NCBI RefSeq assembly: GCF_004684205.1
Contig: NZ_SRIO01000004.1
Location: forward strand, 124,001 to 188,000
Direction of reading: 5' to 3'
From: Candidatus Macondimonas diazotrophica
GTDB lineage: Bacteria; Pseudomonadota; Gammaproteobacteria; UBA5335
DNA: 64,000 bases
Positions 1 through 64,000 of the stretch are shown piece after piece. The position numbers and the translations under genes are program-made. The number at the start of each line of letters is the position of its first letter. Positions within the stretch are counted from its first letter, which is position 1. Below the pieces are notes generated by a model. The model was not told where the DNA came from. It saw only the letters and a program-made list of their open reading frames with translations, and did not search any database.

Positions 1-778
1 CATCCAGAGCGACTGCGCCGATGCGGCGCTGCTTGAGCGCCTCGATGAGTGCGCTGGTGTCGATCAGGGCGCCGCGGCTGGTATTGATAAGGAGTGCACC
101 GGGTTTCATCTGGGCCAGGGTGTGGGCATTGATCAGATGGTGGGTTTGCGGTGTGAGCGGGGTATGCAGGCTGATCACATCGGCGTTCTGCAGGAGGTTG
201 GTCAGATCGGTGTACCGCACGCCCAGAGCCGCACACTCCGGGTCGGCAATGGGGTCGTGGGCCAGCAGACGGCAACCGAAGCCGGCCATGATCCGCGCGA
301 ACGCCCGTCCGATCTGTCCGGTCCCGACCACGCCGACCGTCTTGCCATGCAGATCCATGCCGAGCAGATTGTCGAGCAGGAAATTCCCTTCCCGGACCCG
401 GTTGTAGGCCCGGTGGATACGGCGGTTCAGGGTGAGCAGCAGGCCCACGGCGAATTCAGCCACGGCCTCGGGCGAGTAGTGGCTCACCCGCATCACCGTG
501 ATCCCCAGCCGGTGCGCGGCTTGCAGGTCAACATTGTTGAAGCCGGTCGCGCGCAGCAGAACGAGGCGGGTGCCGCCCTCATACAGCGCGCCCAGCACCG
601 GGGCGTTGAGTTCATCATCGACGAAACAGCACACCGCCGGATATCCCGCGGCCAGCGCGGCGGTATCGGTCCGCAGCGTGGTTTCCAGGAAATGCAGGCG
701 GTAGCTTGGCTGGCGATTGGCAGCCTCCAGGAACTGGCGATCATAGGGGCGGGCACTGAAAACAAGAACACGAAACAT
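1..778 (-). CDS. ldhA: D-2-hydroxyacid dehydrogenase, D-lactate dehydrogenase type (3' end outside window)
   Basis: NAD-dependent D-2-hydroxyacid dehydrogenase; the closest match I recognise is fermentative D-lactate dehydrogenase (pyruvate to D-lactate, cytoplasmic). The minus-strand frame starts MFRVLVFSARPYDRQFL and runs 259 codons off the left edge. Visible are RATGFNNVD (substrate-binding Arg region), SPEAVAEFAVGLLL, the Rossmann motif VGVVGTGQIG and the INTSRGALID segment with the second conserved region. The catalytic Glu and His lie beyond the edge. Start is ATG at 778, with a weak AGGT about 9 nt upstream. Family is certain; the exact substrate (lactate or another 2-hydroxyacid) is inferred. 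Confidence 0.85.
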   Translation of the reverse strand, partial: MFRVLVFSARPYDRQFLEAANRQPSYRLHFLETTLRTDTAALAAGYPAVCCFVDDELNAPVLGALYEGGTRLVLLRATGFNNVDLQAAHRLGITVMRVSHYSPEAVAEFAVGLLLTLNRRIHRAYNRVREGNFLLDNLLGMDLHGKTVGVVGTGQIGRAFARIMAGFGCRLLAHDPIADPECAALGVRYTDLTNLLQNADVISLHTPLTPQTHHLINAHTLAQMKPGALLINTSRGALIDTSALIEALKQRRIGAVALD

Positions 779-1345
779 GGTTGCGACCTAACGGATTCAG
801 GATGAACGATTCTTATCATGTGCGTGCTTCAGAATCGAGTCGCGCGTGATTTGATGAACATCCGGAGGGGTGGCCGGCTGCGAGCGCGGCGCATGGCGCA
901 TGCAATTCCGGGCTGCCGGCACGTGCGCGCGGTGACGCGCCGCCCTTACGGTGTTCGGGTCGACACTCAAAGGTGAGGCGCACCGTCTGGTCGTTGGCCT
1001 GGATGCCGGATCGCTCGGTCCGGCGCGGCCGGCGCCATCCGCATCACGCCGATCGACCTGTCGGTCGCCCTCCGGCTGGGTCTTGGGTCTGGACCATTGG
1101 CGAGCACCGGGGCGTGATGTTCCAGCCGTCGAAGCCGAGGGGCAGCGCCGTCTGGGCACGATCGCGCCTGGGCGTGAGGCCGCCGGTCGGTGGGCACCCT
1201 TTTGGCCTGGGTTATCGGCGCAAATCGCATGCCGTTCCGGTTGCGATTCGGTGCCACGATATCGGCGAGGCCGTGATTGCAAAGCCGTCGCCTGCGTGTG
1301 TTAAGGTCGGTTGATTACTTTCTTTTACTTCACAATGGATTCGCA
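779..1345. other. Intergenic gap with no recognisable gene
   Basis: This 567-bp stretch lies between the divergent ldhA and ppk1 starts. Short frames exist on both strands but have arginine/proline-rich, low-information translations with no family resemblance. I see no tRNA, repeat or strong hairpin. Promoters for both flanking genes must lie here, but I could not assign a convincing -35/-10 pair. Confidence 0.4.
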
Positions 1346-3499
1346 ATGTCAACGATCGAGCCCGTTACCTCCGTCGAGGAAGCTGAAGCGCCATCCGAGC
1401 CGACCGATCTGACCCGGGCGGACCTGTATCTCAATCGCCATATCAGCCTGCTCGCATTCAACGAGCGGGTCCTGGCGCAAGCGCGCGATCCCGGCGTGCC
1501 CCTGCTGGAGCGGCTCAAGTTTCTGTGCATCACCAGCTCCAACCTCGACGAATTCTTCGAAACCCGCGTGGCGGGTCTCAAGGAACTGCAGGCGTACGGT
1601 GCCTGGCAGGTCGATGTCGACAACCGCTCCCCCGCTGAAACGCTCCGGCTGATCACGGCCAGGGCGCATGAACTGGTCGTGGAGCAATACCGGGTCCTGA
1701 ACGAGGAATTGCTGCCCGCCCTGGCCCATGAGCAGATTCACTTGATTGCTCCGAAGCGCTGGACCAAGGCACAACGCGCGTGGGTGCGGCGCCATTTCGA
1801 GGAAGAGGTTTCGCCGCTGCTCAGCCCTATCGGCCTGGATCCAGCCCACCCGTTTCCCCGGATTCTGAACAAGAGCCTCAATTTCATTCTTTCGCTGGAA
1901 GGCAAGGATGCCTTCGGTCGCAACAGCGCGCTGGCGGTGCTGCAGGCGCCGCGGATCTTGCCGCGTGTGATTGCGATGCCGCAGGAGGTGGCGCCCAAAG
2001 GGCATTGTTTCGTCCTGCTCTCCGAGATTATCCGTACCCACGCCGAGGACCTCTTTCCCGGCATGCAGGTGAAGGGTTTCTATCCATTCCGGCTGACGCG
2101 CAACAGCGAGATGTTCGTGGACGAGGAAGAGGTCGACGACCTGCTGCGGGCCATGGAGGGCGAGCTCTCTTCACGCCGCTATGGCGATGAAGTACGGCTG
2201 GAGGTGGCACGGGAGTGCCCGACGGAAATGGTCGAGTTGCTGCTCAAGCAATTCGAACTGGAACACTCGGATGTCTATTCGGTGGATGGGCCGGTCAATC
2301 TGAGCCGCCTGATGGCCATGATCGATCAGGTGGAACGACCTGAGCTGAAATATCCCCCGTTCACGCCGGGATTGCCGCGCGAACTCGTCGGGGCTTCGGG
2401 CAGTGCCATGGGCAATCTGTTCGAAGTGATCCGCAAGGGCGATGTGCTGCTGCACCAGCCGTTTCAGTCCTTCATGCCGGTGGTCGAGTTTCTGCGTCAG
2501 GCAAGCCAGGATCCCCAGGTGCTGGCGATCCGCATGACCTTGTACCGAACCGGTGCCGATTCGGCCATCGTCGACCTGCTGCGTCAGGCGGCCATTCGAG
2601 GCAAGGAAGTGACGGTGGTGGTCGAGCTGCGTGCACGCTTCGACGAGGAGGCCAACATCAGTCTGGCGACCCGTCTGCAGGAGGCGGGCGCGCATGTGGT
2701 GTACGGTGTGGTGGGCTACAAGACCCACGCCAAGCTCACTTGGGTCGTGCGCCGGGAAGGGCGGCAGCTGCGCCACTATATGCACTTGGGTACGGGGAAC
2801 TACCATGCCCGTACGGCAAGGCAGTACACGGACTTCGGCCTGTTGACCTGCAATCCCAAGATCGCCGAGGACGTCAATCACGTCTTCCTGCAGCTGACCA
2901 GCCTGGGCCGCGTCCCGCGCTTGCAACGGCTGTTGCAATCGCCATTCTCGCTGGTTTCCGGGCTGCTCGAGCGCATCCACCGCGAGATCGATCATCACCG
3001 CGCCGGGCGCCCGGCGGCGATTCGTTTCAAGGTCAACGGCGTGACGGATCGCGAAGTGATTCAGGCGCTCTACGAAGCCTCCCAGGCGGGCGTACCGATC
3101 GATCTGATCGTGCGCGGCATGTGCTGCCTGCGTCCTGGGGTGCCGGGCGTGTCCGAAACGATCCGTGTGCGCTCCATTGTGGGTCGTTTTCTGGAGCATC
3201 CGCGCGTCTATTACTTCGAGAACGGCGGGAAACCTGAGGTGTATTGCGCCAGCGCCGATCTGATGGAGCGCAATCTGCATCGGCGTATCGAAGTCGCCTT
3301 CCCGGTGCTGGATCCGGCGTTGCGCCAGCGCGTGATCGAAGAGGCATTGGACTATTACCTGCGGGACAACATGCAAAGTTGGCTATTGCAGGACGATGGA
3401 ACTTACATCCGCGCCGATGTCGGTGATGAGGCGCCGTTCAGCGCCCAGGGGGCTTTGCTCAAAGCCCTGGCCAGCGAGGGCACGATCGGAATCGGTTGA
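1346..3499 (+). CDS. ppk1: Polyphosphate kinase 1
   Basis: Reversibly polymerises the terminal phosphate of ATP into inorganic polyphosphate. The 717-aa length fits PPK1. Visible are the N-terminal helical domain (LNRHISLLAFNERVLAQA, CITSSNLDEFFETRVAG), the phosphotransfer region with IRMTLYRTG, THAKLTWVVRR and the conserved histidine segment YMHLGTGNYHARTARQYTDFGLLT, and a complete C-terminal PLD-like domain (DLMERNLHRRIEVAFPV). ATG 1346 is chosen because the frame upstream of it is not protein-like; no clear Shine-Dalgarno is present. It converges on ppx with only 15 bp between the stops, so synthesis and breakdown genes are adjacent but transcribed towards each other. Confidence 0.97.
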   Translation: MSTIEPVTSVEEAEAPSEPTDLTRADLYLNRHISLLAFNERVLAQARDPGVPLLERLKFLCITSSNLDEFFETRVAGLKELQAYGAWQVDVDNRSPAETLRLITARAHELVVEQYRVLNEELLPALAHEQIHLIAPKRWTKAQRAWVRRHFEEEVSPLLSPIGLDPAHPFPRILNKSLNFILSLEGKDAFGRNSALAVLQAPRILPRVIAMPQEVAPKGHCFVLLSEIIRTHAEDLFPGMQVKGFYPFRLTRNSEMFVDEEEVDDLLRAMEGELSSRRYGDEVRLEVARECPTEMVELLLKQFELEHSDVYSVDGPVNLSRLMAMIDQVERPELKYPPFTPGLPRELVGASGSAMGNLFEVIRKGDVLLHQPFQSFMPVVEFLRQASQDPQVLAIRMTLYRTGADSAIVDLLRQAAIRGKEVTVVVELRARFDEEANISLATRLQEAGAHVVYGVVGYKTHAKLTWVVRREGRQLRHYMHLGTGNYHARTARQYTDFGLLTCNPKIAEDVNHVFLQLTSLGRVPRLQRLLQSPFSLVSGLLERIHREIDHHRAGRPAAIRFKVNGVTDREVIQALYEASQAGVPIDLIVRGMCCLRPGVPGVSETIRVRSIVGRFLEHPRVYYFENGGKPEVYCASADLMERNLHRRIEVAFPVLDPALRQRVIEEALDYYLRDNMQSWLLQDDGTYIRADVGDEAPFSAQGALLKALASEGTIGIG

Positions 3500-3514
3500 G
3501 GGGAACCCGGGCGT

Positions 3515-5059
3515 CTAGTCGGTTTCGCCAAACGAAAGCGCGAATCCGGCTCGCTCCAGCAGGGCTTGTTCTTCCAGCAGATCAGCGTGCATGAGTGGGC
3601 GCAGCGTCAGGCCTTTCTTGGGAAAGTCCATGTGCAGGCCATCGGTCGTGGCAGTCAGCTGGATCGGCGGGGCGGGCTCGGAACCGCGGGCGCGATGGAG
3701 CAGCACCGCGAGCCGCAACACGATGGTCAGACGCAGCGCCGTCAGCCGCTGCTCGGGGGGCAGAACATTGAATTCGCGGCGGATGATCTTGCGCCGATGA
3801 AAGCGGACCAGCAGGCTGACCAGCGTCTGTGTGTTGCGGGAAAAGCCGGCCAGATCGCCGTTGGCCAATAGATAATGGCCATGCTTGTGATAACCGCTGT
3901 GGGATATCGCCAGACCGATTTCATGCAGCATGGCAGCCCAGCGCAAGGCGTCGATGTCTGGGGTTTGCCCGAGCGCCCATTGTTCACGCAGTTGGTCCAG
4001 GAAGCCCAGCGCGGTGGTGCAGACACGGCTGGCCTGGCCGCGGTCGGCATGGTAGAGCTGCGAGAGAGCCTCGGCCGTATGGTTGCAGACATCCTGGCGT
4101 CCCCGGCGTCCCGCGGCCAGTTCGTCAAGCAGGCCTTCGCGCAAGGCGCCGTCGCAGGGAAGCATGCGCTCGATTCCCAGCGCCGCGAACGCCGCGCTCA
4201 GAATGACGGCGCCGCCGGCAAACACCTGCTGACGTTCCGCCGCCAGATCCGGCAGGTTGAGCCGGTCCACTCGACCCGCGCGGATCAGGCGATCGCGTAG
4301 ATCCGCAAGGCCGGCCGCATCGATGTCCGGTGTGTTGCGCAGCGTCTGCACCATCGCCGCGACCGCTCGGATCGAGCCGGAGGTGCCGATGGCTTCATGC
4401 CACCCGGCAGCGCGGAAGTTCGCGGCGACCGGCTGGAACTCGAGGCGTGCGGCGGTTTCGGCTGCCTGCCAGCGCTTGGCCGTGATGCGCCCGTCGCGGA
4501 AGAATCGCTGGCTGTAGGTGATGCAGCCCATATGCAGGCTTTCCATGCAGATGGGGTGAATGCCGTCTCCCAGTACGATTTCGCTGCTGCCCCCGCCGAT
4601 GTCGAAGACCAGTCGCCGGTTCGCCGGGGGGCCCAGGGTGAAGCTCACTCCCCGGTAGATCAGGCGCGCCTCTTCCTGACCAGAAATGACTTCGATCGGA
4701 TGGCCGAGCACCTGCCCGGCCTGTTCGAGGAAGTCGACGGCACGGAAACCGCGGCGCAACGTGTAGGTGCCGACGGCGCGGATGTGCTGCGGCGGGATGT
4801 CACGCAGGCGGTCGCCGAATCGGCGCAGTGTCTCCAGCGCCCGCTGCTGGGCCTCGGGCGTGATGGTTCCGTCGGCCCGTAGCCCGGTTCCGAGACGCAC
4901 CATTTCCCGCAGCCGGTCGATGACCTGGATATGTTGGCCCAGACGGCGGGCGAGAATGAGGTGAAAGCTGTTCGAACCCAGATCCAGGGCCGCGAAATGT
5001 CCCGCGGGATCCCCATTTGGCGGGGCGGTAATGCCTTGAGGTAGCGGCTGTGGCTCCAT
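3515..5059 (-). CDS. ppx: Exopolyphosphatase / Ppx-GppA phosphatase
   Basis: Removes terminal phosphates from polyphosphate (and possibly pppGpp). The 514-aa length matches Ppx. The actin-like ATPase fold is visible as phosphate loop 1 AALDLGSNSFHLILAR (about residues 23-38) and loop 2 VFDIGGGSSEIVLG (about 160). The C-terminal HD-like helical domain contains WAAMLHEIGLAISHSGYHKHGHYLL. The open frame continues upstream through the tRNA-Ser gene, so the true start must be downstream of the tRNA; ATG 5059 (MEPQPLPQG) fits the family N-terminus. It is convergent with ppk1. Confidence 0.95.
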   Translation of the reverse strand: MEPQPLPQGITAPPNGDPAGHFAALDLGSNSFHLILARRLGQHIQVIDRLREMVRLGTGLRADGTITPEAQQRALETLRRFGDRLRDIPPQHIRAVGTYTLRRGFRAVDFLEQAGQVLGHPIEVISGQEEARLIYRGVSFTLGPPANRRLVFDIGGGSSEIVLGDGIHPICMESLHMGCITYSQRFFRDGRITAKRWQAAETAARLEFQPVAANFRAAGWHEAIGTSGSIRAVAAMVQTLRNTPDIDAAGLADLRDRLIRAGRVDRLNLPDLAAERQQVFAGGAVILSAAFAALGIERMLPCDGALREGLLDELAAGRRGRQDVCNHTAEALSQLYHADRGQASRVCTTALGFLDQLREQWALGQTPDIDALRWAAMLHEIGLAISHSGYHKHGHYLLANGDLAGFSRNTQTLVSLLVRFHRRKIIRREFNVLPPEQRLTALRLTIVLRLAVLLHRARGSEPAPPIQLTATTDGLHMDFPKKGLTLRPLMHADLLEEQALLERAGFALSFGETD

Positions 5060-5125
5060 GGACCATCCGAAGGTTGAGTCAGACGATGGATGAGCGCTCC
5101 ACGGATCATCGGGATGGGACCGTGT

Positions 5126-5215
5126 TGGCGGTGGGTCAGGGATTCGAACCCTGGAAGGACTTGCGCCCTTGCTGGTTTTCAAGACCAGTGCATTCAACCG
5201 CTCTGCCAACCCACC
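5126..5215 (-). tRNA. tRNA-Ser (anticodon UGA)
   Basis: A 90-nt class II tRNA on the minus strand with an encoded CCA end. The acceptor GGTGGGT pairs with ACCCACC followed by G-CCA. The anticodon loop CTTGAAA sits in a CTGGT/ACCAG stem, giving anticodon TGA. A long variable arm (AAGGGCGCAAGTCCTT) precedes the T-arm GGTTCGAATCC. It lies between ppx and the Bax-inhibitor-like gene. Confidence 0.97.
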
Positions 5216-5356
5216 GTGAGCGCGAAACTCAGGCAGCGCCAAGGATACTGAAATGCTCTGGTTGACCGCTACCTTGACAGGAACTTCTCTATTGGTCTTG
5301 AGTCTTTTAGACTGAAGACGGTTTCCATTTGCTTTCATCGACGAGGGATGCAATCC

Positions 5357-6028
5357 ATGTCCACGCCTCGACCCCATGTTGTCCACGACACTTCGGTTCG
5401 TGTCGCTGATAACAAGCTGATTCGTAACACCTATACCCTGCTCGCCATGACGCTGTTGTTCAGCGCGGGAACGGCTGGGCTATCGATGATGCTCAACCTG
5501 CCGCATCCCGGCGTGCTGATTACCCTGGTTGGCTATTTCGGGCTGCTCTTTCTGGTGACCCGCTTGCGCAACAGCGCGTGGGGGCTGGCCGCCGTCTTCG
5601 GTCTCACGGGTTTTATGGGGCTGACCCTGGGCCCGATCCTGCAGGCGTATCTGACCATGCTTCCGAATGGCAGCCAGGTCGTCATGATGGCCATGGGCGG
5701 CACGGGCGCCGTATTCCTGGGCCTGTCGGGCTATGCGCTCAGCTCGCGGCGCGACTTCAGCTTCATGGGCGGCTTTCTGACGGCGGGCATCCTGGTCGCG
5801 TTCCTGGCGGGCCTGGGTGCGATCTTTTTCCAGCTTCCCGCATTGTCACTGGGCGTCTCGGCGATGTTCGTCCTGCTGATGTCGGGGCTCATTCTGTATG
5901 AAACCAGCAATCTGGTACACGGGCATGAGACCAATTACATCATGGCCACGGTGACCCTGTACGTCGCCATCTACAACCTGTTCCTGAGCCTGCTGCAACT
6001 GCTGGGCTTTGCGGGTAGCGACGACTAG
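5357..6028 (+). CDS. Bax inhibitor-1 / YccA-YbhL family integral membrane protein
   Basis: A 223-aa protein with about seven hydrophobic segments, from LIRNTYTLLAMTLLFSAGTAGLSM to YVAIYNLFLSLLQLLGFAGSDD. The family signatures SSRRDFSFMGGFLTAG, ILYETSNLVHGHETNYI and the C-terminal LYVAIYNLFLSLLQLLG place it in the BI-1/TMBIM family; E. coli YccA modulates the FtsH protease. An alternative ATG lies 9 nt upstream at 5348, but GAGGG at 5343-5347 is correctly spaced only for ATG 5357. A rho-independent terminator follows directly. Confidence 0.93.
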   Translation: MSTPRPHVVHDTSVRVADNKLIRNTYTLLAMTLLFSAGTAGLSMMLNLPHPGVLITLVGYFGLLFLVTRLRNSAWGLAAVFGLTGFMGLTLGPILQAYLTMLPNGSQVVMMAMGGTGAVFLGLSGYALSSRRDFSFMGGFLTAGILVAFLAGLGAIFFQLPALSLGVSAMFVLLMSGLILYETSNLVHGHETNYIMATVTLYVAIYNLFLSLLQLLGFAGSDD

Positions 6029-6047
6029 GCCTCACTGGCTTCAACTG

Positions 6048-6082
6048 GAGGCTTCCCGGGCCGCGGCCCGGGAAGCCTTTTT
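6048..6082 (+). terminator. Rho-independent terminator after the Bax-inhibitor-like gene
   Basis: A 12-bp perfect GC-rich stem (AGGCTTCCCGGG / CCCGGGAAGCCT) is followed by a T-run on the plus strand. It lies between the end of the membrane protein gene and the end of convergent cysG. Confidence 0.9.
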
Positions 6083-7503
6083 CATGCACGGGTTCCGGGC
6101 GCGGTGAAGGCATTTTCCGACTGGTTCTCCAGCCCGTACCAGCGCAGTTTTTCGCGCAATCGGACCACTTCGCCGACGATGACCAGCGTGGGCGCCTTGA
6201 GGGCGGCGGCGCGCACCGCCTCGGCCAGATGCGCCAGGTCGCTCACCACGACCCGTTGCGCCGGGGTGCTGCCCTGCTGGATCACCGCTGCGGGATGATG
6301 CGGCGGGAGCCCGTGCGCGATCAGTGACGCACAGATTGATTCCAGTCCCTGCAAACCCATATAAATCGCCAGCGTCTGCATCGGTTGGGTCAGCGTGTTC
6401 CAATCCACGCCGAGCGCGGCGTCTTTTGGATGGCCGGTCAAGAAGACGCAGCTGTGCGCATGGTCGCGATGCGTCAGGGGAATGCCGGCATAGGATGCGC
6501 ATCCGGCGGCAGCGGTAATGCCCGGTACGACCTGGAACGGGATGCCCTGGGCCGCGAGCTGATCGATCTCCTCGCCGCCCCGGCCGAAAATGAATGGGTC
6601 GCCGCCTTTGAGTCGCAGCACGCGCTTGCCTTCTCGAGCCAGGGCGACCAGCTGCGCGTTGATCTGGGCCTGCGGGACGACGTGATGGCTGCGCGCCTTA
6701 CCGACGTAGATGCGCTCGGCTTCCTTGCGTACCAGCTCGAGGATTTCCGGCGTCACCAGCCGGTCGTAGAGCACGACGTCAGCCTGTTGCATCAGCCGCA
6801 GGGCGCGGAAGGTCAAAAGGTCTGGATCACCCGGGCCGGCGCCGACCAGGTAGACCTCACCGCGGTGTGGTTGCTCGCCAGAGAGCGCCGCATCCATCAA
6901 GGCATCAGCCTCTGTTTCCCGACCGTCCAGAACGCGCTCGGCGATGGGGCTATCGAGCGTGTCTTCCCACCAGCGCCGTCGGTCGGCGGGATCGGTCACC
7001 CGTTCGCGCACCTGTGCCCGCCAGCGCTCTGCAAACCGCCCCAAGGCGCCGTAGCGAGCGGGTAGCCAAGCCTCGAGGTGCGCCTTGATGCGGCGGGCGA
7101 GAATGGGTGAGGTACCGGCGCTGGAGATGGCAATCTGGACCGGGGAGCGATCTACGACCGCGGGCAGGATGAAGGTACATAGATGCGGCGCATCGGCGAC
7201 GTTCACCGGGATGTTGCGGGCTCGGCAATCGTCGTGGACGGTGCGGTTGACCGCTTCGTCATCCGTCGCGGCGATGACCAGGCTGGGCGTGCCCAGGCGT
7301 TGTCCGGAGTAGTCGCCTACCGCCCAGCGAATGCGGCCTTGTGCCTCGAGCGCGAGGAGGGTCGGGTTTAGCTGGGGAGCGATGACCGTCACGCAGGCGC
7401 CTGCCTTGAGGAGGCCGTCGACCTTGCGGGCAGCCACCGCACCGCCGCCCACAACAGTGCAAGGCTCGGCGTCCAGTTTCAGAAAGACCGGATAGAACCC
7501 CAT
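6082..7503 (-). CDS. cysG: Siroheme synthase (fused precorrin-2 dehydrogenase/ferrochelatase and uroporphyrinogen-III methyltransferase)
   Basis: Makes siroheme, the cofactor of the sulfite reductase encoded nearby, from uroporphyrinogen III. The 473-aa length equals full-length CysG. The N-terminal domain has the NAD-binding VVGGGAVAARKVDGLL motif and the conserved Ser of ISSAGTSPILARRIK. The C-terminal SAM methyltransferase begins VYLVGAGPGDPDLLTFRALR and has RLKGGDPFIFGRGGEE and the GITAAAGCASYAGIPLTHR loop. Start ATG 7503 (MGFYPVFLKLD) matches family N-termini. It is divergent from cysB across 81 bp, so shared control by CysB is plausible. Confidence 0.97.
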   Translation of the reverse strand: MGFYPVFLKLDAEPCTVVGGGAVAARKVDGLLKAGACVTVIAPQLNPTLLALEAQGRIRWAVGDYSGQRLGTPSLVIAATDDEAVNRTVHDDCRARNIPVNVADAPHLCTFILPAVVDRSPVQIAISSAGTSPILARRIKAHLEAWLPARYGALGRFAERWRAQVRERVTDPADRRRWWEDTLDSPIAERVLDGRETEADALMDAALSGEQPHRGEVYLVGAGPGDPDLLTFRALRLMQQADVVLYDRLVTPEILELVRKEAERIYVGKARSHHVVPQAQINAQLVALAREGKRVLRLKGGDPFIFGRGGEEIDQLAAQGIPFQVVPGITAAAGCASYAGIPLTHRDHAHSCVFLTGHPKDAALGVDWNTLTQPMQTLAIYMGLQGLESICASLIAHGLPPHHPAAVIQQGSTPAQRVVVSDLAHLAEAVRAAALKAPTLVIVGEVVRLREKLRWYGLENQSENAFTAPGTRA

Positions 7504-7584
7504 GTCTGCCACTCTCGGATAGAACAAACCGATCTTTTATACTACCTTATGAGGTGATCTTCTGCATAACGGCGAGTGTTGAGC

Positions 7585-8565
7585 GTGAAACTGCGACAGT
7601 TGCACTATATCCGGGAAGTGGCCAACCGGGGCCTCAATGTAACGGCTGCGGCCGAAGCCCTGTTCACCTCGCAGCCCGGTGTCAGCAAACAGATCCGCTT
7701 GCTGGAAGACGAACTCGGGGTCTTGATCTTCGAGCGCAACGGCAAGCATCTCACGCGCCTGACGCCGGCGGGCACGGCGATTCTCGCCATTGCCGGGGAC
7801 ATTCTGCAGGATGTGGAGAATATCGAGCGTATCGCGCGGGAGTATCGTGATCCGGCCCGGGGCAGCCTGCGCCTGGCCACCACCCACACCCAGGCTCGCT
7901 ATGCGCTCCCCGCCGTGATCCCACAGTTTCGCCAGCGCTATCCCGACGTCGCCTTGCATATTCATCAGGGCACCCCGTTGCAGATTGCCGAGGCTGCCGC
8001 CAAGGGCGAGGTCGACTTCGCCATCGCCACCGAAGCCATGGAGCACTTCGAGGAACTGGTGATGATGCCGTGCTATCACTGGAACCGATGCGTGCTGACC
8101 CCACCAGATCATCCGCTGACCCGCGAAGATCCGCTTACCCTGGACGCCATCGCCCGTTATCCGCTGGTCACCTACGTCTTCGGATTCACCGGCCGCTCCT
8201 TGCTGGACCGGGCCTTTGCGGATGCGGGTCTGCAGCCCCAGGTGGTGCTCACGGCGGTGGATGCGGACGTGATCAAGACCTATGTGCGGCTGGGTCTGGG
8301 CGTGGGCATTGTGGCCCGCATGGCCTACGACCCCAAGACTGACGTCGATCTGGTCGCGCTTGATGCCCGCCATCTGTTCCGGCCCAGCACGACCCGGATC
8401 GGATTCAAGCGCGGCCTGATCCTGCGTCAGTACATGTACGACTTCATGCAGATGTTCGCGCCTCACCTGAACCGCAATCTGGTGGATCGCTGCGCCCAGC
8501 TGGCGACGCATGAAGAGCGCAACGCGTATCTGAATCAAGCGGTCGGCGATCTGCCTATATATTGA
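7585..8565 (+). CDS. cysB: CysB-type LysR regulator of sulfur assimilation
   Basis: LysR-family activator that in enterobacteria responds to N-acetylserine and sulfide/thiosulfate. The 326-aa length fits CysB (324 in E. coli). The N-terminal helix-turn-helix KLRQLHYIREVANRGLNVTAAAEALFTSQPGVSKQIRLLEDELG aligns very closely with E. coli CysB; the effector domain includes TTHTQARYALP and the residues around GTPLQIAEAAAKGEVDFAIATE. GTG 7585 is preferred over GTG 7576 because it gives the family N-terminus and has GGCGAG 8 nt upstream. Its position between cysG and cysI supports the function. Confidence 0.95.
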   Translation: MKLRQLHYIREVANRGLNVTAAAEALFTSQPGVSKQIRLLEDELGVLIFERNGKHLTRLTPAGTAILAIAGDILQDVENIERIAREYRDPARGSLRLATTHTQARYALPAVIPQFRQRYPDVALHIHQGTPLQIAEAAAKGEVDFAIATEAMEHFEELVMMPCYHWNRCVLTPPDHPLTREDPLTLDAIARYPLVTYVFGFTGRSLLDRAFADAGLQPQVVLTAVDADVIKTYVRLGLGVGIVARMAYDPKTDVDLVALDARHLFRPSTTRIGFKRGLILRQYMYDFMQMFAPHLNRNLVDRCAQLATHEERNAYLNQAVGDLPIY

Positions 8566-8681
8566 TTTGTCTATTTTGATATAGAGATCAATTCCTTTTT
8601 ATGCATATGAAATGTCCTTTAAACTAGCGATTCCATCGCCGGTGGCCGCCGGCGCGCAATGGCAAGGCAGGAATCGCAGCC
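8566..8681 (+). promoter_or_regulatory. AT-rich regulatory interval upstream of cysI
   Basis: 116 bp between the cysB stop and the cysI start are strikingly AT-rich compared with the flanking genes (for example ATATATTGATTTG, then TTTTGATATAGAG and TTTTTATGCATATG). This is where a sigma-70 promoter and a CysB site for cysI-DUF934 would be expected. CysB sites are too degenerate for me to mark a core, so this is inferred from composition and position. Confidence 0.4.
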
Positions 8682-10346
8682 ATGTACCGTTACGATACCC
8701 ATGATCAGACCCTGGTCGATGAACGCGTCACGCAGTTTCGCGACCAGACCCGCCGTTTTCTCGCCGGGCAGCTCAGCGAGGAAGAGTTCCGCCCGCTGCG
8801 GCTGCGCAACGGCCTCTATATTCAGCGCCATGCGCCCATGCTGCGCGTCGCCATTCCCTACGGCCTGCTCGGTGCGCGCCAGTTGCGCATGCTGGCCCAT
8901 ATCGCGCGCAGCTACGATCGCGACTATGGGCATTTCACCACGCGCCAGAACATCCAGTACAACTGGCCGGCGCTGGAGCGCGTACCCGACATCCTGGCCG
9001 ATCTGGCCAGCGTCCAGATGCATGCGATCCAGACCAGCGGGAACTGCATCCGCAACGTGACCTCCGATCAGCTGGCCGGCATCTCTCCCGATGAGCTGGT
9101 CGATCCACGTCCGTACTGCGAGATCATCCGCCAGTGGTCGACCTTCCATCCCGAGTTCTCCTATCTGCCGCGCAAGTTCAAGATCGCGGTGACCGGCGCA
9201 CAGCGCGACCGGACGGCGGCGCAGATTCACGACATCGGGCTTCAGATCGTCGAGAACGCAGCTGGTGAACGAGGTTTTCGGGTCTACGTCGGCGGTGGGC
9301 TGGGCCGGGCGCCGATGATCGGCGAGGTGATTCGCGAATTCCTGCCCGAGGCCGACTTGCTCACCTATCTCGAAGCCATCCTGCGGGTCTATAACCAGCA
9401 TGGCCGGCGCGACAATATCCACAAGGCGCGCATCAAGATCCTGGTCAAGTCCTGGGGGCGCGAGGCCTTCGCCGAGGCCGTAGAGGCCGAATGGGCACGC
9501 CGCGACAGCGACGCCTTGCGCCTGCCGCCCGAGGAAGTCGCCCGCATCGCGGCCCATTTCGAGGCGCCGCCCTATGCGGCCGAAGCCGCAGCCGATCGCC
9601 TCGATCCGGCCCTCGAGTCCGATCCGGCCTTCGCCCGCTGGTATGCCCGCAACACGGTGCCGCACAAGATCCCGGGCTACCGCGCTGTGCACATCAGCCT
9701 CAAATCGCCGGGCCGCGCGCCGGGCGATGCGACGGCCGAGGAAATGATTCTCATCGCGGATCTTGCCGAGCGCTACAGCTTCGGCGAACTGCGCGTGACC
9801 CATCACCAGAACCTGCTGCTCGCCGACGTGCGCCTCGCCGATCTGCCGGCGCTGTGGCAGACGCTGAGCGCGCACGATCTGGCGCATCCGAACGTCGGGA
9901 CGCTTACGGACATGATTGCCTGCCCGGGGCTCGATTTCTGCGCGCTGGCGAACGCCGGTTCGATCGACGTGGCGCATCAGATCCAGTCGCGTTTCGAGGA
10001 TCTGGATTACCTCTATGACCTCGGCGAGTTGCGGCTCAACATGTCGGGCTGCATGAACGCCTGCGGACATCACCATGTCGGCCACATCGGCATCCTCGGC
10101 GTCGACAAGAAAGGCGAGGAGTGGTACCAGATCCAGATCGGCGGCAGCTCCGAGAACAGTGCGTCGCTCGGCAAAGTGCTGGGCCCGTCGGTCCCCAAGG
10201 AGCAGGTCGCCGAGGTCATCGGCCGGCTGCTCGCGGTCTATCTGGACCTGCGCGAGGAAGGTGAGCGCTTTCTCGACACCTGTCGCCGCGTGGGTATCGA
10301 GCCATTCCGCGAACGGGTCTACGCCGAGCTGGAGGTGGCGGCATGA
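8682..10346 (+). CDS. cysI: Assimilatory sulfite reductase hemoprotein (nitrite/sulfite reductase family)
   Basis: Siroheme/[4Fe-4S] enzyme reducing sulfite to sulfide. The 554 aa contain both halves of the duplicated ferredoxin-like/siroheme fold: HFTTRQNIQYNW and TSGNCIRNVTSD in the first, HHQNLLLADV in the second. The cluster ligands are CPGLDFC (CX5C) and GCMNACGHH (CX3C) near the C-terminus. The ATG stop overlap with the following DUF934 gene shows translational coupling. Distinguishing sulfite from nitrite rests on context: cysG and cysB are adjacent and no nitrate genes are present. Confidence 0.93.
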   Translation: MYRYDTHDQTLVDERVTQFRDQTRRFLAGQLSEEEFRPLRLRNGLYIQRHAPMLRVAIPYGLLGARQLRMLAHIARSYDRDYGHFTTRQNIQYNWPALERVPDILADLASVQMHAIQTSGNCIRNVTSDQLAGISPDELVDPRPYCEIIRQWSTFHPEFSYLPRKFKIAVTGAQRDRTAAQIHDIGLQIVENAAGERGFRVYVGGGLGRAPMIGEVIREFLPEADLLTYLEAILRVYNQHGRRDNIHKARIKILVKSWGREAFAEAVEAEWARRDSDALRLPPEEVARIAAHFEAPPYAAEAAADRLDPALESDPAFARWYARNTVPHKIPGYRAVHISLKSPGRAPGDATAEEMILIADLAERYSFGELRVTHHQNLLLADVRLADLPALWQTLSAHDLAHPNVGTLTDMIACPGLDFCALANAGSIDVAHQIQSRFEDLDYLYDLGELRLNMSGCMNACGHHHVGHIGILGVDKKGEEWYQIQIGGSSENSASLGKVLGPSVPKEQVAEVIGRLLAVYLDLREEGERFLDTCRRVGIEPFRERVYAELEVAA

Positions 10347-10843
10347 GCGGCACCGTGTTGCACGTTGAGGGCCGCGTGCTGGAGGACGATGCCTGGATTC
10401 AGGTTGCCGATGACGCTGCATTGCCGGAAGGGCCGGTGCTGGTCAGCCATGCGCGCTGGCAGGCCGACCGCGAGGTGCTGCTGGCCCGCGCCGCGCCGGT
10501 CGGCGTGGTGCTGGGGCCGGATGAGCCAGTGGACGCGCTCGCCGCCGATCTGCCGCATCTCGCCTGTATTGCCCTGCACTTTCCCGGTCCAGGGGAAGGT
10601 CGGCCCTACAGCGCCGCGCGTCTGCTCCGCGGGCGCTATGCATACCGGGGCGAGCTCCGCGCGGTGGGCGCGGTGCTTATCGATCAGGCGCACTTCCTGA
10701 AGCGCTCGGGCTTCGATGTGCTGGCCTTGCGGGCCGATCAGGACGTGCCGGCCGCGCTTGCGGCGCTGCGGACCTTCTCGGTGCACTATCAGCCCGGGGC
10801 AGACGAACCTTTGCCGCTCTATCGGCGCCGCGCCGCGAGCTGA
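10343..10843 (+). CDS. DUF934 family protein, sulfite-reduction partner of CysI
   Basis: A 166-aa protein of the DUF934 family, which regularly follows CysI-type reductases in proteobacteria and has been proposed to assist electron delivery or assembly. Visible family features are the GVVLGPDEPVDALAADLPHLACIALHFPGPGEGRPYSAARLLRGRYAYRGELRAVG core and the DQAHFLKRSGFDVLALR segment. The start codon overlaps the cysI stop (ATGA). No catalytic or metal motif is evident, so its exact job is open. Confidence 0.9.
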   Translation: MSGTVLHVEGRVLEDDAWIQVADDAALPEGPVLVSHARWQADREVLLARAAPVGVVLGPDEPVDALAADLPHLACIALHFPGPGEGRPYSAARLLRGRYAYRGELRAVGAVLIDQAHFLKRSGFDVLALRADQDVPAALAALRTFSVHYQPGADEPLPLYRRRAAS

Positions 10844-11006
10844 AGGCCCCCTCCGCCGGGCGGGGCAGGGTGTCGCATCCATGCCGCGTTCCCGGCCGGA
10901 CATGCGTCTGAAATGGCGGGGTATCCCGCGCCCATGGCCGTGCGTGGCGTGATTGGGCATGATCCCTGCTGCGCATGAAGCACGCTCGTCGGACACAGGG
11001 GGATGC

Positions 11007-11744
11007 ATGGCGCTGGAACTGATCGGCGCGGGGTATGGACGCACCGGGACCGATTCCACCAAGGAAGCCCTGAACATCCTCGGCCTGCGCTGCTATCACA
11101 TGCGCGAGGTGATCGGGAATCCCGACAACGCCCACCACGTCGATTTCTGGTGCCGAGTGGCCAAGTCGCCGCCGGGGACGGCGCACGACTGGGCGCAAGT
11201 GTTCGCGGGGTATCGGGCGGCGATCGATAATCCCGCGGCCTGCGTGTGGCGAGAGTTGATGGACGCCTATCCCGACGCCAAGGTGTTGCTTACGGTGCAT
11301 CCAGGCGGGGCCGAGGCCTGGTATGACAGCGTCATGGAGACCATCTACTTCACCGAACGGCTGTGGCAATGGCGGGTGCTCGAAGCCATGACGCCGTTCG
11401 CACGCAAGTTCGGCCCGATGGCGCGCACCCTCATCTGGCAGCGTTTCCACAAGGGGAGGATGCCCGATCGCTCGGCGGCGATCGCCGAGTATCACCGCCA
11501 TATTGCGGCGGTGAAGGCGGAAGTCCCCGCCGATCGGCTACTGCTCTTCAACGTGGCCGACGGCTGGGCGCCGCTATGCGCATTTCTGGGTATGCCTGTG
11601 CCGGAGCAACCCTTTCCCCGGGTCAATGATCGGGACGCCATCAAGCGCGACATCCGCGGGATGGTGCGGGGCGCCTATGTCATCCTGGCGATTGGCGCAG
11701 CAGTGGTGCTGGGCGTTGCCTGGGCGGCGTCGCGGCTCGTCTAG
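11007..11744 (+). CDS. Sulfotransferase-like P-loop protein with C-terminal membrane anchor
   Basis: A 245-aa protein resembling the Sulfotransfer_4 group. The N-terminal LIGAGYGRTGTDSTKEALNILG is a PAPS-type P-loop, followed by CYHMREVI, the WAQVFAGYRAAIDNPAACVWRELMDAYPDAKVLLTV segment and AWYDSVMETIY, all typical. The last 25 residues (YVILAIGAAVVLGVAWAASRLV) form one hydrophobic helix, suggesting tethering to the membrane. The substrate is unknown. ATG 11007 follows AGGGGG. It stands alone between the cys genes and ispH. Confidence 0.8.
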   Translation: MALELIGAGYGRTGTDSTKEALNILGLRCYHMREVIGNPDNAHHVDFWCRVAKSPPGTAHDWAQVFAGYRAAIDNPAACVWRELMDAYPDAKVLLTVHPGGAEAWYDSVMETIYFTERLWQWRVLEAMTPFARKFGPMARTLIWQRFHKGRMPDRSAAIAEYHRHIAAVKAEVPADRLLLFNVADGWAPLCAFLGMPVPEQPFPRVNDRDAIKRDIRGMVRGAYVILAIGAAVVLGVAWAASRLV

Positions 11745-11902
11745 TTGCTGCGGGGCGGATATTCGGGCGCACGATGCCCATCGGCCGATGCACTCGGCAT
11801 GCGGTTCGTGTCCGGCTCGTGGCATGATGGGAATCGATCAGGCGTGGCGTCGCGGAAACCGAATCGCAGAGGCGGGGCGGGCGCGGGCGCCGGGAGGGCA
11901 CT

Positions 11903-12847
11903 ATGGAAATCATTCTGGCCAATCCGCGCGGCTTCTGTGCCGGCGTCGAGCGGGCCATCGATATCGTCGAACGGGCGCTCGATGCATTCGGTGCGCCCAT
12001 CTATGTGCGTCATGAAGTGGTGCACAACCGCTTCGTGATCGAACGGCTGCGCGCCCGCGGCGCGGTGTTCGTCGATGAGCTCAGCGAAGTACCCGACGGG
12101 GCGACCGTCATCTTTTCCGCCCATGGCGTGAGCCGGGCCGTGGTCGATGAAGCCCGCAACCGCGGTCTGCAGGTTTTCGACGCTACCTGTCCGCTGGTGA
12201 CCAAGGTGCACGTGGAAGTCGCGGCACTCGCTCGCAAGGGTTTCGATGTGATCCTGATCGGCCATGCAGGGCACCCGGAAGTGGAAGGCACGCTGGGCCG
12301 TTTCGATCCCGCGCATGGCGGCAAGATCCATCTGGTCGAGACGGCGGCCGATGTGGCGGCGCTCCGGGTGCGTGATCCCGAGCGCGTGGCCTATGTCACC
12401 CAGACCACACTGTCGGTGGATGACACCCGCGCCGTGATCGAGGCGCTGATGGCGCGCTTTCCCGCATTGGCCGCACCGCGCCGGGACGACATCTGTTACG
12501 CCACCCAGAACCGCCAGGACGCCGTGCGCGATCTTGCCCGCGAAGTCGATCTGGTGCTGGTGGTGGGATCGGTGACGAGCTCCAATTCCAATCGGCTGCG
12601 CGAACTGGCCGAACAGTGTGGCCGGCCGGCCTATCTCATCGACGGTCCCGAGGATATCCGCCCCGAATGGCTCGCGGGTATCGCCAGGATCGGGTTGACG
12701 GCGGGGGCATCCGCGCCCGAAACCCTGGTACGGGCGGTCATCGATCAGTTGCGCGCGGCGGGCGGGACGGTGCGCGAGCTGCCCGGGCCGGTCGAGACCA
12801 TGGTGTTTGCGTTGCCGCGCGCGTTGCGCGGCGTTTCGGTCGCCTGA
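11903..12847 (+). CDS. ispH: 4-hydroxy-3-methylbut-2-enyl diphosphate reductase
   Basis: Last step of the MEP isoprenoid pathway: HMBPP to IPP and DMAPP, using a [4Fe-4S] cluster. The 314-aa length and motifs fit IspH: N-terminal [22 protein letters not shown] with cluster Cys, [12 protein letters not shown] with the second Cys, the conserved His of RHEVVHN and [12 protein letters not shown], the catalytic Glu region, and [15 protein letters not shown]. The third Cys is in the [11 protein letters not shown] region. It lies next to the minor-pilin operon, an arrangement also found in Pseudomonas. Confidence 0.97.
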
Positions 12848-12874
12848 TATTCGATCCGATTGTCTTGAGCCCAT

Positions 12875-12895
12875 CGCACGGAACGACACCGTGCG
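12875..12895. repeat. Inverted repeat at the ispH / fimT-like convergent junction
   Basis: CGCACGG and CCGTGCG form a 7-bp stem with a 7-nt loop, 28 bp after the ispH stop and 14 bp before the end of the convergent pilin-like gene. It has no U-run. It may still act as a bidirectional end point. Confidence 0.5.
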
Positions 12896-12908
12896 CTTGA
12901 TGCCAGCG

Positions 12909-13502
12909 CTAGGGGCAGGTCAGCGTGTCGGTCGATCCAGCCAGACGGATGCGTCCGGTATTGGCGAGAATCAGTCCGCGCGCCACCGACTCGCCGCGAT
13001 GATCGCAAAACGTATAGCGGTGATTGAAGAACGCGGCGCTGCCGGTGACGGTAAAACGCATCCGGTCGGCCGGTGTGCCGGTCTTGCGCAGCGTCACGCC
13101 GGTGGGCAGGGCAGGTTGCACACGCAGCAGTCGCCCGTCGTCCAGATCGCAGCGCGCGTCATTGTCTGCATCGGTACAGTCACGGTCTCCGTTGCGATCC
13201 TCGAAGACCAGCCACCCGGTTTCCCAGGCCGTCTGGCCGCTGCAGGATAGATCGGCCCCGCGCGTGCACAGCACCACCGGGCGGCGCATCCGCGCGGCTT
13301 CCCCCCGGGCGCGCTGCAGATCACCGGCCAGCGCATTGTTGAGCGCAATCAAGCGCTGATTGCCCAGCCACTCGGCCAGCGCGGGTCCGGCCAACGCCAT
13401 CAAGAGGCTCAGCATTGCCGCGGCGATGAGCAATTCGACCAGCGACAGGCCCTGCTCGGCGCGCCAAGACCTGATCCGCCGTGCGTGGCCGTTTCCGTGC
13501 AT
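12909..13502 (-). CDS. fimT: GspH/FimT-family minor pseudopilin (last gene of the pilin operon)
   Basis: A 197-aa type IV pilin-like protein. It has a long basic leader, then the prepilin motif QGLSLVELLIAAAMLSLLMALAGPALAEWL (cleavage before the aromatic/hydrophobic helix, Glu at +5), followed by the GspH domain with LQRARGEAARMRRPVVLC. An Asp-rich loop DRNGDRDCTDADNDARCDLDDG, containing two Cys, interrupts the domain and looks able to bind calcium. ATG 13502 is chosen over 13523 because TAAGGA sits 7 nt upstream and includes the pilE stop. It is a second GspH/FimT copy in the operon. Confidence 0.85.
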   Translation of the reverse strand: MHGNGHARRIRSWRAEQGLSLVELLIAAAMLSLLMALAGPALAEWLGNQRLIALNNALAGDLQRARGEAARMRRPVVLCTRGADLSCSGQTAWETGWLVFEDRNGDRDCTDADNDARCDLDDGRLLRVQPALPTGVTLRKTGTPADRMRFTVTGSAAFFNHRYTFCDHRGESVARGLILANTGRIRLAGSTDTLTCP

Positions 13503-13513
13503 CCCCAAAGTCC

Positions 13514-13978
13514 TTACCAGCACTGCGTCGTGCTGTTGCCACCGCCGCTGTTGGTCGCCGTGCGGGCGCCGGTGTGGGTGATCTGGATCGTGGCGCAGGT
13601 CGTGTCACCGGCCGCCGGGCTGCCGCCTACCGGGGTGGCCTGCAAGGTGTAGGTGATGGCGGCTCGATTGGAGATGGCGATCGTCCAAAGCGCGCTGCCC
13701 CCTTCATCGACCACACTGCTGGGAAAGGTGGGGCAGGCTGTATTGGCGGCGAGAAAGCCGTTCACCGGATCGAGCGCGGCGCAGCGCTCCAGCCGCGCCG
13801 CGCGGTCCATGAGCGCGGTGGTCGCAAGGCTGCGGTAGCCCTTGCGGGTCTGCTCCCGATAGCTGGGAATCGCAATGGCCAGCAGCAAGGTGACCACGAC
13901 CACGGCGATCAATAGCTCGATGAGGGTGAAACCCCCCGCCCGGCTGACGCCGGTGGGGGTGGTGGACTGGCCGGTCAT
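13514..13978 (-). CDS. pilE: Type IV pilin PilE-type minor pilin
   Basis: A 154-aa prepilin. The leader ends in SRAGGFTLIELLIAVVVVTLLLAIAIPSYREQTRKGYRS: class III signal, cleavage between Gly and Phe, Glu5 present. The C-terminal domain carries paired cysteines near the end (TTCATIQ and TTQCW), forming a probable D-region disulfide. The order pilY1-pilE matches the known minor-pilin operon. ATG 13978 has GGGAGA upstream; the longer upstream frame overlaps pilY1. Product is exported by the type IV pilus machine and cleaved by PilD. Confidence 0.92.
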   Translation of the reverse strand: MTGQSTTPTGVSRAGGFTLIELLIAVVVVTLLLAIAIPSYREQTRKGYRSLATTALMDRAARLERCAALDPVNGFLAANTACPTFPSSVVDEGGSALWTIAISNRAAITYTLQATPVGGSPAAGDTTCATIQITHTGARTATNSGGGNSTTQCW

Positions 13979-13997
13979 GGATCCGTCTCCCGTGAGG

Positions 13998-16900
13998 TCA
14001 GTTGGGCACATCGCGCCAGAAGGTGCGTTGGGTGAGCTGGCCGAAGTCGGCCGTGAACGGCGTCTCGGGACCGATCAGGATCACCGGATCGGCGCCGGCC
14101 GGGAACAGGATGACGGCGCCGGGCGGGATGCCGCCGCGCTTCAGTCCGCGCTTGCGATCGGCCTTGACGCAATTCACGCTGTCCTCGCTGCAGGCTTTGT
14201 CCCGATCCGGATCATCGACCGTGGCATCGAGGTTCTTGACGGCGCGGCCGTCGTACAGGTCGACCAGATAGGAGCTGCCCGCGCCCACCGCGCCACCGCA
14301 GGTGGTGGTGCTCACGGCCGGGGTGAAGGTGGAGAAGACGATCTGTTCGTTGAACACTTCGGCCTGAGCCAGGGCTTTTTCGCCATCTTCTTCGAGCTGG
14401 ATAAACCAGCCCTGCTTCGCTGCGAGATTCGCCGCGGCGGCGGTCTGCTCCGCTGCAGTGCCCTGCTGGATCAGATTGGCGGTCACATCCGAGAGACTTG
14501 CCTCCGTGAGCTTGGTGTAGCTCCCGCCCGCAGGCGGCCCGAAGGCCGCGGCCTGTTTGATCACATAGAAGCGATCATCCACCACGGTATCGAGCGGATG
14601 CTCCCGCCACCCGGTCCCGATCGCCAGCGCGAGATAATTGACACCATTCTGCCGGGCCAGAGCGATGCTGGGCGCGTAATGGAAGCGGCGATTGCCGGCG
14701 GCGTTGCCCCCATTGGCGTCGAAGATCACCCCGCCGGCCACCAGGTTCGAGCCGCTCTGCCCATTCGTGACATCGAAGCGCCAGAGCTGACCGCCCAGAT
14801 CACCGACGTAGATCTGGTCAAAGAGGCCATCGCCGTTCATGTCCAGCGCATTGACATCCGAGGCGATGGCGTAGCGCATGTCGGTAAAGGTCTTGGTGAA
14901 GGTTTCGGGGCTGGTATCGGCCGTACCGCCGGACCACAGCAGCGCGCCGGTGTCGGCGTCGGCGATATAGACGGCGCGCCCCTGGCCGTCGTTGCTGCGT
15001 GTGGTCTTGGTGTCATGGGCGGGGTCGTAGCCGCCCGCGAAGATCATGACGTTCTTGACCGTGCCGCCGATGTTCATGCGGCCGATGGCGGGTGCCGACC
15101 AGCTCTGGCCCATTTCTGCGAAGCTGCCGCTCGTCCCGCCCTTGATCATCCATTTGAGTCGCGGCGTGTCGCGGTTCGTGACATCGAGCGCGTAGTAATT
15201 CTTACCACCGCGGCGCATGCCGACATACAGCCAGGCGAAGTCGCCTTCGCTGGTCTGCAGCGCCGTGGCTCCGGTGTTCTTGACCCGCTGGACGAGCGGG
15301 CCGTCCAGTCCGTAGATGTGATTGGTCCCGGCTTCATTGACATAGAGTTCCTCGATGTTGCTCAGGAGCTCCTTGGGCATGAACGCGAAGCGCTCGGTGC
15401 CATCGCTCGGGTTGATGGCGTAGAGAAAGCCGTCGTTGGTGGTCCCATAGATGGTGATGTCCGGACTGGTTTCAGTGCCGCCATAGGTGATCAGAATGGG
15501 GCGGGTATGCAACGGATCCCCCATCTGTTTGCGCGGCTCGTTGGTGATGCCGTCGTTGTCCCGGTCCAGCAGATCCACGCCGCGTGCCCACTGGATCAGG
15601 TCGGTGGCTGCAATATTGCCGTTCTGGATGGCCAGCAGCGGCGTGAGCACCGCGAGGTTGTCTTCGTGCAGGCGGTTGGCCGTCGTCGTGAGATCGACGT
15701 TGCTCGGGGCGCCGCTGCCGGTGTAGGTGTAGACCTTGCGATTGGTCAGGCTCTGTTGATTGGCGGCGCCGCCCTTGGCCACCTCATCACCGTCGAGCAC
15801 CGTGCTCCACCAGCTCTTGGCCCCGGAACGGAAGCTGCCGCTGGAGGGATCGATGGCCGAGAAGCCATTGACGTCGACGATGGCCCCCGGTGGGTTGCCC
15901 GTACCGTTGTCAAAGCTCGCATTGTAGCGGTAGCGCTTGATGTTCCCGGGCCAGCTCACCCGGTCCTGGGGGGCAAACAGCGCGAAATAGATCTCGTCAC
16001 GATGATTCAGGCGATTGAAGGCGTTCACGGACACGGCTGGCGCCGTGAAGAGGCCTTCGCGCAGCAGGATCTCGATGAAGATTTCACTCAGGGAGGCTTC
16101 CAGGCCCGCGTAGTCGCTCACCGTGTAGTATTTGCCACCGCCCTTGACCGCCATGTCGTCGAGCAGACTCTGATCGCTGAAGAAGCCCACCGTATAGGTG
16201 GTGATGTTCTGGATGCCGGGCAGCGTCGAGGCATCGAGGTAGTCGTGCATATAGCCGGCCAGTTCGTCGATGCAGATGCCGTTGGTGCTGGACGAGGCGC
16301 TGCAGTTGCCTTTGGGGCGGGCACCGAGCAGGTTGTAGATCAGCGAATGGGCATCGGTATCTTCCGTCGGTTCCCCGTCGGTCAGGTAGACGATGTAGTT
16401 CTTCTGGCAGGCCTCGGCGATGGGCGACTTGTATTTGCTGGTGTCGCTGGGGTTCTTGGATGCAGCGACGCTGGGCGGACTGGAGGTGAGGCCATACTTC
16501 ACCGCCTGGCCGGTGAAGTAGAGATAGGCCTCCCAGTAGGTTTCCTCCAGCGGGGTATTGCCCGAGGCGGTGTAGCCGCTGATGGTGGTCTTGAACAGGT
16601 CGCGGGTTTCCCGGATATCCGCGATGGGCAGGGTGACCGGGCCGCCCTGGTAGCCGCCGCTGCTATGGCCGTCAAAGCGCATCAGCCCGATGTTCACACC
16701 GTTGAGCCGGTCGACCAGCTTCCTGGCGACGTCCTGCACGATCCACAGCCGAGTCACGGTCATGGTGCCGCTGCCGTTCGTGGACGCCCACCAGTTCAGG
16801 TAGTTGGCCGACCAGAAGTTATAGGGTGTCGAATAGCTGTACTTCTTCGAGGCGTTCGAGCTCCACTTGGGATCGCTGTTGCGCGCATCCTTGTCGGCAT

Positions 16901-17423
16901 ACCACACCCCATCGGCGCTGCCGTGATTGCCCGAATCATCCTCGCATTCCAAAGGATGACTGTAGGCGCCGCCTTCCAGGCTCTGCCAGCGCGCCGAGGT
17001 CCAGCCGCGCTCGCCGAAAAAGCCCCAGTCCTTGCGCCATATCGCCGCATGGTCGAAGAAGCGGCCGCCGCTTGCCAGCGGCGCGAGGGAGGCCTTGCAG
17101 TAGTTCTGGCTGGTGGGGATCCACTGGTCGGTGGAGCACGACGGCGGCGTGCTGCCGGTTGTCCAGTAGATGCGGCTGGTGGAACAGCTGCCGCTGTAGG
17201 TGGTCGCCGGATCATAGACCGCCGGGATGGTGACCGTCGTCCCCATGCTGCCGGAGGTATCGACGATGAACAGGATATTGGGCTGGGTGCCTTCGGTACT
17301 GGTGGTGACATAGACTTCGGTGTCGTCGGCGAGCGCCAGCGGAGCATGGATGAGCAACGCCGCCAGCCCGGCGCCCAGAAAGGCCGTGAGGCGTTTGGCG
17401 AGTTTGTTTTTGTCGGTTGTCAT
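13998..17423 (-). CDS. pilY1: Type IV pilus tip adhesin / biogenesis factor PilY1
   Basis: A 1141-aa secreted protein. After a signal peptide (LTAFLGAGLAALLIHAPLALA) comes a von Willebrand A-like domain beginning ILFIVDTSGSMG, which keeps the MIDAS DxSxS residues. The C-terminal half is the PilY1 beta-propeller. It contains ALDMNGDGLFDQIYVGDLGGQLWRFDV, where D-x-N-x-D-x-x-x-D reproduces the calcium-binding loop that controls pilus extension in Pseudomonas PilY1. ATG 17423 is preceded by GGGAGAG. It ends just before pilE; the large plus-strand open frame across it is an antisense shadow. Confidence 0.95.
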   Translation of the reverse strand: MTTDKNKLAKRLTAFLGAGLAALLIHAPLALADDTEVYVTTSTEGTQPNILFIVDTSGSMGTTVTIPAVYDPATTYSGSCSTSRIYWTTGSTPPSCSTDQWIPTSQNYCKASLAPLASGGRFFDHAAIWRKDWGFFGERGWTSARWQSLEGGAYSHPLECEDDSGNHGSADGVWYADKDARNSDPKWSSNASKKYSYSTPYNFWSANYLNWWASTNGSGTMTVTRLWIVQDVARKLVDRLNGVNIGLMRFDGHSSGGYQGGPVTLPIADIRETRDLFKTTISGYTASGNTPLEETYWEAYLYFTGQAVKYGLTSSPPSVAASKNPSDTSKYKSPIAEACQKNYIVYLTDGEPTEDTDAHSLIYNLLGARPKGNCSASSSTNGICIDELAGYMHDYLDASTLPGIQNITTYTVGFFSDQSLLDDMAVKGGGKYYTVSDYAGLEASLSEIFIEILLREGLFTAPAVSVNAFNRLNHRDEIYFALFAPQDRVSWPGNIKRYRYNASFDNGTGNPPGAIVDVNGFSAIDPSSGSFRSGAKSWWSTVLDGDEVAKGGAANQQSLTNRKVYTYTGSGAPSNVDLTTTANRLHEDNLAVLTPLLAIQNGNIAATDLIQWARGVDLLDRDNDGITNEPRKQMGDPLHTRPILITYGGTETSPDITIYGTTNDGFLYAINPSDGTERFAFMPKELLSNIEELYVNEAGTNHIYGLDGPLVQRVKNTGATALQTSEGDFAWLYVGMRRGGKNYYALDVTNRDTPRLKWMIKGGTSGSFAEMGQSWSAPAIGRMNIGGTVKNVMIFAGGYDPAHDTKTTRSNDGQGRAVYIADADTGALLWSGGTADTSPETFTKTFTDMRYAIASDVNALDMNGDGLFDQIYVGDLGGQLWRFDVTNGQSGSNLVAGGVIFDANGGNAAGNRRFHYAPSIALARQNGVNYLALAIGTGWREHPLDTVVDDRFYVIKQAAAFGPPAGGSYTKLTEASLSDVTANLIQQGTAAEQTAAAANLAAKQGWFIQLEEDGEKALAQAEVFNEQIVFSTFTPAVSTTTCGGAVGAGSSYLVDLYDGRAVKNLDATVDDPDRDKACSEDSVNCVKADRKRGLKRGGIPPGAVILFPAGADPVILIGPETPFTADFGQLTQRTFWRDVPN

Positions 17424-17450
17424 GAGAAGACTCTCCCGCACCGGGCGGCG

Positions 17451-17834
17451 CTATTTCACGAGGCGGAGCACGCGTTCGCTTTTGATGTCGAAGATCACAG
17501 TGGCGGCCTGCCCATCCAGGGCGCGCAGCGGCATGCGGGGCCGGGGACGGCCGTTGACGATGATCACCACCGGACCATCGACGCGGAAGGTGCGCGGCGC
17601 GCAGCCTCGACCCTCGCAGGGCGGCGGGAAGGCGGTTAGATCGCCGCGTCCGCTGTCATCGACCCGAATCTCGATCCGGTTGGCTTCGACCGCGTCTTCC
17701 AGAAACACCATCGGGCCCCTGATGTCCGCATGGACGGGCGCGGCGAGCCACAGGCCGATCGCGATCAGGGCCGCCAGGAGTTTGCGCAGCCATGGGAAGC
17801 GCGAGCGAGGGGGAGCCAGGGTGAGCAGATGCAT
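17451..17834 (-). CDS. Small secreted protein encoded between pilX and pilY1
   Basis: A 127-aa protein with a signal peptide (LRKLLAALIAIGLWLAAPVHA) and a compact, probably beta-rich mature part of about 88 residues. It has two Cys close together (PPCEGRGCAP) that could form a disulfide. I do not recognise the family. Pseudomonas has a small PilY2 after pilY1; this gene is before pilY1 and I see no clear sequence likeness. GGAGGA 6 nt before ATG 17834 and tight spacing on both sides (16 bp to pilX, 27 bp to pilY1) make it part of the operon. A role in pilus assembly or tip export is inferred from position only. Confidence 0.8.
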   Translation of the reverse strand: MHLLTLAPPRSRFPWLRKLLAALIAIGLWLAAPVHADIRGPMVFLEDAVEANRIEIRVDDSGRGDLTAFPPPCEGRGCAPRTFRVDGPVVIIVNGRPRPRMPLRALDGQAATVIFDIKSERVLRLVK

Positions 17835-17850
17835 GGCCGATCCTCCGGTT

Positions 17851-18330
17851 TCAGTTGTTGCTCGCTGCCGCCGGGGCGATGCGAAAAACGCCCTGGGCGG
17901 TGACGGCGGAGAGATTGACACCGCTGCTCCCGGTGGTGCCGGTGCCTTGAATCAGAAAGTGATACGCGGCGAACTGGCTTTGCGCACCGAGTGAATAGCC
18001 GGCAATGTTCGAGGCATCGCCGAGATAGGTGGTGCTGGCGCTTGCGGTGACGGGAATGGTGCCCAATGCCTGAGTGCGGCTGACCGGTGTGGTACTGGCC
18101 AGCGCAGCGGAAAGATGACCCACATCGCTCATGGCGCCCTCGATGGCACTTTCGGCGCCCTGAAAGCTCATGGTCTGGAACTGGGCGGTGGCGGCGATCC
18201 GCTGTTCGGTCGTGGCGGTTCCCAGGGTCATGGTCGCGAGCAGCGTGATGACGGCGAGCATGATGAGCGCGACCACGAGCACCATGCCGCGCTGGCCGTG
18301 GGGGATCGACGAGGTGGATGTCGTGGTCAT
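17851..18330 (-). CDS. pilX: Minor pilin assembly protein PilX
   Basis: A 159-aa PilX-type minor pilin. The N-terminal GQRGMVLVVALIMLAVITLLATMTLGTATTEQRIAATAQ is the characteristic PilX hydrophobic helix, with the Gly/Met cleavage site and the atypical residue in place of Glu5. It is followed by the conserved FQGAESAIEGAM region. ATG 18330 has GGGAGA upstream. It lies between pilW and the small secreted gene, in canonical order. Confidence 0.9.
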   Translation of the reverse strand: MTTTSTSSIPHGQRGMVLVVALIMLAVITLLATMTLGTATTEQRIAATAQFQTMSFQGAESAIEGAMSDVGHLSAALASTTPVSRTQALGTIPVTASASTTYLGDASNIAGYSLGAQSQFAAYHFLIQGTGTTGSSGVNLSAVTAQGVFRIAPAAASNN

Positions 18331-18340
18331 GGGGGTCTCC

Positions 18341-19426
18341 CTACAGGTCGCGGCGGTTGCGCACGTTGGCAGACGCGGTGAACACGCGCCGCAGCCGCTG
18401 GTCGTTCGGATAGGTGAGGGTGGCACCGGAGGTGCCGGCCTTGGCGACGCTCTGATCGAGCAGGGTGTACGTGGCGGTATCGGCGGCTTCGAGCACCGGA
18501 TCGCGCGAGGCGGCGAGCAGCGCGACACGGACGGCGACCACCTGGCTCCAGTCGGTGACGTTCGCTGCCGCGCGGTAGCGGATGGCATCGGTGCCGCTGC
18601 GTTCGCCATACAGCACGCGCAGCCGTTCCACGCCTTCCACAAGCTCCTGGGCTGCCTGATTCTGGCGGCTGGTGTCGAGTCGGTAGAGCGAGAAGATGGC
18701 ACTGCCGTCGGCGGCATCGCGTCCGCTGTCGCGCACGAAATAGACCCAGCTGTTGAACCGCATTGCCTGAGCCGCATTCAAGCCGGTGGTGTTGGTGTAG
18801 GCCTTGCTGAGCGTGGTCTGGGTATTGTCTGCGATGGAATAGACGAGCGTGAGCCCGCCGGTGACCGACGTGATGCGAATCAGGTCGGCCGCGGTGCAAT
18901 CGGCGATGATGGCCATTTCCCCCGCCGTGAGATTGTCGGGATTACTGGCCAGCGGAACATTGGCCGAGGCGCTGCTCATGGCGCTGGCGAGGTTGCTGAC
19001 CGAGCGCGAGCCACCCTGGATCTGCAGCACATCGCTGCCGGCCAAGGGAACGGCGCCGACCCAGTTGATGGGAATACGGCCGCCGGTCCAGCTGCCACCC
19101 GTGGTGACCGAGAAACCCAGGATGGCGCTGGTGGCGAGGGTGGTGGTGGGGGCGTTCCGGGCGAGCACGTTGGCGGCGACGCGATTGGCGTCGGCGCAGC
19201 CCTGAAAGGCCGCCATGCGCAGATTTCCGCTCAGTTCATTGAGCGCAAAGCGGCCGGTCTGTTCGATCTCGCTCACGCCGCTGCCCAGCCGGCTGGTTTG
19301 CTGGTTGCCCAGATAGAGTTGCAGGACGCCCGTAAGCAGGAACAGGCTCACGAGAATGGCGACCATGATCTCCACCAGGGAGAAGCCGGCCATGCGTCGT
19401 CGGGGGAAGGCAGGCTGCGTGTTCAT
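18341..19426 (-). CDS. pilW: Type IV pilus minor pilin PilW
   Basis: A 361-aa PilW protein. The prepilin leader is RRMAGFSLVEIMVAILVSLFLLTGVLQLYL with Glu5. The long C-terminal domain with RFALNELSGNLRMAAFQGCAD and the VEGVERLRVLYGERSGTDAIRYRAAANVTDWSQVVAVRVALL segment is typical. The start overlaps the pilV stop by 4 nt (ATGA), so it is translationally coupled. With PilV, PilX and FimU it forms the priming complex below the tip adhesin. Confidence 0.93.
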   Translation of the reverse strand: MNTQPAFPRRRMAGFSLVEIMVAILVSLFLLTGVLQLYLGNQQTSRLGSGVSEIEQTGRFALNELSGNLRMAAFQGCADANRVAANVLARNAPTTTLATSAILGFSVTTGGSWTGGRIPINWVGAVPLAGSDVLQIQGGSRSVSNLASAMSSASANVPLASNPDNLTAGEMAIIADCTAADLIRITSVTGGLTLVYSIADNTQTTLSKAYTNTTGLNAAQAMRFNSWVYFVRDSGRDAADGSAIFSLYRLDTSRQNQAAQELVEGVERLRVLYGERSGTDAIRYRAAANVTDWSQVVAVRVALLAASRDPVLEAADTATYTLLDQSVAKAGTSGATLTYPNDQRLRRVFTASANVRNRRDL

Positions 19427-19926
19427 GGATCGTTGATCAGCACGTTGAGCGCGGCAGTCTGATTTGCCGGCGCTTCGGTATTGGTGTCCAGATCCTGCCA
19501 GGTAATGGCCAGGCTGAAGATCAGCCCATTGCGGGTCACCGTGCCGCGTGCGCGGGGGAGCTGGCCCAGCGCCAGGCCCCACTGCCGAATGTCCAGATTG
19601 GCCTGCTGGGCCGGGGTGCAGGCATTCGCGGCACAGTCGGGATCGGCCGGGAGACCGGATTGCCAGCCGCTGGTCGTGGTGTTGATGTCGATGGCGCTGT
19701 AGCGGCCATCACCGATCCCCTGGGGATTGGTGCGCATCCGGTCGGTCATGTCGGTCAGCAGGGCTGTGGCCTGGGCGCGCAGGTAGGCGCCCTGGTGATA
19801 GCGCAGACCACTGAGCTGCATCCCCGCCACGCCGAGCAGGCCGATGGAGAGCAGTACGACGGCGATCAGCACCTCGATCAGGGTGAAGCCGCGCGCCGGC
19901 GCGTGACGCAAACGGTTCATGGACAT
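19423..19926 (-). CDS. pilV: Type IV pilus minor pilin PilV
   Basis: A 167-aa PilV. The prepilin motif ARGFTLIEVLIAVVLLSIGLLGVAGMQLSGLRYHQGAYLRAQATALLTDMTDRMRTNPQG is a textbook PilV N-terminus. Two ATGs 6 nt apart are possible. ATG 19926 has GGAGG at normal spacing, while ATG 19920 overlaps the upstream stop (ATGA). The mature domain has a Cys pair (DCAANACTP). Confidence 0.92.
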   Translation of the reverse strand: MSMNRLRHAPARGFTLIEVLIAVVLLSIGLLGVAGMQLSGLRYHQGAYLRAQATALLTDMTDRMRTNPQGIGDGRYSAIDINTTTSGWQSGLPADPDCAANACTPAQQANLDIRQWGLALGQLPRARGTVTRNGLIFSLAITWQDLDTNTEAPANQTAALNVLINDP

Positions 19927-20489
19927 GTGGCATCCCCTCCGCTCAGGACCTGAGGGATCTGGTTGGCATTGGTATCCACGGGGCGCACCACCTTGCCGAT
20001 TGTATTGACGCCCAGGGTGCGCGCGCGGGTGGCGCCACGCGCGTCGCACAGGACGAAGGTGCCGGTCGAGGCCGGCAGTCCGCGGGCGTCAAACCGGATG
20101 AAGCCCGCATTCGTGAATCCGGTGGTCCGCAGGGTCATGCCGCCGGGCAGGGCCGGATGGCTGGCCAGGAGCAGTTCTGCCGCCGCGCGGGCGCCATTGC
20201 CGTTGGTGTCGGCGAACAGGATCCAGCCGCCTTCCCACTGCGCCGCTGCGCTGGTGCGGCAAAGACTGCCGTCGACGCTGCTGCACAGGCTGACCCAGCT
20301 GCGCCGTGCCACCGCTTCGCCGCGGGCTCGGGTGAGCCCGGCGTTGAGCGCATTGCTCTGGGCAGTGAGACGGTTGTTGCGCAGCGTGTCGGCGAGCGGC
20401 GGCCCGCCCACGACGGCGAGGGTTACAATCACGGCCACGGTGATCATGAGTTCGATCAGGCTGAGGCCGCGGTTGCGCGGCATGTTCAT
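19917..20489 (-). CDS. fimU: GspH/FimU-type minor pilin (first gene of the operon)
   Basis: A 190-aa pseudopilin. The leader is RNRGLSLIELMITVAVIVTLAVVGGPPLADTLRNNRLTAQSNALNAGLTRARGEAVARRSWVSLC, the GspH/FimT/FimU signature, and the C-terminus is closed by Cys (DATCP). ATG 20489 has GGGAG 8 nt upstream. In Pseudomonas the equivalent positions are fimT/fimU next to thiO. I favour FimU from operon position, but FimT is equally compatible by sequence. Confidence 0.85.
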   Translation of the reverse strand: MNMPRNRGLSLIELMITVAVIVTLAVVGGPPLADTLRNNRLTAQSNALNAGLTRARGEAVARRSWVSLCSSVDGSLCRTSAAAQWEGGWILFADTNGNGARAAAELLLASHPALPGGMTLRTTGFTNAGFIRFDARGLPASTGTFVLCDARGATRARTLGVNTIGKVVRPVDTNANQIPQVLSGGDATCP

Positions 20490-20633
20490 GGACAGATCTC
20501 CCGGATCTCGTCTTTGCGTTCTTCTGTTGCGGTTGACGGCGTCGAGCCGCCAAGCTGAAGTCGCCGCGCGATGAGCGGTTAAAACAGCAGATGAGCGGCA
20601 AATGCGGGGCTGTGGATGATCCGGGAGGCGGAT

Positions 20634-21725
20634 GTGGAAACGGTGACAGTGATCGGGTCGGGAATCGTGGGCTTGACCACGGCCTGGGCGCTGAGCGAGG
20701 CCGGGATGGCCGTGCGACTGCTGGACCGCATGGCCTTGGGGCGTGAAGCCTCGTGGGCGGGCGGTGGAATCCTTTGCCCATTGCACCCCTGGCGCTATCC
20801 CGATGCGGTGCAGGCCTTGGCTTGGCGCGCCGCGGTCGCTTATCCCGAACTGGCCAGCGGGTTGGCCGAACGAACCGGTATCGATCCGGAATGGACGCGG
20901 AGCGGCCTGCTCGTTCTGGATGGCGATGCAGGGGCTGCCCGGATCTGGAGCCAGCGCTGGAATCAGCCGGTCGAGTTCGGTTCACCGCGTGAGCTGGCGG
21001 CGTGGGAACCCGCACTCACGCCCACCGAGGGGTCCCTCGTGCGCTTGCCGCAGGCGGCCCAGGTGCGCAATCCGCGGCTGCTTCAGGCGCTGTCCGGTGC
21101 CTTGCGCGCGCGCGGCGTGACCATCCGCGAACATTGCACGGTTCACGGCTTGCGCGTGGCGGCCGGGCGGGTCATCGCCCTCGACACCGGGGAAGGACGG
21201 GTGTCCACCGATGGGCCGGTCGTGGTGGCGGCGGGTGCCTGGAGCGCTGATCTGGTGGCCCCTTTGGGGGCGCCGGTGCCGATCGCGCCCGTGAAGGGGC
21301 AGATGCTGTTGTTCGAGGCCGCGCCTGGCTTGATCGGACATGTCGTGCTCAAGGGGGATCGCTATGCCCTTGCGCGCCGCGACGGTCGGGTTCTGTTCGG
21401 CAGTACCGTGGAGTCGGCTGGCTTCGACAAGCAGCCCGATCCCGCCATCGGGCAGCAGCTGCGCGAGGCGGCGGTGGCGTTGATTCCCGCCTTGGCCGAG
21501 GCCCATCTGGCCGCCCACTGGGCCGGTCTGCGTCCCGGCTCGCCGGATGGGATTCCGATCATCGGACGACACCCACAGGTCGCCAACCTGTGGCTCAACG
21601 CGGGGCATTACCGCAACGGCGTCCTGCTTGCACCGGCGTCGGCCGAGCTGCTGGCCGATCTCCTGCAGGGTCGCCGTCCGGCGCTGGATCCTGCGCCTTA
21701 CGCCTGGCCTACCGGGGCTTCGTGA
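20634..21725 (+). CDS. thiO: Glycine oxidase ThiO-type FAD-dependent oxidoreductase
   Basis: A 363-aa DAO-family flavoenzyme. ThiO oxidises glycine to the imine used for the thiazole ring of thiamine. The FAD-binding VTVIGSGIVGLTTAWALSEAGMAVRLLDR is N-terminal, followed by REASWAGGGILCPLHPWRYP and the C-terminal WAGLRPGSPDGIPIIGRHPQVANLWLNAGHYRNGVLLAPASAELLADLL, typical of ThiO. GTG 20634 has GGGAGG at 20623-20628; ATG 20616 in the same frame is the alternative. Adjacency to the minor-pilin operon matches Pseudomonas. It is coupled to apbE by a 1-nt overlap. Confidence 0.9.
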   Translation: METVTVIGSGIVGLTTAWALSEAGMAVRLLDRMALGREASWAGGGILCPLHPWRYPDAVQALAWRAAVAYPELASGLAERTGIDPEWTRSGLLVLDGDAGAARIWSQRWNQPVEFGSPRELAAWEPALTPTEGSLVRLPQAAQVRNPRLLQALSGALRARGVTIREHCTVHGLRVAAGRVIALDTGEGRVSTDGPVVVAAGAWSADLVAPLGAPVPIAPVKGQMLLFEAAPGLIGHVVLKGDRYALARRDGRVLFGSTVESAGFDKQPDPAIGQQLREAAVALIPALAEAHLAAHWAGLRPGSPDGIPIIGRHPQVANLWLNAGHYRNGVLLAPASAELLADLLQGRRPALDPAPYAWPTGAS

Positions 21726-22765
21726 TGGGGGTGACGCGCCGATGGGCCGTATGGGGGTTGATCCTTACGCTGGTGCTGGCCGGCTGCGGACGGTCGTCCG
21801 ATCCGGTGGAGGCCGAGATCTATGCGATGGGGACGTTGGTGCAGATCAGCATCTACGGCATGGCGCCGGACCGTGCGGTGGGCGCGATCGATCACAGTGA
21901 GGTGTGGTTGCAGCGCTTCGGCCGGGATGCCTGGGCGTTCGGCGACGGCGAGCTCGCCCAGCTCAATACCGCCCTGGCGCGCGGCACCTGCGCCGTGGTT
22001 TCGGACGATCTGGCACAGGTGATCGAACAGGCGCGCGCACTCCGCGTGGCGAGCGGCGGCGACTTCGACCCAGCAGTGGGCGCGCTGGTGGCCCTGTGGG
22101 GTTTCGACCGCGCACCCCGTGATCCAGCCCGGCCGTTTCCCGAGGCGCCGGCCATCGCCGCCCTGTTGCCGCTGCCATCGATGGATGCGGTTCATGTTTC
22201 CGCCGATGGGACAGTGTGCGGTCCGCGTGGGCTGTTCATCGATTTGGGCGGCATCGGCAAGGGCTACGCGGTCGATCGCCTTATCGATGAGTTGTCGCGC
22301 CAAGGTGTTGCCACGGCATTGGTCAACGCGGGCGGCAATCTCAAGACCTTGGGGCAGTTGCCGCAGCGGGGCTGGCGGATCGGTATCCGGGATCCCTATC
22401 GGAACGGCGTGATGGGCACCCTCAGTTTGGAGGCCGGCGAGGCGGTGTCGACCTCCGGAGATTATGAGCGCATGTTCGAATACGCCGGGCGGCGCTACCA
22501 TCACCTGCTCGACCCGCGCACCGGTTATCCGGTTCGGGGACTGCATGCCGTCACGGTGGTGGATGCCGATGCGGCGCGGGCCGACGGCGCCTCCACGGCG
22601 CTATTCGTGGCGGGAGCGGACGGGTGGCGGCGGGTCGCCGCGCGCATGGGCATCACGCGGGTATTGGTGGTGCGTGAGGATGGGGCCGTGGAGATGACGG
22701 CGGCCATGGCCGAGCGCGTGAGCCTGGCGCCGGGTTGGGCGGTTGCGTCCATCGTCGGCGAATGA
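21725..22765 (+). CDS. apbE: FAD:protein FMN transferase, lipoprotein
   Basis: Covalently attaches FMN to Thr/Ser of exported flavoproteins (NqrB/C, RnfD/G, FMN-binding domain proteins). 346 aa. The lipoprotein signal WGLILTLVLAGC ends in the LAGC lipobox. ApbE motifs are AMGTLVQISIYG, DFDPAVGALVALWGFD, FIDLGGIGKGYAVDRLIDEL, ALVNAGGNLKTLG and SGDYERMF...YHHLLDPRTGYPVRGLHAVTVV with the metal-binding region. It follows thiO directly. The FMN-binding protein at 54.1-54.7 kb is a possible client. Confidence 0.95.
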   Translation: MGVTRRWAVWGLILTLVLAGCGRSSDPVEAEIYAMGTLVQISIYGMAPDRAVGAIDHSEVWLQRFGRDAWAFGDGELAQLNTALARGTCAVVSDDLAQVIEQARALRVASGGDFDPAVGALVALWGFDRAPRDPARPFPEAPAIAALLPLPSMDAVHVSADGTVCGPRGLFIDLGGIGKGYAVDRLIDELSRQGVATALVNAGGNLKTLGQLPQRGWRIGIRDPYRNGVMGTLSLEAGEAVSTSGDYERMFEYAGRRYHHLLDPRTGYPVRGLHAVTVVDADAARADGASTALFVAGADGWRRVAARMGITRVLVVREDGAVEMTAAMAERVSLAPGWAVASIVGE

Positions 22766-22856
22766 AGCCGGTGTCGCCAAAATCCTACCGATGTGGCGCA
22801 CTACCCATTTTGCGCTATGGTTTGGTGCTCTGGTTTCACTATCACAGGAAGTCCCG

Positions 22857-23420
22857 ATGCACAGAATGGTTGGCTCAAGTCGGCGAATGGTTTTTCTGGC
22901 CTGCGCGTTGTGGGCGCTGACGCTCTCTGCCAGCACCGCGTTCGCGGCCACTGGCGCGGAGATCGATCAAGCGGTGGATCGCACGTTGACGTCGTTCCGG
23001 AACATCGACGGCGCCGCCGAATTTCTCGAGATCGCCAAAGGGGTTCTGGTCTTTCCCAAGGTCTACAAGGCCGGCATCGGTGTTGGCGGTGAATATGGTG
23101 AAGGTGCCTTGCGCGTCGGCGGAAAGACGGTGGACTACTACAGTACAGCGGCCGCGTCGATCGGGTTCCAGCTGGGCGCACAGGCCAAATCGATCGTGGT
23201 GATCTTCACCAGCGAGGCCGCGCTGGACCAGTTTCGCGCCAGCGAAGGCTGGAAGGTCGGGGTGGACGGCTCGGTGGCCCTGATTGATCTGGGGATCGGT
23301 AGGAGCCTGGACACCAACAGCATCCAGGATCCGGTGATCGGATTCGTATTCGGTCAGCAGGGATTGATGTACAACCTCACGCTCGAAGGGTCGAAGTTCA
23401 CCAAGCTCTACAAGAACTGA
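22857..23420 (+). CDS. Exported SYLF-domain (YSC84-like) lipid-binding protein
   Basis: A 187-aa protein. Signal peptide VFLACALWALTLSASTAFA is followed by a SYLF domain: AAEFLEIAKGVLVFPKVYKAGIGVGGEYGEGALRVGGKTVDYYSTAAASIGFQLGAQAKSIVVIF and the terminal FVFGQQGLMYNLTLEGSKFTKL. In bacteria such proteins are periplasmic or outer-membrane associated and the eukaryotic relatives bind phosphoinositides; the bacterial role is unclear. ATG 22857 has AGGAA 6 nt upstream. Confidence 0.9.
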   Translation: MHRMVGSSRRMVFLACALWALTLSASTAFAATGAEIDQAVDRTLTSFRNIDGAAEFLEIAKGVLVFPKVYKAGIGVGGEYGEGALRVGGKTVDYYSTAAASIGFQLGAQAKSIVVIFTSEAALDQFRASEGWKVGVDGSVALIDLGIGRSLDTNSIQDPVIGFVFGQQGLMYNLTLEGSKFTKLYKN

Positions 23421-23425
23421 TCCTG

Positions 23426-23473
23426 GCGGCTGCCCCGACCGTTCCCGATCGGGAGACCGGTTCGGGCAGCCGC
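23426..23473. repeat. Nested inverted repeat between convergent SYLF gene and ppk2
   Basis: A perfect 10-bp outer stem (GCGGCTGCCC / GGGCAGCCGC) encloses an inner palindrome TCCCGATCGGGA. It occupies most of the gap between the two convergent stops. There is no U-run on either strand. It probably marks transcript ends in both directions. Confidence 0.6.
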
Positions 23474-23488
23474 GGACGCGGCCGTGCT

Positions 23489-24313
23489 TCAGTCGAGCTT
23501 GACCTGGTCCAGGCCCTCAGGTGCCGGGGGATAGTGCATGCGCAGTCGGGTCAGGGTGTCCACCAGAATGGTGGTGACGATCAGGTCGCGCACCCATTTG
23601 TGGTTGGCCGGAATCACATACCATGGCGCATGCGGCAGGCTGGTGACGGTCATCGCGTCCTGATAGGCCTTGATGTACGCATCCCAGTATTCGCGTTCGC
23701 GGATGTCCGAATAATCGAATTTCCAGTGCTTGGTGGGATCGTCCAGCCGATCCTGCAGGCGCTGGCGTTGTTCCTCGATGCTGATGTGCAGGTAGCACTT
23801 GATGATGGTGGTGCCCTCATCGCTCAGCATGCGTTCGAAATCGGCGATGTGACCGAGCCGGCGCTGCTGTTCGCGGCGGGACTGGTGGCCGCGGGCGCGG
23901 GGCACCAGAACGTCTTCGTAGTGGCTGCGGTTGAAGATCACAATCTCGCCGTTGGCGGGCACCTTGCGGTGTACGCGCCACAGGTAGTCGCGTGCCTGTT
24001 CCTCGGTGCTGGGCGCCCGGAAATTGGCGACTCGGACGCCCAGGGGATCGATGGTATGGAATACCCGGCGGATGGTGCTGTCTTTGCCAGAGGTATCCAT
24101 GCCCTGAAGAATCAGCAGGATGCGGTGCTTTTTCTGGGCATAGAGCAGGTCCTGCAGTTCATCAAGCCTCTCTGCAAGCTGCTCGCGTCGATGGACGCCC
24201 TGGGCCTTGTCGCCATCGGTGACCCACTTGTCGCCCGGATCCCAGCGCGTGAGTCGGACCCGGCTGCCCGGTGCAATCCGGTAGCGGTCGCTGATGTCGG
24301 AAAGTTTGCTCAT
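23489..24313 (-). CDS. ppk2: Polyphosphate kinase 2 family protein
   Basis: Uses polyphosphate to phosphorylate nucleotides (ADP or AMP). The 274-aa length fits a single-domain PPK2. Visible are Walker A LILQGMDTSGKDSTIRRVF, the lid region VPRARGHQSRREQQRRLGHIADFERML, Walker B GEIVIFNRSHYEDVLV, and the PPK2 signature YLHISIEEQRQRLQDRLDDPTKHWKFDYSDIREREYWDAYIKAYQDAM. ATG 24313 has GGAG upstream; the longer frame overlaps the neighbouring promoter region. With ppk1 and ppx in the same window, polyphosphate metabolism is well represented. Confidence 0.93.
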   Translation of the reverse strand: MSKLSDISDRYRIAPGSRVRLTRWDPGDKWVTDGDKAQGVHRREQLAERLDELQDLLYAQKKHRILLILQGMDTSGKDSTIRRVFHTIDPLGVRVANFRAPSTEEQARDYLWRVHRKVPANGEIVIFNRSHYEDVLVPRARGHQSRREQQRRLGHIADFERMLSDEGTTIIKCYLHISIEEQRQRLQDRLDDPTKHWKFDYSDIREREYWDAYIKAYQDAMTVTSLPHAPWYVIPANHKWVRDLIVTTILVDTLTRLRMHYPPAPEGLDQVKLD

Positions 24314-24407
24314 GCTTTCGCTCCGCGGGAAATTTGCTTGAATGGAGGGACGAGAGGCCATCACGACCTTCGTTATGCCACATCCAATCAGGGAGGATAG
24401 GGAATTC

Positions 24408-25211
24408 ATGGCGCGCGTGCATTTGTGGGAGTGGGAAGACCTGCCTTGGGTTCCCGACTTCATTCGCCGGTTCATTACCGATCATCTGCGTTTTCTGGCC
24501 CATGTGACCGGCCTGTTCCAGCCGCTGATGCCGCAACTGGTCGGTGCGCTGCGCGAGAGCGGGGCGAGCCGCATCGTGGATCTGTGTTCCGGTGCGGGCG
24601 GTCCGGTGCCCGGTTTGCTGCCCCAGCTCGATGCGGCCGGCGGGCAGGACATTCCGGTCATCCTGACTGATCTGTATCCCAACCGGGCGGCGTTCGCTGA
24701 ACTCGAGGCCGTTACCGGCGGCCGCATCCGCGGCTGGCCGGAGCCCGTGAGCGCTTTTGACCCGCCGGCCGAGCTGACGGGGTTCCGGACCATCTTTACG
24801 GGTTTTCATCATTTCCGGCCCGAGCAGGCCCGGCGTATCCTGGCCGATGCCGTGGCCAAGCGCGCTGGCATCGCCGTCTTCGAAGCCCAGGAGCGGGCCG
24901 TTCATACGGTGGTCCTCATCCCGCTGCTGGTATTTGTGGCCGGGGTTCTGTTCACACCCTTCGCCGGGCGGGTAACCTGGCAGCGGCTGGTCTTTACCTA
25001 TCTGATTCCGATTTGCCCGCTGGCGTTTGCATGGGACGGTTTCGTCTCATGTCTGCGCACCTATTCGCCGGCCGAGCTGCGCGCCCTGACGCAGGATCTG
25101 GACCGGCCGGACTATCACTTCGAGATCGGCAAGCGCTGGCTGTTCGGGCGCTTTGGCTTCCCCTACCGGGCGACCTATCTGATCGGACTGCCGAAGCCGG
25201 CTGCGAACTGA
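24408..25211 (+). CDS. Membrane-associated SAM-methyltransferase-like protein
   Basis: A 267-aa protein with a class I methyltransferase core: RIVDLCSGAGGPVPGLL (motif I), LTDLYPNRAAF (acidic end of beta-2), FRTIFTGFHHFRPEQARRILADAV (post-motif). After it come two hydrophobic segments (VVLIPLLVFVAGVLFTPFAG and VFTYLIPICPLAFAWDGFVSCL), so the protein is likely membrane-bound. The conserved tail resembles uncharacterised proteins of this type; the substrate is unknown. ATG 24408 follows two GGA-rich ribosome sites. It is divergent from ppk2. Confidence 0.75.
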   Translation: MARVHLWEWEDLPWVPDFIRRFITDHLRFLAHVTGLFQPLMPQLVGALRESGASRIVDLCSGAGGPVPGLLPQLDAAGGQDIPVILTDLYPNRAAFAELEAVTGGRIRGWPEPVSAFDPPAELTGFRTIFTGFHHFRPEQARRILADAVAKRAGIAVFEAQERAVHTVVLIPLLVFVAGVLFTPFAGRVTWQRLVFTYLIPICPLAFAWDGFVSCLRTYSPAELRALTQDLDRPDYHFEIGKRWLFGRFGFPYRATYLIGLPKPAAN

Positions 25212-25309
25212 CCCCCCAGCGTTCCCCGTCGGACCGCCTGGTGGGCGGTTGCATTCGGTTCCGTCCGTCCCAATACTGCGCGGCGAGTGGGCAGTTGGAA
25301 CGGACAACG

Positions 25310-27445
25310 TTGAAGACGGTTTTTTTTGCAACGGTGGCAGCAGGACTCGAAGACTTGCTGGCCCCTGAACTCGAAGCCCTCGGTGCCCGGGACATCCGGC
25401 GTCAGAGCGCGGGCGTGCAATTCACGGGCGATCTGGCCTGCGGCTACCGGGTGTGTCTGTGGTCGCGTCTGGCCAGCCGTGTGTTGCTGCGCCTGGATCA
25501 CTTCCATGCGCCGAACGCCGCTGCGCTGCGATCCGGCATCGAGCGGATGTCGTGGGAGGATCACCTGTTGCCGGACGGCAGTTTCATGGTCGCGTTCACC
25601 GGCACCTCGGCGGCCATTCGCAACACGCATTTCGGTGCGCTTACGGTCAAGGATGGGCTGGTGGACCGGTTTCGTGCCCGCACCGGACGTCGGCCCAGCG
25701 TGCGTGCCGAACGTCCCGATCTGCGTCTGGCGGTGCATCTGTTTCGGGAGCAGGCCACGGTCTATCTGGATCTGGCGGGAGAGAGCCTGCACCGTCGGGC
25801 CTATCGACTGGAAGCCGGCCCGGCCCCGTTGAAGGAATCGTTGGCTGCCGCGGTGCTCCTGCAGGCCGGCTGGCCGGCGTTGGCGACATCGGGTCAGCCC
25901 TTGTTCGATCCGCTGTGCGGGGCGGGGACGCTGCTGATCGAAGGCGCCTGGATGGCCGGGGATGTCGCGCCGGGGCTGTTGCGATCCTATTTCGGTTTTC
26001 AGGGCTGGCTCGGCCATGTGCCGACATTGTGGCAGCGTCTGCGCCAGGAGGCGCAGGCTCGTCGGATCGCCGGTCTCGACCGGTTGCCGGTCATTGCGGG
26101 ACGCGACGCCGATGCCCGCGTCATCCGCGTGGCGGAGGCCAACGTGGCCCGCGCCGGCCTGACGGGACGGATTCATCTCACCCCGGGCGAGCTCGGCGAC
26201 GCGCACCCGCCAGGCGACACCCAGGCCGGTCTGATGGTCGTCAATCCCCCGTATGGCGAACGGCTGGACAGCGTCGGGACATCGCGAACGCTGCATGCGA
26301 CGCTGGGCAGACGGGTAGCGACGGCGTTTGGCGGCTGGCGCGCCGCCGTGATCAGCGCGCTGCCGGAAGCGGGATCCCTGATGCGCGGTCCGCATTCGCC
26401 GCAGCTCGAGGTGGCCAATGGTGCCATCCCCTGCGGGGTCTGGGTCTGGGATGTTCCCGCAACAGGGGCTTCCGACGCGCCGGGCGCTGAGGCCGCCATC
26501 GTCGCGGATCCCGGTGCCGAGGCCCTCGTCAACCGTCTGCGCAAGAACATGCGTCATCTGGGGCGGTGGGCGCGCCGCGAGGGCATCGAGGCTTACCGGG
26601 TCTATGATGCCGATCTGCCCGAGTATGCCTTTGCCATCGATCGCTACGGCGATTGGCTGCATGTGCAGGAATATGCGCCTCCGGCCAGCGTGGATCCCGA
26701 ACTGGCGGCACGGCGGCGGGCGACGCTGCTCGCCGGCTTGCCCGAGTGGCTGGAGGTTCCGCTGGATCGCGTCGTCTTCAAGACCCGTGAACGCCAGCGT
26801 GGGCGGGCGCAGTATGTCCGGCAGGATACGAAGGGTGAGGGGCAGGTCATCCAGGAAGGGGGGCTGCGCTTTTGGGTCAACCTCACCGATTATCTCGATA
26901 CCGGCCTTTTTCTCGATCATCGGGCGACCCGCGTCCTGTTGCGCGAAGCCGCTGCCGGCAAGCGATTTCTCAATCTGTTTTGCTATACCGGCAGCGCGAC
27001 GGTCTATGCCGCTGCTGGGGGGGCACGCTCGACGACTTCAGTCGATCTGTCGGCAACCTATCTCGACTGGGCACAGGAAAACCTGCGCCTCAATGGCCTC
27101 GATGGCTCGCAGCACCGGCTGATCCAGGCCGACGGCCGCACCTGGATCGATGAGGATACGGGAACCTATGATGTGGTCTTTCTCGATCCGCCGACGTTTT
27201 CGAACTCCAAGCGCATGAGCGGAACCTGGGATGTGCAGCGGGATCATGCGGCGCTTATCGCGGCAGTGATGGCGCGTCTGGCGCCGGGTGGGCAGCTGGT
27301 GTTCTCGACCAATCACCGCCGTTTCCGGCTCGATGCCGAAGTTGCGGAGCGCTGGCAGGTGGCTGATCTCAGCCGGGCCACGCTGCCGCCGGATTTCGCG
27401 CGCAACCCGGCCATTCGCCGCTGCTGGCGCATTACCCCCCGCTGA
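25310..27445 (+). CDS. rlmL: Bifunctional 23S rRNA methyltransferase RlmKL
   Basis: The fused enzyme methylates 23S rRNA G2445 (RlmL, N2) and G2069 (RlmK, N7). 711 aa versus 702 in E. coli. Order: THUMP domain (RRQSAGVQFTGDLACGYRVCLWSRLASRVLLRL), first methyltransferase with DPLCGAGTLLIEGAWMA and VVNPPYGERL, then second methyltransferase with FLNLFCYTGSATVYAAAGGA and VFLDPPTFSNSKRM. TTG 25310 is chosen because it places KTVFFATVAAGLEDLL at the N-terminus, as in E. coli; no strong ribosome site is seen, so the start is less sure than the identity. Confidence 0.93.
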   Translation: MKTVFFATVAAGLEDLLAPELEALGARDIRRQSAGVQFTGDLACGYRVCLWSRLASRVLLRLDHFHAPNAAALRSGIERMSWEDHLLPDGSFMVAFTGTSAAIRNTHFGALTVKDGLVDRFRARTGRRPSVRAERPDLRLAVHLFREQATVYLDLAGESLHRRAYRLEAGPAPLKESLAAAVLLQAGWPALATSGQPLFDPLCGAGTLLIEGAWMAGDVAPGLLRSYFGFQGWLGHVPTLWQRLRQEAQARRIAGLDRLPVIAGRDADARVIRVAEANVARAGLTGRIHLTPGELGDAHPPGDTQAGLMVVNPPYGERLDSVGTSRTLHATLGRRVATAFGGWRAAVISALPEAGSLMRGPHSPQLEVANGAIPCGVWVWDVPATGASDAPGAEAAIVADPGAEALVNRLRKNMRHLGRWARREGIEAYRVYDADLPEYAFAIDRYGDWLHVQEYAPPASVDPELAARRRATLLAGLPEWLEVPLDRVVFKTRERQRGRAQYVRQDTKGEGQVIQEGGLRFWVNLTDYLDTGLFLDHRATRVLLREAAAGKRFLNLFCYTGSATVYAAAGGARSTTSVDLSATYLDWAQENLRLNGLDGSQHRLIQADGRTWIDEDTGTYDVVFLDPPTFSNSKRMSGTWDVQRDHAALIAAVMARLAPGGQLVFSTNHRRFRLDAEVAERWQVADLSRATLPPDFARNPAIRRCWRITPR

Positions 27446-27605
27446 AATACGGCCCGTCGTCCGATGCGTTACCGCAAGGCATGCACAGGCATGGCTAGGG
27501 GGTATCGGGCCTTGCAAAACGACGTGTCGGGTCAATTTGTGCCCGTATCGCGGGGGTTGTCACCGGAGTCGCGAGCTTTCCCAAACCGAACGGCTCCTCT
27601 GATGA

Positions 27606-27687
27606 GACCGATCGGATTCGGCTCCCCGGCAGCCTTCAAAGCGCAAAGTTAATTCAAGCTATTGGTTTTATTTAAACCGATCGGTTT
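27606..27687. promoter_or_regulatory. Pair of ACCGATCGG palindromes, candidate TetR-family operators
   Basis: AAACCGATCGGTTT at 27674-27687 is a perfect 14-bp palindrome, and GACCGATCGGA at 27606-27616 shares the 9-bp core. The centres are 69 bp apart. The ACC-GATC-GGT core resembles operators of some TetR-family regulators such as NemR. No TetR gene lies in the window, so the regulator would act in trans. The run of six T after the second palindrome could alternatively make it a weak terminator. Confidence 0.4.
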
Positions 27688-27920
27688 TTTGGAGCGGACT
27701 GCCAGTCGTCGGATACGCCGCCGTGCGGCAATTCCCAGCGTTGGCACGCGGTGTGCAATATTTCATGTGACGGTGAATAAAGGGCCGGGACCAGACCGAC
27801 AAGAATATCGAAAAAATCCGCCGAAAATCAGAGATAACGCCGCCAATGCATCGCCAAGAATGAAGCTGGAATACCACACCCGCTCGGATGGCTCACAATA
27901 ACAACAAGAAGAAGACTGAC

Positions 27921-27951
27921 CGGCCCTCGCTCGCGAGGGCCGTTTCTTTTT
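27921..27951 (+). terminator. Rho-independent terminator with no obvious upstream gene
   Basis: A 9-bp perfect stem CGGCCCTCG / CGAGGGCCG with a 4-nt loop is followed by TTTCTTTTT on the plus strand. The nearest plus-strand gene, rlmL, ends 475 bp upstream, so it may end a small RNA or a long rlmL 3' UTR. Confidence 0.85.
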
Positions 27952-27977
27952 GCGATTCCCGATGCACCGAGCGACGG

Positions 27978-29936
27978 TCAGCCGGCCGCGGCTTCGGGGA
28001 GTATCGGCTGTTCTTCGAGGCGTTCGTCGTTGCCGGGCACCATGCTGCCGGCGCGGGTGAGCACCCGTCCCAGCCGATCCCGGCCGTGAACCGGTGTGTA
28101 CTGCTTGCCGTCCCAGGCGATCTGTCCGGCGATGATCACCTGCGTCACGACACCGTCGGAGCGGTTGACCATCTGCACGTTCTCGAAGATGTCGCGATGC
28201 TGCATCACCGTGCTCGCTTGCGGATCGTAGGCACGCAGCGCGGCAGGATCGATCAGGATCACGTCGGCCTGCGCGCCGAGATCGAGGGTGCCGACATCCA
28301 GGTTGAACAGGGCCGCAGGGTCGCGGGTCAGCCGCCGGACCTGCTTGGCGACGGTCTCGAGACCGTCTTCATGGGCCAGCTGCAGGGTGCGCAGATTGCC
28401 GTCGAAGAATGCCATATTGGTGAGGTGGGCGCCGGAGTCGTTGAAACCCGGGAGCGTGTTCTCATCCAGCAGCAGTTGCTTGAGGATTTCGCGGCGCGTG
28501 TTGGCTGTGGTCATCGCCCAGCGGAACTGGCGGTCGTAGCGGCGCAACAGGTGCATCATGAATTCGGCGTCGTCGACGATGGGATTGGGGAATTGCGCGA
28601 ACGCAGCGCCTTCGGCTTCGCTCAGATGTCCCGTGCGTCCTTCGGCCTGTTGGTACCGCAGCAGCCGATCATAGATCGCCTGCATGTTCTGCCCGCTCCA
28701 CTCGGGCATGTCCGGAACCGAAACCATTTCCATGTCGCGCAGATCGCGGTTGAAGGTCGTCGGCTCGAAGCCCAGACGGCGCGCCAGGCGGGCGAGATTG
28801 AATCCCTGCTTGCCGGACATCCAGTCTTTACGGAACCGCACCTGGTAGCTCGGATCGTTGAGCAGGCGCTGGCGGCCCTCGCGGTCGTCCAGTTCCAGGG
28901 CGATGAGTTCGCGAAATGCCGGGCGTTCTTCCATCAACGGAGAAGTGACGCCGTCGGCATAGACCTTGAAAGGTGCCGATAGCGCCTGGAAGGCAAAACG
29001 GCCTTTGACCAGTTTTGAGTTAATCAGGCGATTGACGCGCAGCAAGCCTTTCCATGCCATGGGTTGCGACTTCAGATCCATGGCTGCGGTGGCAGTCATG
29101 CGCAGCGATTTGCCGTAAATGCGTTTGCTGCCCATCATCATCAAAGACAGCGTGGCGAGCTTGGCATCGGGGTTGGGGGTGAACTGGACGATGCCATCGT
29201 AGGATCGCACCACCTCGCACAGGGCGCGGATCTCCTTGCGCGTGGCATGCTGGGCCGGAATGCGTTCGCCGCGGTAAGGGTCGTTGGCCAGATAGTGCAG
29301 CGGCAGGCCGTCGGTGGACAGACCGACGTAGCCGGCCTGCATGCATTCATCCAGAACGCGGCACATTTCGACGATCTGTTCGTCGGTCGGGCGGTCGCTC
29401 AGGGCGCCCGGCATGCCCATCACCGCGACACGCAGCATGGTGTGGGGCACCATGGGGCAGACGTTGGGGCCAAGCGCCAGATCCTTGAAGTGTTTCAGGT
29501 ACTCGATGGGGTTGTCCCAGGTGATGTGGCCATCCAGCGCCTTGACCAGCACGGGTTTGGGCATGTTTTCGACCCGGGCGAAGCAATCGACGGTCGGATT
29601 GTCCTCCAGCGCATTGCCCCAGCCGTAGGACTGCAGACCGAAGGCGAGTCCGAGACTGCAATTGCTCATCACCACCGTGGTCGTACCGTGGCGCACCGAT
29701 TCGGGCAATCCGGGGTCGATCTCGACCTCGAGGTCATAATGGGTATGGATGTCCAGCAGTCCCGGCATCAGCCATTGACCGGTGCCGTCGATGACAGTGC
29801 GGGCCCAGCTCGATTTGAAATCCACACCTTTGGCAGCAATGCGCCCCTGATGGATCGCAATGTCGTAGGTTTGTGGCGCCTCGCCACTGCCGTCGAAAAC
29901 CAGAGCGTTCTTGATCAAAAGATCCCATGTGGTCAT
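27978..29936 (-). CDS. Amidohydrolase, N-acyl-D-amino-acid deacylase (D-aminoacylase) family
   Basis: A 652-aa metal-dependent hydrolase of the urease/dihydroorotase superfamily. N-terminal DLLIKNALVFDGSGEAPQTYDIAIHQGRIAAKG and VIDGTGQWLMPGLLDIHTHYDLEVEIDPGLPESVRHGTTTVVMSNCSLGLAFG carry the first metal HxH and the cysteine-containing loop of the D-aminoacylase branch. The C-terminus FNDSGAHLTNMAFFDG, VRRLTRDPAALFNLDVGTLDLGAQADVILIDPAAL is the usual closing beta-sandwich. The real substrate is unknown; many members of this branch are annotated on family alone. ATG 29936 has GAGAGGA upstream. Confidence 0.88.
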   Translation of the reverse strand: MTTWDLLIKNALVFDGSGEAPQTYDIAIHQGRIAAKGVDFKSSWARTVIDGTGQWLMPGLLDIHTHYDLEVEIDPGLPESVRHGTTTVVMSNCSLGLAFGLQSYGWGNALEDNPTVDCFARVENMPKPVLVKALDGHITWDNPIEYLKHFKDLALGPNVCPMVPHTMLRVAVMGMPGALSDRPTDEQIVEMCRVLDECMQAGYVGLSTDGLPLHYLANDPYRGERIPAQHATRKEIRALCEVVRSYDGIVQFTPNPDAKLATLSLMMMGSKRIYGKSLRMTATAAMDLKSQPMAWKGLLRVNRLINSKLVKGRFAFQALSAPFKVYADGVTSPLMEERPAFRELIALELDDREGRQRLLNDPSYQVRFRKDWMSGKQGFNLARLARRLGFEPTTFNRDLRDMEMVSVPDMPEWSGQNMQAIYDRLLRYQQAEGRTGHLSEAEGAAFAQFPNPIVDDAEFMMHLLRRYDRQFRWAMTTANTRREILKQLLLDENTLPGFNDSGAHLTNMAFFDGNLRTLQLAHEDGLETVAKQVRRLTRDPAALFNLDVGTLDLGAQADVILIDPAALRAYDPQASTVMQHRDIFENVQMVNRSDGVVTQVIIAGQIAWDGKQYTPVHGRDRLGRVLTRAGSMVPGNDERLEEQPILPEAAAG

Positions 29937-30173
29937 GTGTCCTCTCCTCCTCATCACCGCATCCTGCGGATTATCGACACGCGGTGGCTGCTGTCGCGCG
30001 ACACCGGGTCGTCTGCGTTCCTGTCCCCATCATAAGCCCGGTTACAAAAAAAAGGAAAAAATGCAAGCCCCGCCGGACCGTCTAAGCTTCTTTTGTCTCT
30101 TCAGTGGCTTAGTCGCTCTGGCTGCGACGGCCATGAGGGACGTCACCCAAAAATGATCAAGGAGGCGATAAAC

Positions 30174-31664
30174 ATGGCGACAGGGATGATCGTCCGGGGG
30201 TCCGCGTGGCGGGCCATTGTGCACGGGCAACGTTCGGTGCAGCCGCCGAGGCCGGTGAGCCTATCGCATACGGCACGGTCGATGCGGCGATGTTCGAAGA
30301 AGCGGTGACCGCGTACCGAAACAATCCCATCTATCTGGTCGCCAACATGCCCTTGCTGCGAGCGCTCACGCCGGAGCAACTGGCCGAGGCGATCGAGCGG
30401 CTCGACATGACGCATTACAGCGACCTGCATCCCGTGGTGATCAAAGGATCCGCGATCGCTGGACTGGTCGGAAGAGCGCTGCGCAGGTCTCGGTCATGGC
30501 GGTACGCGGGGATCGCATACAGTCCATCCCGTTCCAGATCGCCGGGATGGATGAGAAAGGGTGGGTTTTCCTGCCCGAGGTGTCGCCCAACCCGGTACGG
30601 GGGCGCTGCGGCATCATCGACCCGATCGACGAAATCGTGTTCATGTACCGGGATACCGGATTATGACCCCTACGAGACGAAGCGACACGATGCGATCGCG
30701 GGCCGAATTCTCCAGGAGCGGCGCTTCGAGCATGGCGGCCGGGCGCGCTATGCCTATCTGGTCCAAGGTGACCCAAGGCGCAACGGGGCGGATTATGTCT
30801 CTTTCGACGCCGAGACCGGGATCTCCCGCAACCGCTACGACGCGTTCCGCACCGATCCGGCCGATTTCCTCGACTTCCAGGACTTTTGCGCCAACGGGGG
30901 GCGCGTCAGGACAAGCGCGTGCTCGACGCCATCTATGGTGGGCTGGAGACTGGCGTGTTCACATCCTGGCCGAAGCTGCGGTTCAACACCATGGACGACA
31001 TCCGCCCGGAACTGATCTTTGCCAAGGACGGTGCGGTTCGTGCCACGGGGGTGCTCAAGCTGCGGATCATCGTGGCGGGGATTCCCGTCTTCAACATCCT
31101 CTCGCAGGTCACGGTCCACGATCAGGGCATCACTCTGCCCGTCTCCATCCAGGTCACGGGGGGTGAGGTCTTGACCCGTGTGCTCAATCAGCCGCACTTC
31201 ATCCTGGCCCTGGATTTCAACGATATCCAGGGCGGACGGGCGAACGCCGCCGGCAGCCGTGATCCGGATGCCTATGCGATTGGGGAAGTCAGCTGAGCGA
31301 ACTGGGGCGTACGGCAACCATTTCGCACGAGAAGAACTGGCTGTGGATGGGCAGTCGCCTGGGCTGGGATGTGTTCGCGCGCTTCGATATCCCGCCGGGC
31401 TGGCCGGAAGATCTCCGGCTTCGGTATCAGGGTGATCCCAACGCCACGACATTCTGGAAAGATTTTCCGGGCGCCAGCTCACGGATCGGCGTGGATGCCC
31501 GGGGCCTTCGAGTCGGCAAACTCGACATCTCGTTGACGGTGATTCTGTGGTTTCCCGATACGGTCGGTCCCGGCGGACCGCGGCGTTTCGCCGAGGAGAT
31601 GTGCAACCCTCCGGCTTGGACGGCGCGCGCATGTTCAGCCGCTCGGCTCGCCGGCATGAACTGA
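30174..31664 (+). pseudogene. Decayed gene of unknown family, probably an exported protein, at least four frameshifts
   Basis: A continuous protein-like sequence is spread over three frames. It begins at ATG 30174 behind a strong AAGGAGG. Frame changes are needed near 30200, about 30470 (after VVIKGSAIAG; continuing AQVSVMAVRGDRIQSIPFQIAGMDEKGWVFLPEV), about 30660 (stop after YRDTG; continuing YDPYETKRHDAIAG), about 30900 (continuing KRVLDAIYGGLETGVFTSWPKL) and about 31285 (continuing SQLSELGRTATISHEKNWLWMGSRLGWDV), ending EEMCNPP...GMN. Restored length would be near 490 residues. I do not recognise the family. The large intact genes nearby argue against general sequencing error. Confidence 0.7.
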
Positions 31665-31686
31665 GCGGTCAACGCTGGAAGCTTTC

Positions 31687-31744
31687 AGGGCCAGAGGGGA
31701 CGAGGGCCCTGGGAGGGGCCTCGTCCCTGCATGCATCTGGCCCT
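31687..31744. repeat. Nested inverted repeat at a convergent junction
   Basis: Outer 9-bp stem AGGGCCAGA (31687-31695) / TCTGGCCCT (31736-31744) and inner 9-bp stem GGGACGAGG (31697-31705) / CCTCGTCCC (31719-31727). It lies between the end of the decayed gene and the end of the small exported protein gene. It has no U-run and is a likely bidirectional transcript end. Confidence 0.65.
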
Positions 31745-31774
31745 ATGGGCGAGTGCCGCAATCGGGTGTCGCGA

Positions 31775-32158
31775 TCAGTGGAACAGTACGAAAGTGTGGG
31801 TATTGGACCAGGACAAGTCGATCGGGTCCCAATTGCCGCTGCCGGCTTTGCTGACGTACGTGTTGCCGGAGTTTTTGCCGGTCATGCTGAAATTCCAAGA
31901 GGGGGATACCTCCCAGTTCAGACCGGCACTCGTATCGATTTCAACACCGCCCAGGACGGGCGATGTGGTCACGTTGAAATACGGGGCGGTATAGCTCGGA
32001 TTCCAGGCAGCCGAGGCAGCGTAATTGAACAGGACGCCACTGTAGCTGGCCTGACCATTCACGTCAGACAACTCGGCTTCGTTCAGTTCGACCATGGCCG
32101 CCTGGGCGACGACCGGGGCAGCCAAAAGGGCAATCAGCGGCATGTGTTTCAGACTCAT
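31775..32158 (-). CDS. Small exported protein with ELSDVNGQ motif
   Basis: A 127-aa protein. Signal peptide MSLKHMPLIALLAAPVVAQA is followed by AMVELNEAELSDVNGQASYSG, a short acidic motif (aELsdVnGQ) that recurs at the mature N-terminus of a set of uncharacterised proteobacterial exported proteins. The remainder is rich in Ser, Asn, Thr and aromatic residues (NYAASAAWNPSYTAPYFNVTTSPV, GLNWEVSPSWNFSMTGKNSGNTY), suggesting a beta-structured secreted or outer-membrane protein. ATG 32158 has GGAG 9 nt upstream. Function unknown. Confidence 0.75.
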   Translation of the reverse strand: MSLKHMPLIALLAAPVVAQAAMVELNEAELSDVNGQASYSGVLFNYAASAAWNPSYTAPYFNVTTSPVLGGVEIDTSAGLNWEVSPSWNFSMTGKNSGNTYVSKAGSGNWDPIDLSWSNTHTFVLFH

Positions 32159-32403
32159 GAGCCAGGACTCCTTAAAACTGTTTTGATTCAGGTCTGCGAA
32201 ACGAGACTTGCCGGTGGGAACCGGCATTTGCAGTCTGACACCCCGGAGTGACGCATTTCTGACACTTCTATGAAGGTTCGATCGCGGATAGACCGATTGG
32301 GCCGGTCCCTGCGATCGCGCAAGGCAGCCGAATTGCTGTCTTGCGCGATGGTTACGGACACCCGGATGCATCGGGGGTCGCCGGATGGTGATGGGGTGAA
32401 CAC

Positions 32404-34197
32404 TCACGGCACAACGGCGATACGCGTCTCGATCGCCGCGGAGAACGGTTGGGGCAGGCGCTCGACGTGATCGATCAGGGCGTCCAGATCCACTGGACCC
32501 ACCACACGCCCCGTTCCCTCGGGCAGCACACTGAAATTGTCGCCGCCGTCTGCGATGAAATTGTTCACGGTAATCGAATAGGTCGCGCCCGGATCAAGGG
32601 GTGCGCCATTGATCTGGATGCTCCCCGCATCCACGCGATTGTCGGCATGACCGGGACCGTTTTCGTGCCAGCGGTAGGTCAAGCCTGCGGGTTTCAGGAT
32701 GCGCGCAAAAGGTTGGCCGTCCCACTGCTGATTCAGCAGGGCCACGATCTGGTTACCGGTAAGATTCAAACGCACCAGATCGTTATTGAATGGCTGCACA
32801 CTGAACAGATCGCCCCAGGTTACCTCGCCGGCCGCAATGTCGGCACGGATGCCTCCTGGGTTCATCAGGGCGATGTCCGTGCCCAGCGCCGCGCGCTGCG
32901 CATCGGCGATGAGGTTGCCGAGTGCGGATTCACCTGCCGGGCTCTCGGCACGGGTGATGTCGGCGCTGGCTTGCCCGATCACTCGATTAACCAGAGGGGC
33001 TACCCGTTCGTCGGCCCGGGCCACCAGGTTCGCGATGGCATCGTCAGGGTGCAGGCCCGGACCTTCATCCGCCCAGGTGGTGACGACGGCGGCAGATTTG
33101 TGAATGACATCGCGCGATCGGGGGTCGAGCGCCAATTCGATATCGCCATAGGCCGTCCCGGCGGAAAAGGCCTGGGTGACCAGAATCAGCTTGCCGTGGG
33201 CATTGGGCATCAGGGTATTGGTGAAGCTGTGGGCATGGCCGGACACTACGACGTCGACCTCATCGTCCAGTTGCGACACGATGTCGCCGATCGCGCCGTC
33301 CAGCGCCTGTGGTGCATCGCGGGTGGGGCCGAGATAACTGGTCTGTCGGGTGCCTTGATGGATGGCCACGACGATGGCGCGCACGCCCCGACGCTGCAGG
33401 GCACGGACCTCTTGATTGATCGCAGCGGCCTCATCGACGAACCGGACACCCGCCACGCCCGACGGCGTGACGATGGTGGGGGTCTCCTTGAGCACGGCAC
33501 CGACGAAGCCGACGCCAATGCCGCGGATCCGCTTGATCGTCGACGGCGGATACAGCGTTTTTCCCGTGGCGGTGTCGACCACGTTGGCAACCACTGTGGC
33601 AAAGCGTGCCCCGCGCCAGGGATCTTCGAGGAAAGGTCCGTCGGCATGGTTGCCGCCGTCCAGCAGCCGGGTGAGCTCGGTCACGCCCTCGTCGAATTCG
33701 TGATTGCCCAAGGTGCCGATCACGTTGCAGCGCGGATGCATGCGTTGTTGCGGCAGGACGCCGCAATGCGGGTTGGCCAGAAGATTCAGGACGCTGATGG
33801 CCGGTTCATCCTGCAGCAGCGCCGAGTTGGGCGGACTGGCACCGACCTGATCACCGGCTTGGACGATGAATGCGCCATCGGGGGCATCCGCGGACGCCTG
33901 CTTGAGGTAGCTCGCCAGTACGGCCGCTCCGCCTGCGGGCCGTCCGCCTACCGAGCGGGGGGAAAGCTGGCCATGAAAGTCATTGATTCCCAGAATCTTG
34001 AAGCGAATCCACTGTCGTGGAGCGGGTGCCTCCCGCGCTGTCCAGTTCACGCGCAAGCCCGCCTGCGCGCGTGCCGCCATGCCATCTTCGTCGGCATCGG
34101 GCGCATGCGTTCCCCCGGCCTGCACCAGCGAGGCCGTGAACAAACAGATGATGGCAAGCCACTTGGTCAACGACAAACCAGATCGGATGAACAGCAT
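32404..34197 (-). CDS. Exported 5'-nucleotidase / UshA-family metallophosphoesterase
   Basis: A 597-aa periplasmic enzyme expected to dephosphorylate nucleotides or related esters. Signal peptide LTKWLAIICLFTASLVQAG. The calcineurin-like domain keeps its metal ligands: LGINDFHGQLSP (D-x-H), VQAGDQVGAS (GD), IGTLGNHEFDEG (GNHE), VVSGHAHSFTN (GHxH). The C-terminal 5'-nucleotidase domain has ALMNPGGIRADIAAGEVTWGDLFSVQPFNNDLVRLNLTGNQIVALL. ATG 34197 is preceded by GAGGAAA at good spacing; a longer frame begins at 34233. Confidence 0.93.
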   Translation of the reverse strand: MLFIRSGLSLTKWLAIICLFTASLVQAGGTHAPDADEDGMAARAQAGLRVNWTAREAPAPRQWIRFKILGINDFHGQLSPRSVGGRPAGGAAVLASYLKQASADAPDGAFIVQAGDQVGASPPNSALLQDEPAISVLNLLANPHCGVLPQQRMHPRCNVIGTLGNHEFDEGVTELTRLLDGGNHADGPFLEDPWRGARFATVVANVVDTATGKTLYPPSTIKRIRGIGVGFVGAVLKETPTIVTPSGVAGVRFVDEAAAINQEVRALQRRGVRAIVVAIHQGTRQTSYLGPTRDAPQALDGAIGDIVSQLDDEVDVVVSGHAHSFTNTLMPNAHGKLILVTQAFSAGTAYGDIELALDPRSRDVIHKSAAVVTTWADEGPGLHPDDAIANLVARADERVAPLVNRVIGQASADITRAESPAGESALGNLIADAQRAALGTDIALMNPGGIRADIAAGEVTWGDLFSVQPFNNDLVRLNLTGNQIVALLNQQWDGQPFARILKPAGLTYRWHENGPGHADNRVDAGSIQINGAPLDPGATYSITVNNFIADGGDNFSVLPEGTGRVVGPVDLDALIDHVERLPQPFSAAIETRIAVVP

Positions 34198-34388
34198 GAT
34201 GGGTTTCCTCACCTCGGAGCCAGCGGTGAGCAAAAGAATGATGCCGCCGCACTGCGCTCGAGTGACGCGGCGATGGCGATTCGGTGACGATGGCGTTAGA
34301 CGATGCGGCCGCTGACCCGGCGCGGCTCCCCGGTCCCTGTGGTGACGGGAGCGGCTGATCCGGGACGAAGCAGGGGTGTGAGTCCCTC

Positions 34389-34420
34389 TTGTCGATCGGG
34401 CATGGCTCTGATATACAATC
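34389..34420 (+). promoter_or_regulatory. Candidate sigma-70 promoter of dksA
   Basis: TTGTCG at 34389-34394, a 17-nt spacer, then TATACA at 34412-34417 (overlapping TACAAT). It lies about 60 nt upstream of the dksA start. A short stem TGTCCC / GGGACA is in the leader at about 34433-34452. Matches are 4/6 and 4/6, so this is a prediction. Confidence 0.45.
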
Positions 34421-34474
34421 GCGGTTTATTTTTGTCCCCGGCCCGGGACAGGCGATTAGCTGAGGAGTACCGCG

Positions 34475-34927
34475 ATGGCGGCCACTGACCAACCGAGCCA
34501 GTCTTCCATCCATCCCCCCGTGAAGGGCTTCGAGCCCTATCCGATCCGGGAGGGTGAGGAGTATATGAATCCGGCCCAGCAGGCCCACTTCCGGGCGATC
34601 TTGCAGGCATGGAAACGGGAGCTGATGGAAGAGGTCGACCGCACGCTGCACCACATGCAGGACGAGGCGGCCAATTTTCCCGATCCCAACGATCGCGCCA
34701 GCCAGGAATCGGACTTCAGCCTTGAACTGCGTACCCGCGACCGCGAACGCAAGCTGCTCAAGAAGATCGACGAAGCCCTGAGTGCGCTCGATGCCGGGGA
34801 CTACGGCTATTGCGAAAGCTGCGGCGTCGAAATCGGCATCCGCCGTCTCGAAGCCCGACCTACCGCCACCCAATGCGTGGACTGCAAGACGCTCGACGAG
34901 ATCCGCGAGCGCCAGATGGGGGGCTGA
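34475..34927 (+). CDS. dksA: RNA polymerase-binding transcription factor DksA
   Basis: Binds the RNA polymerase secondary channel and, with ppGpp, resets transcription of rRNA and amino-acid genes. 150 aa (151 in E. coli). The coiled-coil tip NFPDPNDRASQESDFSLELRTRDRERKLLKKI keeps the two essential Asp residues. The C4 zinc finger is YCESCGVEIGIRRLEARPTATQCVDCKTLDEIRERQ. ATG 34475 follows GAGGAG. gluQ lies directly downstream, the standard dksA-gluQ arrangement. Confidence 0.98.
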   Translation: MAATDQPSQSSIHPPVKGFEPYPIREGEEYMNPAQQAHFRAILQAWKRELMEEVDRTLHHMQDEAANFPDPNDRASQESDFSLELRTRDRERKLLKKIDEALSALDAGDYGYCESCGVEIGIRRLEARPTATQCVDCKTLDEIRERQMGG

Positions 34928-34956
34928 GCCCCTTACCCGGTTGCGCTGCACCCGCT

Positions 34957-35883
34957 GTGGCCATCCCGTGCGGCCGCTTCGCTCCGTCACCGACCGGCCC
35001 TTTGCATTTCGGATCACTCGTCGCCGCCTTGGCGAGCTTCCTCGATGCGCGCGCTCGAGGTGGGCATTGGCGGGTCCGCATCGAGGATCTCGACCGGCCT
35101 CGGGTCATTCCCGGAATGGCCAGTGACCATCTGCGCACCCTGGAACGCTTCGGTCTCCACTGGGATGACGACGTCCTGTACCAAAGCCATGGCGCCGAAC
35201 GCTACGCCGTTGCCCTGAGGCAACTCGAGCGGGCGGGATGGCTTTACCCCTGCATCTGCAGCCGTTCGGACATTGCCCAGGCCGGGCTTGCCGGTGCTGA
35301 GGGTTACCGTTACCCCGGTACCTGTCGCACGCGATCCGGATCGGCAACGGACTCCGCCGCATGGCGGGTGCGCGTGGAGGCGGCGCCCATCGAGTGGCCG
35401 GATCTGGTGCAAGGGCCGCAGCGGCACGCGCTCGATGCGCTGTGCGGCGATTTCGTGCTGCGCCGGGCCGACGGAATCATCACCTACCAGCTTGCCGTAG
35501 TCATCGACGATGCCATCCAGGGGGTAGACCGGGTGGTGCGCGGTGCGGATCTGATCACCTCGACTCCACGCCAGATCCATCTGCAACGCCTTCTGGGCCT
35601 GCCGACGCCGGCCTATGTGCATGTGCCGCTGGCGCTCGACCGGCAGGGCGACAAGCTGGCCAAACGGCTGGGCGCGGCGGCGGTGGCGGCCGCAGAGCCG
35701 GTTCCTCTGCTGTGTCGGGCGCTCGCCTTCCTTGGGCAGAGCCTGCCCCCGGAGGCGCCTCGTCTCGGCCGCGACACCTTGCTCGGCTGGGCCATCCAGC
35801 ATTGGGATGTGGGGCGGATCCCGCGCGGCCAGGGCTGGCCAGCGCCGCCCTTGCCGAATGTCGCGGACAGCCCCGAGATGTGA
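34957..35883 (+). CDS. gluQ: Glutamyl-queuosine tRNA(Asp) synthetase
   Basis: A truncated GluRS paralogue that glutamylates queuosine at position 34 of tRNA-Asp. The class I synthetase HIGH-like motif is GRFAPSPTGPLHFGSLVAALASFLDAR, followed by the zinc-binding YPCICSRSDI...YPGTCR region and the KLAKRLGA (KMSKS-like) loop. No anticodon-binding domain follows, as expected. GTG 34957 gives 308 aa, the E. coli length; the frame is open further upstream inside dksA, so the start is the least certain part. Confidence 0.92.
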   Translation: MAIPCGRFAPSPTGPLHFGSLVAALASFLDARARGGHWRVRIEDLDRPRVIPGMASDHLRTLERFGLHWDDDVLYQSHGAERYAVALRQLERAGWLYPCICSRSDIAQAGLAGAEGYRYPGTCRTRSGSATDSAAWRVRVEAAPIEWPDLVQGPQRHALDALCGDFVLRRADGIITYQLAVVIDDAIQGVDRVVRGADLITSTPRQIHLQRLLGLPTPAYVHVPLALDRQGDKLAKRLGAAAVAAAEPVPLLCRALAFLGQSLPPEAPRLGRDTLLGWAIQHWDVGRIPRGQGWPAPPLPNVADSPEM

Positions 35884-35910
35884 GCCCGGGCGCCGGCGGT
35901 CGGATCGGTG

Positions 35911-36828
35911 TCAGGTGACGCCGCGGCGGACGAATCGCAGCGGTATGGCCGTGTCCGCTGCCGGCGGTTCGTCCGGCTCACCGCCGCCCCGGACCGCGGA
36001 TGCGCTTGCCAGCCAGTTGACTTGCGGGCCTTCGCTTGCCCCCAGGGCTGCGAAGTCGAACAGCGTGGGGTCGGCCAGATGCGCGGGGCTCACATTGCGC
36101 AGGGCGGCGAAGATCGAATCGGTGCGGCCGGGGTACTGCCGCTCCCAATCCTGCAGCATCTGCTTGATTGCCTTGCGCTGCAGGTTTTCCTGTGAACCGC
36201 AGAGGTTGCACGGGATGATGGGAAAGTCGCGGGCGCGCGCATAGCGGGCAATGTCGGCTTCGGCGCAGTAGGCCAGTGGCCGGATGACCACATGGCGCCC
36301 ATCATCGGACAAGAGCTTGGGCGGCATGGCTTGCAGCTTGCCGCCAAAGAACAGGTTCAGAAACAGCGTTTCGACCAGATCGTCGCGATGATGGCCCAGG
36401 GCGATCTTGGTGATGCCATGCTCGGCGGCGAACCGGTAGAGGATGCCGCGGCGCAGGCGTGAACACAGTCCGCACGTCGTCTTGCCTTCCGGAATCACCG
36501 ACTGGACGATGCTGTAGGTATCCTGTTCGATGATGTGGAAGGGCACACCGAGTTCGGTGAGATAGGTCGGCAGCACCGTTTCCGGAAAACCCGGCTGCTT
36601 CTGGTCGAGATTCACCGCCACGATTTCGAAGTCGACCGGCGCGCTGCGCTGCAATCCAAGCAGGATGTCCAGCAGAGTGTAGGAGTCCTTCCCGCCAGAC
36701 AGGCACACCATGACCTTGTCGCCGGGTTCGATCATGCCGTAGTCCTGGATCGCCTGACCAACCTGATGGCGCAAGCGTTTTTTGAGGCGCTTGAAGTTGT
36801 GGGAAACATCGGTGGAGGGGATGGACAT
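35911..36828 (-). CDS. ttcA: tRNA 2-thiocytidine synthetase
   Basis: ATP- and [4Fe-4S]-dependent thiolation of C32 in tRNA. 305 aa. The PP-loop [23 protein letters not shown] is N-terminal. The cluster cysteines are in [15 protein letters not shown] and [34 protein letters not shown] and the [19 protein letters not shown] tail are typical of TtcA. ATG 36828 fits the family start. It converges on gluQ (27 bp gap) and diverges from the helicase gene. Confidence 0.96.
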
Positions 36829-36921
36829 GGGTCGAGGCTCGGCACGGCGATCTTGGGGAACGCCATTGTATACCGCCCGTCCAATTCTTCTGAGCCGTAC
36901 CTTGTCCGAAGTGAGGATTCG

Positions 36922-39900
36922 ATGAACGTCCAGCCCGATGCGTTTCCGGAGCGTTTTCACCCCGCGCTTCGGTGCTGGTTTACTCAGGCCATCGGAACGC
37001 CCACGGCGATACAGGCCGCGGCGTGGCCACGCATCGCCGCCGGTTGCGACACCCTCATCAGTGCCCCGACCGGCTCGGGCAAGACGCTGACCGCCTTTCT
37101 GGCAGCGATCGACACGCTGGTGCGCGAAGCACTGGCGGACGGACTACCCGACGAGACCCGCGTGCTCTATGTCTCGCCGCTGCGCGCGCTGTCCAATGAC
37201 ATCGACAAGAACTTGCAGCCGCCGCTGGCCGGTATTGCCGATCTGCTGCGTGCCGGGGGGAGTCCCGAGGTCGCGATCCGGACTTGGGTGCGCACCGGCG
37301 ACACGCCGGCCGGCGAGCGTCAGCGCATGGTTCGCACCCCGCCGCACATCGTCGTGACCACACCCGAGTCACTCTATCTGCTGCTGACCAGCGCGTCCGG
37401 CAGGCGCATGCTGCGCACGGTGCGGACGGTCATCGTCGATGAGATCCATGCACTGGCCGGCACCAAGCGCGGCGCACATCTCGCCCTGTCGCTGGCGCGG
37501 CTCGACGCCCTGACGGGCCAGCGCGCGCAGCGCGTCGGCCTTTCTGCCACCGCGCAGCCGCTCACTGCCGTCGCGGCGTTCCTGACGGGCCGCGCCACCG
37601 GGTGCGCGATCGTGGATGCGGGTCATCGCCGGCAGTGGGACCTGGCCTTGGAGTTGCCGGATGCACCACTCGAAGCGGTCATGTCGAACGAGGTCTGGGA
37701 CGAACTCTACGACCGCCTGGCGCAGCGCGCGCTGGCCCATCGCACCACGCTGGTTTTCGTCAACACGCGGCGGCAGTGCGAGCGTCTGGCGCGCCAACTG
37801 GCCGATCGGCTGGGCCGCGATCAGGTCGCCGCCCATCACGGCAGCCTGGCACGCGAGCATCGTCTGGCCGCCGAGACGCGCCTGAAGGCCGGGACCCTGC
37901 GCGTGCTGGTGGCGACGGCGTCGCTTGAACTCGGCATCGACATCGGCGAGATCGATCTCGTCTGCCAGATGGGCTCGCCGCGCAGCATCAACGCGCTGCT
38001 GCAGCGCGTCGGCCGTTCCGGCCACGGGGTGGGGCGCACCCCAAAGGGCCGGCTGTTTCCGCTGAGCCGGGATGACCTGCTCGAATGCACGGCGCTGCTG
38101 CGTGCGGTGCGCGACGGCGCGCTCGACCGGCTGTCGATTCCGCCCGGGGCGCTGGACGTGCTGGCACAGCAGATGGTGGCGGAGGTGGCTGCGCGTGGTG
38201 AGATCACCGAGGCGGCGCTGTGGACGCAGCTCGCGGCCGCCTGGCCGTACCGGGCGCTCGATCGAGCGACGTTCGATCAGCTCGCCGAGTTTCTCGCCAA
38301 CGGGGTGGACACCCGGCGCGGCCGACGCGGCGCGCACCTGTTTCGCGATCACGTCAGCGGGATGTTGCGGCCGCGCCGCGGCGCGCGCCTGAGCGCCCTG
38401 CTGAACGGCGGCGCTATCCCCGATCTGTTCGACTATGACGTCATGCTCCAGCCCGAGGGGGTGCGCGTCGGCACGGTGAACGAAGACTTTGCCTTCGAAA
38501 GCATGGCGGGCGACATCTTCCAGCTCGGCAATCGCGCCTACCGCATCCTGCGTGTGGAGACCGACCGGGTGCAGGTCAGCGATGCCGGAGCGGTGCCACC
38601 GGGCATTCCATTCTGGCTGGGCGAGGCGCCGGGTCGGAGCGATGCCTTGTCCGAGGCCGTTTCGGATTTGAACGCGGCGACCCAGACGGCGCTGGCCGCG
38701 GGCGGGGTCGAAGCAGCGCGGACCCTCTTGGCGCGCGACTATGCACTGTCCCTGCCGGCAGCCGATCAACTGGCGCAATACCTCGGCGCGGCGCATGCGG
38801 CCCTGGGCGCGCTGCCGACCCATGATCACCTGATTCTGGAACGCTTTGTCGACGAGGTGGGCGATCCGCATCTCGTCATCCACAGTCCCTTGGGCGCCCG
38901 CGTCAACCGCGCCTTCGGACTCGCGTTGCGCAAACGCTTCTGTCGCCAGTTCAATTTCGAGCTGCAGGCCGCGGCGCTGGAAGACAGTTTGCTGCTGTCG
39001 CTGGGACCGACGCACCAGTTCGCGTTGCTCGATGTGCCACGGTATCTGCATTCACGTACAGCGCGCGGCGTACTCGTCCAGGCGCTGCTGGATGCACCGT
39101 TCTTTCCGGCGCGCTGGCGCTGGGTGGCTACCACCGCGCTGGCTATCGCACGCCGCCAAGGCAGCCGGCGGCGGCCACCCCAATTTCAGCGACAGGACGC
39201 CGAGGATCTCATTGCGCTGATCTTTCCCGATCAGCTGGCCTGTCTGGAGAACATCCAGGGGGAGCGCGAGATTCCCGATCATCCACTGGTTCGGCAGGCC
39301 TTGCGGGATTGCCTGGATGAAGTCATGGATGCAGACGGACTGGAGCGCTTGCTGAAAGGCCTCGAATCCGGCGCCGTCCAGGTGAGCGGGCGCGATCTCC
39401 CCGGGCCGTCTCCCTTGGCTGAGGCGGTGATCAACGCCAAGCCCTATGCGTTTTTGGATGATGGCGAGGCCGAGGAACGGCGCACGCGCGCCATTTCCAC
39501 CCGCAGTGCAGCCTGGGCCGAGGCTGCCGTGCCGAACGTGTTCGACGCGGCCGTGGTTGCGGCCGTTCGGGATCAGATCCGGCCTGCGCCGCGGGACGCC
39601 GAGGAACTGCTTGATGCGCTCGAGGTCTGCGGTTTTCTCACCGCCCAAGAGGGCGCTGCTGCTCATCTTGAGGCTGGAACGTGGTTCGACGCCCTGTGCC
39701 AGGCCGGGCGGGCGCAAGCCGTCAACCCGGGGCCCGGCGTCGCGCTGTGGGTGGCGCGGGAACGGCTGGCCGAAGTGCGGTCCGCCAGCCAGGCGTCCGA
39801 GGGATCAACCAAGCGCGCCGCGGCCGCCCTGCAACGCATCCTGCTCGACCGCCTGGCAAGCTGCGGTCCCCTGAGCGCTGCCGAACTCGCCGAGTCTTTG

Positions 39901-41160
39901 GCGATCGCGTCGGCGGCGGTGGAATCGGCGCTCGAAGCCTTGGCCGCACGGGGTGAAGTCATGGCCGGGCGCTTTACCACGCTGGAGTCGTCACAGTGGT
40001 GCGAACGGCGTGTCCTGGCGCGCTTGCAACGCGCCAGCCTGCAGCGGCAGCGCGCGCAGCAGGAGGCCGTCGGCGCGGCCGATTTCCAGCGGTTTCTGTT
40101 TCAATGGCAGGGCCTGGATGCACCGCCTCAGGGCCCGGATGCCTTGTGTGCGGCACTGGACCATCTGGCCGGCTGGTCGGCGCCCGCACCGGTCTGGGAA
40201 CGCGAGCTCCTGCCGGCCCGCGTCAAGGGGTTTGCCCCGACGGATCTCGATGCTGTGCTGGCGCAGGGCCGCTACCTCTGGTTGCGTCTGTCGCCACCGG
40301 TGGGTTCCGATACGGCTGACCGGCCGCGCTTTCGCGGGGGCAGCCTGGGCCAGATTCCGCTGACCCTGATTCCGCGCGGACAATGGCGCACGTGGCGCGC
40401 CGTTGCACCGATGCCCGATCCGGCTGCGATACCGCTGTCCGGCACTGCACAGACGATCCTGGCCGCACTGGATACCGGCGGCGCGCTTTTTCACGAAGAA
40501 CTGGTCGCCGAATGCGGCATGCTCCCGAGCCATGTCGATCTGGCGCTGACCGAACTCGTGGGGTGGGGCTTGATCACGGCGGACGGCTTTGCTGCGTTCC
40601 GTCGATCGTCGCATGGGGGCACACGCCGGCGCGGGTTTGGTGGTGGACGGCGTGCCACGCGCGCGAGCGCATTGGCGCAGGCCGGGCGCTGGTCACGGTT
40701 GCGGCCGCTCGCGGCAACCGCGGGCACCCCGGTGCGTTTCCCGACGCATACGCTCGAGACCCTGGAGGCCATCGCCCGAACCCTGCTGCGCCGCTACGGG
40801 GTGGTGTTCAAGGCGCTGATCGCGCGGGAGGCGCCGTTGCCGCCCTGGCGTGAACTGCTGTACGTGTTCTGGCGCCTGGAAGCGCAGGGCGAGGTGCTGG
40901 GCGGACGCTTCGTCGCGGGCTTTTCCGGCGAGCAGTTCGCACGGCCCGAGGCGGTTGGGCTGCTGCGCACGCTGGCGCGGCAACCCGGGCGGGGCGAGCC
41001 GCGGATACTGTCTGCCGCCGATCCCTTGAACCTTGCCGGCATTCTCACGCCCGGCGAGCGTGTTCCGGCTTTTCCGGGGCGGCATGTGTATTACCGCGAT
41101 GGGCAGGTCGATCCATCGGGTGAAGCCGCCGGATCGTTGCACCGGGCGCCGGGATCATAG
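36922..41160 (+). CDS. lhr: Large Lhr-type superfamily 2 DNA/RNA helicase
   Basis: A 1412-aa helicase. Motifs in order: Q-motif region [17 protein letters not shown], Walker [16 protein letters not shown], Ib [16 protein letters not shown]-type box [25 protein letters not shown], motif [13 protein letters not shown], then [55 protein letters not shown]. The winged-helix and beta-barrel Lhr core follows, plus a long C-terminal region ([27 protein letters not shown]) typical of long Lhr proteins. Lhr is a DNA-damage-inducible 3'-5' helicase. ATG 36922 follows GTGAGGA. Confidence 0.93.
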
Positions 41161-41179
41161 CGCCGATCCCGGCGCCCGG
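41142..41179. repeat. 15-bp perfect hairpin spanning the lhr stop
   Basis: CCGGGCGCCGGGATC at 41142-41156 pairs perfectly with 41165-41179 around an 8-nt loop that contains the TAG stop of lhr. It has no U-run. It stands at the convergent end of lhr and the hypothetical gene at 41202. Confidence 0.75.
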
Positions 41180-41201
41180 CGACTGAGCGAGCGCGGAGGG
41201 A

Positions 41202-41654
41202 TCAGGGCGAGATTTCTTCGTGAACGGCGCGCACCATCCGAACCCGGAAATACTGCGCAAGATCGAGATCGGCCTCGAGCGTCACAACGGCAACTTCTTC
41301 CCGGGCAAGCAGGTCTTCCAATCCACCCATATTCTTGACGGCCTGGAACTCGACATCGACGGTGGTACTTTCCTCGCCGGGCAGATGGCTGTCTGAAAAC
41401 GAGAAGGTCGCTACTTCAACAGGTTCGCCGTTTTGCAACGGTGTGGCGAATTCGGTGCCGCGTACCGTCAGCCGGAGGTTGGTGAAGACGATCTGGGCCA
41501 GGTGGGGCCCCAAGGCTGCCGATGCATCGTTCCATAACTGGAAGCGCACTGTGAAGGTTTCACCGACATTGACCGCATCACCGTCCTGATGCGCGAGATA
41601 ATTGGTCAGGCGCAGCTCATTGCGGATGGCCTGGTAGAACTTTTCAAGGTCCAT
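41202..41654 (-). CDS. Hypothetical protein, predicted beta-sandwich
   Basis: A 150-aa protein with no signal peptide or membrane segment that I can see. It begins MDLEKFYQAIRNELRLTNYL and then alternates polar and hydrophobic residues in short strands (NVGETFTVRFQLWNDA, QIVFTNLRLTVRGTEFATP, EVATFSFSDSHLPGEESTTVDVEFQAV), as in Ig-like folds. I do not recognise the family. GAGGAGA precedes ATG 41654, which supports it being a real gene. It sits between lhr (convergent) and mdh (same strand, 279 bp upstream). Confidence 0.7.
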   Translation of the reverse strand: MDLEKFYQAIRNELRLTNYLAHQDGDAVNVGETFTVRFQLWNDASAALGPHLAQIVFTNLRLTVRGTEFATPLQNGEPVEVATFSFSDSHLPGEESTTVDVEFQAVKNMGGLEDLLAREEVAVVTLEADLDLAQYFRVRMVRAVHEEISP

Positions 41655-41874
41655 CGTGTTCTCCTCTGTATGGTCAGGCATCGCAGGCGTGGCGGAGCGC
41701 CGATCGCATCGCAGCCGTGGGCGATGTGCTGGATCCGGCGACCCGTTCGCCGTCTGCAGATGATGTTCACATCCAGAGCCGTCCCCTGGCATGATCCGCG
41801 TCAAGATGCCCGGTCGCTATGAGAATGCGCTCCGGCCGCCGGTGCGGCTACCGTTTGCTGCACAGGGGCACACC

Positions 41875-41903
41875 ACAAAAAACGCCGAGGAGTCCCCGGC
41901 GTT
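41875..41903 (-). terminator. Rho-independent terminator of mdh
   Basis: On the minus strand AACGCCG / CGGCGTT forms a 7-bp stem followed by TTTTTT. It begins about 30 bp after the mdh stop. Confidence 0.85.
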
Positions 41904-41933
41904 GATTTCAGAAACCGAGCGGGTCGGATGTCG

Positions 41934-42911
41934 TCACAACAAGGCGGCGACGCCGTCGCGTTCCTCTTTCAGCTCCTGATAGGTTGCATCCATGCGCTCG
42001 CGGCTGAAACCGTTGATTTCGAGGCCCTGAACGATCTCGTATTGCCCGTTCTTGCAGATCACGGGGTAGGAGTACACCACGCCTTCGGGAATGCCATAGC
42101 TGCCATCGGAGGGGATGCCCATGCTGACCCAGTCGCCTTCGGCGCTGCCCAGCGCCCAGGTGCGCATGTGGTCGATCGCGGCGGACGCGGCCGATGCGGC
42201 CGACGACGAGCCGCGGGCCTTGATGATGGCGGCACCGCGCTGCTGCACGATCGGGATGAATTCATCGGCATACCAGCCCATGTCGACCTGCTCCAGTGCG
42301 GCCTTTCCGCCGACGGTGGTGTGGTGCAGGTCCGGATACTGGGTGGAGGAATGGTTGCCCCAGATTGTCACCCGGCGCACGTCGTTCACGTGCTTGCCCA
42401 GCTTGGCGGCGATCTGATACAACGCGCGATTGTGGTCCAGCCGGGTCATGGCGGTGAACTGGCGCCGGTCCAGGCTCTTGGCGTTGCTGGCGGCGATCAG
42501 GGCGTTGGTGTTGGCCGGGTTGCCGACCACCAGCACACGGATATCGCGGCTGGCGTGCTGATCCATGGCCTTGCCCTGGACCGAGAAAATCTGCGCATTG
42601 GCTTCCAGAAGATCCTTGCGCTCCATGCCCGGGCCGCGGGGGCGGGCACCGACCAACAGCGCATAATCGGCGTCCTTGAAGGCTTCCTCGGGTCGATCGG
42701 TGGCGATCACGTCGGTCAGCAGCGGAAACGCACAGTCGTTCAGCTCCATGACCACGCCTTTCAGCGCTTCCTGAGCTTGCGGGACTTCCAGAAGCTGCAG
42801 GATCACGGGCTGATCGGGGCCCAGCATGGCGCCCGAGGCGATGCGGAAGTTCAGTGCGTAACCGATCTGGCCAGCGGCGCCGGTTACTGCGACGCGTACA
42901 GGTTTTTTCAT
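41934..42911 (-). CDS. mdh: Malate dehydrogenase (NAD-dependent, LDH-like long type)
   Basis: Interconverts malate and oxaloacetate in the TCA cycle. 325 aa. Rossmann motif [23 protein letters not shown], mobile loop [35 protein letters not shown], catalytic pair TRLDHNRA and [14 protein letters not shown] (active-site His), typical of the cytosolic-type enzymes of many beta/gammaproteobacteria. ATG 42911 (MKKPVRV) fits the family; a longer frame starts at 42950. A clear terminator follows. Confidence 0.97.
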
Positions 42912-43008
42912 GGAAGACTCCGTAGGGTTCGCGGATACCAGTGTATTCACCGGCGTCGATCAAAAACGTTCCGGCACAGGCCGTAAAAGGCGGCTAGTGT
43001 AACAAAAT

Positions 43009-43380
43009 TCAGGTGGGCGACATGGAGACGACCGGCTCGAACAAGCCCAGAACCGTCCCATCGGGCGCCCGGATCCGCGCGTAGCGGCCATAATCCGGGA
43101 TATCCACCGCTGTCTGCGCGATCGCACCGCCCAGCGCGGGCACACGCACCAGGACCTCATCGAGATTCTCGATGGCGATGAACGCCTGTTGTGTTTCGCC
43201 TGCCGGCCGGTCGGAGACCTGAAGCAGGCCGATCCTCGGGCCGTGTTCAGGGCTCGTCTCCCGATAGCGTTGCCCATGGTGGATGAAGGTCCAGCCGAAC
43301 AGTTCACCCAGGAAGGTGGACACTGCCGTGGCATCCCGGCAGTGCCATTCCACGTGCGAGATCCAGGCGCGTGCGGTCAC
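43009..43380 (-). CDS. VOC-family (glyoxalase-like) protein
   Basis: A 123-aa protein with one vicinal-oxygen-chelate fold: AWISHVEWHCRDATAVSTFLGELFGWTFIHHGQRY, then GLLQVSDRPAGETQQAFIAIENLDEVLVRVPALGGAIAQTAVDIPDYGRYARIRAPDGTVLGLFEPV. The starting GTG overlaps the stop of the preceding saccharopine-dehydrogenase-like gene by 4 nt (GTGA), so they are coupled. Reaction unknown; single-domain members often bind small metabolites. Confidence 0.85.
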   Translation of the reverse strand: MTARAWISHVEWHCRDATAVSTFLGELFGWTFIHHGQRYRETSPEHGPRIGLLQVSDRPAGETQQAFIAIENLDEVLVRVPALGGAIAQTAVDIPDYGRYARIRAPDGTVLGLFEPVVSMSPT

Positions 43381-44432
43381 GGCAGGTCGACGCGCGTGGC
43401 GCCTGGGAAGGCAAGGATGAAGTCCGGCCCAAAGCATCCGGCGGGCGTGGCGTAGCCAGGCGGGCATTCGCCGGCGAGCACGCGTTGGGCGATCTCGAGC
43501 GCGGTCCAGGCAGTGAGCGTGTAGGCATTGGGCAAGGTCAGCCGGGCGTGGACGCAATGGCCCGCTGTGTCGCACGCCTCGCCCCAGCAGACCGTCATTT
43601 CGCGTGCCCGGGCTTGGGAGTCCGGCCCGACGAGGGTGCGCTGGATGAGGGCCTGAAGCACTTGCCGGAGCGCCGCAAAGCGCAGCAGACCCTGCAGTCG
43701 CGCCCCACGTCGGATCCACCGGATCGCCGCAGGCGGCAGGATGAGGTAGGTCTCGATATTGGGGATGCCGGTTGTGTGCCAGGCGGTGGCGACATCGCCC
43801 CAGGGGATGGTCATGGCCTCGACTGACTCTTCACCGAGGTCGAGGGTGCGACACTTGTGAGCCAGCGGCACGCGTTGCAGCGCGCCGTCGCGCCGAATCC
43901 AGCCCGCCTCGTGGCCCAGTTCGATGGCTGTTCGGGCGGTACCGCGGGACAGCCGGTTCAGGCCGCGGAAGGCCAATGCCAGATGGCTCGCCTCGGGTAG
44001 TGCGCGTTTGAGATGGGCGGCCAGACAGTCGGTCGGCACCACATCGAATCCGACACCCGGCATCAGCAGGATGCCGGCTTCCCGGGCCGGTCCGTCCAAC
44101 GCCATCAAGGCGTCGAAAACGGGAATTTCACCGGTGATGTCGAGGTAGTGGACCCCGGCTTGCAGGCACGCACGGGCGAGTGGTTCGGCGGTGTGGACGA
44201 AGGGGCCGGCGGCGTTGAGCACCACGCCGACATCGTTTAGATTCGCGGCGACCGTGTGCGGATCATCCAAGTCGAAAATTCGTGCGGCACAACCGTATTC
44301 CGCGGCGATATGACTTACCGCAGCGGCGTTGCGTCCAGCAACGATCAAGGGAACCCCGGCTTCTCGGGCCCGGTCTAAAATCAGTCCAGCGGTATAACCG
44401 TTGGCGCCATAGAGCAGAATATGCGGACTCAT
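43377..44432 (-). CDS. Saccharopine dehydrogenase-like NAD(P)-binding oxidoreductase
   Basis: A 351-aa protein of the saccharopine dehydrogenase / trans-acting enoyl reductase family. N-terminal HILLYGANGYTAGLILDRAREAGVPLIVAGRN is a Rossmann fold. VVLNAAGPFVHTAEPLARACLQAGVHYLDITGEIPVFDAL and LLMPGVGFDVVPTDCLAAHL are family signatures. Substrate unknown; relatives act on lipids or are annotated only by fold. ATG 44432 has GAGGGA upstream. It is coupled to the VOC gene and divergent from the START-domain gene. Confidence 0.87.
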   Translation of the reverse strand: MSPHILLYGANGYTAGLILDRAREAGVPLIVAGRNAAAVSHIAAEYGCAARIFDLDDPHTVAANLNDVGVVLNAAGPFVHTAEPLARACLQAGVHYLDITGEIPVFDALMALDGPAREAGILLMPGVGFDVVPTDCLAAHLKRALPEASHLALAFRGLNRLSRGTARTAIELGHEAGWIRRDGALQRVPLAHKCRTLDLGEESVEAMTIPWGDVATAWHTTGIPNIETYLILPPAAIRWIRRGARLQGLLRFAALRQVLQALIQRTLVGPDSQARAREMTVCWGEACDTAGHCVHARLTLPNAYTLTAWTALEIAQRVLAGECPPGYATPAGCFGPDFILAFPGATRVDLP

Positions 44433-44524
44433 CGGGTTCCCTCGGTGTCCTCGGATGACGTCGGATTGATGTGCGCGACACGGAAGCGTCAAACTGTCGC
44501 GCGTCTTGCAAAGGATAGTGAGAG

Positions 44525-45226
44525 ATGAAGCGCACCATACACTTCTTGATCGGTTGGATCTTCCTTTTGAGCTTGCCGTGGGCGGCGAACGCGGCTGAGT
44601 GGCATCTGGGCAAGGATGCGGACGGTGTTCGGGTCTATTCGCGCGATGCCGCCGACGGAAGCATCGAGGTGAAGGCCGAAACCACGCTCGATGTGCCGCT
44701 CGCCAGCGTCATGGCACTGATCGTCGATTACGACGCTGCGACCCGTTGGCGCAGCGAGATGATCAAATCGATGAAACTGAAAGACCACCCCAATGATCGA
44801 ACCTGGATTCTTCAGGTCCATGCCGAGCCGCCATGGCCGCTGCCTGCCAGCGACAACGTAATCGAAGCCGTGCTCTATGCCGAGCCGGAGCAGGTCGTCT
44901 ACAAGTACAAGGAACGACCGGATCTGCAGCCCCCGGGGACCACCAGTGCCCTCGGCGCCATGAACGGCGAGTGGATCCTGCGTCCGGCGGGTCCGCAACG
45001 GACGAAAGTGATCAGCGTCATGTTCATGAAACCAAGCGTTCCGGTGCCCAACTGGTTGATCAAGCGCATGGTGTACAACACTCCCCATGAGCAGATGCTC
45101 AAGATGGGCAAGGTCGTCCAGGAGCCGCAATATCGACCCGCTGCGGTGTCGCCCAAGCTCAAGGAATTGCTGGCCCCGACCTTGAAGTCAGCCATATCCG
45201 TCGAGCGGAGGGCATCCGCTTCCTGA
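44525..45226 (+). CDS. Exported START-domain (lipid-binding) protein
   Basis: A 233-aa protein. Signal peptide IHFLIGWIFLLSLPWAANA is followed by a START-like domain: WHLGKDADGVRVYSRDAADGSIEVKAETTLDVPLASVMALIVDYDAATRW, then IEAVLYAEPEQVVYKYKERPD and PNWLIKRMVYNTPHEQMLKM. Such periplasmic proteins are thought to carry or sense lipids; the ligand is unknown. It stands immediately upstream of the CRISPR-Cas locus, with a 121-bp gap before cas3. Confidence 0.88.
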   Translation: MKRTIHFLIGWIFLLSLPWAANAAEWHLGKDADGVRVYSRDAADGSIEVKAETTLDVPLASVMALIVDYDAATRWRSEMIKSMKLKDHPNDRTWILQVHAEPPWPLPASDNVIEAVLYAEPEQVVYKYKERPDLQPPGTTSALGAMNGEWILRPAGPQRTKVISVMFMKPSVPVPNWLIKRMVYNTPHEQMLKMGKVVQEPQYRPAAVSPKLKELLAPTLKSAISVERRASAS

Positions 45227-45299
45227 CGCGTGTATTGCATCGGAACTCCAGGGTCTAGGGTGGTGGCGGCCATTTCGCAGCGTGAGACTGTAAAGCCGC

Positions 45300-45319
45300 T
45301 GATCGGCAGGCCGATGATC
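45300..45319. promoter_or_regulatory. Imperfect palindrome upstream of cas3
   Basis: ATCGGC-AG-GCCGAT at 45302-45315 lies about 35 bp before the cas3 start. It could be an operator for the cas operon or part of the cas3 leader. No matching regulator gene is in the window. Confidence 0.3.
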
Positions 45320-45347
45320 AAAGGATCACGGCCCACGCAGGCGAACG

Positions 45348-47630
45348 ATGGCAACAGAATGCGGTGCACGTCTCGCGCATATCCATGGGGATTGCTTCGG
45401 TATCCGGGAGCATCTCCTCGATGAGCATCTGCGGGACGTCGCCCGCCGCGCGGCCGACCATGCGGAGGCCTTCGGCGGACAGGATTGGGCGTATCTGGCC
45501 GGTCTGTGGCACGACCTCGGAAAGTATCGGCCGGGATTTCAGCGTTATCTGCGCGCGGCCAGCGGTACCGAGGCTGAGAACGCCCATATCGAGGGCGGCG
45601 CCGGGCGGGTGTCGCACTCCACCGCCGGTGCCTTGCTCGCCTGCGAGCGTTTCGGCACGCCCGGCCGGGTGCTGGCCTATCTGATCGCGAGCCACCATGC
45701 CGGACTGTACGACTGGCATTCCGATTCAAGCAGCCTGGAAATGCGGCTTGGCTCGGACGCCGGTCGTACCGAGCTCGCCGAAGCGTTGGCGGCGGCGGCA
45801 CCGCCAATTCTCGACCATGGCGACTTCGCCCCGGATCTGCGCACCGTGCCAGGCGGTTCGGCTGGCTTCGCGCTGTGGCTGCGGATGCTGTTCTCGGCGC
45901 TGGTGGATGCCGACTTCCTCGACACCGAAGCCTTCATGGATGAAGGCAAGGCCGCCGCGCGCGGCGCCTGGCCGGATTTGGCGACGCTGCGCGGGGCGTT
46001 CGATGCCCACATGGCCCGGCTCGCGGCGGATGCGCAGAACACGCCCGTCAACCGCCTGCGCGCCCGCATCCTCGCCCAGTGCCGCGACAAGGCACCAGAA
46101 AAGCCTGGCATCTTCTCGCTCACCGTGCCCACCGGCGGGGGCAAGACGCTGGCCTCGATGGCCTTCGCGCTCGACCACGCGCTCGCGCACGGCCAGCGGC
46201 GGATCATCTACGTCATCCCCTACACCAGCATCATCGAGCAGACTGCGGACGTGTTCCGCGGCATCTTCGGCGAGGCTGTCGTCGAGCACCATAGCAACGC
46301 CGAATCCGACCCTGGACGCGAGAACCTGCGCAGCCGCCTGGCCTGCGAGAACTGGGATGCACCCATCGTCGTCACCACCAGCGTCCAGTTTTTCGAATCG
46401 CTGTTCGCCGCGCACACCAGCCGCTGCCGTAAGCTGCACAACATCGTGGGTAGCGTGGTGGTGCTCGATGAGGCACAACTGCTGCCGCCAGAGTTTTTGA
46501 AGCCGATCCTCGGCGTGCTGAACCTGCTCACCCGCCACTACGGCGTGACCGTGGTGCTCAGCACCGCCACGCAGCCGGCACTCGCCCGGCAGGAATACTT
46601 CGATCCGCAAAAGAGCATCGCCGGGCTCGATGACGTGCGCGAGTTGATGCAGGGCGGCCCGCATGTCGCAATACCGGACGAGCTGTACCGGGACCTGCAG
46701 CGCGTGCGCGTGCGCCTGCCGGCCAACTGGCAAGCGTGCACCGCGTGGGAGGATCTGGCTGCCGAACTTGTAGCGCACGAAAGCGTCCTGGCGATCGTCA
46801 ATACCCGCCGTCACGCCGCTGTGCTGCACGCCGTGCTGCCCAAGGACACGCTGCACCTGTCGGCGCTGATGTGCGGCGCGCATCGGGCGGACGTCATCGC
46901 CACCATCAAGGCGCGGCTCAAGGCCGGCGACCCTACGCGCGTGGTCAGCACCCAGCTCGTCGAGGCCGGCGTCGATCTCGACTTCCCAGTCGTCTATAGG
47001 GCACTGGCCGGACTCGACTCTATCGCCCAAGCCGCCGGGCGCTGCAACCGCGAAGGCCGGTTGCCGGAGTTAGGCGAAGTGGTGGTGTTCGTGCCGCCCG
47101 ACGCGGCGCCGCCGGGCCTGCTCGCCAAGGGCGAGGGCGCCTGCCGCAGCGTGCTGCACGGCCACGCCGGCGATCCGCTCGACCGCACGCTGTTCGAGCG
47201 CTACTTCCGCCAGCTCTATTACCAGTGCGAGCTGGACAAGCACGGCATCGAGAAGCTGCTCACCGTGGATGGCAAGACGCTGGCGGTGAACTTCCGCACC
47301 GCCGCCGAAAAATTCCGCCTGATCGACGAAGCCGATCAGGCCAGCGTCGTCGTCCTCTACCGCGGGCCGGACGGGCAGGACGCCACCGTTGATCAGCGCC
47401 TCGCGCAACTGCGCCGCGACGGCAGCGCGCGCTGGTTGCTGCGCGCCTTGCAGCGCTACACCGTGAGCATTCCCCAGCGCGACGCCGAGCGTTTGCTGGC
47501 GCAGGGCGATATTGAGGAGTTGCTGCCGGGCCTCTTCGTGCAGGTGAGCGATGTGCTTTACCACCCGGTGCTGGGGCTGTTGACCGGCGATGTTGCGGCA
47601 CCCACAAGCGCGTGGATCGTTGCTGGCTGA
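45348..47630 (+). CDS. cas3: Type I-C CRISPR-associated helicase/nuclease Cas3
   Basis: Effector nuclease recruited by Cascade to unwind and degrade target DNA. 760 aa with HD nuclease and SF2 helicase fused. HD motifs: YLAGLWHDLGKYRPGFQRYL (about residue 45) and VSHSTAGALLA, later SHHAGLYDW. Helicase: Walker A LTVPTGGGKTLASMAFAL (about 258), VVTTSVQFFESLF, DEAQ box VVVLDEAQLLPPEFLKP (about 370), VVLSTATQPAL, and VVSTQLVEAGVDLDFPVVYRALAGLDSIAQAAGRCNREG. First gene of the cas locus, ATG 45348. The stop is followed by a 349-bp insert before cas5c. Confidence 0.96.
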   Translation: MATECGARLAHIHGDCFGIREHLLDEHLRDVARRAADHAEAFGGQDWAYLAGLWHDLGKYRPGFQRYLRAASGTEAENAHIEGGAGRVSHSTAGALLACERFGTPGRVLAYLIASHHAGLYDWHSDSSSLEMRLGSDAGRTELAEALAAAAPPILDHGDFAPDLRTVPGGSAGFALWLRMLFSALVDADFLDTEAFMDEGKAAARGAWPDLATLRGAFDAHMARLAADAQNTPVNRLRARILAQCRDKAPEKPGIFSLTVPTGGGKTLASMAFALDHALAHGQRRIIYVIPYTSIIEQTADVFRGIFGEAVVEHHSNAESDPGRENLRSRLACENWDAPIVVTTSVQFFESLFAAHTSRCRKLHNIVGSVVVLDEAQLLPPEFLKPILGVLNLLTRHYGVTVVLSTATQPALARQEYFDPQKSIAGLDDVRELMQGGPHVAIPDELYRDLQRVRVRLPANWQACTAWEDLAAELVAHESVLAIVNTRRHAAVLHAVLPKDTLHLSALMCGAHRADVIATIKARLKAGDPTRVVSTQLVEAGVDLDFPVVYRALAGLDSIAQAAGRCNREGRLPELGEVVVFVPPDAAPPGLLAKGEGACRSVLHGHAGDPLDRTLFERYFRQLYYQCELDKHGIEKLLTVDGKTLAVNFRTAAEKFRLIDEADQASVVVLYRGPDGQDATVDQRLAQLRRDGSARWLLRALQRYTVSIPQRDAERLLAQGDIEELLPGLFVQVSDVLYHPVLGLLTGDVAAPTSAWIVAG

Positions 47631-47685
47631 GCCGAGGATGGAAACCAATAGACGAACAGACACGCTATGCGGTCTTTGAAATTGT

Positions 47686-47757
47686 GGGGGGCTTGCGCCC
47701 CCCATTAAGAACCGTATTTAGCCGATCTTGGTTTCAATCCGCGTCCAAGCTAGGACG
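47686..47757 (-). ncRNA. Degenerate mini-CRISPR in the cas operon: candidate CreR/CreA-type guide RNA
   Basis: Read on the minus strand. A 5-bp hairpin CGTCC-TAGCTT-GGACG (47757-47742) is followed at once by CGGATTGAAAC (47741-47731), identical to the last 11 nt of the array repeat, where the same 11 nt also follow the repeat hairpin. Eleven nt is the 5' handle length Cas5c leaves. A guide-like stretch from 47730 (CAAGATCGG...) leads to a second hairpin GGGGGGC-GCAA-GCCCCCC (47703-47686). The guide matches the target at 47770-47788 at 16 of 19 positions. Expected to load into type I-C Cascade and repress, not to trigger cutting. A minus-strand promoter (TAATAT at 47768-47763) is possible. Not known from direct evidence; inferred. 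Confidence 0.7.
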
Positions 47758-47769
47758 ACAGCATATTAC

Positions 47770-47791
47770 CTGTATTGAACCGATCTTGGAA
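47770..47791 (-). promoter_or_regulatory. Predicted target of the in-operon guide, with TTC PAM
   Basis: On the minus strand TTC (47791-47789) is followed by CAAGATCGG (47788-47780), identical to guide positions 1-9. Positions 11, 13-17 and 19 also match. Mismatches are at 10, 12 and 18; 12 and 18 belong to the every-sixth positions not read by Cascade. On the plus strand this covers TTGAAC at 47775-47780 and abuts an AT-rich patch (47790-47800), a plausible promoter for the downstream cas5c-cas8c-cas7 genes. Confidence 0.65.
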
Positions 47792-47834
47792 ATAAATTAA
47801 TGTTGCGCCGTCCCTTCGGCTTGGGCGGTGCGGT

Positions 47835-47957
47835 ATGGAATGGATGGTTGGCTTCTTGCGCGAACTGAGGCTACTCCTGACCGAGCTGCCGCCAGACCGC
47901 TTCTATGTGCTTTGCGCACTCGCCTTGGCTGTAACGTTCGTATGGTGGTTTCGGTGA
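47835..47957 (+). CDS. Putative 40-aa single-helix membrane peptide upstream of cas5c
   Basis: A short frame MEWMVGFLRELRLLLTELPP followed by DRFYVLCALALAVTFVWWFR. The last 20 residues form one hydrophobic helix ending in an aromatic/basic tail, as in small toxic or membrane-tethered peptides. It stops 22 bp before the cas5c ATG. The upstream ribosome site is weak (GGGCGGTGCGG). Lying just downstream of the predicted guide target, it could be a CreT-like toxin whose promoter is repressed by the guide, or just leader sequence. A 22-codon frame from ATG 47800 is an alternative. Confidence 0.4.
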   Translation: MEWMVGFLRELRLLLTELPPDRFYVLCALALAVTFVWWFR

Positions 47958-47979
47958 GGCGCCACAGGGAGAGAACGAC

Positions 47980-48645
47980 ATGAATACCTACTGCCTCGAA
48001 GTCCGCGGCGATTTCGCCTGCTTCACCCGCCCGGAGATGAAGGTCGAGCGCGTGAGTTACGACCTCATCACGCCCTCCTCGGCGCGGGCTGTGTTCGAGG
48101 CCATTTTGTGGAAGCCGGCCATTCGCTGGCGGGTCCGGCGCATCGAGTTGCTCACCCCCATCCGCTGGATCAACCTGCGCCGCAACGAGGTGGCGGGTGT
48201 GGTCTCCACGCGCAACGTGGAGACCGCCATGCGCGCCGGTAGCGGCGATCTCGGGCTCTACATAGAGGACGAGCGCCAGCAGCGCGCCGGTCTTTTTCTG
48301 CGCGACGTGGCCTACCGCCTGCACGCGGAAATGACCCTGCAGCCCAACGCGCCGCCGGGCGAGAAGCTCGTCAAATACCGCGAGATGTTCGAGCGCCGCG
48401 CCGGCAGGGGCCAGTGCGTGAACCAGCCTTACCTCGGCTGCCGGGAGTTCGCGGCCGCGTTCCGGCTGGTGTCGGACCCGGCCGCCGAACCCGCGCCCAT
48501 CGCTGAGACGCGCGATCTGGGCTTCATGCTGCACGACCTCGACTTCCTCAATCCGGCCGATCCGGTGCCGCGCTTTTTCCGCGCGCAGATGACGGACGGC
48601 GTGGTGGCGGTGCCGGACTTCGATGACGCGGAGGTGTGCGCATGA
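47980..48645 (+). CDS. cas5c: Type I-C Cascade subunit Cas5c (crRNA-processing endonuclease)
   Basis: In type I-C, Cas5c replaces Cas6: it cuts precrRNA 3' of the repeat stem and stays on the 11-nt 5' handle. 221 aa. Family features: N-terminal YCLEVRGDFACFTRPEMKVERVSYDLITPSSARAVFEAILWKPAIRWRVRRIELLTPIRWINLRRNEV, then RDVAYRLHAEMTL, GQCVNQPYLGCREFAAAF, and LGFMLHDLDF. ATG 47980 follows GGGAGAG. Its stop overlaps the cas8c start (ATGA). Confidence 0.95.
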   Translation: MNTYCLEVRGDFACFTRPEMKVERVSYDLITPSSARAVFEAILWKPAIRWRVRRIELLTPIRWINLRRNEVAGVVSTRNVETAMRAGSGDLGLYIEDERQQRAGLFLRDVAYRLHAEMTLQPNAPPGEKLVKYREMFERRAGRGQCVNQPYLGCREFAAAFRLVSDPAAEPAPIAETRDLGFMLHDLDFLNPADPVPRFFRAQMTDGVVAVPDFDDAEVCA

Positions 48646-50423
48646 TTCTGCAGGCGCTCGCCGACTACTACCGGCGCAAACAGGCCGACCCTGACCCGGC
48701 CGGGCGCCTTCCGGCCTACGGCTTCGAGGAGAAGGAGATTCCCTTCATCCTCGAAATCGACGGCGAGGGCCGGCTGGTACAGATCCTCGACACTCGCAGC
48801 GGTGAGGGCAAAAAGAAAACCGCCCAGCGCTTTCTGGTGCCCAAGGCAGTCAAAAAAACCTCCGGCGTCGCGGCCAATCTGCTCTGGGACACCGCCGAGT
48901 ACGTGCTCGGCATTGACACCCGCGGCAAGCCGGAGCGGGTGGCCGCGCAGCACGCCGCCTTTCGCGCCCGCATCGACGCGCTGCCGGCCGAGGCACAGGC
49001 GGATGCGGGCATTGTCGCCGTGCGGGCGTTTCTCGATGGCATCGACATCGATGCACTTGCTACCAGTCCCGTGTGGGAGGAGATCAAGGTCACTAACCCG
49101 TTGCTGAGCCTGCGCCGGCACGGCGATGTGGAACTGGTCTGCCAGCGTCCGGCGGTGACCGTGTTGGCAGGGGACGAGCCGGAGGACGAGGCCACCGTGA
49201 TCTGCCTCGTCAGTGGCGAGCAGGCCGCGCCGGAGCGCCTGCACGCTGCCATCAAGGGCGTGTGGGGTGCGCAAAGCTCGGGCGCCAACATCGTTTCCTT
49301 CAACCTCGACGCCTTCAATTCCTACGGCAAGAGCCAGGGCGCCAATGCGCCAGTGGGCAAGGCCGCGGCCTTTGCCTACACCACTGCCCTCAATCACCTA
49401 CTGGCCAAGGGATCGTCGCAGCGCATCCAGGTGGGCGACACCTCGACGGTATTCTGGGCCGAAGTGCCGCACGAACTCGAAACTGCCTTGCCGGACCTGT
49501 TCGGCGAGCCGCCCAAGGACGACCCGGACCGTGGCACCGACGCACTGCGCGCGCTCTACCGTGCCGTCGAGACCGGGCGTTTCGCCGTGGGCAGCGACGA
49601 CACCCGCTTTTACGTGCTGGGTCTTGCACCTAACGCGGCGCGTATTGCCGTGCGCTTCTGGGACACCGCGCCGGCCATCGAACTGGCGCGGCGCATCCGG
49701 CGGCACTTCGACGACATCGCCGTGGCGCGTTCGCCGCGCGACCCGGAGCACCTGTCGCTGTTCCGTCTGCTTACCGCGACCGCCGTGCAGGGCAAGGCCG
49801 ACAACATCCCGCCCAATCTCGGCGGCGAGGTGATGCGCGCCATCCTCGAAGGCCTGCCCTATCCCGCCACCCTGCTCAACGCCGCCGTACAGCGCTGCCG
49901 CGCCGAGCAGCAGGTGAGCTATCCGCGAGCCGCCGCCATCAAGGGCTGGCTCAACCGAGACCACCGGCGCCGCCATTCCGACCTGCCCCTCGACCACAGC
50001 GAGTTCAAGGAGAACCTCGACATGGATCAAACCGACGTGCCCTATCGGCTCGGCCGAATGTTCGCCGTACTGGAGCGTATTCAAGAAGAAGCAGCGAAGC
50101 CGAGGAAGCTCAACAGCACCATTCGCGATCGGTACTTCGGCGCCGCGTCCACTGCGCCGGTTGCCGTGTTCATGACGCTATTGCGTTTGAAAGTGAGCCA
50201 TGCCAAGCAGCTCGCGCCGGAATACGCAGGCTACTTCGAACGCCTCTTGGGGGAGATATGCGGGACCGTCGCCGAACCGAAGGTCAGCGACTTTCCGCGC
50301 CAACTGTCCCTGCCCGATCAAGGCCGCTTCGCGCTCGGCTATTACCACCAGCGCCAGAGCTTTTTCACCAAACGCGCCGCCGAATCCACAGAAAGTGAAG
50401 CCACTCAGGGAGAACCCGCATGA
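48642..50423 (+). CDS. cas8c: Type I-C Cascade large subunit Cas8c (Csd1)
   Basis: Large subunit that recognises the PAM and recruits Cas3. 593 aa, normal for Csd1. Recognised from [130 protein letters not shown], and the C-terminal [17 protein letters not shown]...[13 protein letters not shown]. In type I-C a shorter small subunit (Cas11c) is made by internal initiation within this gene; internal starts exist near the 3' end but I cannot choose one. Overlaps cas5c and cas7 by 4 nt each. Confidence 0.95.
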
Positions 50424-51301
50424 GCCTTGCCCATCGTTATGACTTCGTCCTGCTGTTCGACGTGAAGGACGGCAACCCCAATGGCGACCCGGACGCCGGC
50501 AACCTGCCGCGTTTGGATGCCGAAACCGGCCATGGTCTGGTGACTGACGTGGCGCTCAAGCGCAAGGTGCGCAATTTCGTCGGGCTGGTGAACGGCGAGC
50601 AGCCGCCGTACGAGATTTACGTGAAGGAAAAGGCCATCCTCAACAACCAGCACAAGCGGGCGTATATCGGCATCGGCCGGGAAGACCTGCTCGTCGGCGA
50701 CGACAAAAAGCGCAAGGGCGGCGATGCCGTGGATGACGCCCGCACCTGGATGTGCCGCAACTTCTTCGACGTGCGCACCTTCGGCGCCGTGATGTCCACC
50801 GGCATCAACTGCGGCCAGGTGCGCGGGCCGATCCAGCTCACCTTCGCGCGCTCGGTCGATCCCATCGTCGCTTCGGAACATTCCATCACGCGCATGGCCG
50901 TCGCCACCGAGGCGGAAGCCGAAAAGCAGGAAGGCGACAACCGCACCATGGGCCGCAAGCACACCGTGCCCTATGGCCTGTACCGGGCACACGGCTTCGT
51001 GTCGGCTTTTCTCGCCAAGCAGACCGGCTTTTCCGATGACGATCTCACGCTGTTCTGGCAGGCGCTGTGCCAGATGTTCGAGCACGACCGCTCCGCCGCG
51101 CGCGGCGAGATGACCACGCGCGGGCTGTACGTGTTCCAGCACGATTCGGAGCTTGGCAATGCGCCCGCGCATGCGCTGTTCGAGCGGGTGCAGGTGCAGC
51201 GCAATATGGGGGTGGAAGTACCGCGCTCGTTTGCGGATTATGCGGTGAGCGTCGCGGCGGACGACCTGCCGAATGGCGTGACCCTGATGCAGCCTTGTTG
51301 A
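50420..51301 (+). CDS. cas7: Type I-C Cascade backbone subunit Cas7 (Csd2)
   Basis: Forms the helical backbone along the crRNA spacer and inserts a thumb at every sixth base. 293 aa. The Csd2 motifs [114 protein letters not shown] are all present. ATG 50420 overlaps the cas8c stop. hicB follows after 23 bp. Confidence 0.96.
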
Positions 51302-51324
51302 GAGCCGATACCGGAGCGATACCG

Positions 51325-51531
51325 ATGAGCGAACTTCACGTCATTGTCGAACAGGCCCCGGAGGGCGGCTACCTCGCCCGCGCCGTCGGCGCGGACATCT
51401 TCACCGAGGCCGACGACCTGGAGCAGTTGCGCGCCCAGGTGCGGGACGCGGTGCGCTGTCATTTAGAGCCCGGCCAATGCCCGAGCCTGATCCGCCTGCA
51501 CATCTCGCGCGAGGAGGTCATCGCCGCGTGA
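51325..51531 (+). CDS. hicB: HicB-like antitoxin inside the cas operon
   Basis: A 68-aa protein with the HicB partial RNase-H-like fold: MSELHVIVEQAPEGGYLARAVGADIFTEADDLEQLRAQVRDAVRCHLE, the E-x-GGY-x-A and TEADDLEEL pattern of short HicB proteins. No C-terminal DNA-binding domain follows, so this short type may not autoregulate by itself. The stop overlaps the hicA start codon (GTGA). It lies 23 bp after cas7. HicB normally masks the HicA active site. Confidence 0.87.
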   Translation: MSELHVIVEQAPEGGYLARAVGADIFTEADDLEQLRAQVRDAVRCHLEPGQCPSLIRLHISREEVIAA

Positions 51532-51770
51532 GACTGCCGCGTGACCTCACCGGTGCGGAACTGGTCCGGCGCCTGGCCAGGCTCGGGTATGGCATCACGC
51601 GCCAGACCGGCAACCACATGCGCCCAACCAGCCAACTGCGCGGTGAACATCACGTCCCGGTGCCACGCCACGATCCGCTGCGCGTGGGAACCCTTGCGGC
51701 CGTCCTGGACGCCGTCGCTGCTCATCACGGCCTCGACCGGGATGAGCTGCTGTCGCGCCTCGTGGAGTGA
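51528..51770 (+). CDS. hicA: HicA-like mRNA interferase toxin inside the cas operon
   Basis: An 80-aa HicA (YcfA-type, dsRBD-like fold). RLPRDLTGAELVRRLARLGYGITRQTGNHMRPTSQLRGEHHVPVPRHDPLRVGTLAAVLDAVAAHHGLDRDELLSRL has the family order helix - strand - G-x-H - strand - PRH - PLRVGTL. The catalytic His is expected in TGNHMR (canonical GSH, here GNH). GTG 51528 overlaps the hicB stop. The stop is 3 nt before the cas4 GTG, so toxin and cas4 are translationally close. It cleaves translated mRNAs when HicB is lost (family knowledge). Confidence 0.9.
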   Translation: MRLPRDLTGAELVRRLARLGYGITRQTGNHMRPTSQLRGEHHVPVPRHDPLRVGTLAAVLDAVAAHHGLDRDELLSRLVE

Positions 51771-51773
51771 GCT

Positions 51774-52403
51774 GTGCGCGAGGACGGCGACCCCATTCCT
51801 CTCTCCGCCCTCCAGCACTGGTGCTACTGCCCGCGCCAGTGCGGGTTGATTCATCTTGAGCAGGCGTTCGCCGACAACCTCCACACCGCGCGCGGCAACG
51901 CGGTGCATCGGCTGGTGGACACGCCCGGCTACGAGATGCAGGCTGGAGTGAAGGTGGAGCGCGCGCTGCCACTGTGGTCCGATCAGTTTGGCCTGATCGG
52001 CAAGGCCGATCTGGTCGAGTTCCACTCCAACGGACGCATTTTTCCGGTCGAGTTCAAGCACGGCCGGCGGCGCCAGAAGCGCCACGACGACGTGCAGCTC
52101 GCCGCCCAGGCGCTGTGCCTTGAAGAGATGCTCGGCCGGCCGGTCACGCACGGTGCGATCTACCACGCCTCGAGCCGCCGCCGGCGCGAGGTGGAGATCA
52201 CCCCGGCGCTGCGGGCGCTGGTGGTCGAGACCGCCGGGGCAATCCGCACGATGCTGGCGAGCGGCCGCCTGCCGCCACCGGTGAACGACGCGCGCTGCCG
52301 TGAGTGCTCGCTGATCGAGATCTGCCAACCGGCGGCGCTGGCGGGGCAGAACGTGCAACGCGAACTGCGTGCCGAGCTGTTCAGCGCCACCGACGAAGGG
52401 TAG
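51774..52403 (+). CDS. cas4: CRISPR adaptation nuclease Cas4
   Basis: RecB-like [4Fe-4S] exonuclease that with Cas1-Cas2 trims prespacers at the PAM. 209 aa. Cluster ligands: HWCYCPRQCGL at the N-terminus and RCRECSLIEICQP at the C-terminus. Nuclease residues: RGNAVHRLV (His), LIGKADLVEFHSNG (Asp), PVEFKHGRRRQKRHDDVQLAAQALCLEEM (Glu, Lys, Gln). GTG 51774 lies 3 nt after the hicA stop and no earlier start is possible without overlapping hicA. Confidence 0.95.
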   Translation: MREDGDPIPLSALQHWCYCPRQCGLIHLEQAFADNLHTARGNAVHRLVDTPGYEMQAGVKVERALPLWSDQFGLIGKADLVEFHSNGRIFPVEFKHGRRRQKRHDDVQLAAQALCLEEMLGRPVTHGAIYHASSRRRREVEITPALRALVVETAGAIRTMLASGRLPPPVNDARCRECSLIEICQPAALAGQNVQRELRAELFSATDEG

Positions 52404-52408
52404 CCGCC

Positions 52409-53443
52409 GTGTACACCCTGCAAAACACGCTCTACGTGATGACGCCAAACGCCTACGCGCACCTGGAGAACAACACGCTGCGCATCGACGTGGAGCGCGA
52501 AAAGCGCCTGCAGGTGCCGCTGCATCACCTGGGCAGCCTGGTCTGCTTCGGCAACGTGCTGGTTTCGCCGGCACTGATGCACCGCATGGCCGACGAGGGC
52601 AAATCGGTGGTACTGCTGGACGGCAGCGGCCGCTTCAAGGCGCGGCTCGAAGGGCCGGTGTCGGGCAACATCCTGCTGCGTCAGGCACACCATCGCAGCG
52701 CGGCGGATGGTGCGTTTGCACTCGAATTTGCCCGCGCCGTCATCGCCGGCAAGCTCAGGAACAGCCGCAGCCTGCTGCTGCGCGCGGCGCGTGAGGCTGC
52801 GGATGCCGCAGAGCAGGCGCAGCTTACGCGCGCGGCGGACAACCTCGCCGCGTCGCTGCGCGCCCTGGCGCAAGCACGCGATCTCGACACCCTGCGCGGC
52901 GTGGAGGGCGAAGCTGCGCGCGGCTATTTCGCGGCGCTGAATCTGGTCGTCAAACCGCAGGCGCGCGAGCACTTCGCGCTCAACGGCCGCACCCGCCGGC
53001 CGCCGCTCGATCGCTTCAACGCGCTGCTGTCGTTCCTCTATTCCATGCTGATGAACGACTGCCGCTCGGCGCTGGAAACTGTCGGCCTTGATCCCCAACT
53101 CGGCTATCTGCACGCGGTGCGCCCCGGCCGCGCCGCGCTGGCGCTGGACCTGCAGGAGGAATTTCGCGCCGTGCTGGCTGATCGACTGGCGCTCACCCTC
53201 ATCAACCGCGGCCAGCTCGGTCCCAGGGATTTTGATGAACGCGAAGGTGGCGCGGTGATGCTGCGCGACAACGGCCGCCGCGCCGTCGTCACCGCCTGGC
53301 AGGAGCGCAAGCAGGAGGAAATCACCCACCCGCTGCTTGGCATCAAGGTGTCGATCGGCATCGTCCCCTTCGTGCAGGCGCGGCTGATGGCGCGCACCGT
53401 GCGTGGCGAAATGGACGGCTATCTGCCGTACCTGCCGAAATAG
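52409..53443 (+). CDS. cas1: CRISPR integrase Cas1 (type I-C)
   Basis: Spacer integrase. 344 aa. N-terminal beta domain YTLQNTLYVMTPNAYAHLENNTLRIDVEREKRLQVPLHHLGSLVCFGNVLVSPALM. The catalytic triad regions are present: Glu in LRGVEGEAARGYFAALN, His in GYLHAVRPGRAALALDLQEEFR, and Asp just after. All three ligands look intact. GTG 52409 is 5 nt after the cas4 stop and gives the standard N-terminus. Confidence 0.96.
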   Translation: MYTLQNTLYVMTPNAYAHLENNTLRIDVEREKRLQVPLHHLGSLVCFGNVLVSPALMHRMADEGKSVVLLDGSGRFKARLEGPVSGNILLRQAHHRSAADGAFALEFARAVIAGKLRNSRSLLLRAAREAADAAEQAQLTRAADNLAASLRALAQARDLDTLRGVEGEAARGYFAALNLVVKPQAREHFALNGRTRRPPLDRFNALLSFLYSMLMNDCRSALETVGLDPQLGYLHAVRPGRAALALDLQEEFRAVLADRLALTLINRGQLGPRDFDEREGGAVMLRDNGRRAVVTAWQERKQEEITHPLLGIKVSIGIVPFVQARLMARTVRGEMDGYLPYLPK

Positions 53444-53452
53444 GAACTCATC

Positions 53453-53743
53453 ATGTTGGTCGTCGTCACCTACGATGTTTCTACCGAAACCGCCGCTGGC
53501 CGACGGCGCCTGCGCCGCGTGGCCAAAGTCTGCGAGAGCACGGGCCAGCGGGTGCAGAAGTCGGTGTTCGAATGTCAAGTCAACGAGATGCAGATGGAAC
53601 AGCTCGAACGCGCGCTGCTCGCCGAGATCGACGAGACGGCAGACAACCTACGCTTCTACCGGATCACCGAATCGGCCCACCTGCGGGTGAAGCAGTACGG
53701 CGTGTTCCGGGCGGTGGACTTCGAGGGGCCGTTGGTGATTTGA
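53453..53743 (+). CDS. cas2: CRISPR adaptation protein Cas2
   Basis: Structural partner of Cas1 in spacer integration. 96 aa. Ferredoxin-like fold with [60 protein letters not shown] and the [17 protein letters not shown] strand. The conserved Asp of the first strand is kept. 9 bp after cas1; the CRISPR leader follows. Confidence 0.96.
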
Positions 53744-53928
53744 TGAGGCTGCGCGGACCCTGAGTGAGGTGAAATTCCCCGGACGGTTCGCGCAACGGCT
53801 TAATTATTGAAAAGAAAGGAAAGTCTTGTGTTGTGCGGAACTTTACCAAGAGGCAATTGCGCCCGCAGAACAAATTTCGCGCAGCACGCAGAGAATTCGC
53901 TTTGGTGGCCGATGGCTGCCAAGGTGGA
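53744..53928 (+). promoter_or_regulatory. CRISPR leader
   Basis: 185 bp between cas2 and the first repeat. It includes an AT-rich patch (TTAATTATTGAAAAGAAAGG near 53801-53820) fitting a leader promoter. Orientation follows from the repeat handle (GGATTGAAAC at the 3' end) and the degenerate repeat at the far end. Confidence 0.6.
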
Positions 53929-54039
53929 GTATCTCCCGGCTAAAAAGCCGGGAGCGGATTGAAACCGTGACGAAAGACGCATTTACAGCGAGCCATCCGA
54001 GCGTATCTCCCGGCTAAAAAGCCGGGAGCGGTTTTGAAG
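53929..54039 (+). CRISPR. Minimal type I-C CRISPR array: two repeats, one spacer
   Basis: Repeat 1 is 37 nt (53929-53965): GTAT, a 9-bp hairpin CTCCCGGCT-AAAA-AGCCGGGAG, then CGGATTGAAAC. The spacer is 37 nt (53966-54002). Repeat 2 (54003-54039) is identical for 29 nt and then diverges (TTTTGAAGC in place of ATTGAAAC), the usual state of the trailer-end repeat. The 3' handle and length are normal for type I-C. No further copies follow before 54103. Confidence 0.95.
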
Positions 54040-54102
54040 CTGCTATTGGACTGCCTGTAGCGCTTGACCGGCGGCGGTTTCTTTTTTTCGCGAAGCTCCG
54101 GT

Positions 54103-54690
54103 TCATTCGCCCGGATGTTGCTGCGCCAGGAAGAGCGCCAGACGGGTCATCCTTTCCAGCGCATTGACCGATAGCGTGGCCCCGGAAATGCCGTTGATAG
54201 AGCGATCAAGGCGCTGGTTATCGTTCAGGCTGGCGCCTTCGAACTGGCGCGTGAACGCCGGATAGCGTACCTCACCGCCGCGGCTCTCCCGATAGATCAG
54301 AATGCGGACCCTTTCGATCCGGCCGTCCTGAATCAGAATACCTGTCGTGATTGGCTGCTCCTTGCCGATTTCCTCGAGAATGAACGCCACACGCCCGGTG
54401 GTCCGCCAGTAGGTAATTCGCGGTGGTGGGCGATGCCCCAGGATCGCCGTCGCGCCCTCGCCCAAAGGCCCGGTGAGCCAGAGTGTCTGCGCCGGTGGTG
54501 GGTTGCCGTCAAAGCTGTCGGCGATGAAGTCCTCGGGTGCCTGGTACACGCGGGTTGCCCCGCACAAGGCCGCGATCAGAACGACCGCGTATCCGGCGCG
54601 CACGACGCGCCGGATACGGGTCTTCCAGCGCGCCGGGGCGCTTCTGTCGTGATGCTCAGAATTGATAGCCGATGCCCAGATTGAAGCCAT
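54103..54690 (-). CDS. FMN-binding domain protein
   Basis: 195 aa, membrane-anchored near the N-terminus (IRRVVRAGYAVVLIAALCGATRVYQ), then a soluble FMN-binding domain with ITTGILIQDGRIERVRILIYRESRGGEVRYPAFTRQFEGASLNDNQRLDRSINGISGATLSVNALERMTRLALFL. The SGATLS motif is the usual site where ApbE attaches FMN to Thr/Ser. The start is uncertain: ATG 54690 overlaps the 3' end of the porin gene by 35 bp, GTG 54603 is the alternative. It is cotranscribed with the porin under a Fur box, so a periplasmic iron-related redox role is plausible. Confidence 0.8.
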   Translation of the reverse strand: MASIWASAINSEHHDRSAPARWKTRIRRVVRAGYAVVLIAALCGATRVYQAPEDFIADSFDGNPPPAQTLWLTGPLGEGATAILGHRPPPRITYWRTTGRVAFILEEIGKEQPITTGILIQDGRIERVRILIYRESRGGEVRYPAFTRQFEGASLNDNQRLDRSINGISGATLSVNALERMTRLALFLAQQHPGE

Positions 54691-55828
54691 CGAAGCCACC
54701 GCGCCCATCGGGGCCGTTCTGCCACTGATAGTCGGCCTTCAGCACCACTTGCGGAATGGGCCAGAAGTTCACGCCGATGTCGGTCTGGTCGAAGGTGTTG
54801 TCGCCCGCTGCGCCCGCTTCGGTCTCCCATTCGCTGTAGCGCGCAAAGACGCCCCACTGCGGCGCAATGCGCCAAGAGGGCTCGACATACCAGCCATACT
54901 GCTCATCCCGGCCAACCGCTTCGGCCTCGGCGCTGTCCAGGTCCCATCGTGCGTAGAGGGCGCGCAGGCCCAGCGGACCCCGCTCCAAGGCGACATGGGT
55001 TTCCACCAGCACAGCAGGGGTTTCAGGTCCTTCACCCTGGGTGATGTCGCGTTGGTACTGCGACGAAATTCCCCAGGAAACACCCGGTACCCCGGCCCAG
55101 CGCAACCGCCCGGTCACGGCCGGATCGCTTGCATCGGCTTCGGAGACTTTCTGGCGTCCGCCGCGGATGCTGAAATCATCGCTGTTCAGCCCCGAATGCA
55201 GGGCCAGATCGTATCCCCAGCCGGTTCCGAAGTTGCCGGAGAGGGCAGCGCCGCCTTCCCACCAGGTGGTCGGGATGATCACGCGCTCGATGGGATTGCG
55301 TTCGACGCCGTAGAAGGTCGGGGGTTCGTGGGTTTCATTGAGCATCCCCACCGGGACCAGAAACAGGCCGCCCTTGGCCTGCGTGTTGTCGTTCAGGTCA
55401 AACTCGATGTACGCCTGTTCCAGCTCGATTTCGCCGTTCTGATCGTCGCCGGCAATGGCGTGTTCCAGCTCGACTTCCGAGCGAAAGCGGATGCGGTCGG
55501 TGAAGTCGTAGCCGAGGAACATCACGAAGCGATGAAAATCGATCTCGTCTTTGGTGGCGCCGGTTTCATCGTTTTCCAGATTGTTGTAGTGCAGCTCGCC
55601 GTAACCGCCCAAATGGAAGCCATCGAGCGGAGATGTGGCGTTCCCCGGCGCTTCGGCGGCATCGGCCAGCGCGTCGAGCCGGCGTTCGGTTTCCTCGAGC
55701 CGCTGGCGCAGATTGTCGATCTCTTCCTGAGGCGTCGGGGCTGCGAATGCGGTTCCCAGTCCTGCCAGGCTTAGTCCACCGAGTTGTAACGCGGTCTTGA
55801 TCAGTTGCGCTGATGTGGAATTTTTCAT
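54656..55828 (-). CDS. Outer-membrane porin (phosphate-selective porin O/P-like)
   Basis: A 390-aa outer-membrane beta-barrel. Signal peptide ending AGLGTAFA, then a short coiled coil PTPQEEIDNLRQRLEETERRLDALADAAE, then a barrel starting FHLGGYGELHYNNLENDETGATKDEIDFHRFVMFLGYDFTDRIRFRSEVELEHA and ending with the C-terminal aromatic FNLGIGYQF. RVIIPTTWWEGGAALSGNFG is typical of this porin group. Substrate unknown. ATG 55828 is supported by the signal peptide; a Fur-box-like site lies 57 bp upstream. Confidence 0.88.
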   Translation of the reverse strand: MKNSTSAQLIKTALQLGGLSLAGLGTAFAAPTPQEEIDNLRQRLEETERRLDALADAAEAPGNATSPLDGFHLGGYGELHYNNLENDETGATKDEIDFHRFVMFLGYDFTDRIRFRSEVELEHAIAGDDQNGEIELEQAYIEFDLNDNTQAKGGLFLVPVGMLNETHEPPTFYGVERNPIERVIIPTTWWEGGAALSGNFGTGWGYDLALHSGLNSDDFSIRGGRQKVSEADASDPAVTGRLRWAGVPGVSWGISSQYQRDITQGEGPETPAVLVETHVALERGPLGLRALYARWDLDSAEAEAVGRDEQYGWYVEPSWRIAPQWGVFARYSEWETEAGAAGDNTFDQTDIGVNFWPIPQVVLKADYQWQNGPDGRGGFDGFNLGIGYQF

Positions 55829-56155
55829 TATGGCTATTCCATCTGTCCTGAGTAGAGGAGCGTGCGAATTTACCAAAACGCTTGGATAATGAGAAGTATT
55901 ATTGCTATTTGTCGCTTTCCGTATCCTCGCCGGTCCGCCCGCGGCGGTTCGACGGTGCTTGCCGGTCAAGGCAGCGTTGGCGGTGCAGGTGACCGGCCTG
56001 AAGGATCGGCATGAAAGAGCGCCGAGCCGGGATCGAGCGGTCGAATGGATCGGCTTGGGTCGCGTCGCGGCATCCAAATCTGGCGCGGGCGCGCGCATTC
56101 CCTTAAAATTTAAGCCTTTGAGCGCTCTTGGCGATCACTCTAGCGGTTTGTACCC
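55829..56155. other. Divergent intergenic region porin / mnmG
   Basis: 327 bp between divergent starts. The porin-proximal part is AT-rich and holds the Fur-box-like sequence (separate entry). The mnmG-proximal part is ordinary GC-rich sequence with AAATTTAAG at 56105-56114 as the only AT patch. No gene is seen. Confidence 0.5.
55885..55903 (-). promoter_or_regulatory. Fur-box-like operator upstream of the porin gene
   Basis: GATAATGAGAAGTATTATT matches 15 of 19 positions of the classic Fur box GATAATGATAATCATTATC. It is 57 bp before the porin start. It predicts iron repression of the porin-FMN-binding pair. Confidence 0.7.
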
Positions 56156-58024
56156 ATGCATTACCCCGAATCCTTCGATGTCATCGTGATCGGCGGCGGC
56201 CATGCCGGCACCGAGGCGGCGCTGGCGAGCGCGCGGCAGGGGTGCCGCACGCTGCTGCTGACCCACAATCTGGAAACCCTGGGGCAGATGAGCTGCAACC
56301 CGGCGATCGGCGGCATCGGCAAGGGGCACCTGGTGCGGGAGGTCGATGCGCTGGGCGGCTTGATGGCGCAGGCGGCGGACCATGCGGGGATCCAGTTCCG
56401 CACGCTCAATGCGCGCAAGGGGCCGGCGGTTCGGGCGACCCGTACCCAGGCGGACCGGGCGCTTTATCGTGCGTTTGTGCGTCAGGCACTGGAGCGGCAG
56501 CCTAATCTGACACTGTTTCAGCAGGCCGTGGATGATCTTGTCGTCGAGCAAGGACGGATCGGTGGCGCCATCACCCAGATGGGGCTGCGTTTCCGGGCGC
56601 GAACGGTGGTCCTGACGGCGGGAACCTTCCTGGCCGGTCGGATCCACATCGGCCTTGCGCAGCACGAAGGCGGCCGTGCCGGCGACCCCCCCGCCCAGAC
56701 ACTGTCCGCCCGGCTGCGGGAGTTGTCTCCGCGCGTCGGCCGGCTCAAGACCGGAACGCCACCGCGCCTGGATGGCCGCACCATCGACTACGCGCGCCTG
56801 CAGCCGCAGCCGGGAGACGATCCGCGACCGGTCTTCTCGTTTCTTGGACGAGCGGAACAGCACCCGCCTCAGGTGCTCTGCCATATCACGCACACCAACG
56901 AGCGCACCCACGACATCATCCGCGCCGGGCTCGACCGCTCGCCGATGTATACCGGTGTCATCGAAGGCACCGGCCCGCGCTATTGCCCGTCGGTGGAGGA
57001 CAAGATCACCCGCTTTGCCGACAAGACCGCCCATCAGGTCTTTCTGGAACCCGAAGGGCTGCATACCTCGGAGGTCTATCCGAACGGCATCTCCACCAGT
57101 CTGCCCTTCGACGTGCAGTACGCGCTGGTGCGCTCCATGGCCGGGCTGGAAAACGCGCATATCCTGCGGCCGGGCTATGCCATCGAATACGATTTCTTCG
57201 ATCCGCGCGATCTGTGGCCGTCCCTGGAATCACGGTATCTGCCGGGTCTGTTCATGGCTGGGCAGATCAATGGCACCACGGGCTACGAGGAAGCCGCCGC
57301 CCAGGGTCTGATCGCTGGACTCAATGCCGCCCGGCAGGCGCGCGAGTTGCCGCCATGGACGCCGCGCCGGGATGAGGCCTATATCGGGGTGCTCATCGAC
57401 GACCTCATCACCCGTGGCACGGCCGAGCCTTATCGTATGTTCACCAGTCGCGCCGAGTACCGGCTGCTGCTGCGCGAGGATAACGCCGATCTGCGACTCA
57501 CGCCGATCGGGCGGGAACTGGGGCTGGTGGATGAGACGCGCTGGGCAGCGTTCGAGCGCAAGCAAACCGCAATCACCCACGAACAGGCGCGGCTCCGGCG
57601 AACCTTCCTGCGTCCAGGCGATGGCGCTGCAGCAGCGCTCGAAACGCTGCTGGGCGCGCCGCTCGAGCGCGAGCAGCGTGCGCTCGACCTGTTGCGCCGG
57701 CCCGAGGTGGATTACGGCGCGCTGGCCGCGATCATTGGTGATCCGGTTGCGGATCCGGCCGTGGCCGAGCAGATTGAAGTACAGGCCAAGTACGCCGGTT
57801 ACATCGAGCGCCAGCAGCGCGATATCGAGCGCCAGCGCGTCCATGAGGAAACCCCCTTGCCGGTCGCCTTCGACTACGGGCAGGTCGCCGGCCTGTCCCA
57901 TGAGGTGCGCCAGAAGCTGGACGCCGGCCGTCCGACCACGCTGGGTCAGGCGGCACGCCTGCCGGGCATCACGCCGGCGGCGATTTCCCTCCTGCTCATC
58001 CACCTGAAGCGTCGTGCCGCATGA
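56156..58024 (+). CDS. mnmG: tRNA uridine 5-carboxymethylaminomethyl modification enzyme MnmG (GidA)
   Basis: FAD-dependent partner of MnmE in making cmnm5U34 of tRNA. 622 aa. FAD motif [31 protein letters not shown], then the GidA signatures [96 protein letters not shown], and the C-terminal MnmE-binding helical domain ([19 protein letters not shown]). Its stop overlaps the next start (ATGA). Confidence 0.98.
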
Positions 58025-59664
58025 AGTCACTGATTGTCCAGGCCATTTTGAGATCCGCCATCCTGATTACCGTTTTGGCCGCACTTGCCGGCTGTTCGGA
58101 CGGCACCGACCGCGACCCGCGCCAGGGTCCGGCGATCGAGGCGGGGCAGTCGATGCTGCGCAAGGCCAACGGCGCCGAGCCGCAGACGCTCGATCCGCAT
58201 CGCGCCGAGGATGTCTCGTCGTCCAACATCCTGCGCGACCTTTACGAAGGTCTGGTGCTGACCGGCGCCGAGGGGCCGCGGCCCGGCGTGGCCGAGTCCT
58301 GGGAAATCAGCGCGGACGGGCTGCGCTATGTGTTCCATCTGCGGCCGGCTGCGCGCTGGTCCAACGGCGATCCGGTGGTGGCCGAGGATTTCGTCGCCGG
58401 GCTGCGCCGCACGGTCGATCCGGCGACCGGCTCGAACTACGGCTTGATCCTGGCGCCCATCGCCCAGGCCGAGGCCATTCTGGCCGGGCAGGCCAAAGCC
58501 GAGACCCTGGGCGTACAAGCCCTGGATGACCACACGCTGGAGATCCGGCTGAAGGCACCGACGCCCTATTTTCTGAGTCTGCTCACCCATTCGACCACCT
58601 ATCCCATCCATCGCGCTTCATTGGCGGAATTTGGCGATCGCTTCACCCGACCGGGCAATCTGGTGAGCAACGGGGCCTATCAGCTCACCGAGGCCGTGGT
58701 CCAATCCCATGTCATGCTGAGTCGCAATCCACACTACTGGGACGATGCCCAGACCCGCATCGACAAGGTGCGCTATTCGGCCATCGAGGAAGCCTCGAGC
58801 GAATTCAAGCGCTACCGCGCCGGGGAAGTGGACTGGGGCGGCGTGCCCACGGCGGATTTCGCCTGGGCGCGCGAGAACCTTGGCGATGAACTGCACATTC
58901 AGCCGTACCTGGGCGTGTACTACTTTGGCCTGAACCTCACGCGCCCGCCGTTCCAGGATGCGCCGGCGTTGAGACAGGCCCTGACCCTGGCGGTCGATCG
59001 CGAAATCCTGACCGAAAAGATCACCGGCGGCGGTGAGATTCCCGCTTATGGCTGGGTGCCCCCTGGCCTGCCCGGTTACCAGCAGGCCACGCCGGATTAC
59101 GCTCACTGGACGCGGGAAGCCCGCTTCGCCGAGGCGCGGCGGCTGTATGCCGAAGCGGGCTATTCGGCCGAACGGCCGCTGAAAGTCGAGATCCGCTACA
59201 ACACGCAGGAAGACAACCGCAAGATCGCGGTGGCCGTTGCCCAGATGTGGAAGCAGGTGCTGGGGGTGGAAGCCACGCTGTTCAACGAGGAATGGAAGGT
59301 CTTTTTGCAGAACCGCAAGCAGAAGCAGGTCACGCAGGTGTTTCGCAGCGGCTGGATCGGGGACTATGCCGATCCCTATACCTTCCTGGAGCTGCTGCAC
59401 TCCCAGCATGGCATCAATGATTCGGGATACGCCAATCCGGCCTATGACGCCTTGCTCGCCCGCATCAGCGCCCTGCCTGGCGGTTCCGAGCGCAATGACC
59501 TGATGCGCCAGGCCGAGGCCATGATGCTCGCCGACGATCCGGTGATTCCACTGTTCTTCTATGTCAGCAAGACCCTGATCAAGCCTTGGGTGAAGGGCTA
59601 CCGGCCCAACATCATGAACCAGCACTACACCAAGGATTTGTGGATCGAGCCGCTCGGCGGCTGA
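58021..59664 (+). CDS. Peptide-binding lipoprotein (OppA-like, SBP family 5)
   Basis: Periplasmic oligopeptide-binding component of an ABC importer. 547 aa. Lipoprotein signal [12 protein letters not shown] with the LAGC lipobox. SBP5 features: [113 protein letters not shown], and [21 protein letters not shown]. The permease and ATPase genes are not in the window, so it is an orphan binding protein, translationally coupled to mnmG. Confidence 0.93.
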
Positions 59665-59737
59665 GCTCGCCGTGCGGGAGTGCCGTTCCCGAATCGGGGC
59701 ATCATCGCAGAACGGATGTTTGTCGGGGCGGTTGCGA

Positions 59738-60157
59738 TGGATGAGTCCACCGAGCCAGCCGTCGGCTGGTGGCACTTCCTCCACGGAGCGGACATTTTGG
59801 TGTGAGCGGCTCCGGTCCCAGCTTCTGGGGCAAGCCTTCGAGCAGGCGGCGCTGATCGCCGTCATGACCCAACCGGGACGGGTGCGGCCGGTTCAGGCTG
59901 TTCCTATCGCGTGTACGCGCCCGATCCCGAAACCCTGCTGGTGGACTAGCTCAATGCCGTGGTCTACGAGATCGCCACCCGCAGCATGCTGTTTGGCCGC
60001 TTCGAGGTGGTGATCGAGGGCTCGTATCTGGCCGCCACGGCCTATGGCGAGCCGCTCGACCCGACACACCATCATCCCGCCGTGGCGGTCAAGGGTGCCA
60101 GCTATACTGCGCTGCGGGGGTGGCTCGGGAATTGCGGCCTGCGCCCTGGATGTCTGA
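59738..60157 (+). pseudogene. Decayed archease gene
   Basis: Archease activates the RNA ligase RtcB. Recognisable pieces: GWWHFLHGADILV at the start, then AFEQAALIAVMTQPGRVRPVQAV after a frameshift, SYRVYAPDPETLLVD followed by an in-frame TAG where Trp is expected, LNAVVYEIATRSMLFGRFEVVIEGSYLAATAYGEPLDPTHHHPAVAVKGASYTALR, and after one more frameshift ACALDV with the terminal TGA. It ends 11 nt before the rtcB remnant, behind a good GAGGAGG. Inactive. Confidence 0.85.
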
Positions 60158-60168
60158 GGAGGTTCGCC

Positions 60169-60789
60169 ATGGATCTGGGCGCGCTCGAACGACAGGGTGA
60201 TTTCACTTGGCATCTGCCGTGGCGGGATGCGATGCGGGTGCCCGGCGTGAGAATTAAGGGGATGCCAGATCTTTTGGGCGGAATGGAATGGACAGCAAAG
60301 TCGCCGAGCCGTCGCGCAACGTGGTTGTCTGCCCGGAATCGTCGAAGCGGCCTATGCGCTGCCCGATGCCCACTGGGGTTATGGCTTTCCGATTGGTGGG
60401 GGTGCGGCCTTCGGTCCGGCCGAGGGCGGCGTGATCTCCGCCGGTGGAGTGGGTTGCGATATTGTCTGTGGGGTACGCCTGCTGCGCACCGGTCTCATAC
60501 GTGCCGAGCTGGAGCCGGTCGTCCGCACTGCGCGGGCCGATGCGCGGTTTGCAACCATCCCGGTGGGGCTCGGCCGTGGTGGGGCGCTGCTCTGGATGCC
60601 ATGCTGGCGGCGGCGCATGAGCCAGCATGAGGCGGTGCGCCGCTGGCAGGAGCGGGCCGTGGTCGACGATTTGGCCGACCGCGGCGTTCTGATTCACAGT
60701 CCGTCACTGCGCGGTATGGCCGAAGAAGCGCCCGGTTTGATCCGCAACGTCGCTCGTCTTTTGCCGCGGATCTGCATCCAGGGGTGGGA
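60169..60789 (+). pseudogene. Decayed, internally deleted RNA ligase RtcB gene
   Basis: Starts MDLGALERQGDFTWHLPWRDAMRVPGVRI, frameshifts, then continues VAQRGCLPGIVEAAYALPDAHWGYGFPIGGGAAFGPAEGGVISAGGVGCDIVCGVRLLRTGLIRAELEPVV, which is the RtcB N-terminal signature. The sequence then jumps to a tail RGMAEEAPG...NVARLLPRICIQG, the last residues of RtcB. The catalytic centre, including the guanylylated His, is missing. RtcB joins 2',3'-cyclic phosphate RNA ends; this copy cannot. Confidence 0.87.
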
Positions 60790-60807
60790 GTGTCCGGGGA
60801 GATTCCG

Positions 60808-61950
60808 GTGAGATCATCCGAGGCGGACGGGGGCGTCCGGCGCATTCTGCACGTCGACATGGACGCGTTCTTCGCCGCGGTCGAGGTGCTTCGCCATCCC
60901 GCGCTTGCCGGCAAGCCGCTGGTCATCGGTGGGCGCGGTGATCCGTTTGCGCGCGGGGTGGTGTCGACAGCGTCCTATGAGGCGCGCCGGTTCGGTGTCC
61001 ATTCGGCGATGCCGCTGCGTATGGCGCACGAACGGTGCCCGCAGGCCGTTTTCCTGCCCGTGGACTACCGCGAGTACGCCCGCGTTTCGGCGCGGATCAA
61101 AGCGATCCTCCGGCAGTTTTCACCGCAGTTGGAGGATGTGGGTATCGATGAGGCCTACCTCGACGTGTCGCAGCTGACGGATCCGTCATCGCGCCTCGCC
61201 CGGGCGATCAAGCAGCGCATCTTGACCGAAATCGGCCTCACCTGTTCGATCGGAATCGCGCCCAACAAGCTGTTGGCCAAGATCGCTTCGGATCTGGAGA
61301 AACCCGATGGCGTGACGGTATTGACCGAGGTCGATGTCGCCACCCGGATCTGGCCATTGCCGGTGCGCAAGCTGCAGGGCGTGGGGCCCGTTACCGAACG
61401 ACGCCTCGAGGCGATCGATATCCACACCATCGGCGAGCTGGCGGCCACCCCTCAAGCGCGTCTGGCGGCCCTGTTCGGCCCGGCCCACGGCCGCTTCCTG
61501 TGGCGATCTGCGCAAGGCGAGGACGATCGCACGGTCGTGACCCATCGCGAACCCAAGTCACACAGCCGGGAAGTCACGTTTCAGGCTGATGTCGGGGACC
61601 GGCAGACCTTGTTGCGGGCCTTGGCGGGCCTGTCGGAACGGGTGGCCGAAGAGCTCCGTGCAGCGGGCCGGAGCGGGAGCACGGTGGGAATCAAGCTGCG
61701 TTTTGCCGATTTCGAGACCCGTACCCGAGTCCGGACACTGGCCGTGCCCACACACGCCGGCACGGCTATCTTCGCCGGGGCCCGCGCGTGCCTGGATCGC
61801 ATTGACCTGGATCGCAAGGTGCGGTTGCTGGGCGTGCGGGTGGGCGAGCTGCGTATCGATCAAACCCGGGCCCTTGAGACGGCGGCTCATGTCGCCGAGG
61901 GACAGATGCTCACGCTCGACTTCGGTCATCCAGACGATCCGGCGGTTTAA
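60808..61950 (+). CDS. dinB: DNA polymerase IV (translesion, Y family)
   Basis: Error-prone translesion polymerase. 380 aa. Palm motifs ILHVDMDAFFAAVEVLRHPALAGKPLVIGG (first Asp) and LEDVGIDEAYLDVSQ (second Asp-Glu), then SIGIAPNKLLAKIASDLEKPDGVTVL, the helix-hairpin-helix LPVRKLQGVGPVTERRLEAIDIHTIGEL, and the little-finger domain with SHSREVTFQ. GTG 60808 has GGGGAG 6 nt upstream; GTG 60784 is possible but starts inside the rtcB remnant. Confidence 0.95.
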   Translation: MRSSEADGGVRRILHVDMDAFFAAVEVLRHPALAGKPLVIGGRGDPFARGVVSTASYEARRFGVHSAMPLRMAHERCPQAVFLPVDYREYARVSARIKAILRQFSPQLEDVGIDEAYLDVSQLTDPSSRLARAIKQRILTEIGLTCSIGIAPNKLLAKIASDLEKPDGVTVLTEVDVATRIWPLPVRKLQGVGPVTERRLEAIDIHTIGELAATPQARLAALFGPAHGRFLWRSAQGEDDRTVVTHREPKSHSREVTFQADVGDRQTLLRALAGLSERVAEELRAAGRSGSTVGIKLRFADFETRTRVRTLAVPTHAGTAIFAGARACLDRIDLDRKVRLLGVRVGELRIDQTRALETAAHVAEGQMLTLDFGHPDDPAV

Positions 61951-62059
61951 GCCTGGCGCGGACGGCGCGGAATGTCCGGGGCCGCAATCTCGCGGGCCCG
62001 GTTCGAATCGGTCATGTGCAAGGGCTGGGCTGCATCGCTGACCTCCATGCGCGTACGCG

Positions 62060-62548
62060 ATGGGTCTCAGCCGCCCTGACTCGAGCCGGCCCGGTGAACG
62101 CTGCTCGCCCATTGCTTCGACGAAACGGACCGCGTCGCCGATCGCCAGGCGAGCGAAGTCGCCTTCCACCAGCGCATGGTGATGGAAATTAGAGATCGCG
62201 ACCGTCCGGGGGGTTGAATGCGGCCATGGTCACCGTTAGGGCTGATCTCGCGATGGCGGCGGCGCTCGGCGGCGTCGAAACTATTCCGAATCGCGACTTG
62301 CAGCTCTTCATGGGTGTGATACACGAGCCCGGATCCCGGCTGACCACCACTGCATGCCCGGGCAGCGTCGCATCGATTCGGACGTGATAGATTGTGCCCT
62401 GGTGGTGATGCCGGTGCGGCGCCTCGATCATTACGCGGCAGGCCATGCGGTCGGGCGCGAGCCGTTCGAGCTTCCGGACGCGCGGGCGGACCTGCTTCTC
62501 AATGGCCAGGCTGCCGTCCAGATTGCGGTCAGTTCCAGGGGGCTTGCA
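62060..62548 (-). pseudogene. Decayed HPF/RaiA ribosome-hibernation factor fused to a cold-shock domain
   Basis: On the minus strand pieces of one protein are spread over frames: PLELT, then RNLDGSLAIEKQVRPRVRKLERLAPDRMACRVMIEAPHRHHHQGTIYHVRIDATLPGHAVVVSRDPG (HPF core), after a frameshift YHTHEELQVAIRNSFDAAERR, after another FNPPDGRDL ending in a stop where Tyr is expected, and finally FHHHALVEGDFARLAIGDAVRFVEAMGEQ (cold-shock-like tail). The order is that of the RaiA-CSD proteins of several gammaproteobacteria. Several frameshifts and no intact start: inactive. Confidence 0.82.
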
Positions 62549-62756
62549 AGAGCGCCCTCCAAGCGATGGATTGCGGGTGCGGGGTCGCATCGCATGATTC
62601 CGGCAGGGACCGGCTCGCTTCGGTGACTGCGCGCCGGTGATGGCCGGTCGTCAACGGCTGGCGTGGGTGCCCTGACGCAGGCCAGCGCGACGTCGTTTCG
62701 GGGCGATTGCGGCCTGGATGACGCCGAACCCGGAGGCCGCCGGTTTGTTCGGACCC

Positions 62757-62785
62757 TTGCGGCAAGCAATCTTCCCGTGATAAAA
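62757..62785 (+). promoter_or_regulatory. Candidate promoter of rpmB-rpmG
   Basis: TTGCGG at 62757-62762, a 16-nt spacer, then GATAAA at 62779-62784. It lies about 80 nt before rpmB. Weak consensus; included because the operon needs a promoter here and the upstream gene is a minus-strand remnant. Confidence 0.35.
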
Positions 62786-62866
62786 AGGGCGTTTAGCGCG
62801 CAAGGCTGGCAGAGAATGCCGAATGGCCGGCGCGCTCCGCATCGACCCGATTGAGGATTGGATCCC

Positions 62867-63103
62867 ATGTCCCGAGTTTGCCAGGTTACCGGGAAGCGCC
62901 CCATCACTGGAAACAACGTTTCCCATGCCAATAACAGGACCAAGCGCCGGTTTTTGCCCAACCTGCATGAGCAGCGCTTCTGGGTCGATTCCGAGCAGCG
63001 TTTTGTGCGTCTGCGCGTCTCCACCAAGGGCATCCGCATCATCGACAAGCTGGGAATCGATGCCGTTCTGGCGGATATCCGCAAGCGTGGCGAGAAAGTG
63101 TGA
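62867..63103 (+). CDS. rpmB: 50S ribosomal protein L28
   Basis: 78 aa, the exact E. coli length: [78 protein letters not shown]. It begins the rpmB-rpmG-mutM cluster, a conserved gammaproteobacterial order. The single N-terminal Cys is the usual one. rpmG follows after 11 bp. Confidence 0.99.
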
Positions 63104-63114
63104 GGGGATGAGTC

Positions 63115-63270
63115 ATGCGTGACAAGATCAAATTGGTTTCGACTGCCGGTACCGGTCATTTCTATACCACCACGAAGAACAAGCGCACCAAGCCGGAAAA
63201 GATGGAGATCAAGAAGTTCGATCCCGTCGTTCGGCAGCACGTGCTCTACAAGGAAGCCAAGATCAAGTGA
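63115..63270 (+). CDS. rpmG: 50S ribosomal protein L33
   Basis: 51 aa: [51 protein letters not shown]. This is the zinc-less form of L33: the CXXC pairs of the alternative form are absent (STAGTGH and KFDP positions). GAGGGG upstream overlaps the rpmB stop. A terminator follows. Confidence 0.99.
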
Positions 63271-63312
63271 CCACCGGCGGCTTGGTGCGCTGAGCCGCAG
63301 TCGCTGAATTCC

Positions 63313-63340
63313 AAAAAGCCCGCTTCGAGCGGGCTTTTCC
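63313..63340 (+). terminator. Rho-independent terminator after rpmG
   Basis: AAAAGCCCGCT / AGCGGGCTTTT stem, 11 bp with a 3-nt loop, ends in a T-run. It lies 43 bp after rpmG and about 20 bp before mutM. Confidence 0.9.
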
Positions 63341-63358
63341 TATTCTGGAATCGGATCG

Positions 63359-64000
63359 ATGCCCGAATTGCCCGAAGTGGAAACCACTCGCCGCGGCATT
63401 GCCGCGCAAGTGATCGGTTGCCGTATCGTCCAGGTCTTGGTGCGCCAGAGCGCGTTGCGCTGGCCTGTGCCGGATCTCCCCCTGCACCTGGCGGAGCAGC
63501 GCATCGAGGCGATCGGCCGACGGGGCAAATACCTGCTGTTCACGTTTGCCGACGGTACGATGCTGATCCACTTGGGCATGTCGGGCAGCTTGCGTCTGGT
63601 GCCCGTCGGCACGCCTGCGATGACGCACGATCATGTGGAGTGGCAATTGGACAATGGCTGGACACTCCGTTTCAACGACCCACGCCGCTTCGGCGCGGTG
63701 CTATGGACTGATGCGCCGGTCGAGGAGCACCCGCTGATCCGCCATCTGGGTCCGGAGCCCCTGTCCGCAGCGTTCAACGCCGATTATCTTCGGGCGGTGA
63801 CTCGCGATCGCAGCGCCGCCATCAAAACGGTGCTGATGGATTCCCGTGTGGTCGTGGGGGTGGGCAACATCTATGCGAACGAAGCGCTGTTTCGTGCCGG
63901 CATTCATCCCGCCCGCGCGGCGCGGCGCATCGGATGGATACGCCAGCAGCATCTGGTCGGCTCGATTCGTCACGTCCTTGCGGAGGCGATCGCGGCGGGT
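63359..64000 (+). CDS. mutM: Formamidopyrimidine-DNA glycosylase (3' end outside window)
   Basis: Removes 8-oxoguanine and formamidopyrimidines from DNA. 214 codons visible. The N-terminal PELPEVETTRRGIAA supplies catalytic Pro and Glu after Met removal. GRRGKYLLF holds the conserved Lys. LIHLGMSGSLRL, NDPRRFGAVLW and VVGVGNIYANEALFRAGIHP are all typical. The zinc finger lies beyond the window end. Confidence 0.97.
   Translation, partial: MPELPEVETTRRGIAAQVIGCRIVQVLVRQSALRWPVPDLPLHLAEQRIEAIGRRGKYLLFTFADGTMLIHLGMSGSLRLVPVGTPAMTHDHVEWQLDNGWTLRFNDPRRFGAVLWTDAPVEEHPLIRHLGPEPLSAAFNADYLRAVTRDRSAAIKTVLMDSRVVVGVGNIYANEALFRAGIHPARAARRIGWIRQQHLVGSIRHVLAEAIAAG

Follow-up and report, generated by a model that had tools for sequence, protein, structure and literature searches.

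Background

Within the 64,000-nt stretch of DNA analysed here (the window), the gap between the cas3 and cas5c genes of a type I-C CRISPR-Cas locus holds a degenerate mini-CRISPR whose guide matches a PAM-flanked site in the same gap. The question raised by this arrangement is what the guide acts on: the cas genes, another gene in the gap, or nothing at all.

Several kinds of regulatory guide have been described. CreTA modules are CRISPR-regulated toxin-antitoxin RNAs of types I-B and I-F (PMC8501985, PMC9458426, PMC10097628); the haloarchaeal CreA guide pairs with its target at exactly positions 1-5 and 7-11, beside TTC (PMC8501985), and with CreA, Cascade represses without Cas3 cutting (PMC9458426). 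CrePA modules contain a CRISPR-repressed protein toxin, CreP, which is typically a KilA-N protein acting on cell division (PMC12737573). CreR denotes autorepression of cas genes by a mini-CRISPR and has been described for types I-B, I-E and V-A (PMC13131331). The CreTA, CreR and CrePA literature that we covered, incompletely, so that earlier reports of type I-C mini-arrays are possible, contains neither a type I-C example nor a small membrane protein as partner. Here we set the window's module beside those of related loci and argue that it is likely to be a type I-C guard akin to CreTA and CrePA, whose phage-derived small membrane toxin would be silenced by Cascade.

Results and discussion

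A mini-CRISPR in the cas3-cas5c gap

The gene order cas3-cas5c-cas8c-cas7-cas4-cas1-cas2, together with a repeat ending in GGATTGAAAC, makes this a complete type I-C locus (Table 1). A search for phage matches to the single canonical spacer found none. The gap of 349 nt between cas3 and cas5c had been described in an earlier note on this DNA as carrying, on the minus strand, a small hairpin, an exact copy of the array repeat's handle, a guide and a second hairpin, and every one of these coordinates was confirmed on the sequence. The second hairpin lacks a T-tract and is thus no obvious terminator; a G+C-rich hairpin 3' of the guide is also present in several relatives, e.g. L010, L054 and L085. 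The handle occurs three times in the 2.8-Mb assembly: in the mini-CRISPR, in the array and in one coding-looking stretch without repeat context. Rfam was uninformative for the gap, its sole match being CRISPR-DR9 at exactly 47759-47731 on the minus strand (17.1 bits, with the gathering score, 45, far above), and RNA folding gave a z-score of -3.37. As in CreTA, whose mini-CRISPR is a degenerate one- or two-repeat element near or within the cas locus, the degenerate repeats around the crRNA-like guide have retained the handle and a hairpin.

Table 1. Features of the type I-C locus and its mini-CRISPR (window coordinates)
Feature	Position	Strand	Basis or remark
cas3 (HD + helicase)	45348..47630	+	family models
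psiR2-like G+C-rich hairpin GGGGGGCGCAAGCCCCCC, strong, last part of the unit	47686..47703	-	
guide CAAGATCGGCTAAATACGGTTCTTAAT, 27 nt	47704..47730	-	
11-nt 5' handle CGGATTGAAAC	47731..47741	-	same as 3' end of array repeat
psiR1 stem-loop CGTCC-TAGCTT-GGACG	47742..47757	-	5-bp hairpin abutting the handle; sequence, fold
putative -10 of guide transcript, TAATAT, just upstream of psiR1	47763..47768	-	sequence; inferred
self-target (protospacer) CAAGATCGGTTCAATACAG	47770..47788	-	matches guide 1-9, 11, 13-17, 19
putative small-ORF promoter TTGAAC-N17-TAATGT, overlapped by target	47775..47803	+	weak consensus; placement backed by relatives
TTC PAM of self-target	47789..47791	-	sequence
small ORF, 40 aa, MEWMVGFLRELRLLLTELPPDRFYVLCALALAVTFVWWFR, proposed toxin	47835..47957	+	start 43 nt beyond PAM
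cas5c (crRNA-processing subunit)	47980..48645	+	family models
cas8c	48636..50423	+	family models
cas7	50420..51301	+	family models
cas4	51774..52403	+	family models
cas1	52304..53443	+	ORF as listed; model match begins at residue 39, true start probably later
cas2	53453..53743	+	family models
canonical CRISPR array, one 38-nt spacer, last repeat degenerate (3' end decayed)	53930..54039	+	

A self-target upstream of a small open reading frame

The guide had also been claimed to match a TTC-flanked site in the gap. It does so with positions 1-9 identical and 16 of 19 positions matching, the mismatches falling at 10, 12 and 18. When the gap was shuffled 20,000 times with its dinucleotide composition preserved and the handle taken as given, the chance of a TTC site matching at least nine of the ten guide positions 1-5 and 7-11 was 0.075%. 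Taken on its own, without other loci, the match is suggestive. A decayed CRISPR remnant that matches its surroundings by chance would explain why the repeats are degenerate, and the single-locus chance of about 0.00075 applies to a site that was picked after reading; the comparison of loci given below bears on this explanation.

The earlier note, right about guide, handle, PAM and self-target, overlooked a 40-codon ORF between the target and cas5c. The target lies 46-65 nt upstream of the start codon of this ORF, and the guide region and the ORF do not overlap. As in CreTA, the match is partial and seed-biased (positions 1-5 and 7-11), is flanked by a TTC PAM and falls at the promoter region of a partner gene, with Cascade as the presumed repressor. 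In the promoter-like patch noted at the target, the '-35' and '-10' elements are weak by consensus, but a TATAAT-like hexamer is found 4-9 nt after the PAM in most relatives of the same layout.

Guided modules in related type I-C loci

A scan of contigs with cas5c, taken from one genome per species, yielded 80 loci. In most of these, less than about 60 nt separates cas3 from cas5c; inserts of about 150-800 nt occur in a minority. Inserts with both a mini-CRISPR and a small ORF were found in L005 (where the frame upstream of the gap stays open), L010, L054, L060, L063, L074 and L076; in the same slot L078 has a mini-CRISPR without the ORF, and L016 the ORF without a guide. An HMM of the small protein, run on 369 genomes of the class and on two orders (searches of 369, 311 and 63 genomes), added L085, L086, L087, L092, L095, L096 and L097, all of them guided and adjoining cas5c. 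The protein family so defined (family 1) was recovered in these searches solely next to cas5c, and among all its ORFs that of L016 alone has no adjacent guide. A census of cas5c in the class and the phylum added L120, L124, L155, L161 and L121, and L030 has a similar module upstream of cas3. Searches of viral contigs for cas5c relatives and of plasmids for the small ORF returned no match. Self-matches with poor handles (L015, L071, L100, L103, L135, L154 and L163) were discounted as chance; in the general scan, 2 hits were obtained with reversed sequences as the null.

The L030 module (positions 3100-3515 of a Nitrospirota type I-C locus) consists of a mini-CRISPR, a self-target on the opposite strand and an ORF for a very hydrophobic 48-aa protein, with a regulator-like gene adjacent.

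Covariation of guides and targets across 22 loci

The earlier note had proposed surveying related type I-C loci for a conserved handle with covarying guide and target, and 22 loci, the window included, display just this: a handle, a guide and a nearby self-target, with guides that differ from locus to locus and each match their own target. The guides vary widely and many branches contribute, despite the kinship of the loci. Compared over 12 nt, the handle agrees fully with that of the array of the same locus for L010, L054 and L078 and differs by one base in L076. Over the 22 loci, the mismatch counts at guide positions 1 to 20 are 0, 0, 1, 1, 1, 12, 1, 1, 0, 2, 1, 18, 2, 5, 8, 10, 10, 17, 16 and 19. 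Positions 1-5 and 7-11 together account for 8 mismatches in 220 cells, against 30 in 44 for positions 6 and 12; singly, position 6 is mismatched in 12 of 22 loci and position 12 in 18, and position 13 in only 2. The probability of such a positional pattern is about 1e-21, a nominal value as the loci are related. Cascade leaves every sixth guide position unread, and the low mismatch at 1-5 and 7-11 set against the high mismatch at 6 and 12 is, to judge from these alignments, the footprint of Cascade reading.

In 20 of the 22 loci the locus's own guide matches a TTC site at 8 or more of the ten positions 1-5 and 7-11, compared with 9 of 462 combinations when guides are swapped between loci; seven swapped guides score 9 or more, every one of them between loci with similar guides. 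The PAM is TTC in 20 of the 22. The other two, L085 and L092, have GTT/GTC with equally good guide matching, and this branch of type I-C may have a different PAM preference.

Loss of matching in close relatives had been named as a test of the guide; the opposite is seen, since in L005, with a cas5c 90% identical to the window's, guide and target have changed together. The ORFs of the two loci are 2 aa apart, and position 3 is A in both guide and target of one locus and G in both of the other; within the first 17 positions, the L005 guide mismatches its target only at 7 and 12 or thereabouts. Between L074 and L076, guide and target have both diverged, and the ORF shows 10 synonymous versus 1 nonsynonymous codon changes. 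These substitutions indicate that guide and target coevolve while the ORF stays conserved.

A chance origin of the match is untenable because of the 22-locus comparison. With covarying guides, mismatches concentrated at 6 and 12 and handles that track the local array, a decayed remnant with a fortuitous self-match is exceedingly improbable as an account of the window.

The small protein and its phage relatives

The structural model of the window protein has two helices, at residues 2-17 and 20-39 (mean pLDDT 77), of which the second is hydrophobic; the 40-aa product is predicted to be a two-helix membrane protein with a single span. Members of family 1 have one hydrophobic span and share the motif E(L/I)R(L/I), after which come a basic residue and, in most, F. 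The codon changes between L074 and L076, the family alignment and the phage profile match given below indicate that the ORF is under purifying selection and conserved as a protein. Herein lies a difference from CreTA, the toxin of which, CreT, is a small RNA acting by tRNA sequestration or similar means: the partner in the window is a conserved small membrane protein. Pfam and NCBIfam searches of the small protein gave no credible family above cut-off, and the KilA-N domain typical of the CrePA toxin was not found in it by Pfam; NCBIfam and PHROG also gave weak hits to single spans in other proteins, which were discounted. Family 1 thus differs from CreP in being short (37-75 aa), membrane-spanning, related to the phage family phrog_6632 and without a Pfam or NCBIfam match above cut-off.

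This phage family, a PHROG of unknown function, was matched by family 1 (E 4e-6 for the L074 protein), and profile comparison of family 1 with the phage members gave a probability of 98% (E 1e-13); by these matches the two families are homologous. In phages of enterobacteria and in Pseudomonas phages, the members are located in lysis or tail regions, and among 5426 E. coli genomes 908 contain related DNA, annotated 'hypothetical protein'. Inspection of phage copies showed no accompanying guide or handle; in several of them a terminator-like hairpin stands immediately upstream instead. In CrePA the partner is a protein toxin of phage origin; the window's ORF has phage homologues, and its product is a putative toxin.

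In Salmonella phage SPN3UB (L168, positions 45559-45693) an unannotated small-ORF homologue lies between the lysozyme and Rz genes, with a terminator-like hairpin just upstream. Less than 1 kb from this homologue lies a gene for KilA-N, the domain that the known toxin of CrePA carries.

Comparable guided modules contain other small membrane ORFs. The proteins of L120 and L124 form a second family, and those of L155, L161 and L030 (the last upstream of cas3) are distinct in sequence, each with a hydrophobic stretch; by their lack of visible similarity, these proteins appear to be unrelated.

The guide is paired with the small ORF

Where the layout is that of the window, the ORF and then cas5c follow downstream of the target, and one might just as well regard the ORF promoter as that of cas5c. 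The function preferred by the earlier note, a CreR-type brake on the cas5c promoter, builds on this position. On such an account the guide would mainly throttle the promoter of cas5c-cas8c-cas7 and sense the supply of crRNA or anti-CRISPRs, and the small ORF would be incidental. The target in the window is indeed upstream of cas5c on the coding strand, as in CreR, where a mini-CRISPR guide of limited match acts upstream of cas genes. The account also draws on two loci with self-targets. L078 has the same guide and target layout without the ORF, and in L121 both mini-CRISPR and self-target are found upstream of cas3.

The relatives fit this account less well. In L086, L087, L095, L096 and L097 the ORF is antiparallel to the cas genes and the mini-CRISPR parallel; even so, the target remains on the upstream side of the ORF, whose inverted promoter drives away from cas5c, and the matching persists. 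A further arrangement, with the promoter first, then ORF, mini-CRISPR and cas5c, is seen in L120, L124, L155 and L161; the targets of L120 and L124 overlie a -35 element, TTGACA, that is accompanied by a properly placed TATACT. Because the pair persists in both orientations to the cas genes, the guide's partner is the small ORF and not a cas promoter, in contrast to CreR, in which the cas genes are the target and a toxin gene is absent. The ORF, under purifying selection as judged from L074 and L076, accompanies guide and target in 20 of the 22 loci, the window included (L078 clearly lacks it and L121 is ambiguous), and most relatives have no gap that could hold a separate cas5c promoter. We therefore regard a mere brake on the cas genes as unlikely in the window, where the ORF stands between target and cas5c.

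The pairing of ORF and guide is not absolute because of L016, where the ORF stands alone, and L078, where guide and target do. In L016 the ORF is intact, guide and target are lost and the promoter region has changed too. Repression in the window may also lower cas5c-cas8c-cas7, and silencing of the ORF and control of the cas genes are not exclusive.

In L078 (positions 5844-6000) the TTC self-target lies close upstream of cas5c, and the only guide mismatches in the first 15 positions are at 6 and 12. This locus is a candidate type I-C CreR and may descend from one that lost the ORF, its guide now acting on the cas genes. L121 (positions 2580-2800) is another type I-C locus, with its mini-CRISPR and self-target between divergent cas5c and cas3; it is possibly a CreR acting on cas3, or the guide possibly acts on an opposite-strand small ORF. 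These would be the CreR-like cases of type I-C, L121 less surely.

A slot shared with toxin-antitoxin genes

In sister loci the cas3-cas5c slot is empty or holds a Phd-PIN pair (PF02604/PF01850) or a HicAB pair (PF05534/PF07927). Phd-PIN was found in L004, L006, L031, L040, L041, L057 and L071 (called with Pfam on the L004 genes and by similarity in the other six), and HicAB in L008 (Pfam). On a cas5c tree of 107 rows the gap content changes at least 23 times, against a minimum of 4. Even the window's own clade, at about 90% identity, comprises guided (window, L005), Phd-PIN (L004, L006) and empty (L007, L117) gaps. That the ORF product is a toxin is suggested mainly by this exchange of the slot with true toxin-antitoxin modules, beside the type of protein and its phage relationship, and the evidence from the exchange is circumstantial.

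Membrane proteins of phages can cause exclusion. The ORF product might accordingly be a helper when Cascade is weak, through phage exclusion at the membrane or as an aid to CRISPR, regulated by Cascade via the guide and not toxic; the L016 ORF, kept without a nearby guide, would suit such a role. Against a helper, the sharing of the slot with protein toxin-antitoxin modules, the several unrelated small membrane ORFs of comparable modules and the silencing architecture are all reminiscent of addiction modules, and we give this reading little credence.

More generally, we lean towards the view that a slot of type I-C loci, mostly that between cas3 and cas5c, has been repeatedly filled with guards, either protein toxin-antitoxins or small membrane proteins silenced by Cascade, several unrelated proteins having been recruited, one of them phage-related.

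Proposed mechanism and comparison with known systems

For the guard proposed here, transcription, processing, Cascade binding, repression and toxicity are inferred from sequence, as follows. A minus-strand transcript starting near 47757 would be cut by Cas5c at psiR1 to give a crRNA-like RNA with a normal handle and the 27-nt guide. Type I-C Cascade carrying this RNA would bind the TTC-flanked site at 47788-47770 in the ORF promoter region, as the match pattern suggests. Since the match does not reach beyond the PAM-proximal part, a block of transcription is expected and not Cas3 cutting; in nearly all loci the match is restricted to the PAM-proximal half, as it is in CreA (PMC9458426). By the comparison of loci, the guide coevolves with the target and follows the small ORF in both orientations to the cas genes. 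The ORF product would be harmful: were Cascade lost, depleted, titrated or blocked by an anti-CRISPR, it would be expressed and the cell stopped or killed. In the window layout, repression may also reach cas5c-cas8c-cas7 and form a secondary CreR-like loop. As a speculation, with a one-spacer array Cascade would often carry the regulatory guide.

The host system, type I-C, makes its crRNAs with Cas5c instead of Cas6, unlike those of CreTA. The proposed module would share with CrePA a crRNA-like guide and a CRISPR effector that repress a protein of phage origin, which would act once the effector is inhibited, and is set apart from CreR by a conserved guide partner that, in the window and most relatives, is a small-protein ORF in either orientation to the cas genes.

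The peptides of type I toxin-antitoxin systems (of the Hok, Ldr and TisB kind) are likewise very small, hydrophobic, single-span and RNA-silenced. There, however, silencing is by antisense on the mRNA, whereas in the window it would act at the DNA level via Cascade: the guide region lies outside the ORF, and the site that it matches is upstream of the start codon.

If the proposed guard is real, CRISPR-repressed toxin modules extend to type I-C, which is among the commonest subtypes, and hydrophobic peptides would join RNA toxins and KilA-N proteins as a third class of toxin in CRISPR-repressed guards, one that is easily testable and has a phage link. Such a module would be a simple sensor of type I-C anti-CRISPR proteins, penalising the cell for a disabled CRISPR defence. 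The loci also provide natural-selection data on how type I-C Cascade would read a target for silencing, with positions 6 and 12 free and 1-5 and 7-11 fixed, and inspection of the content between guide and cas5c offers a comparative route to more guard toxins.

The window locus has, besides, a second and ordinary toxin-antitoxin candidate between cas7 and cas4: an ORF for a HicA-type toxin (PF07927, E 1.6e-8) at window positions 51477-51767 on the plus strand, just upstream of which lies a small ORF without a Pfam match, a possible antitoxin.
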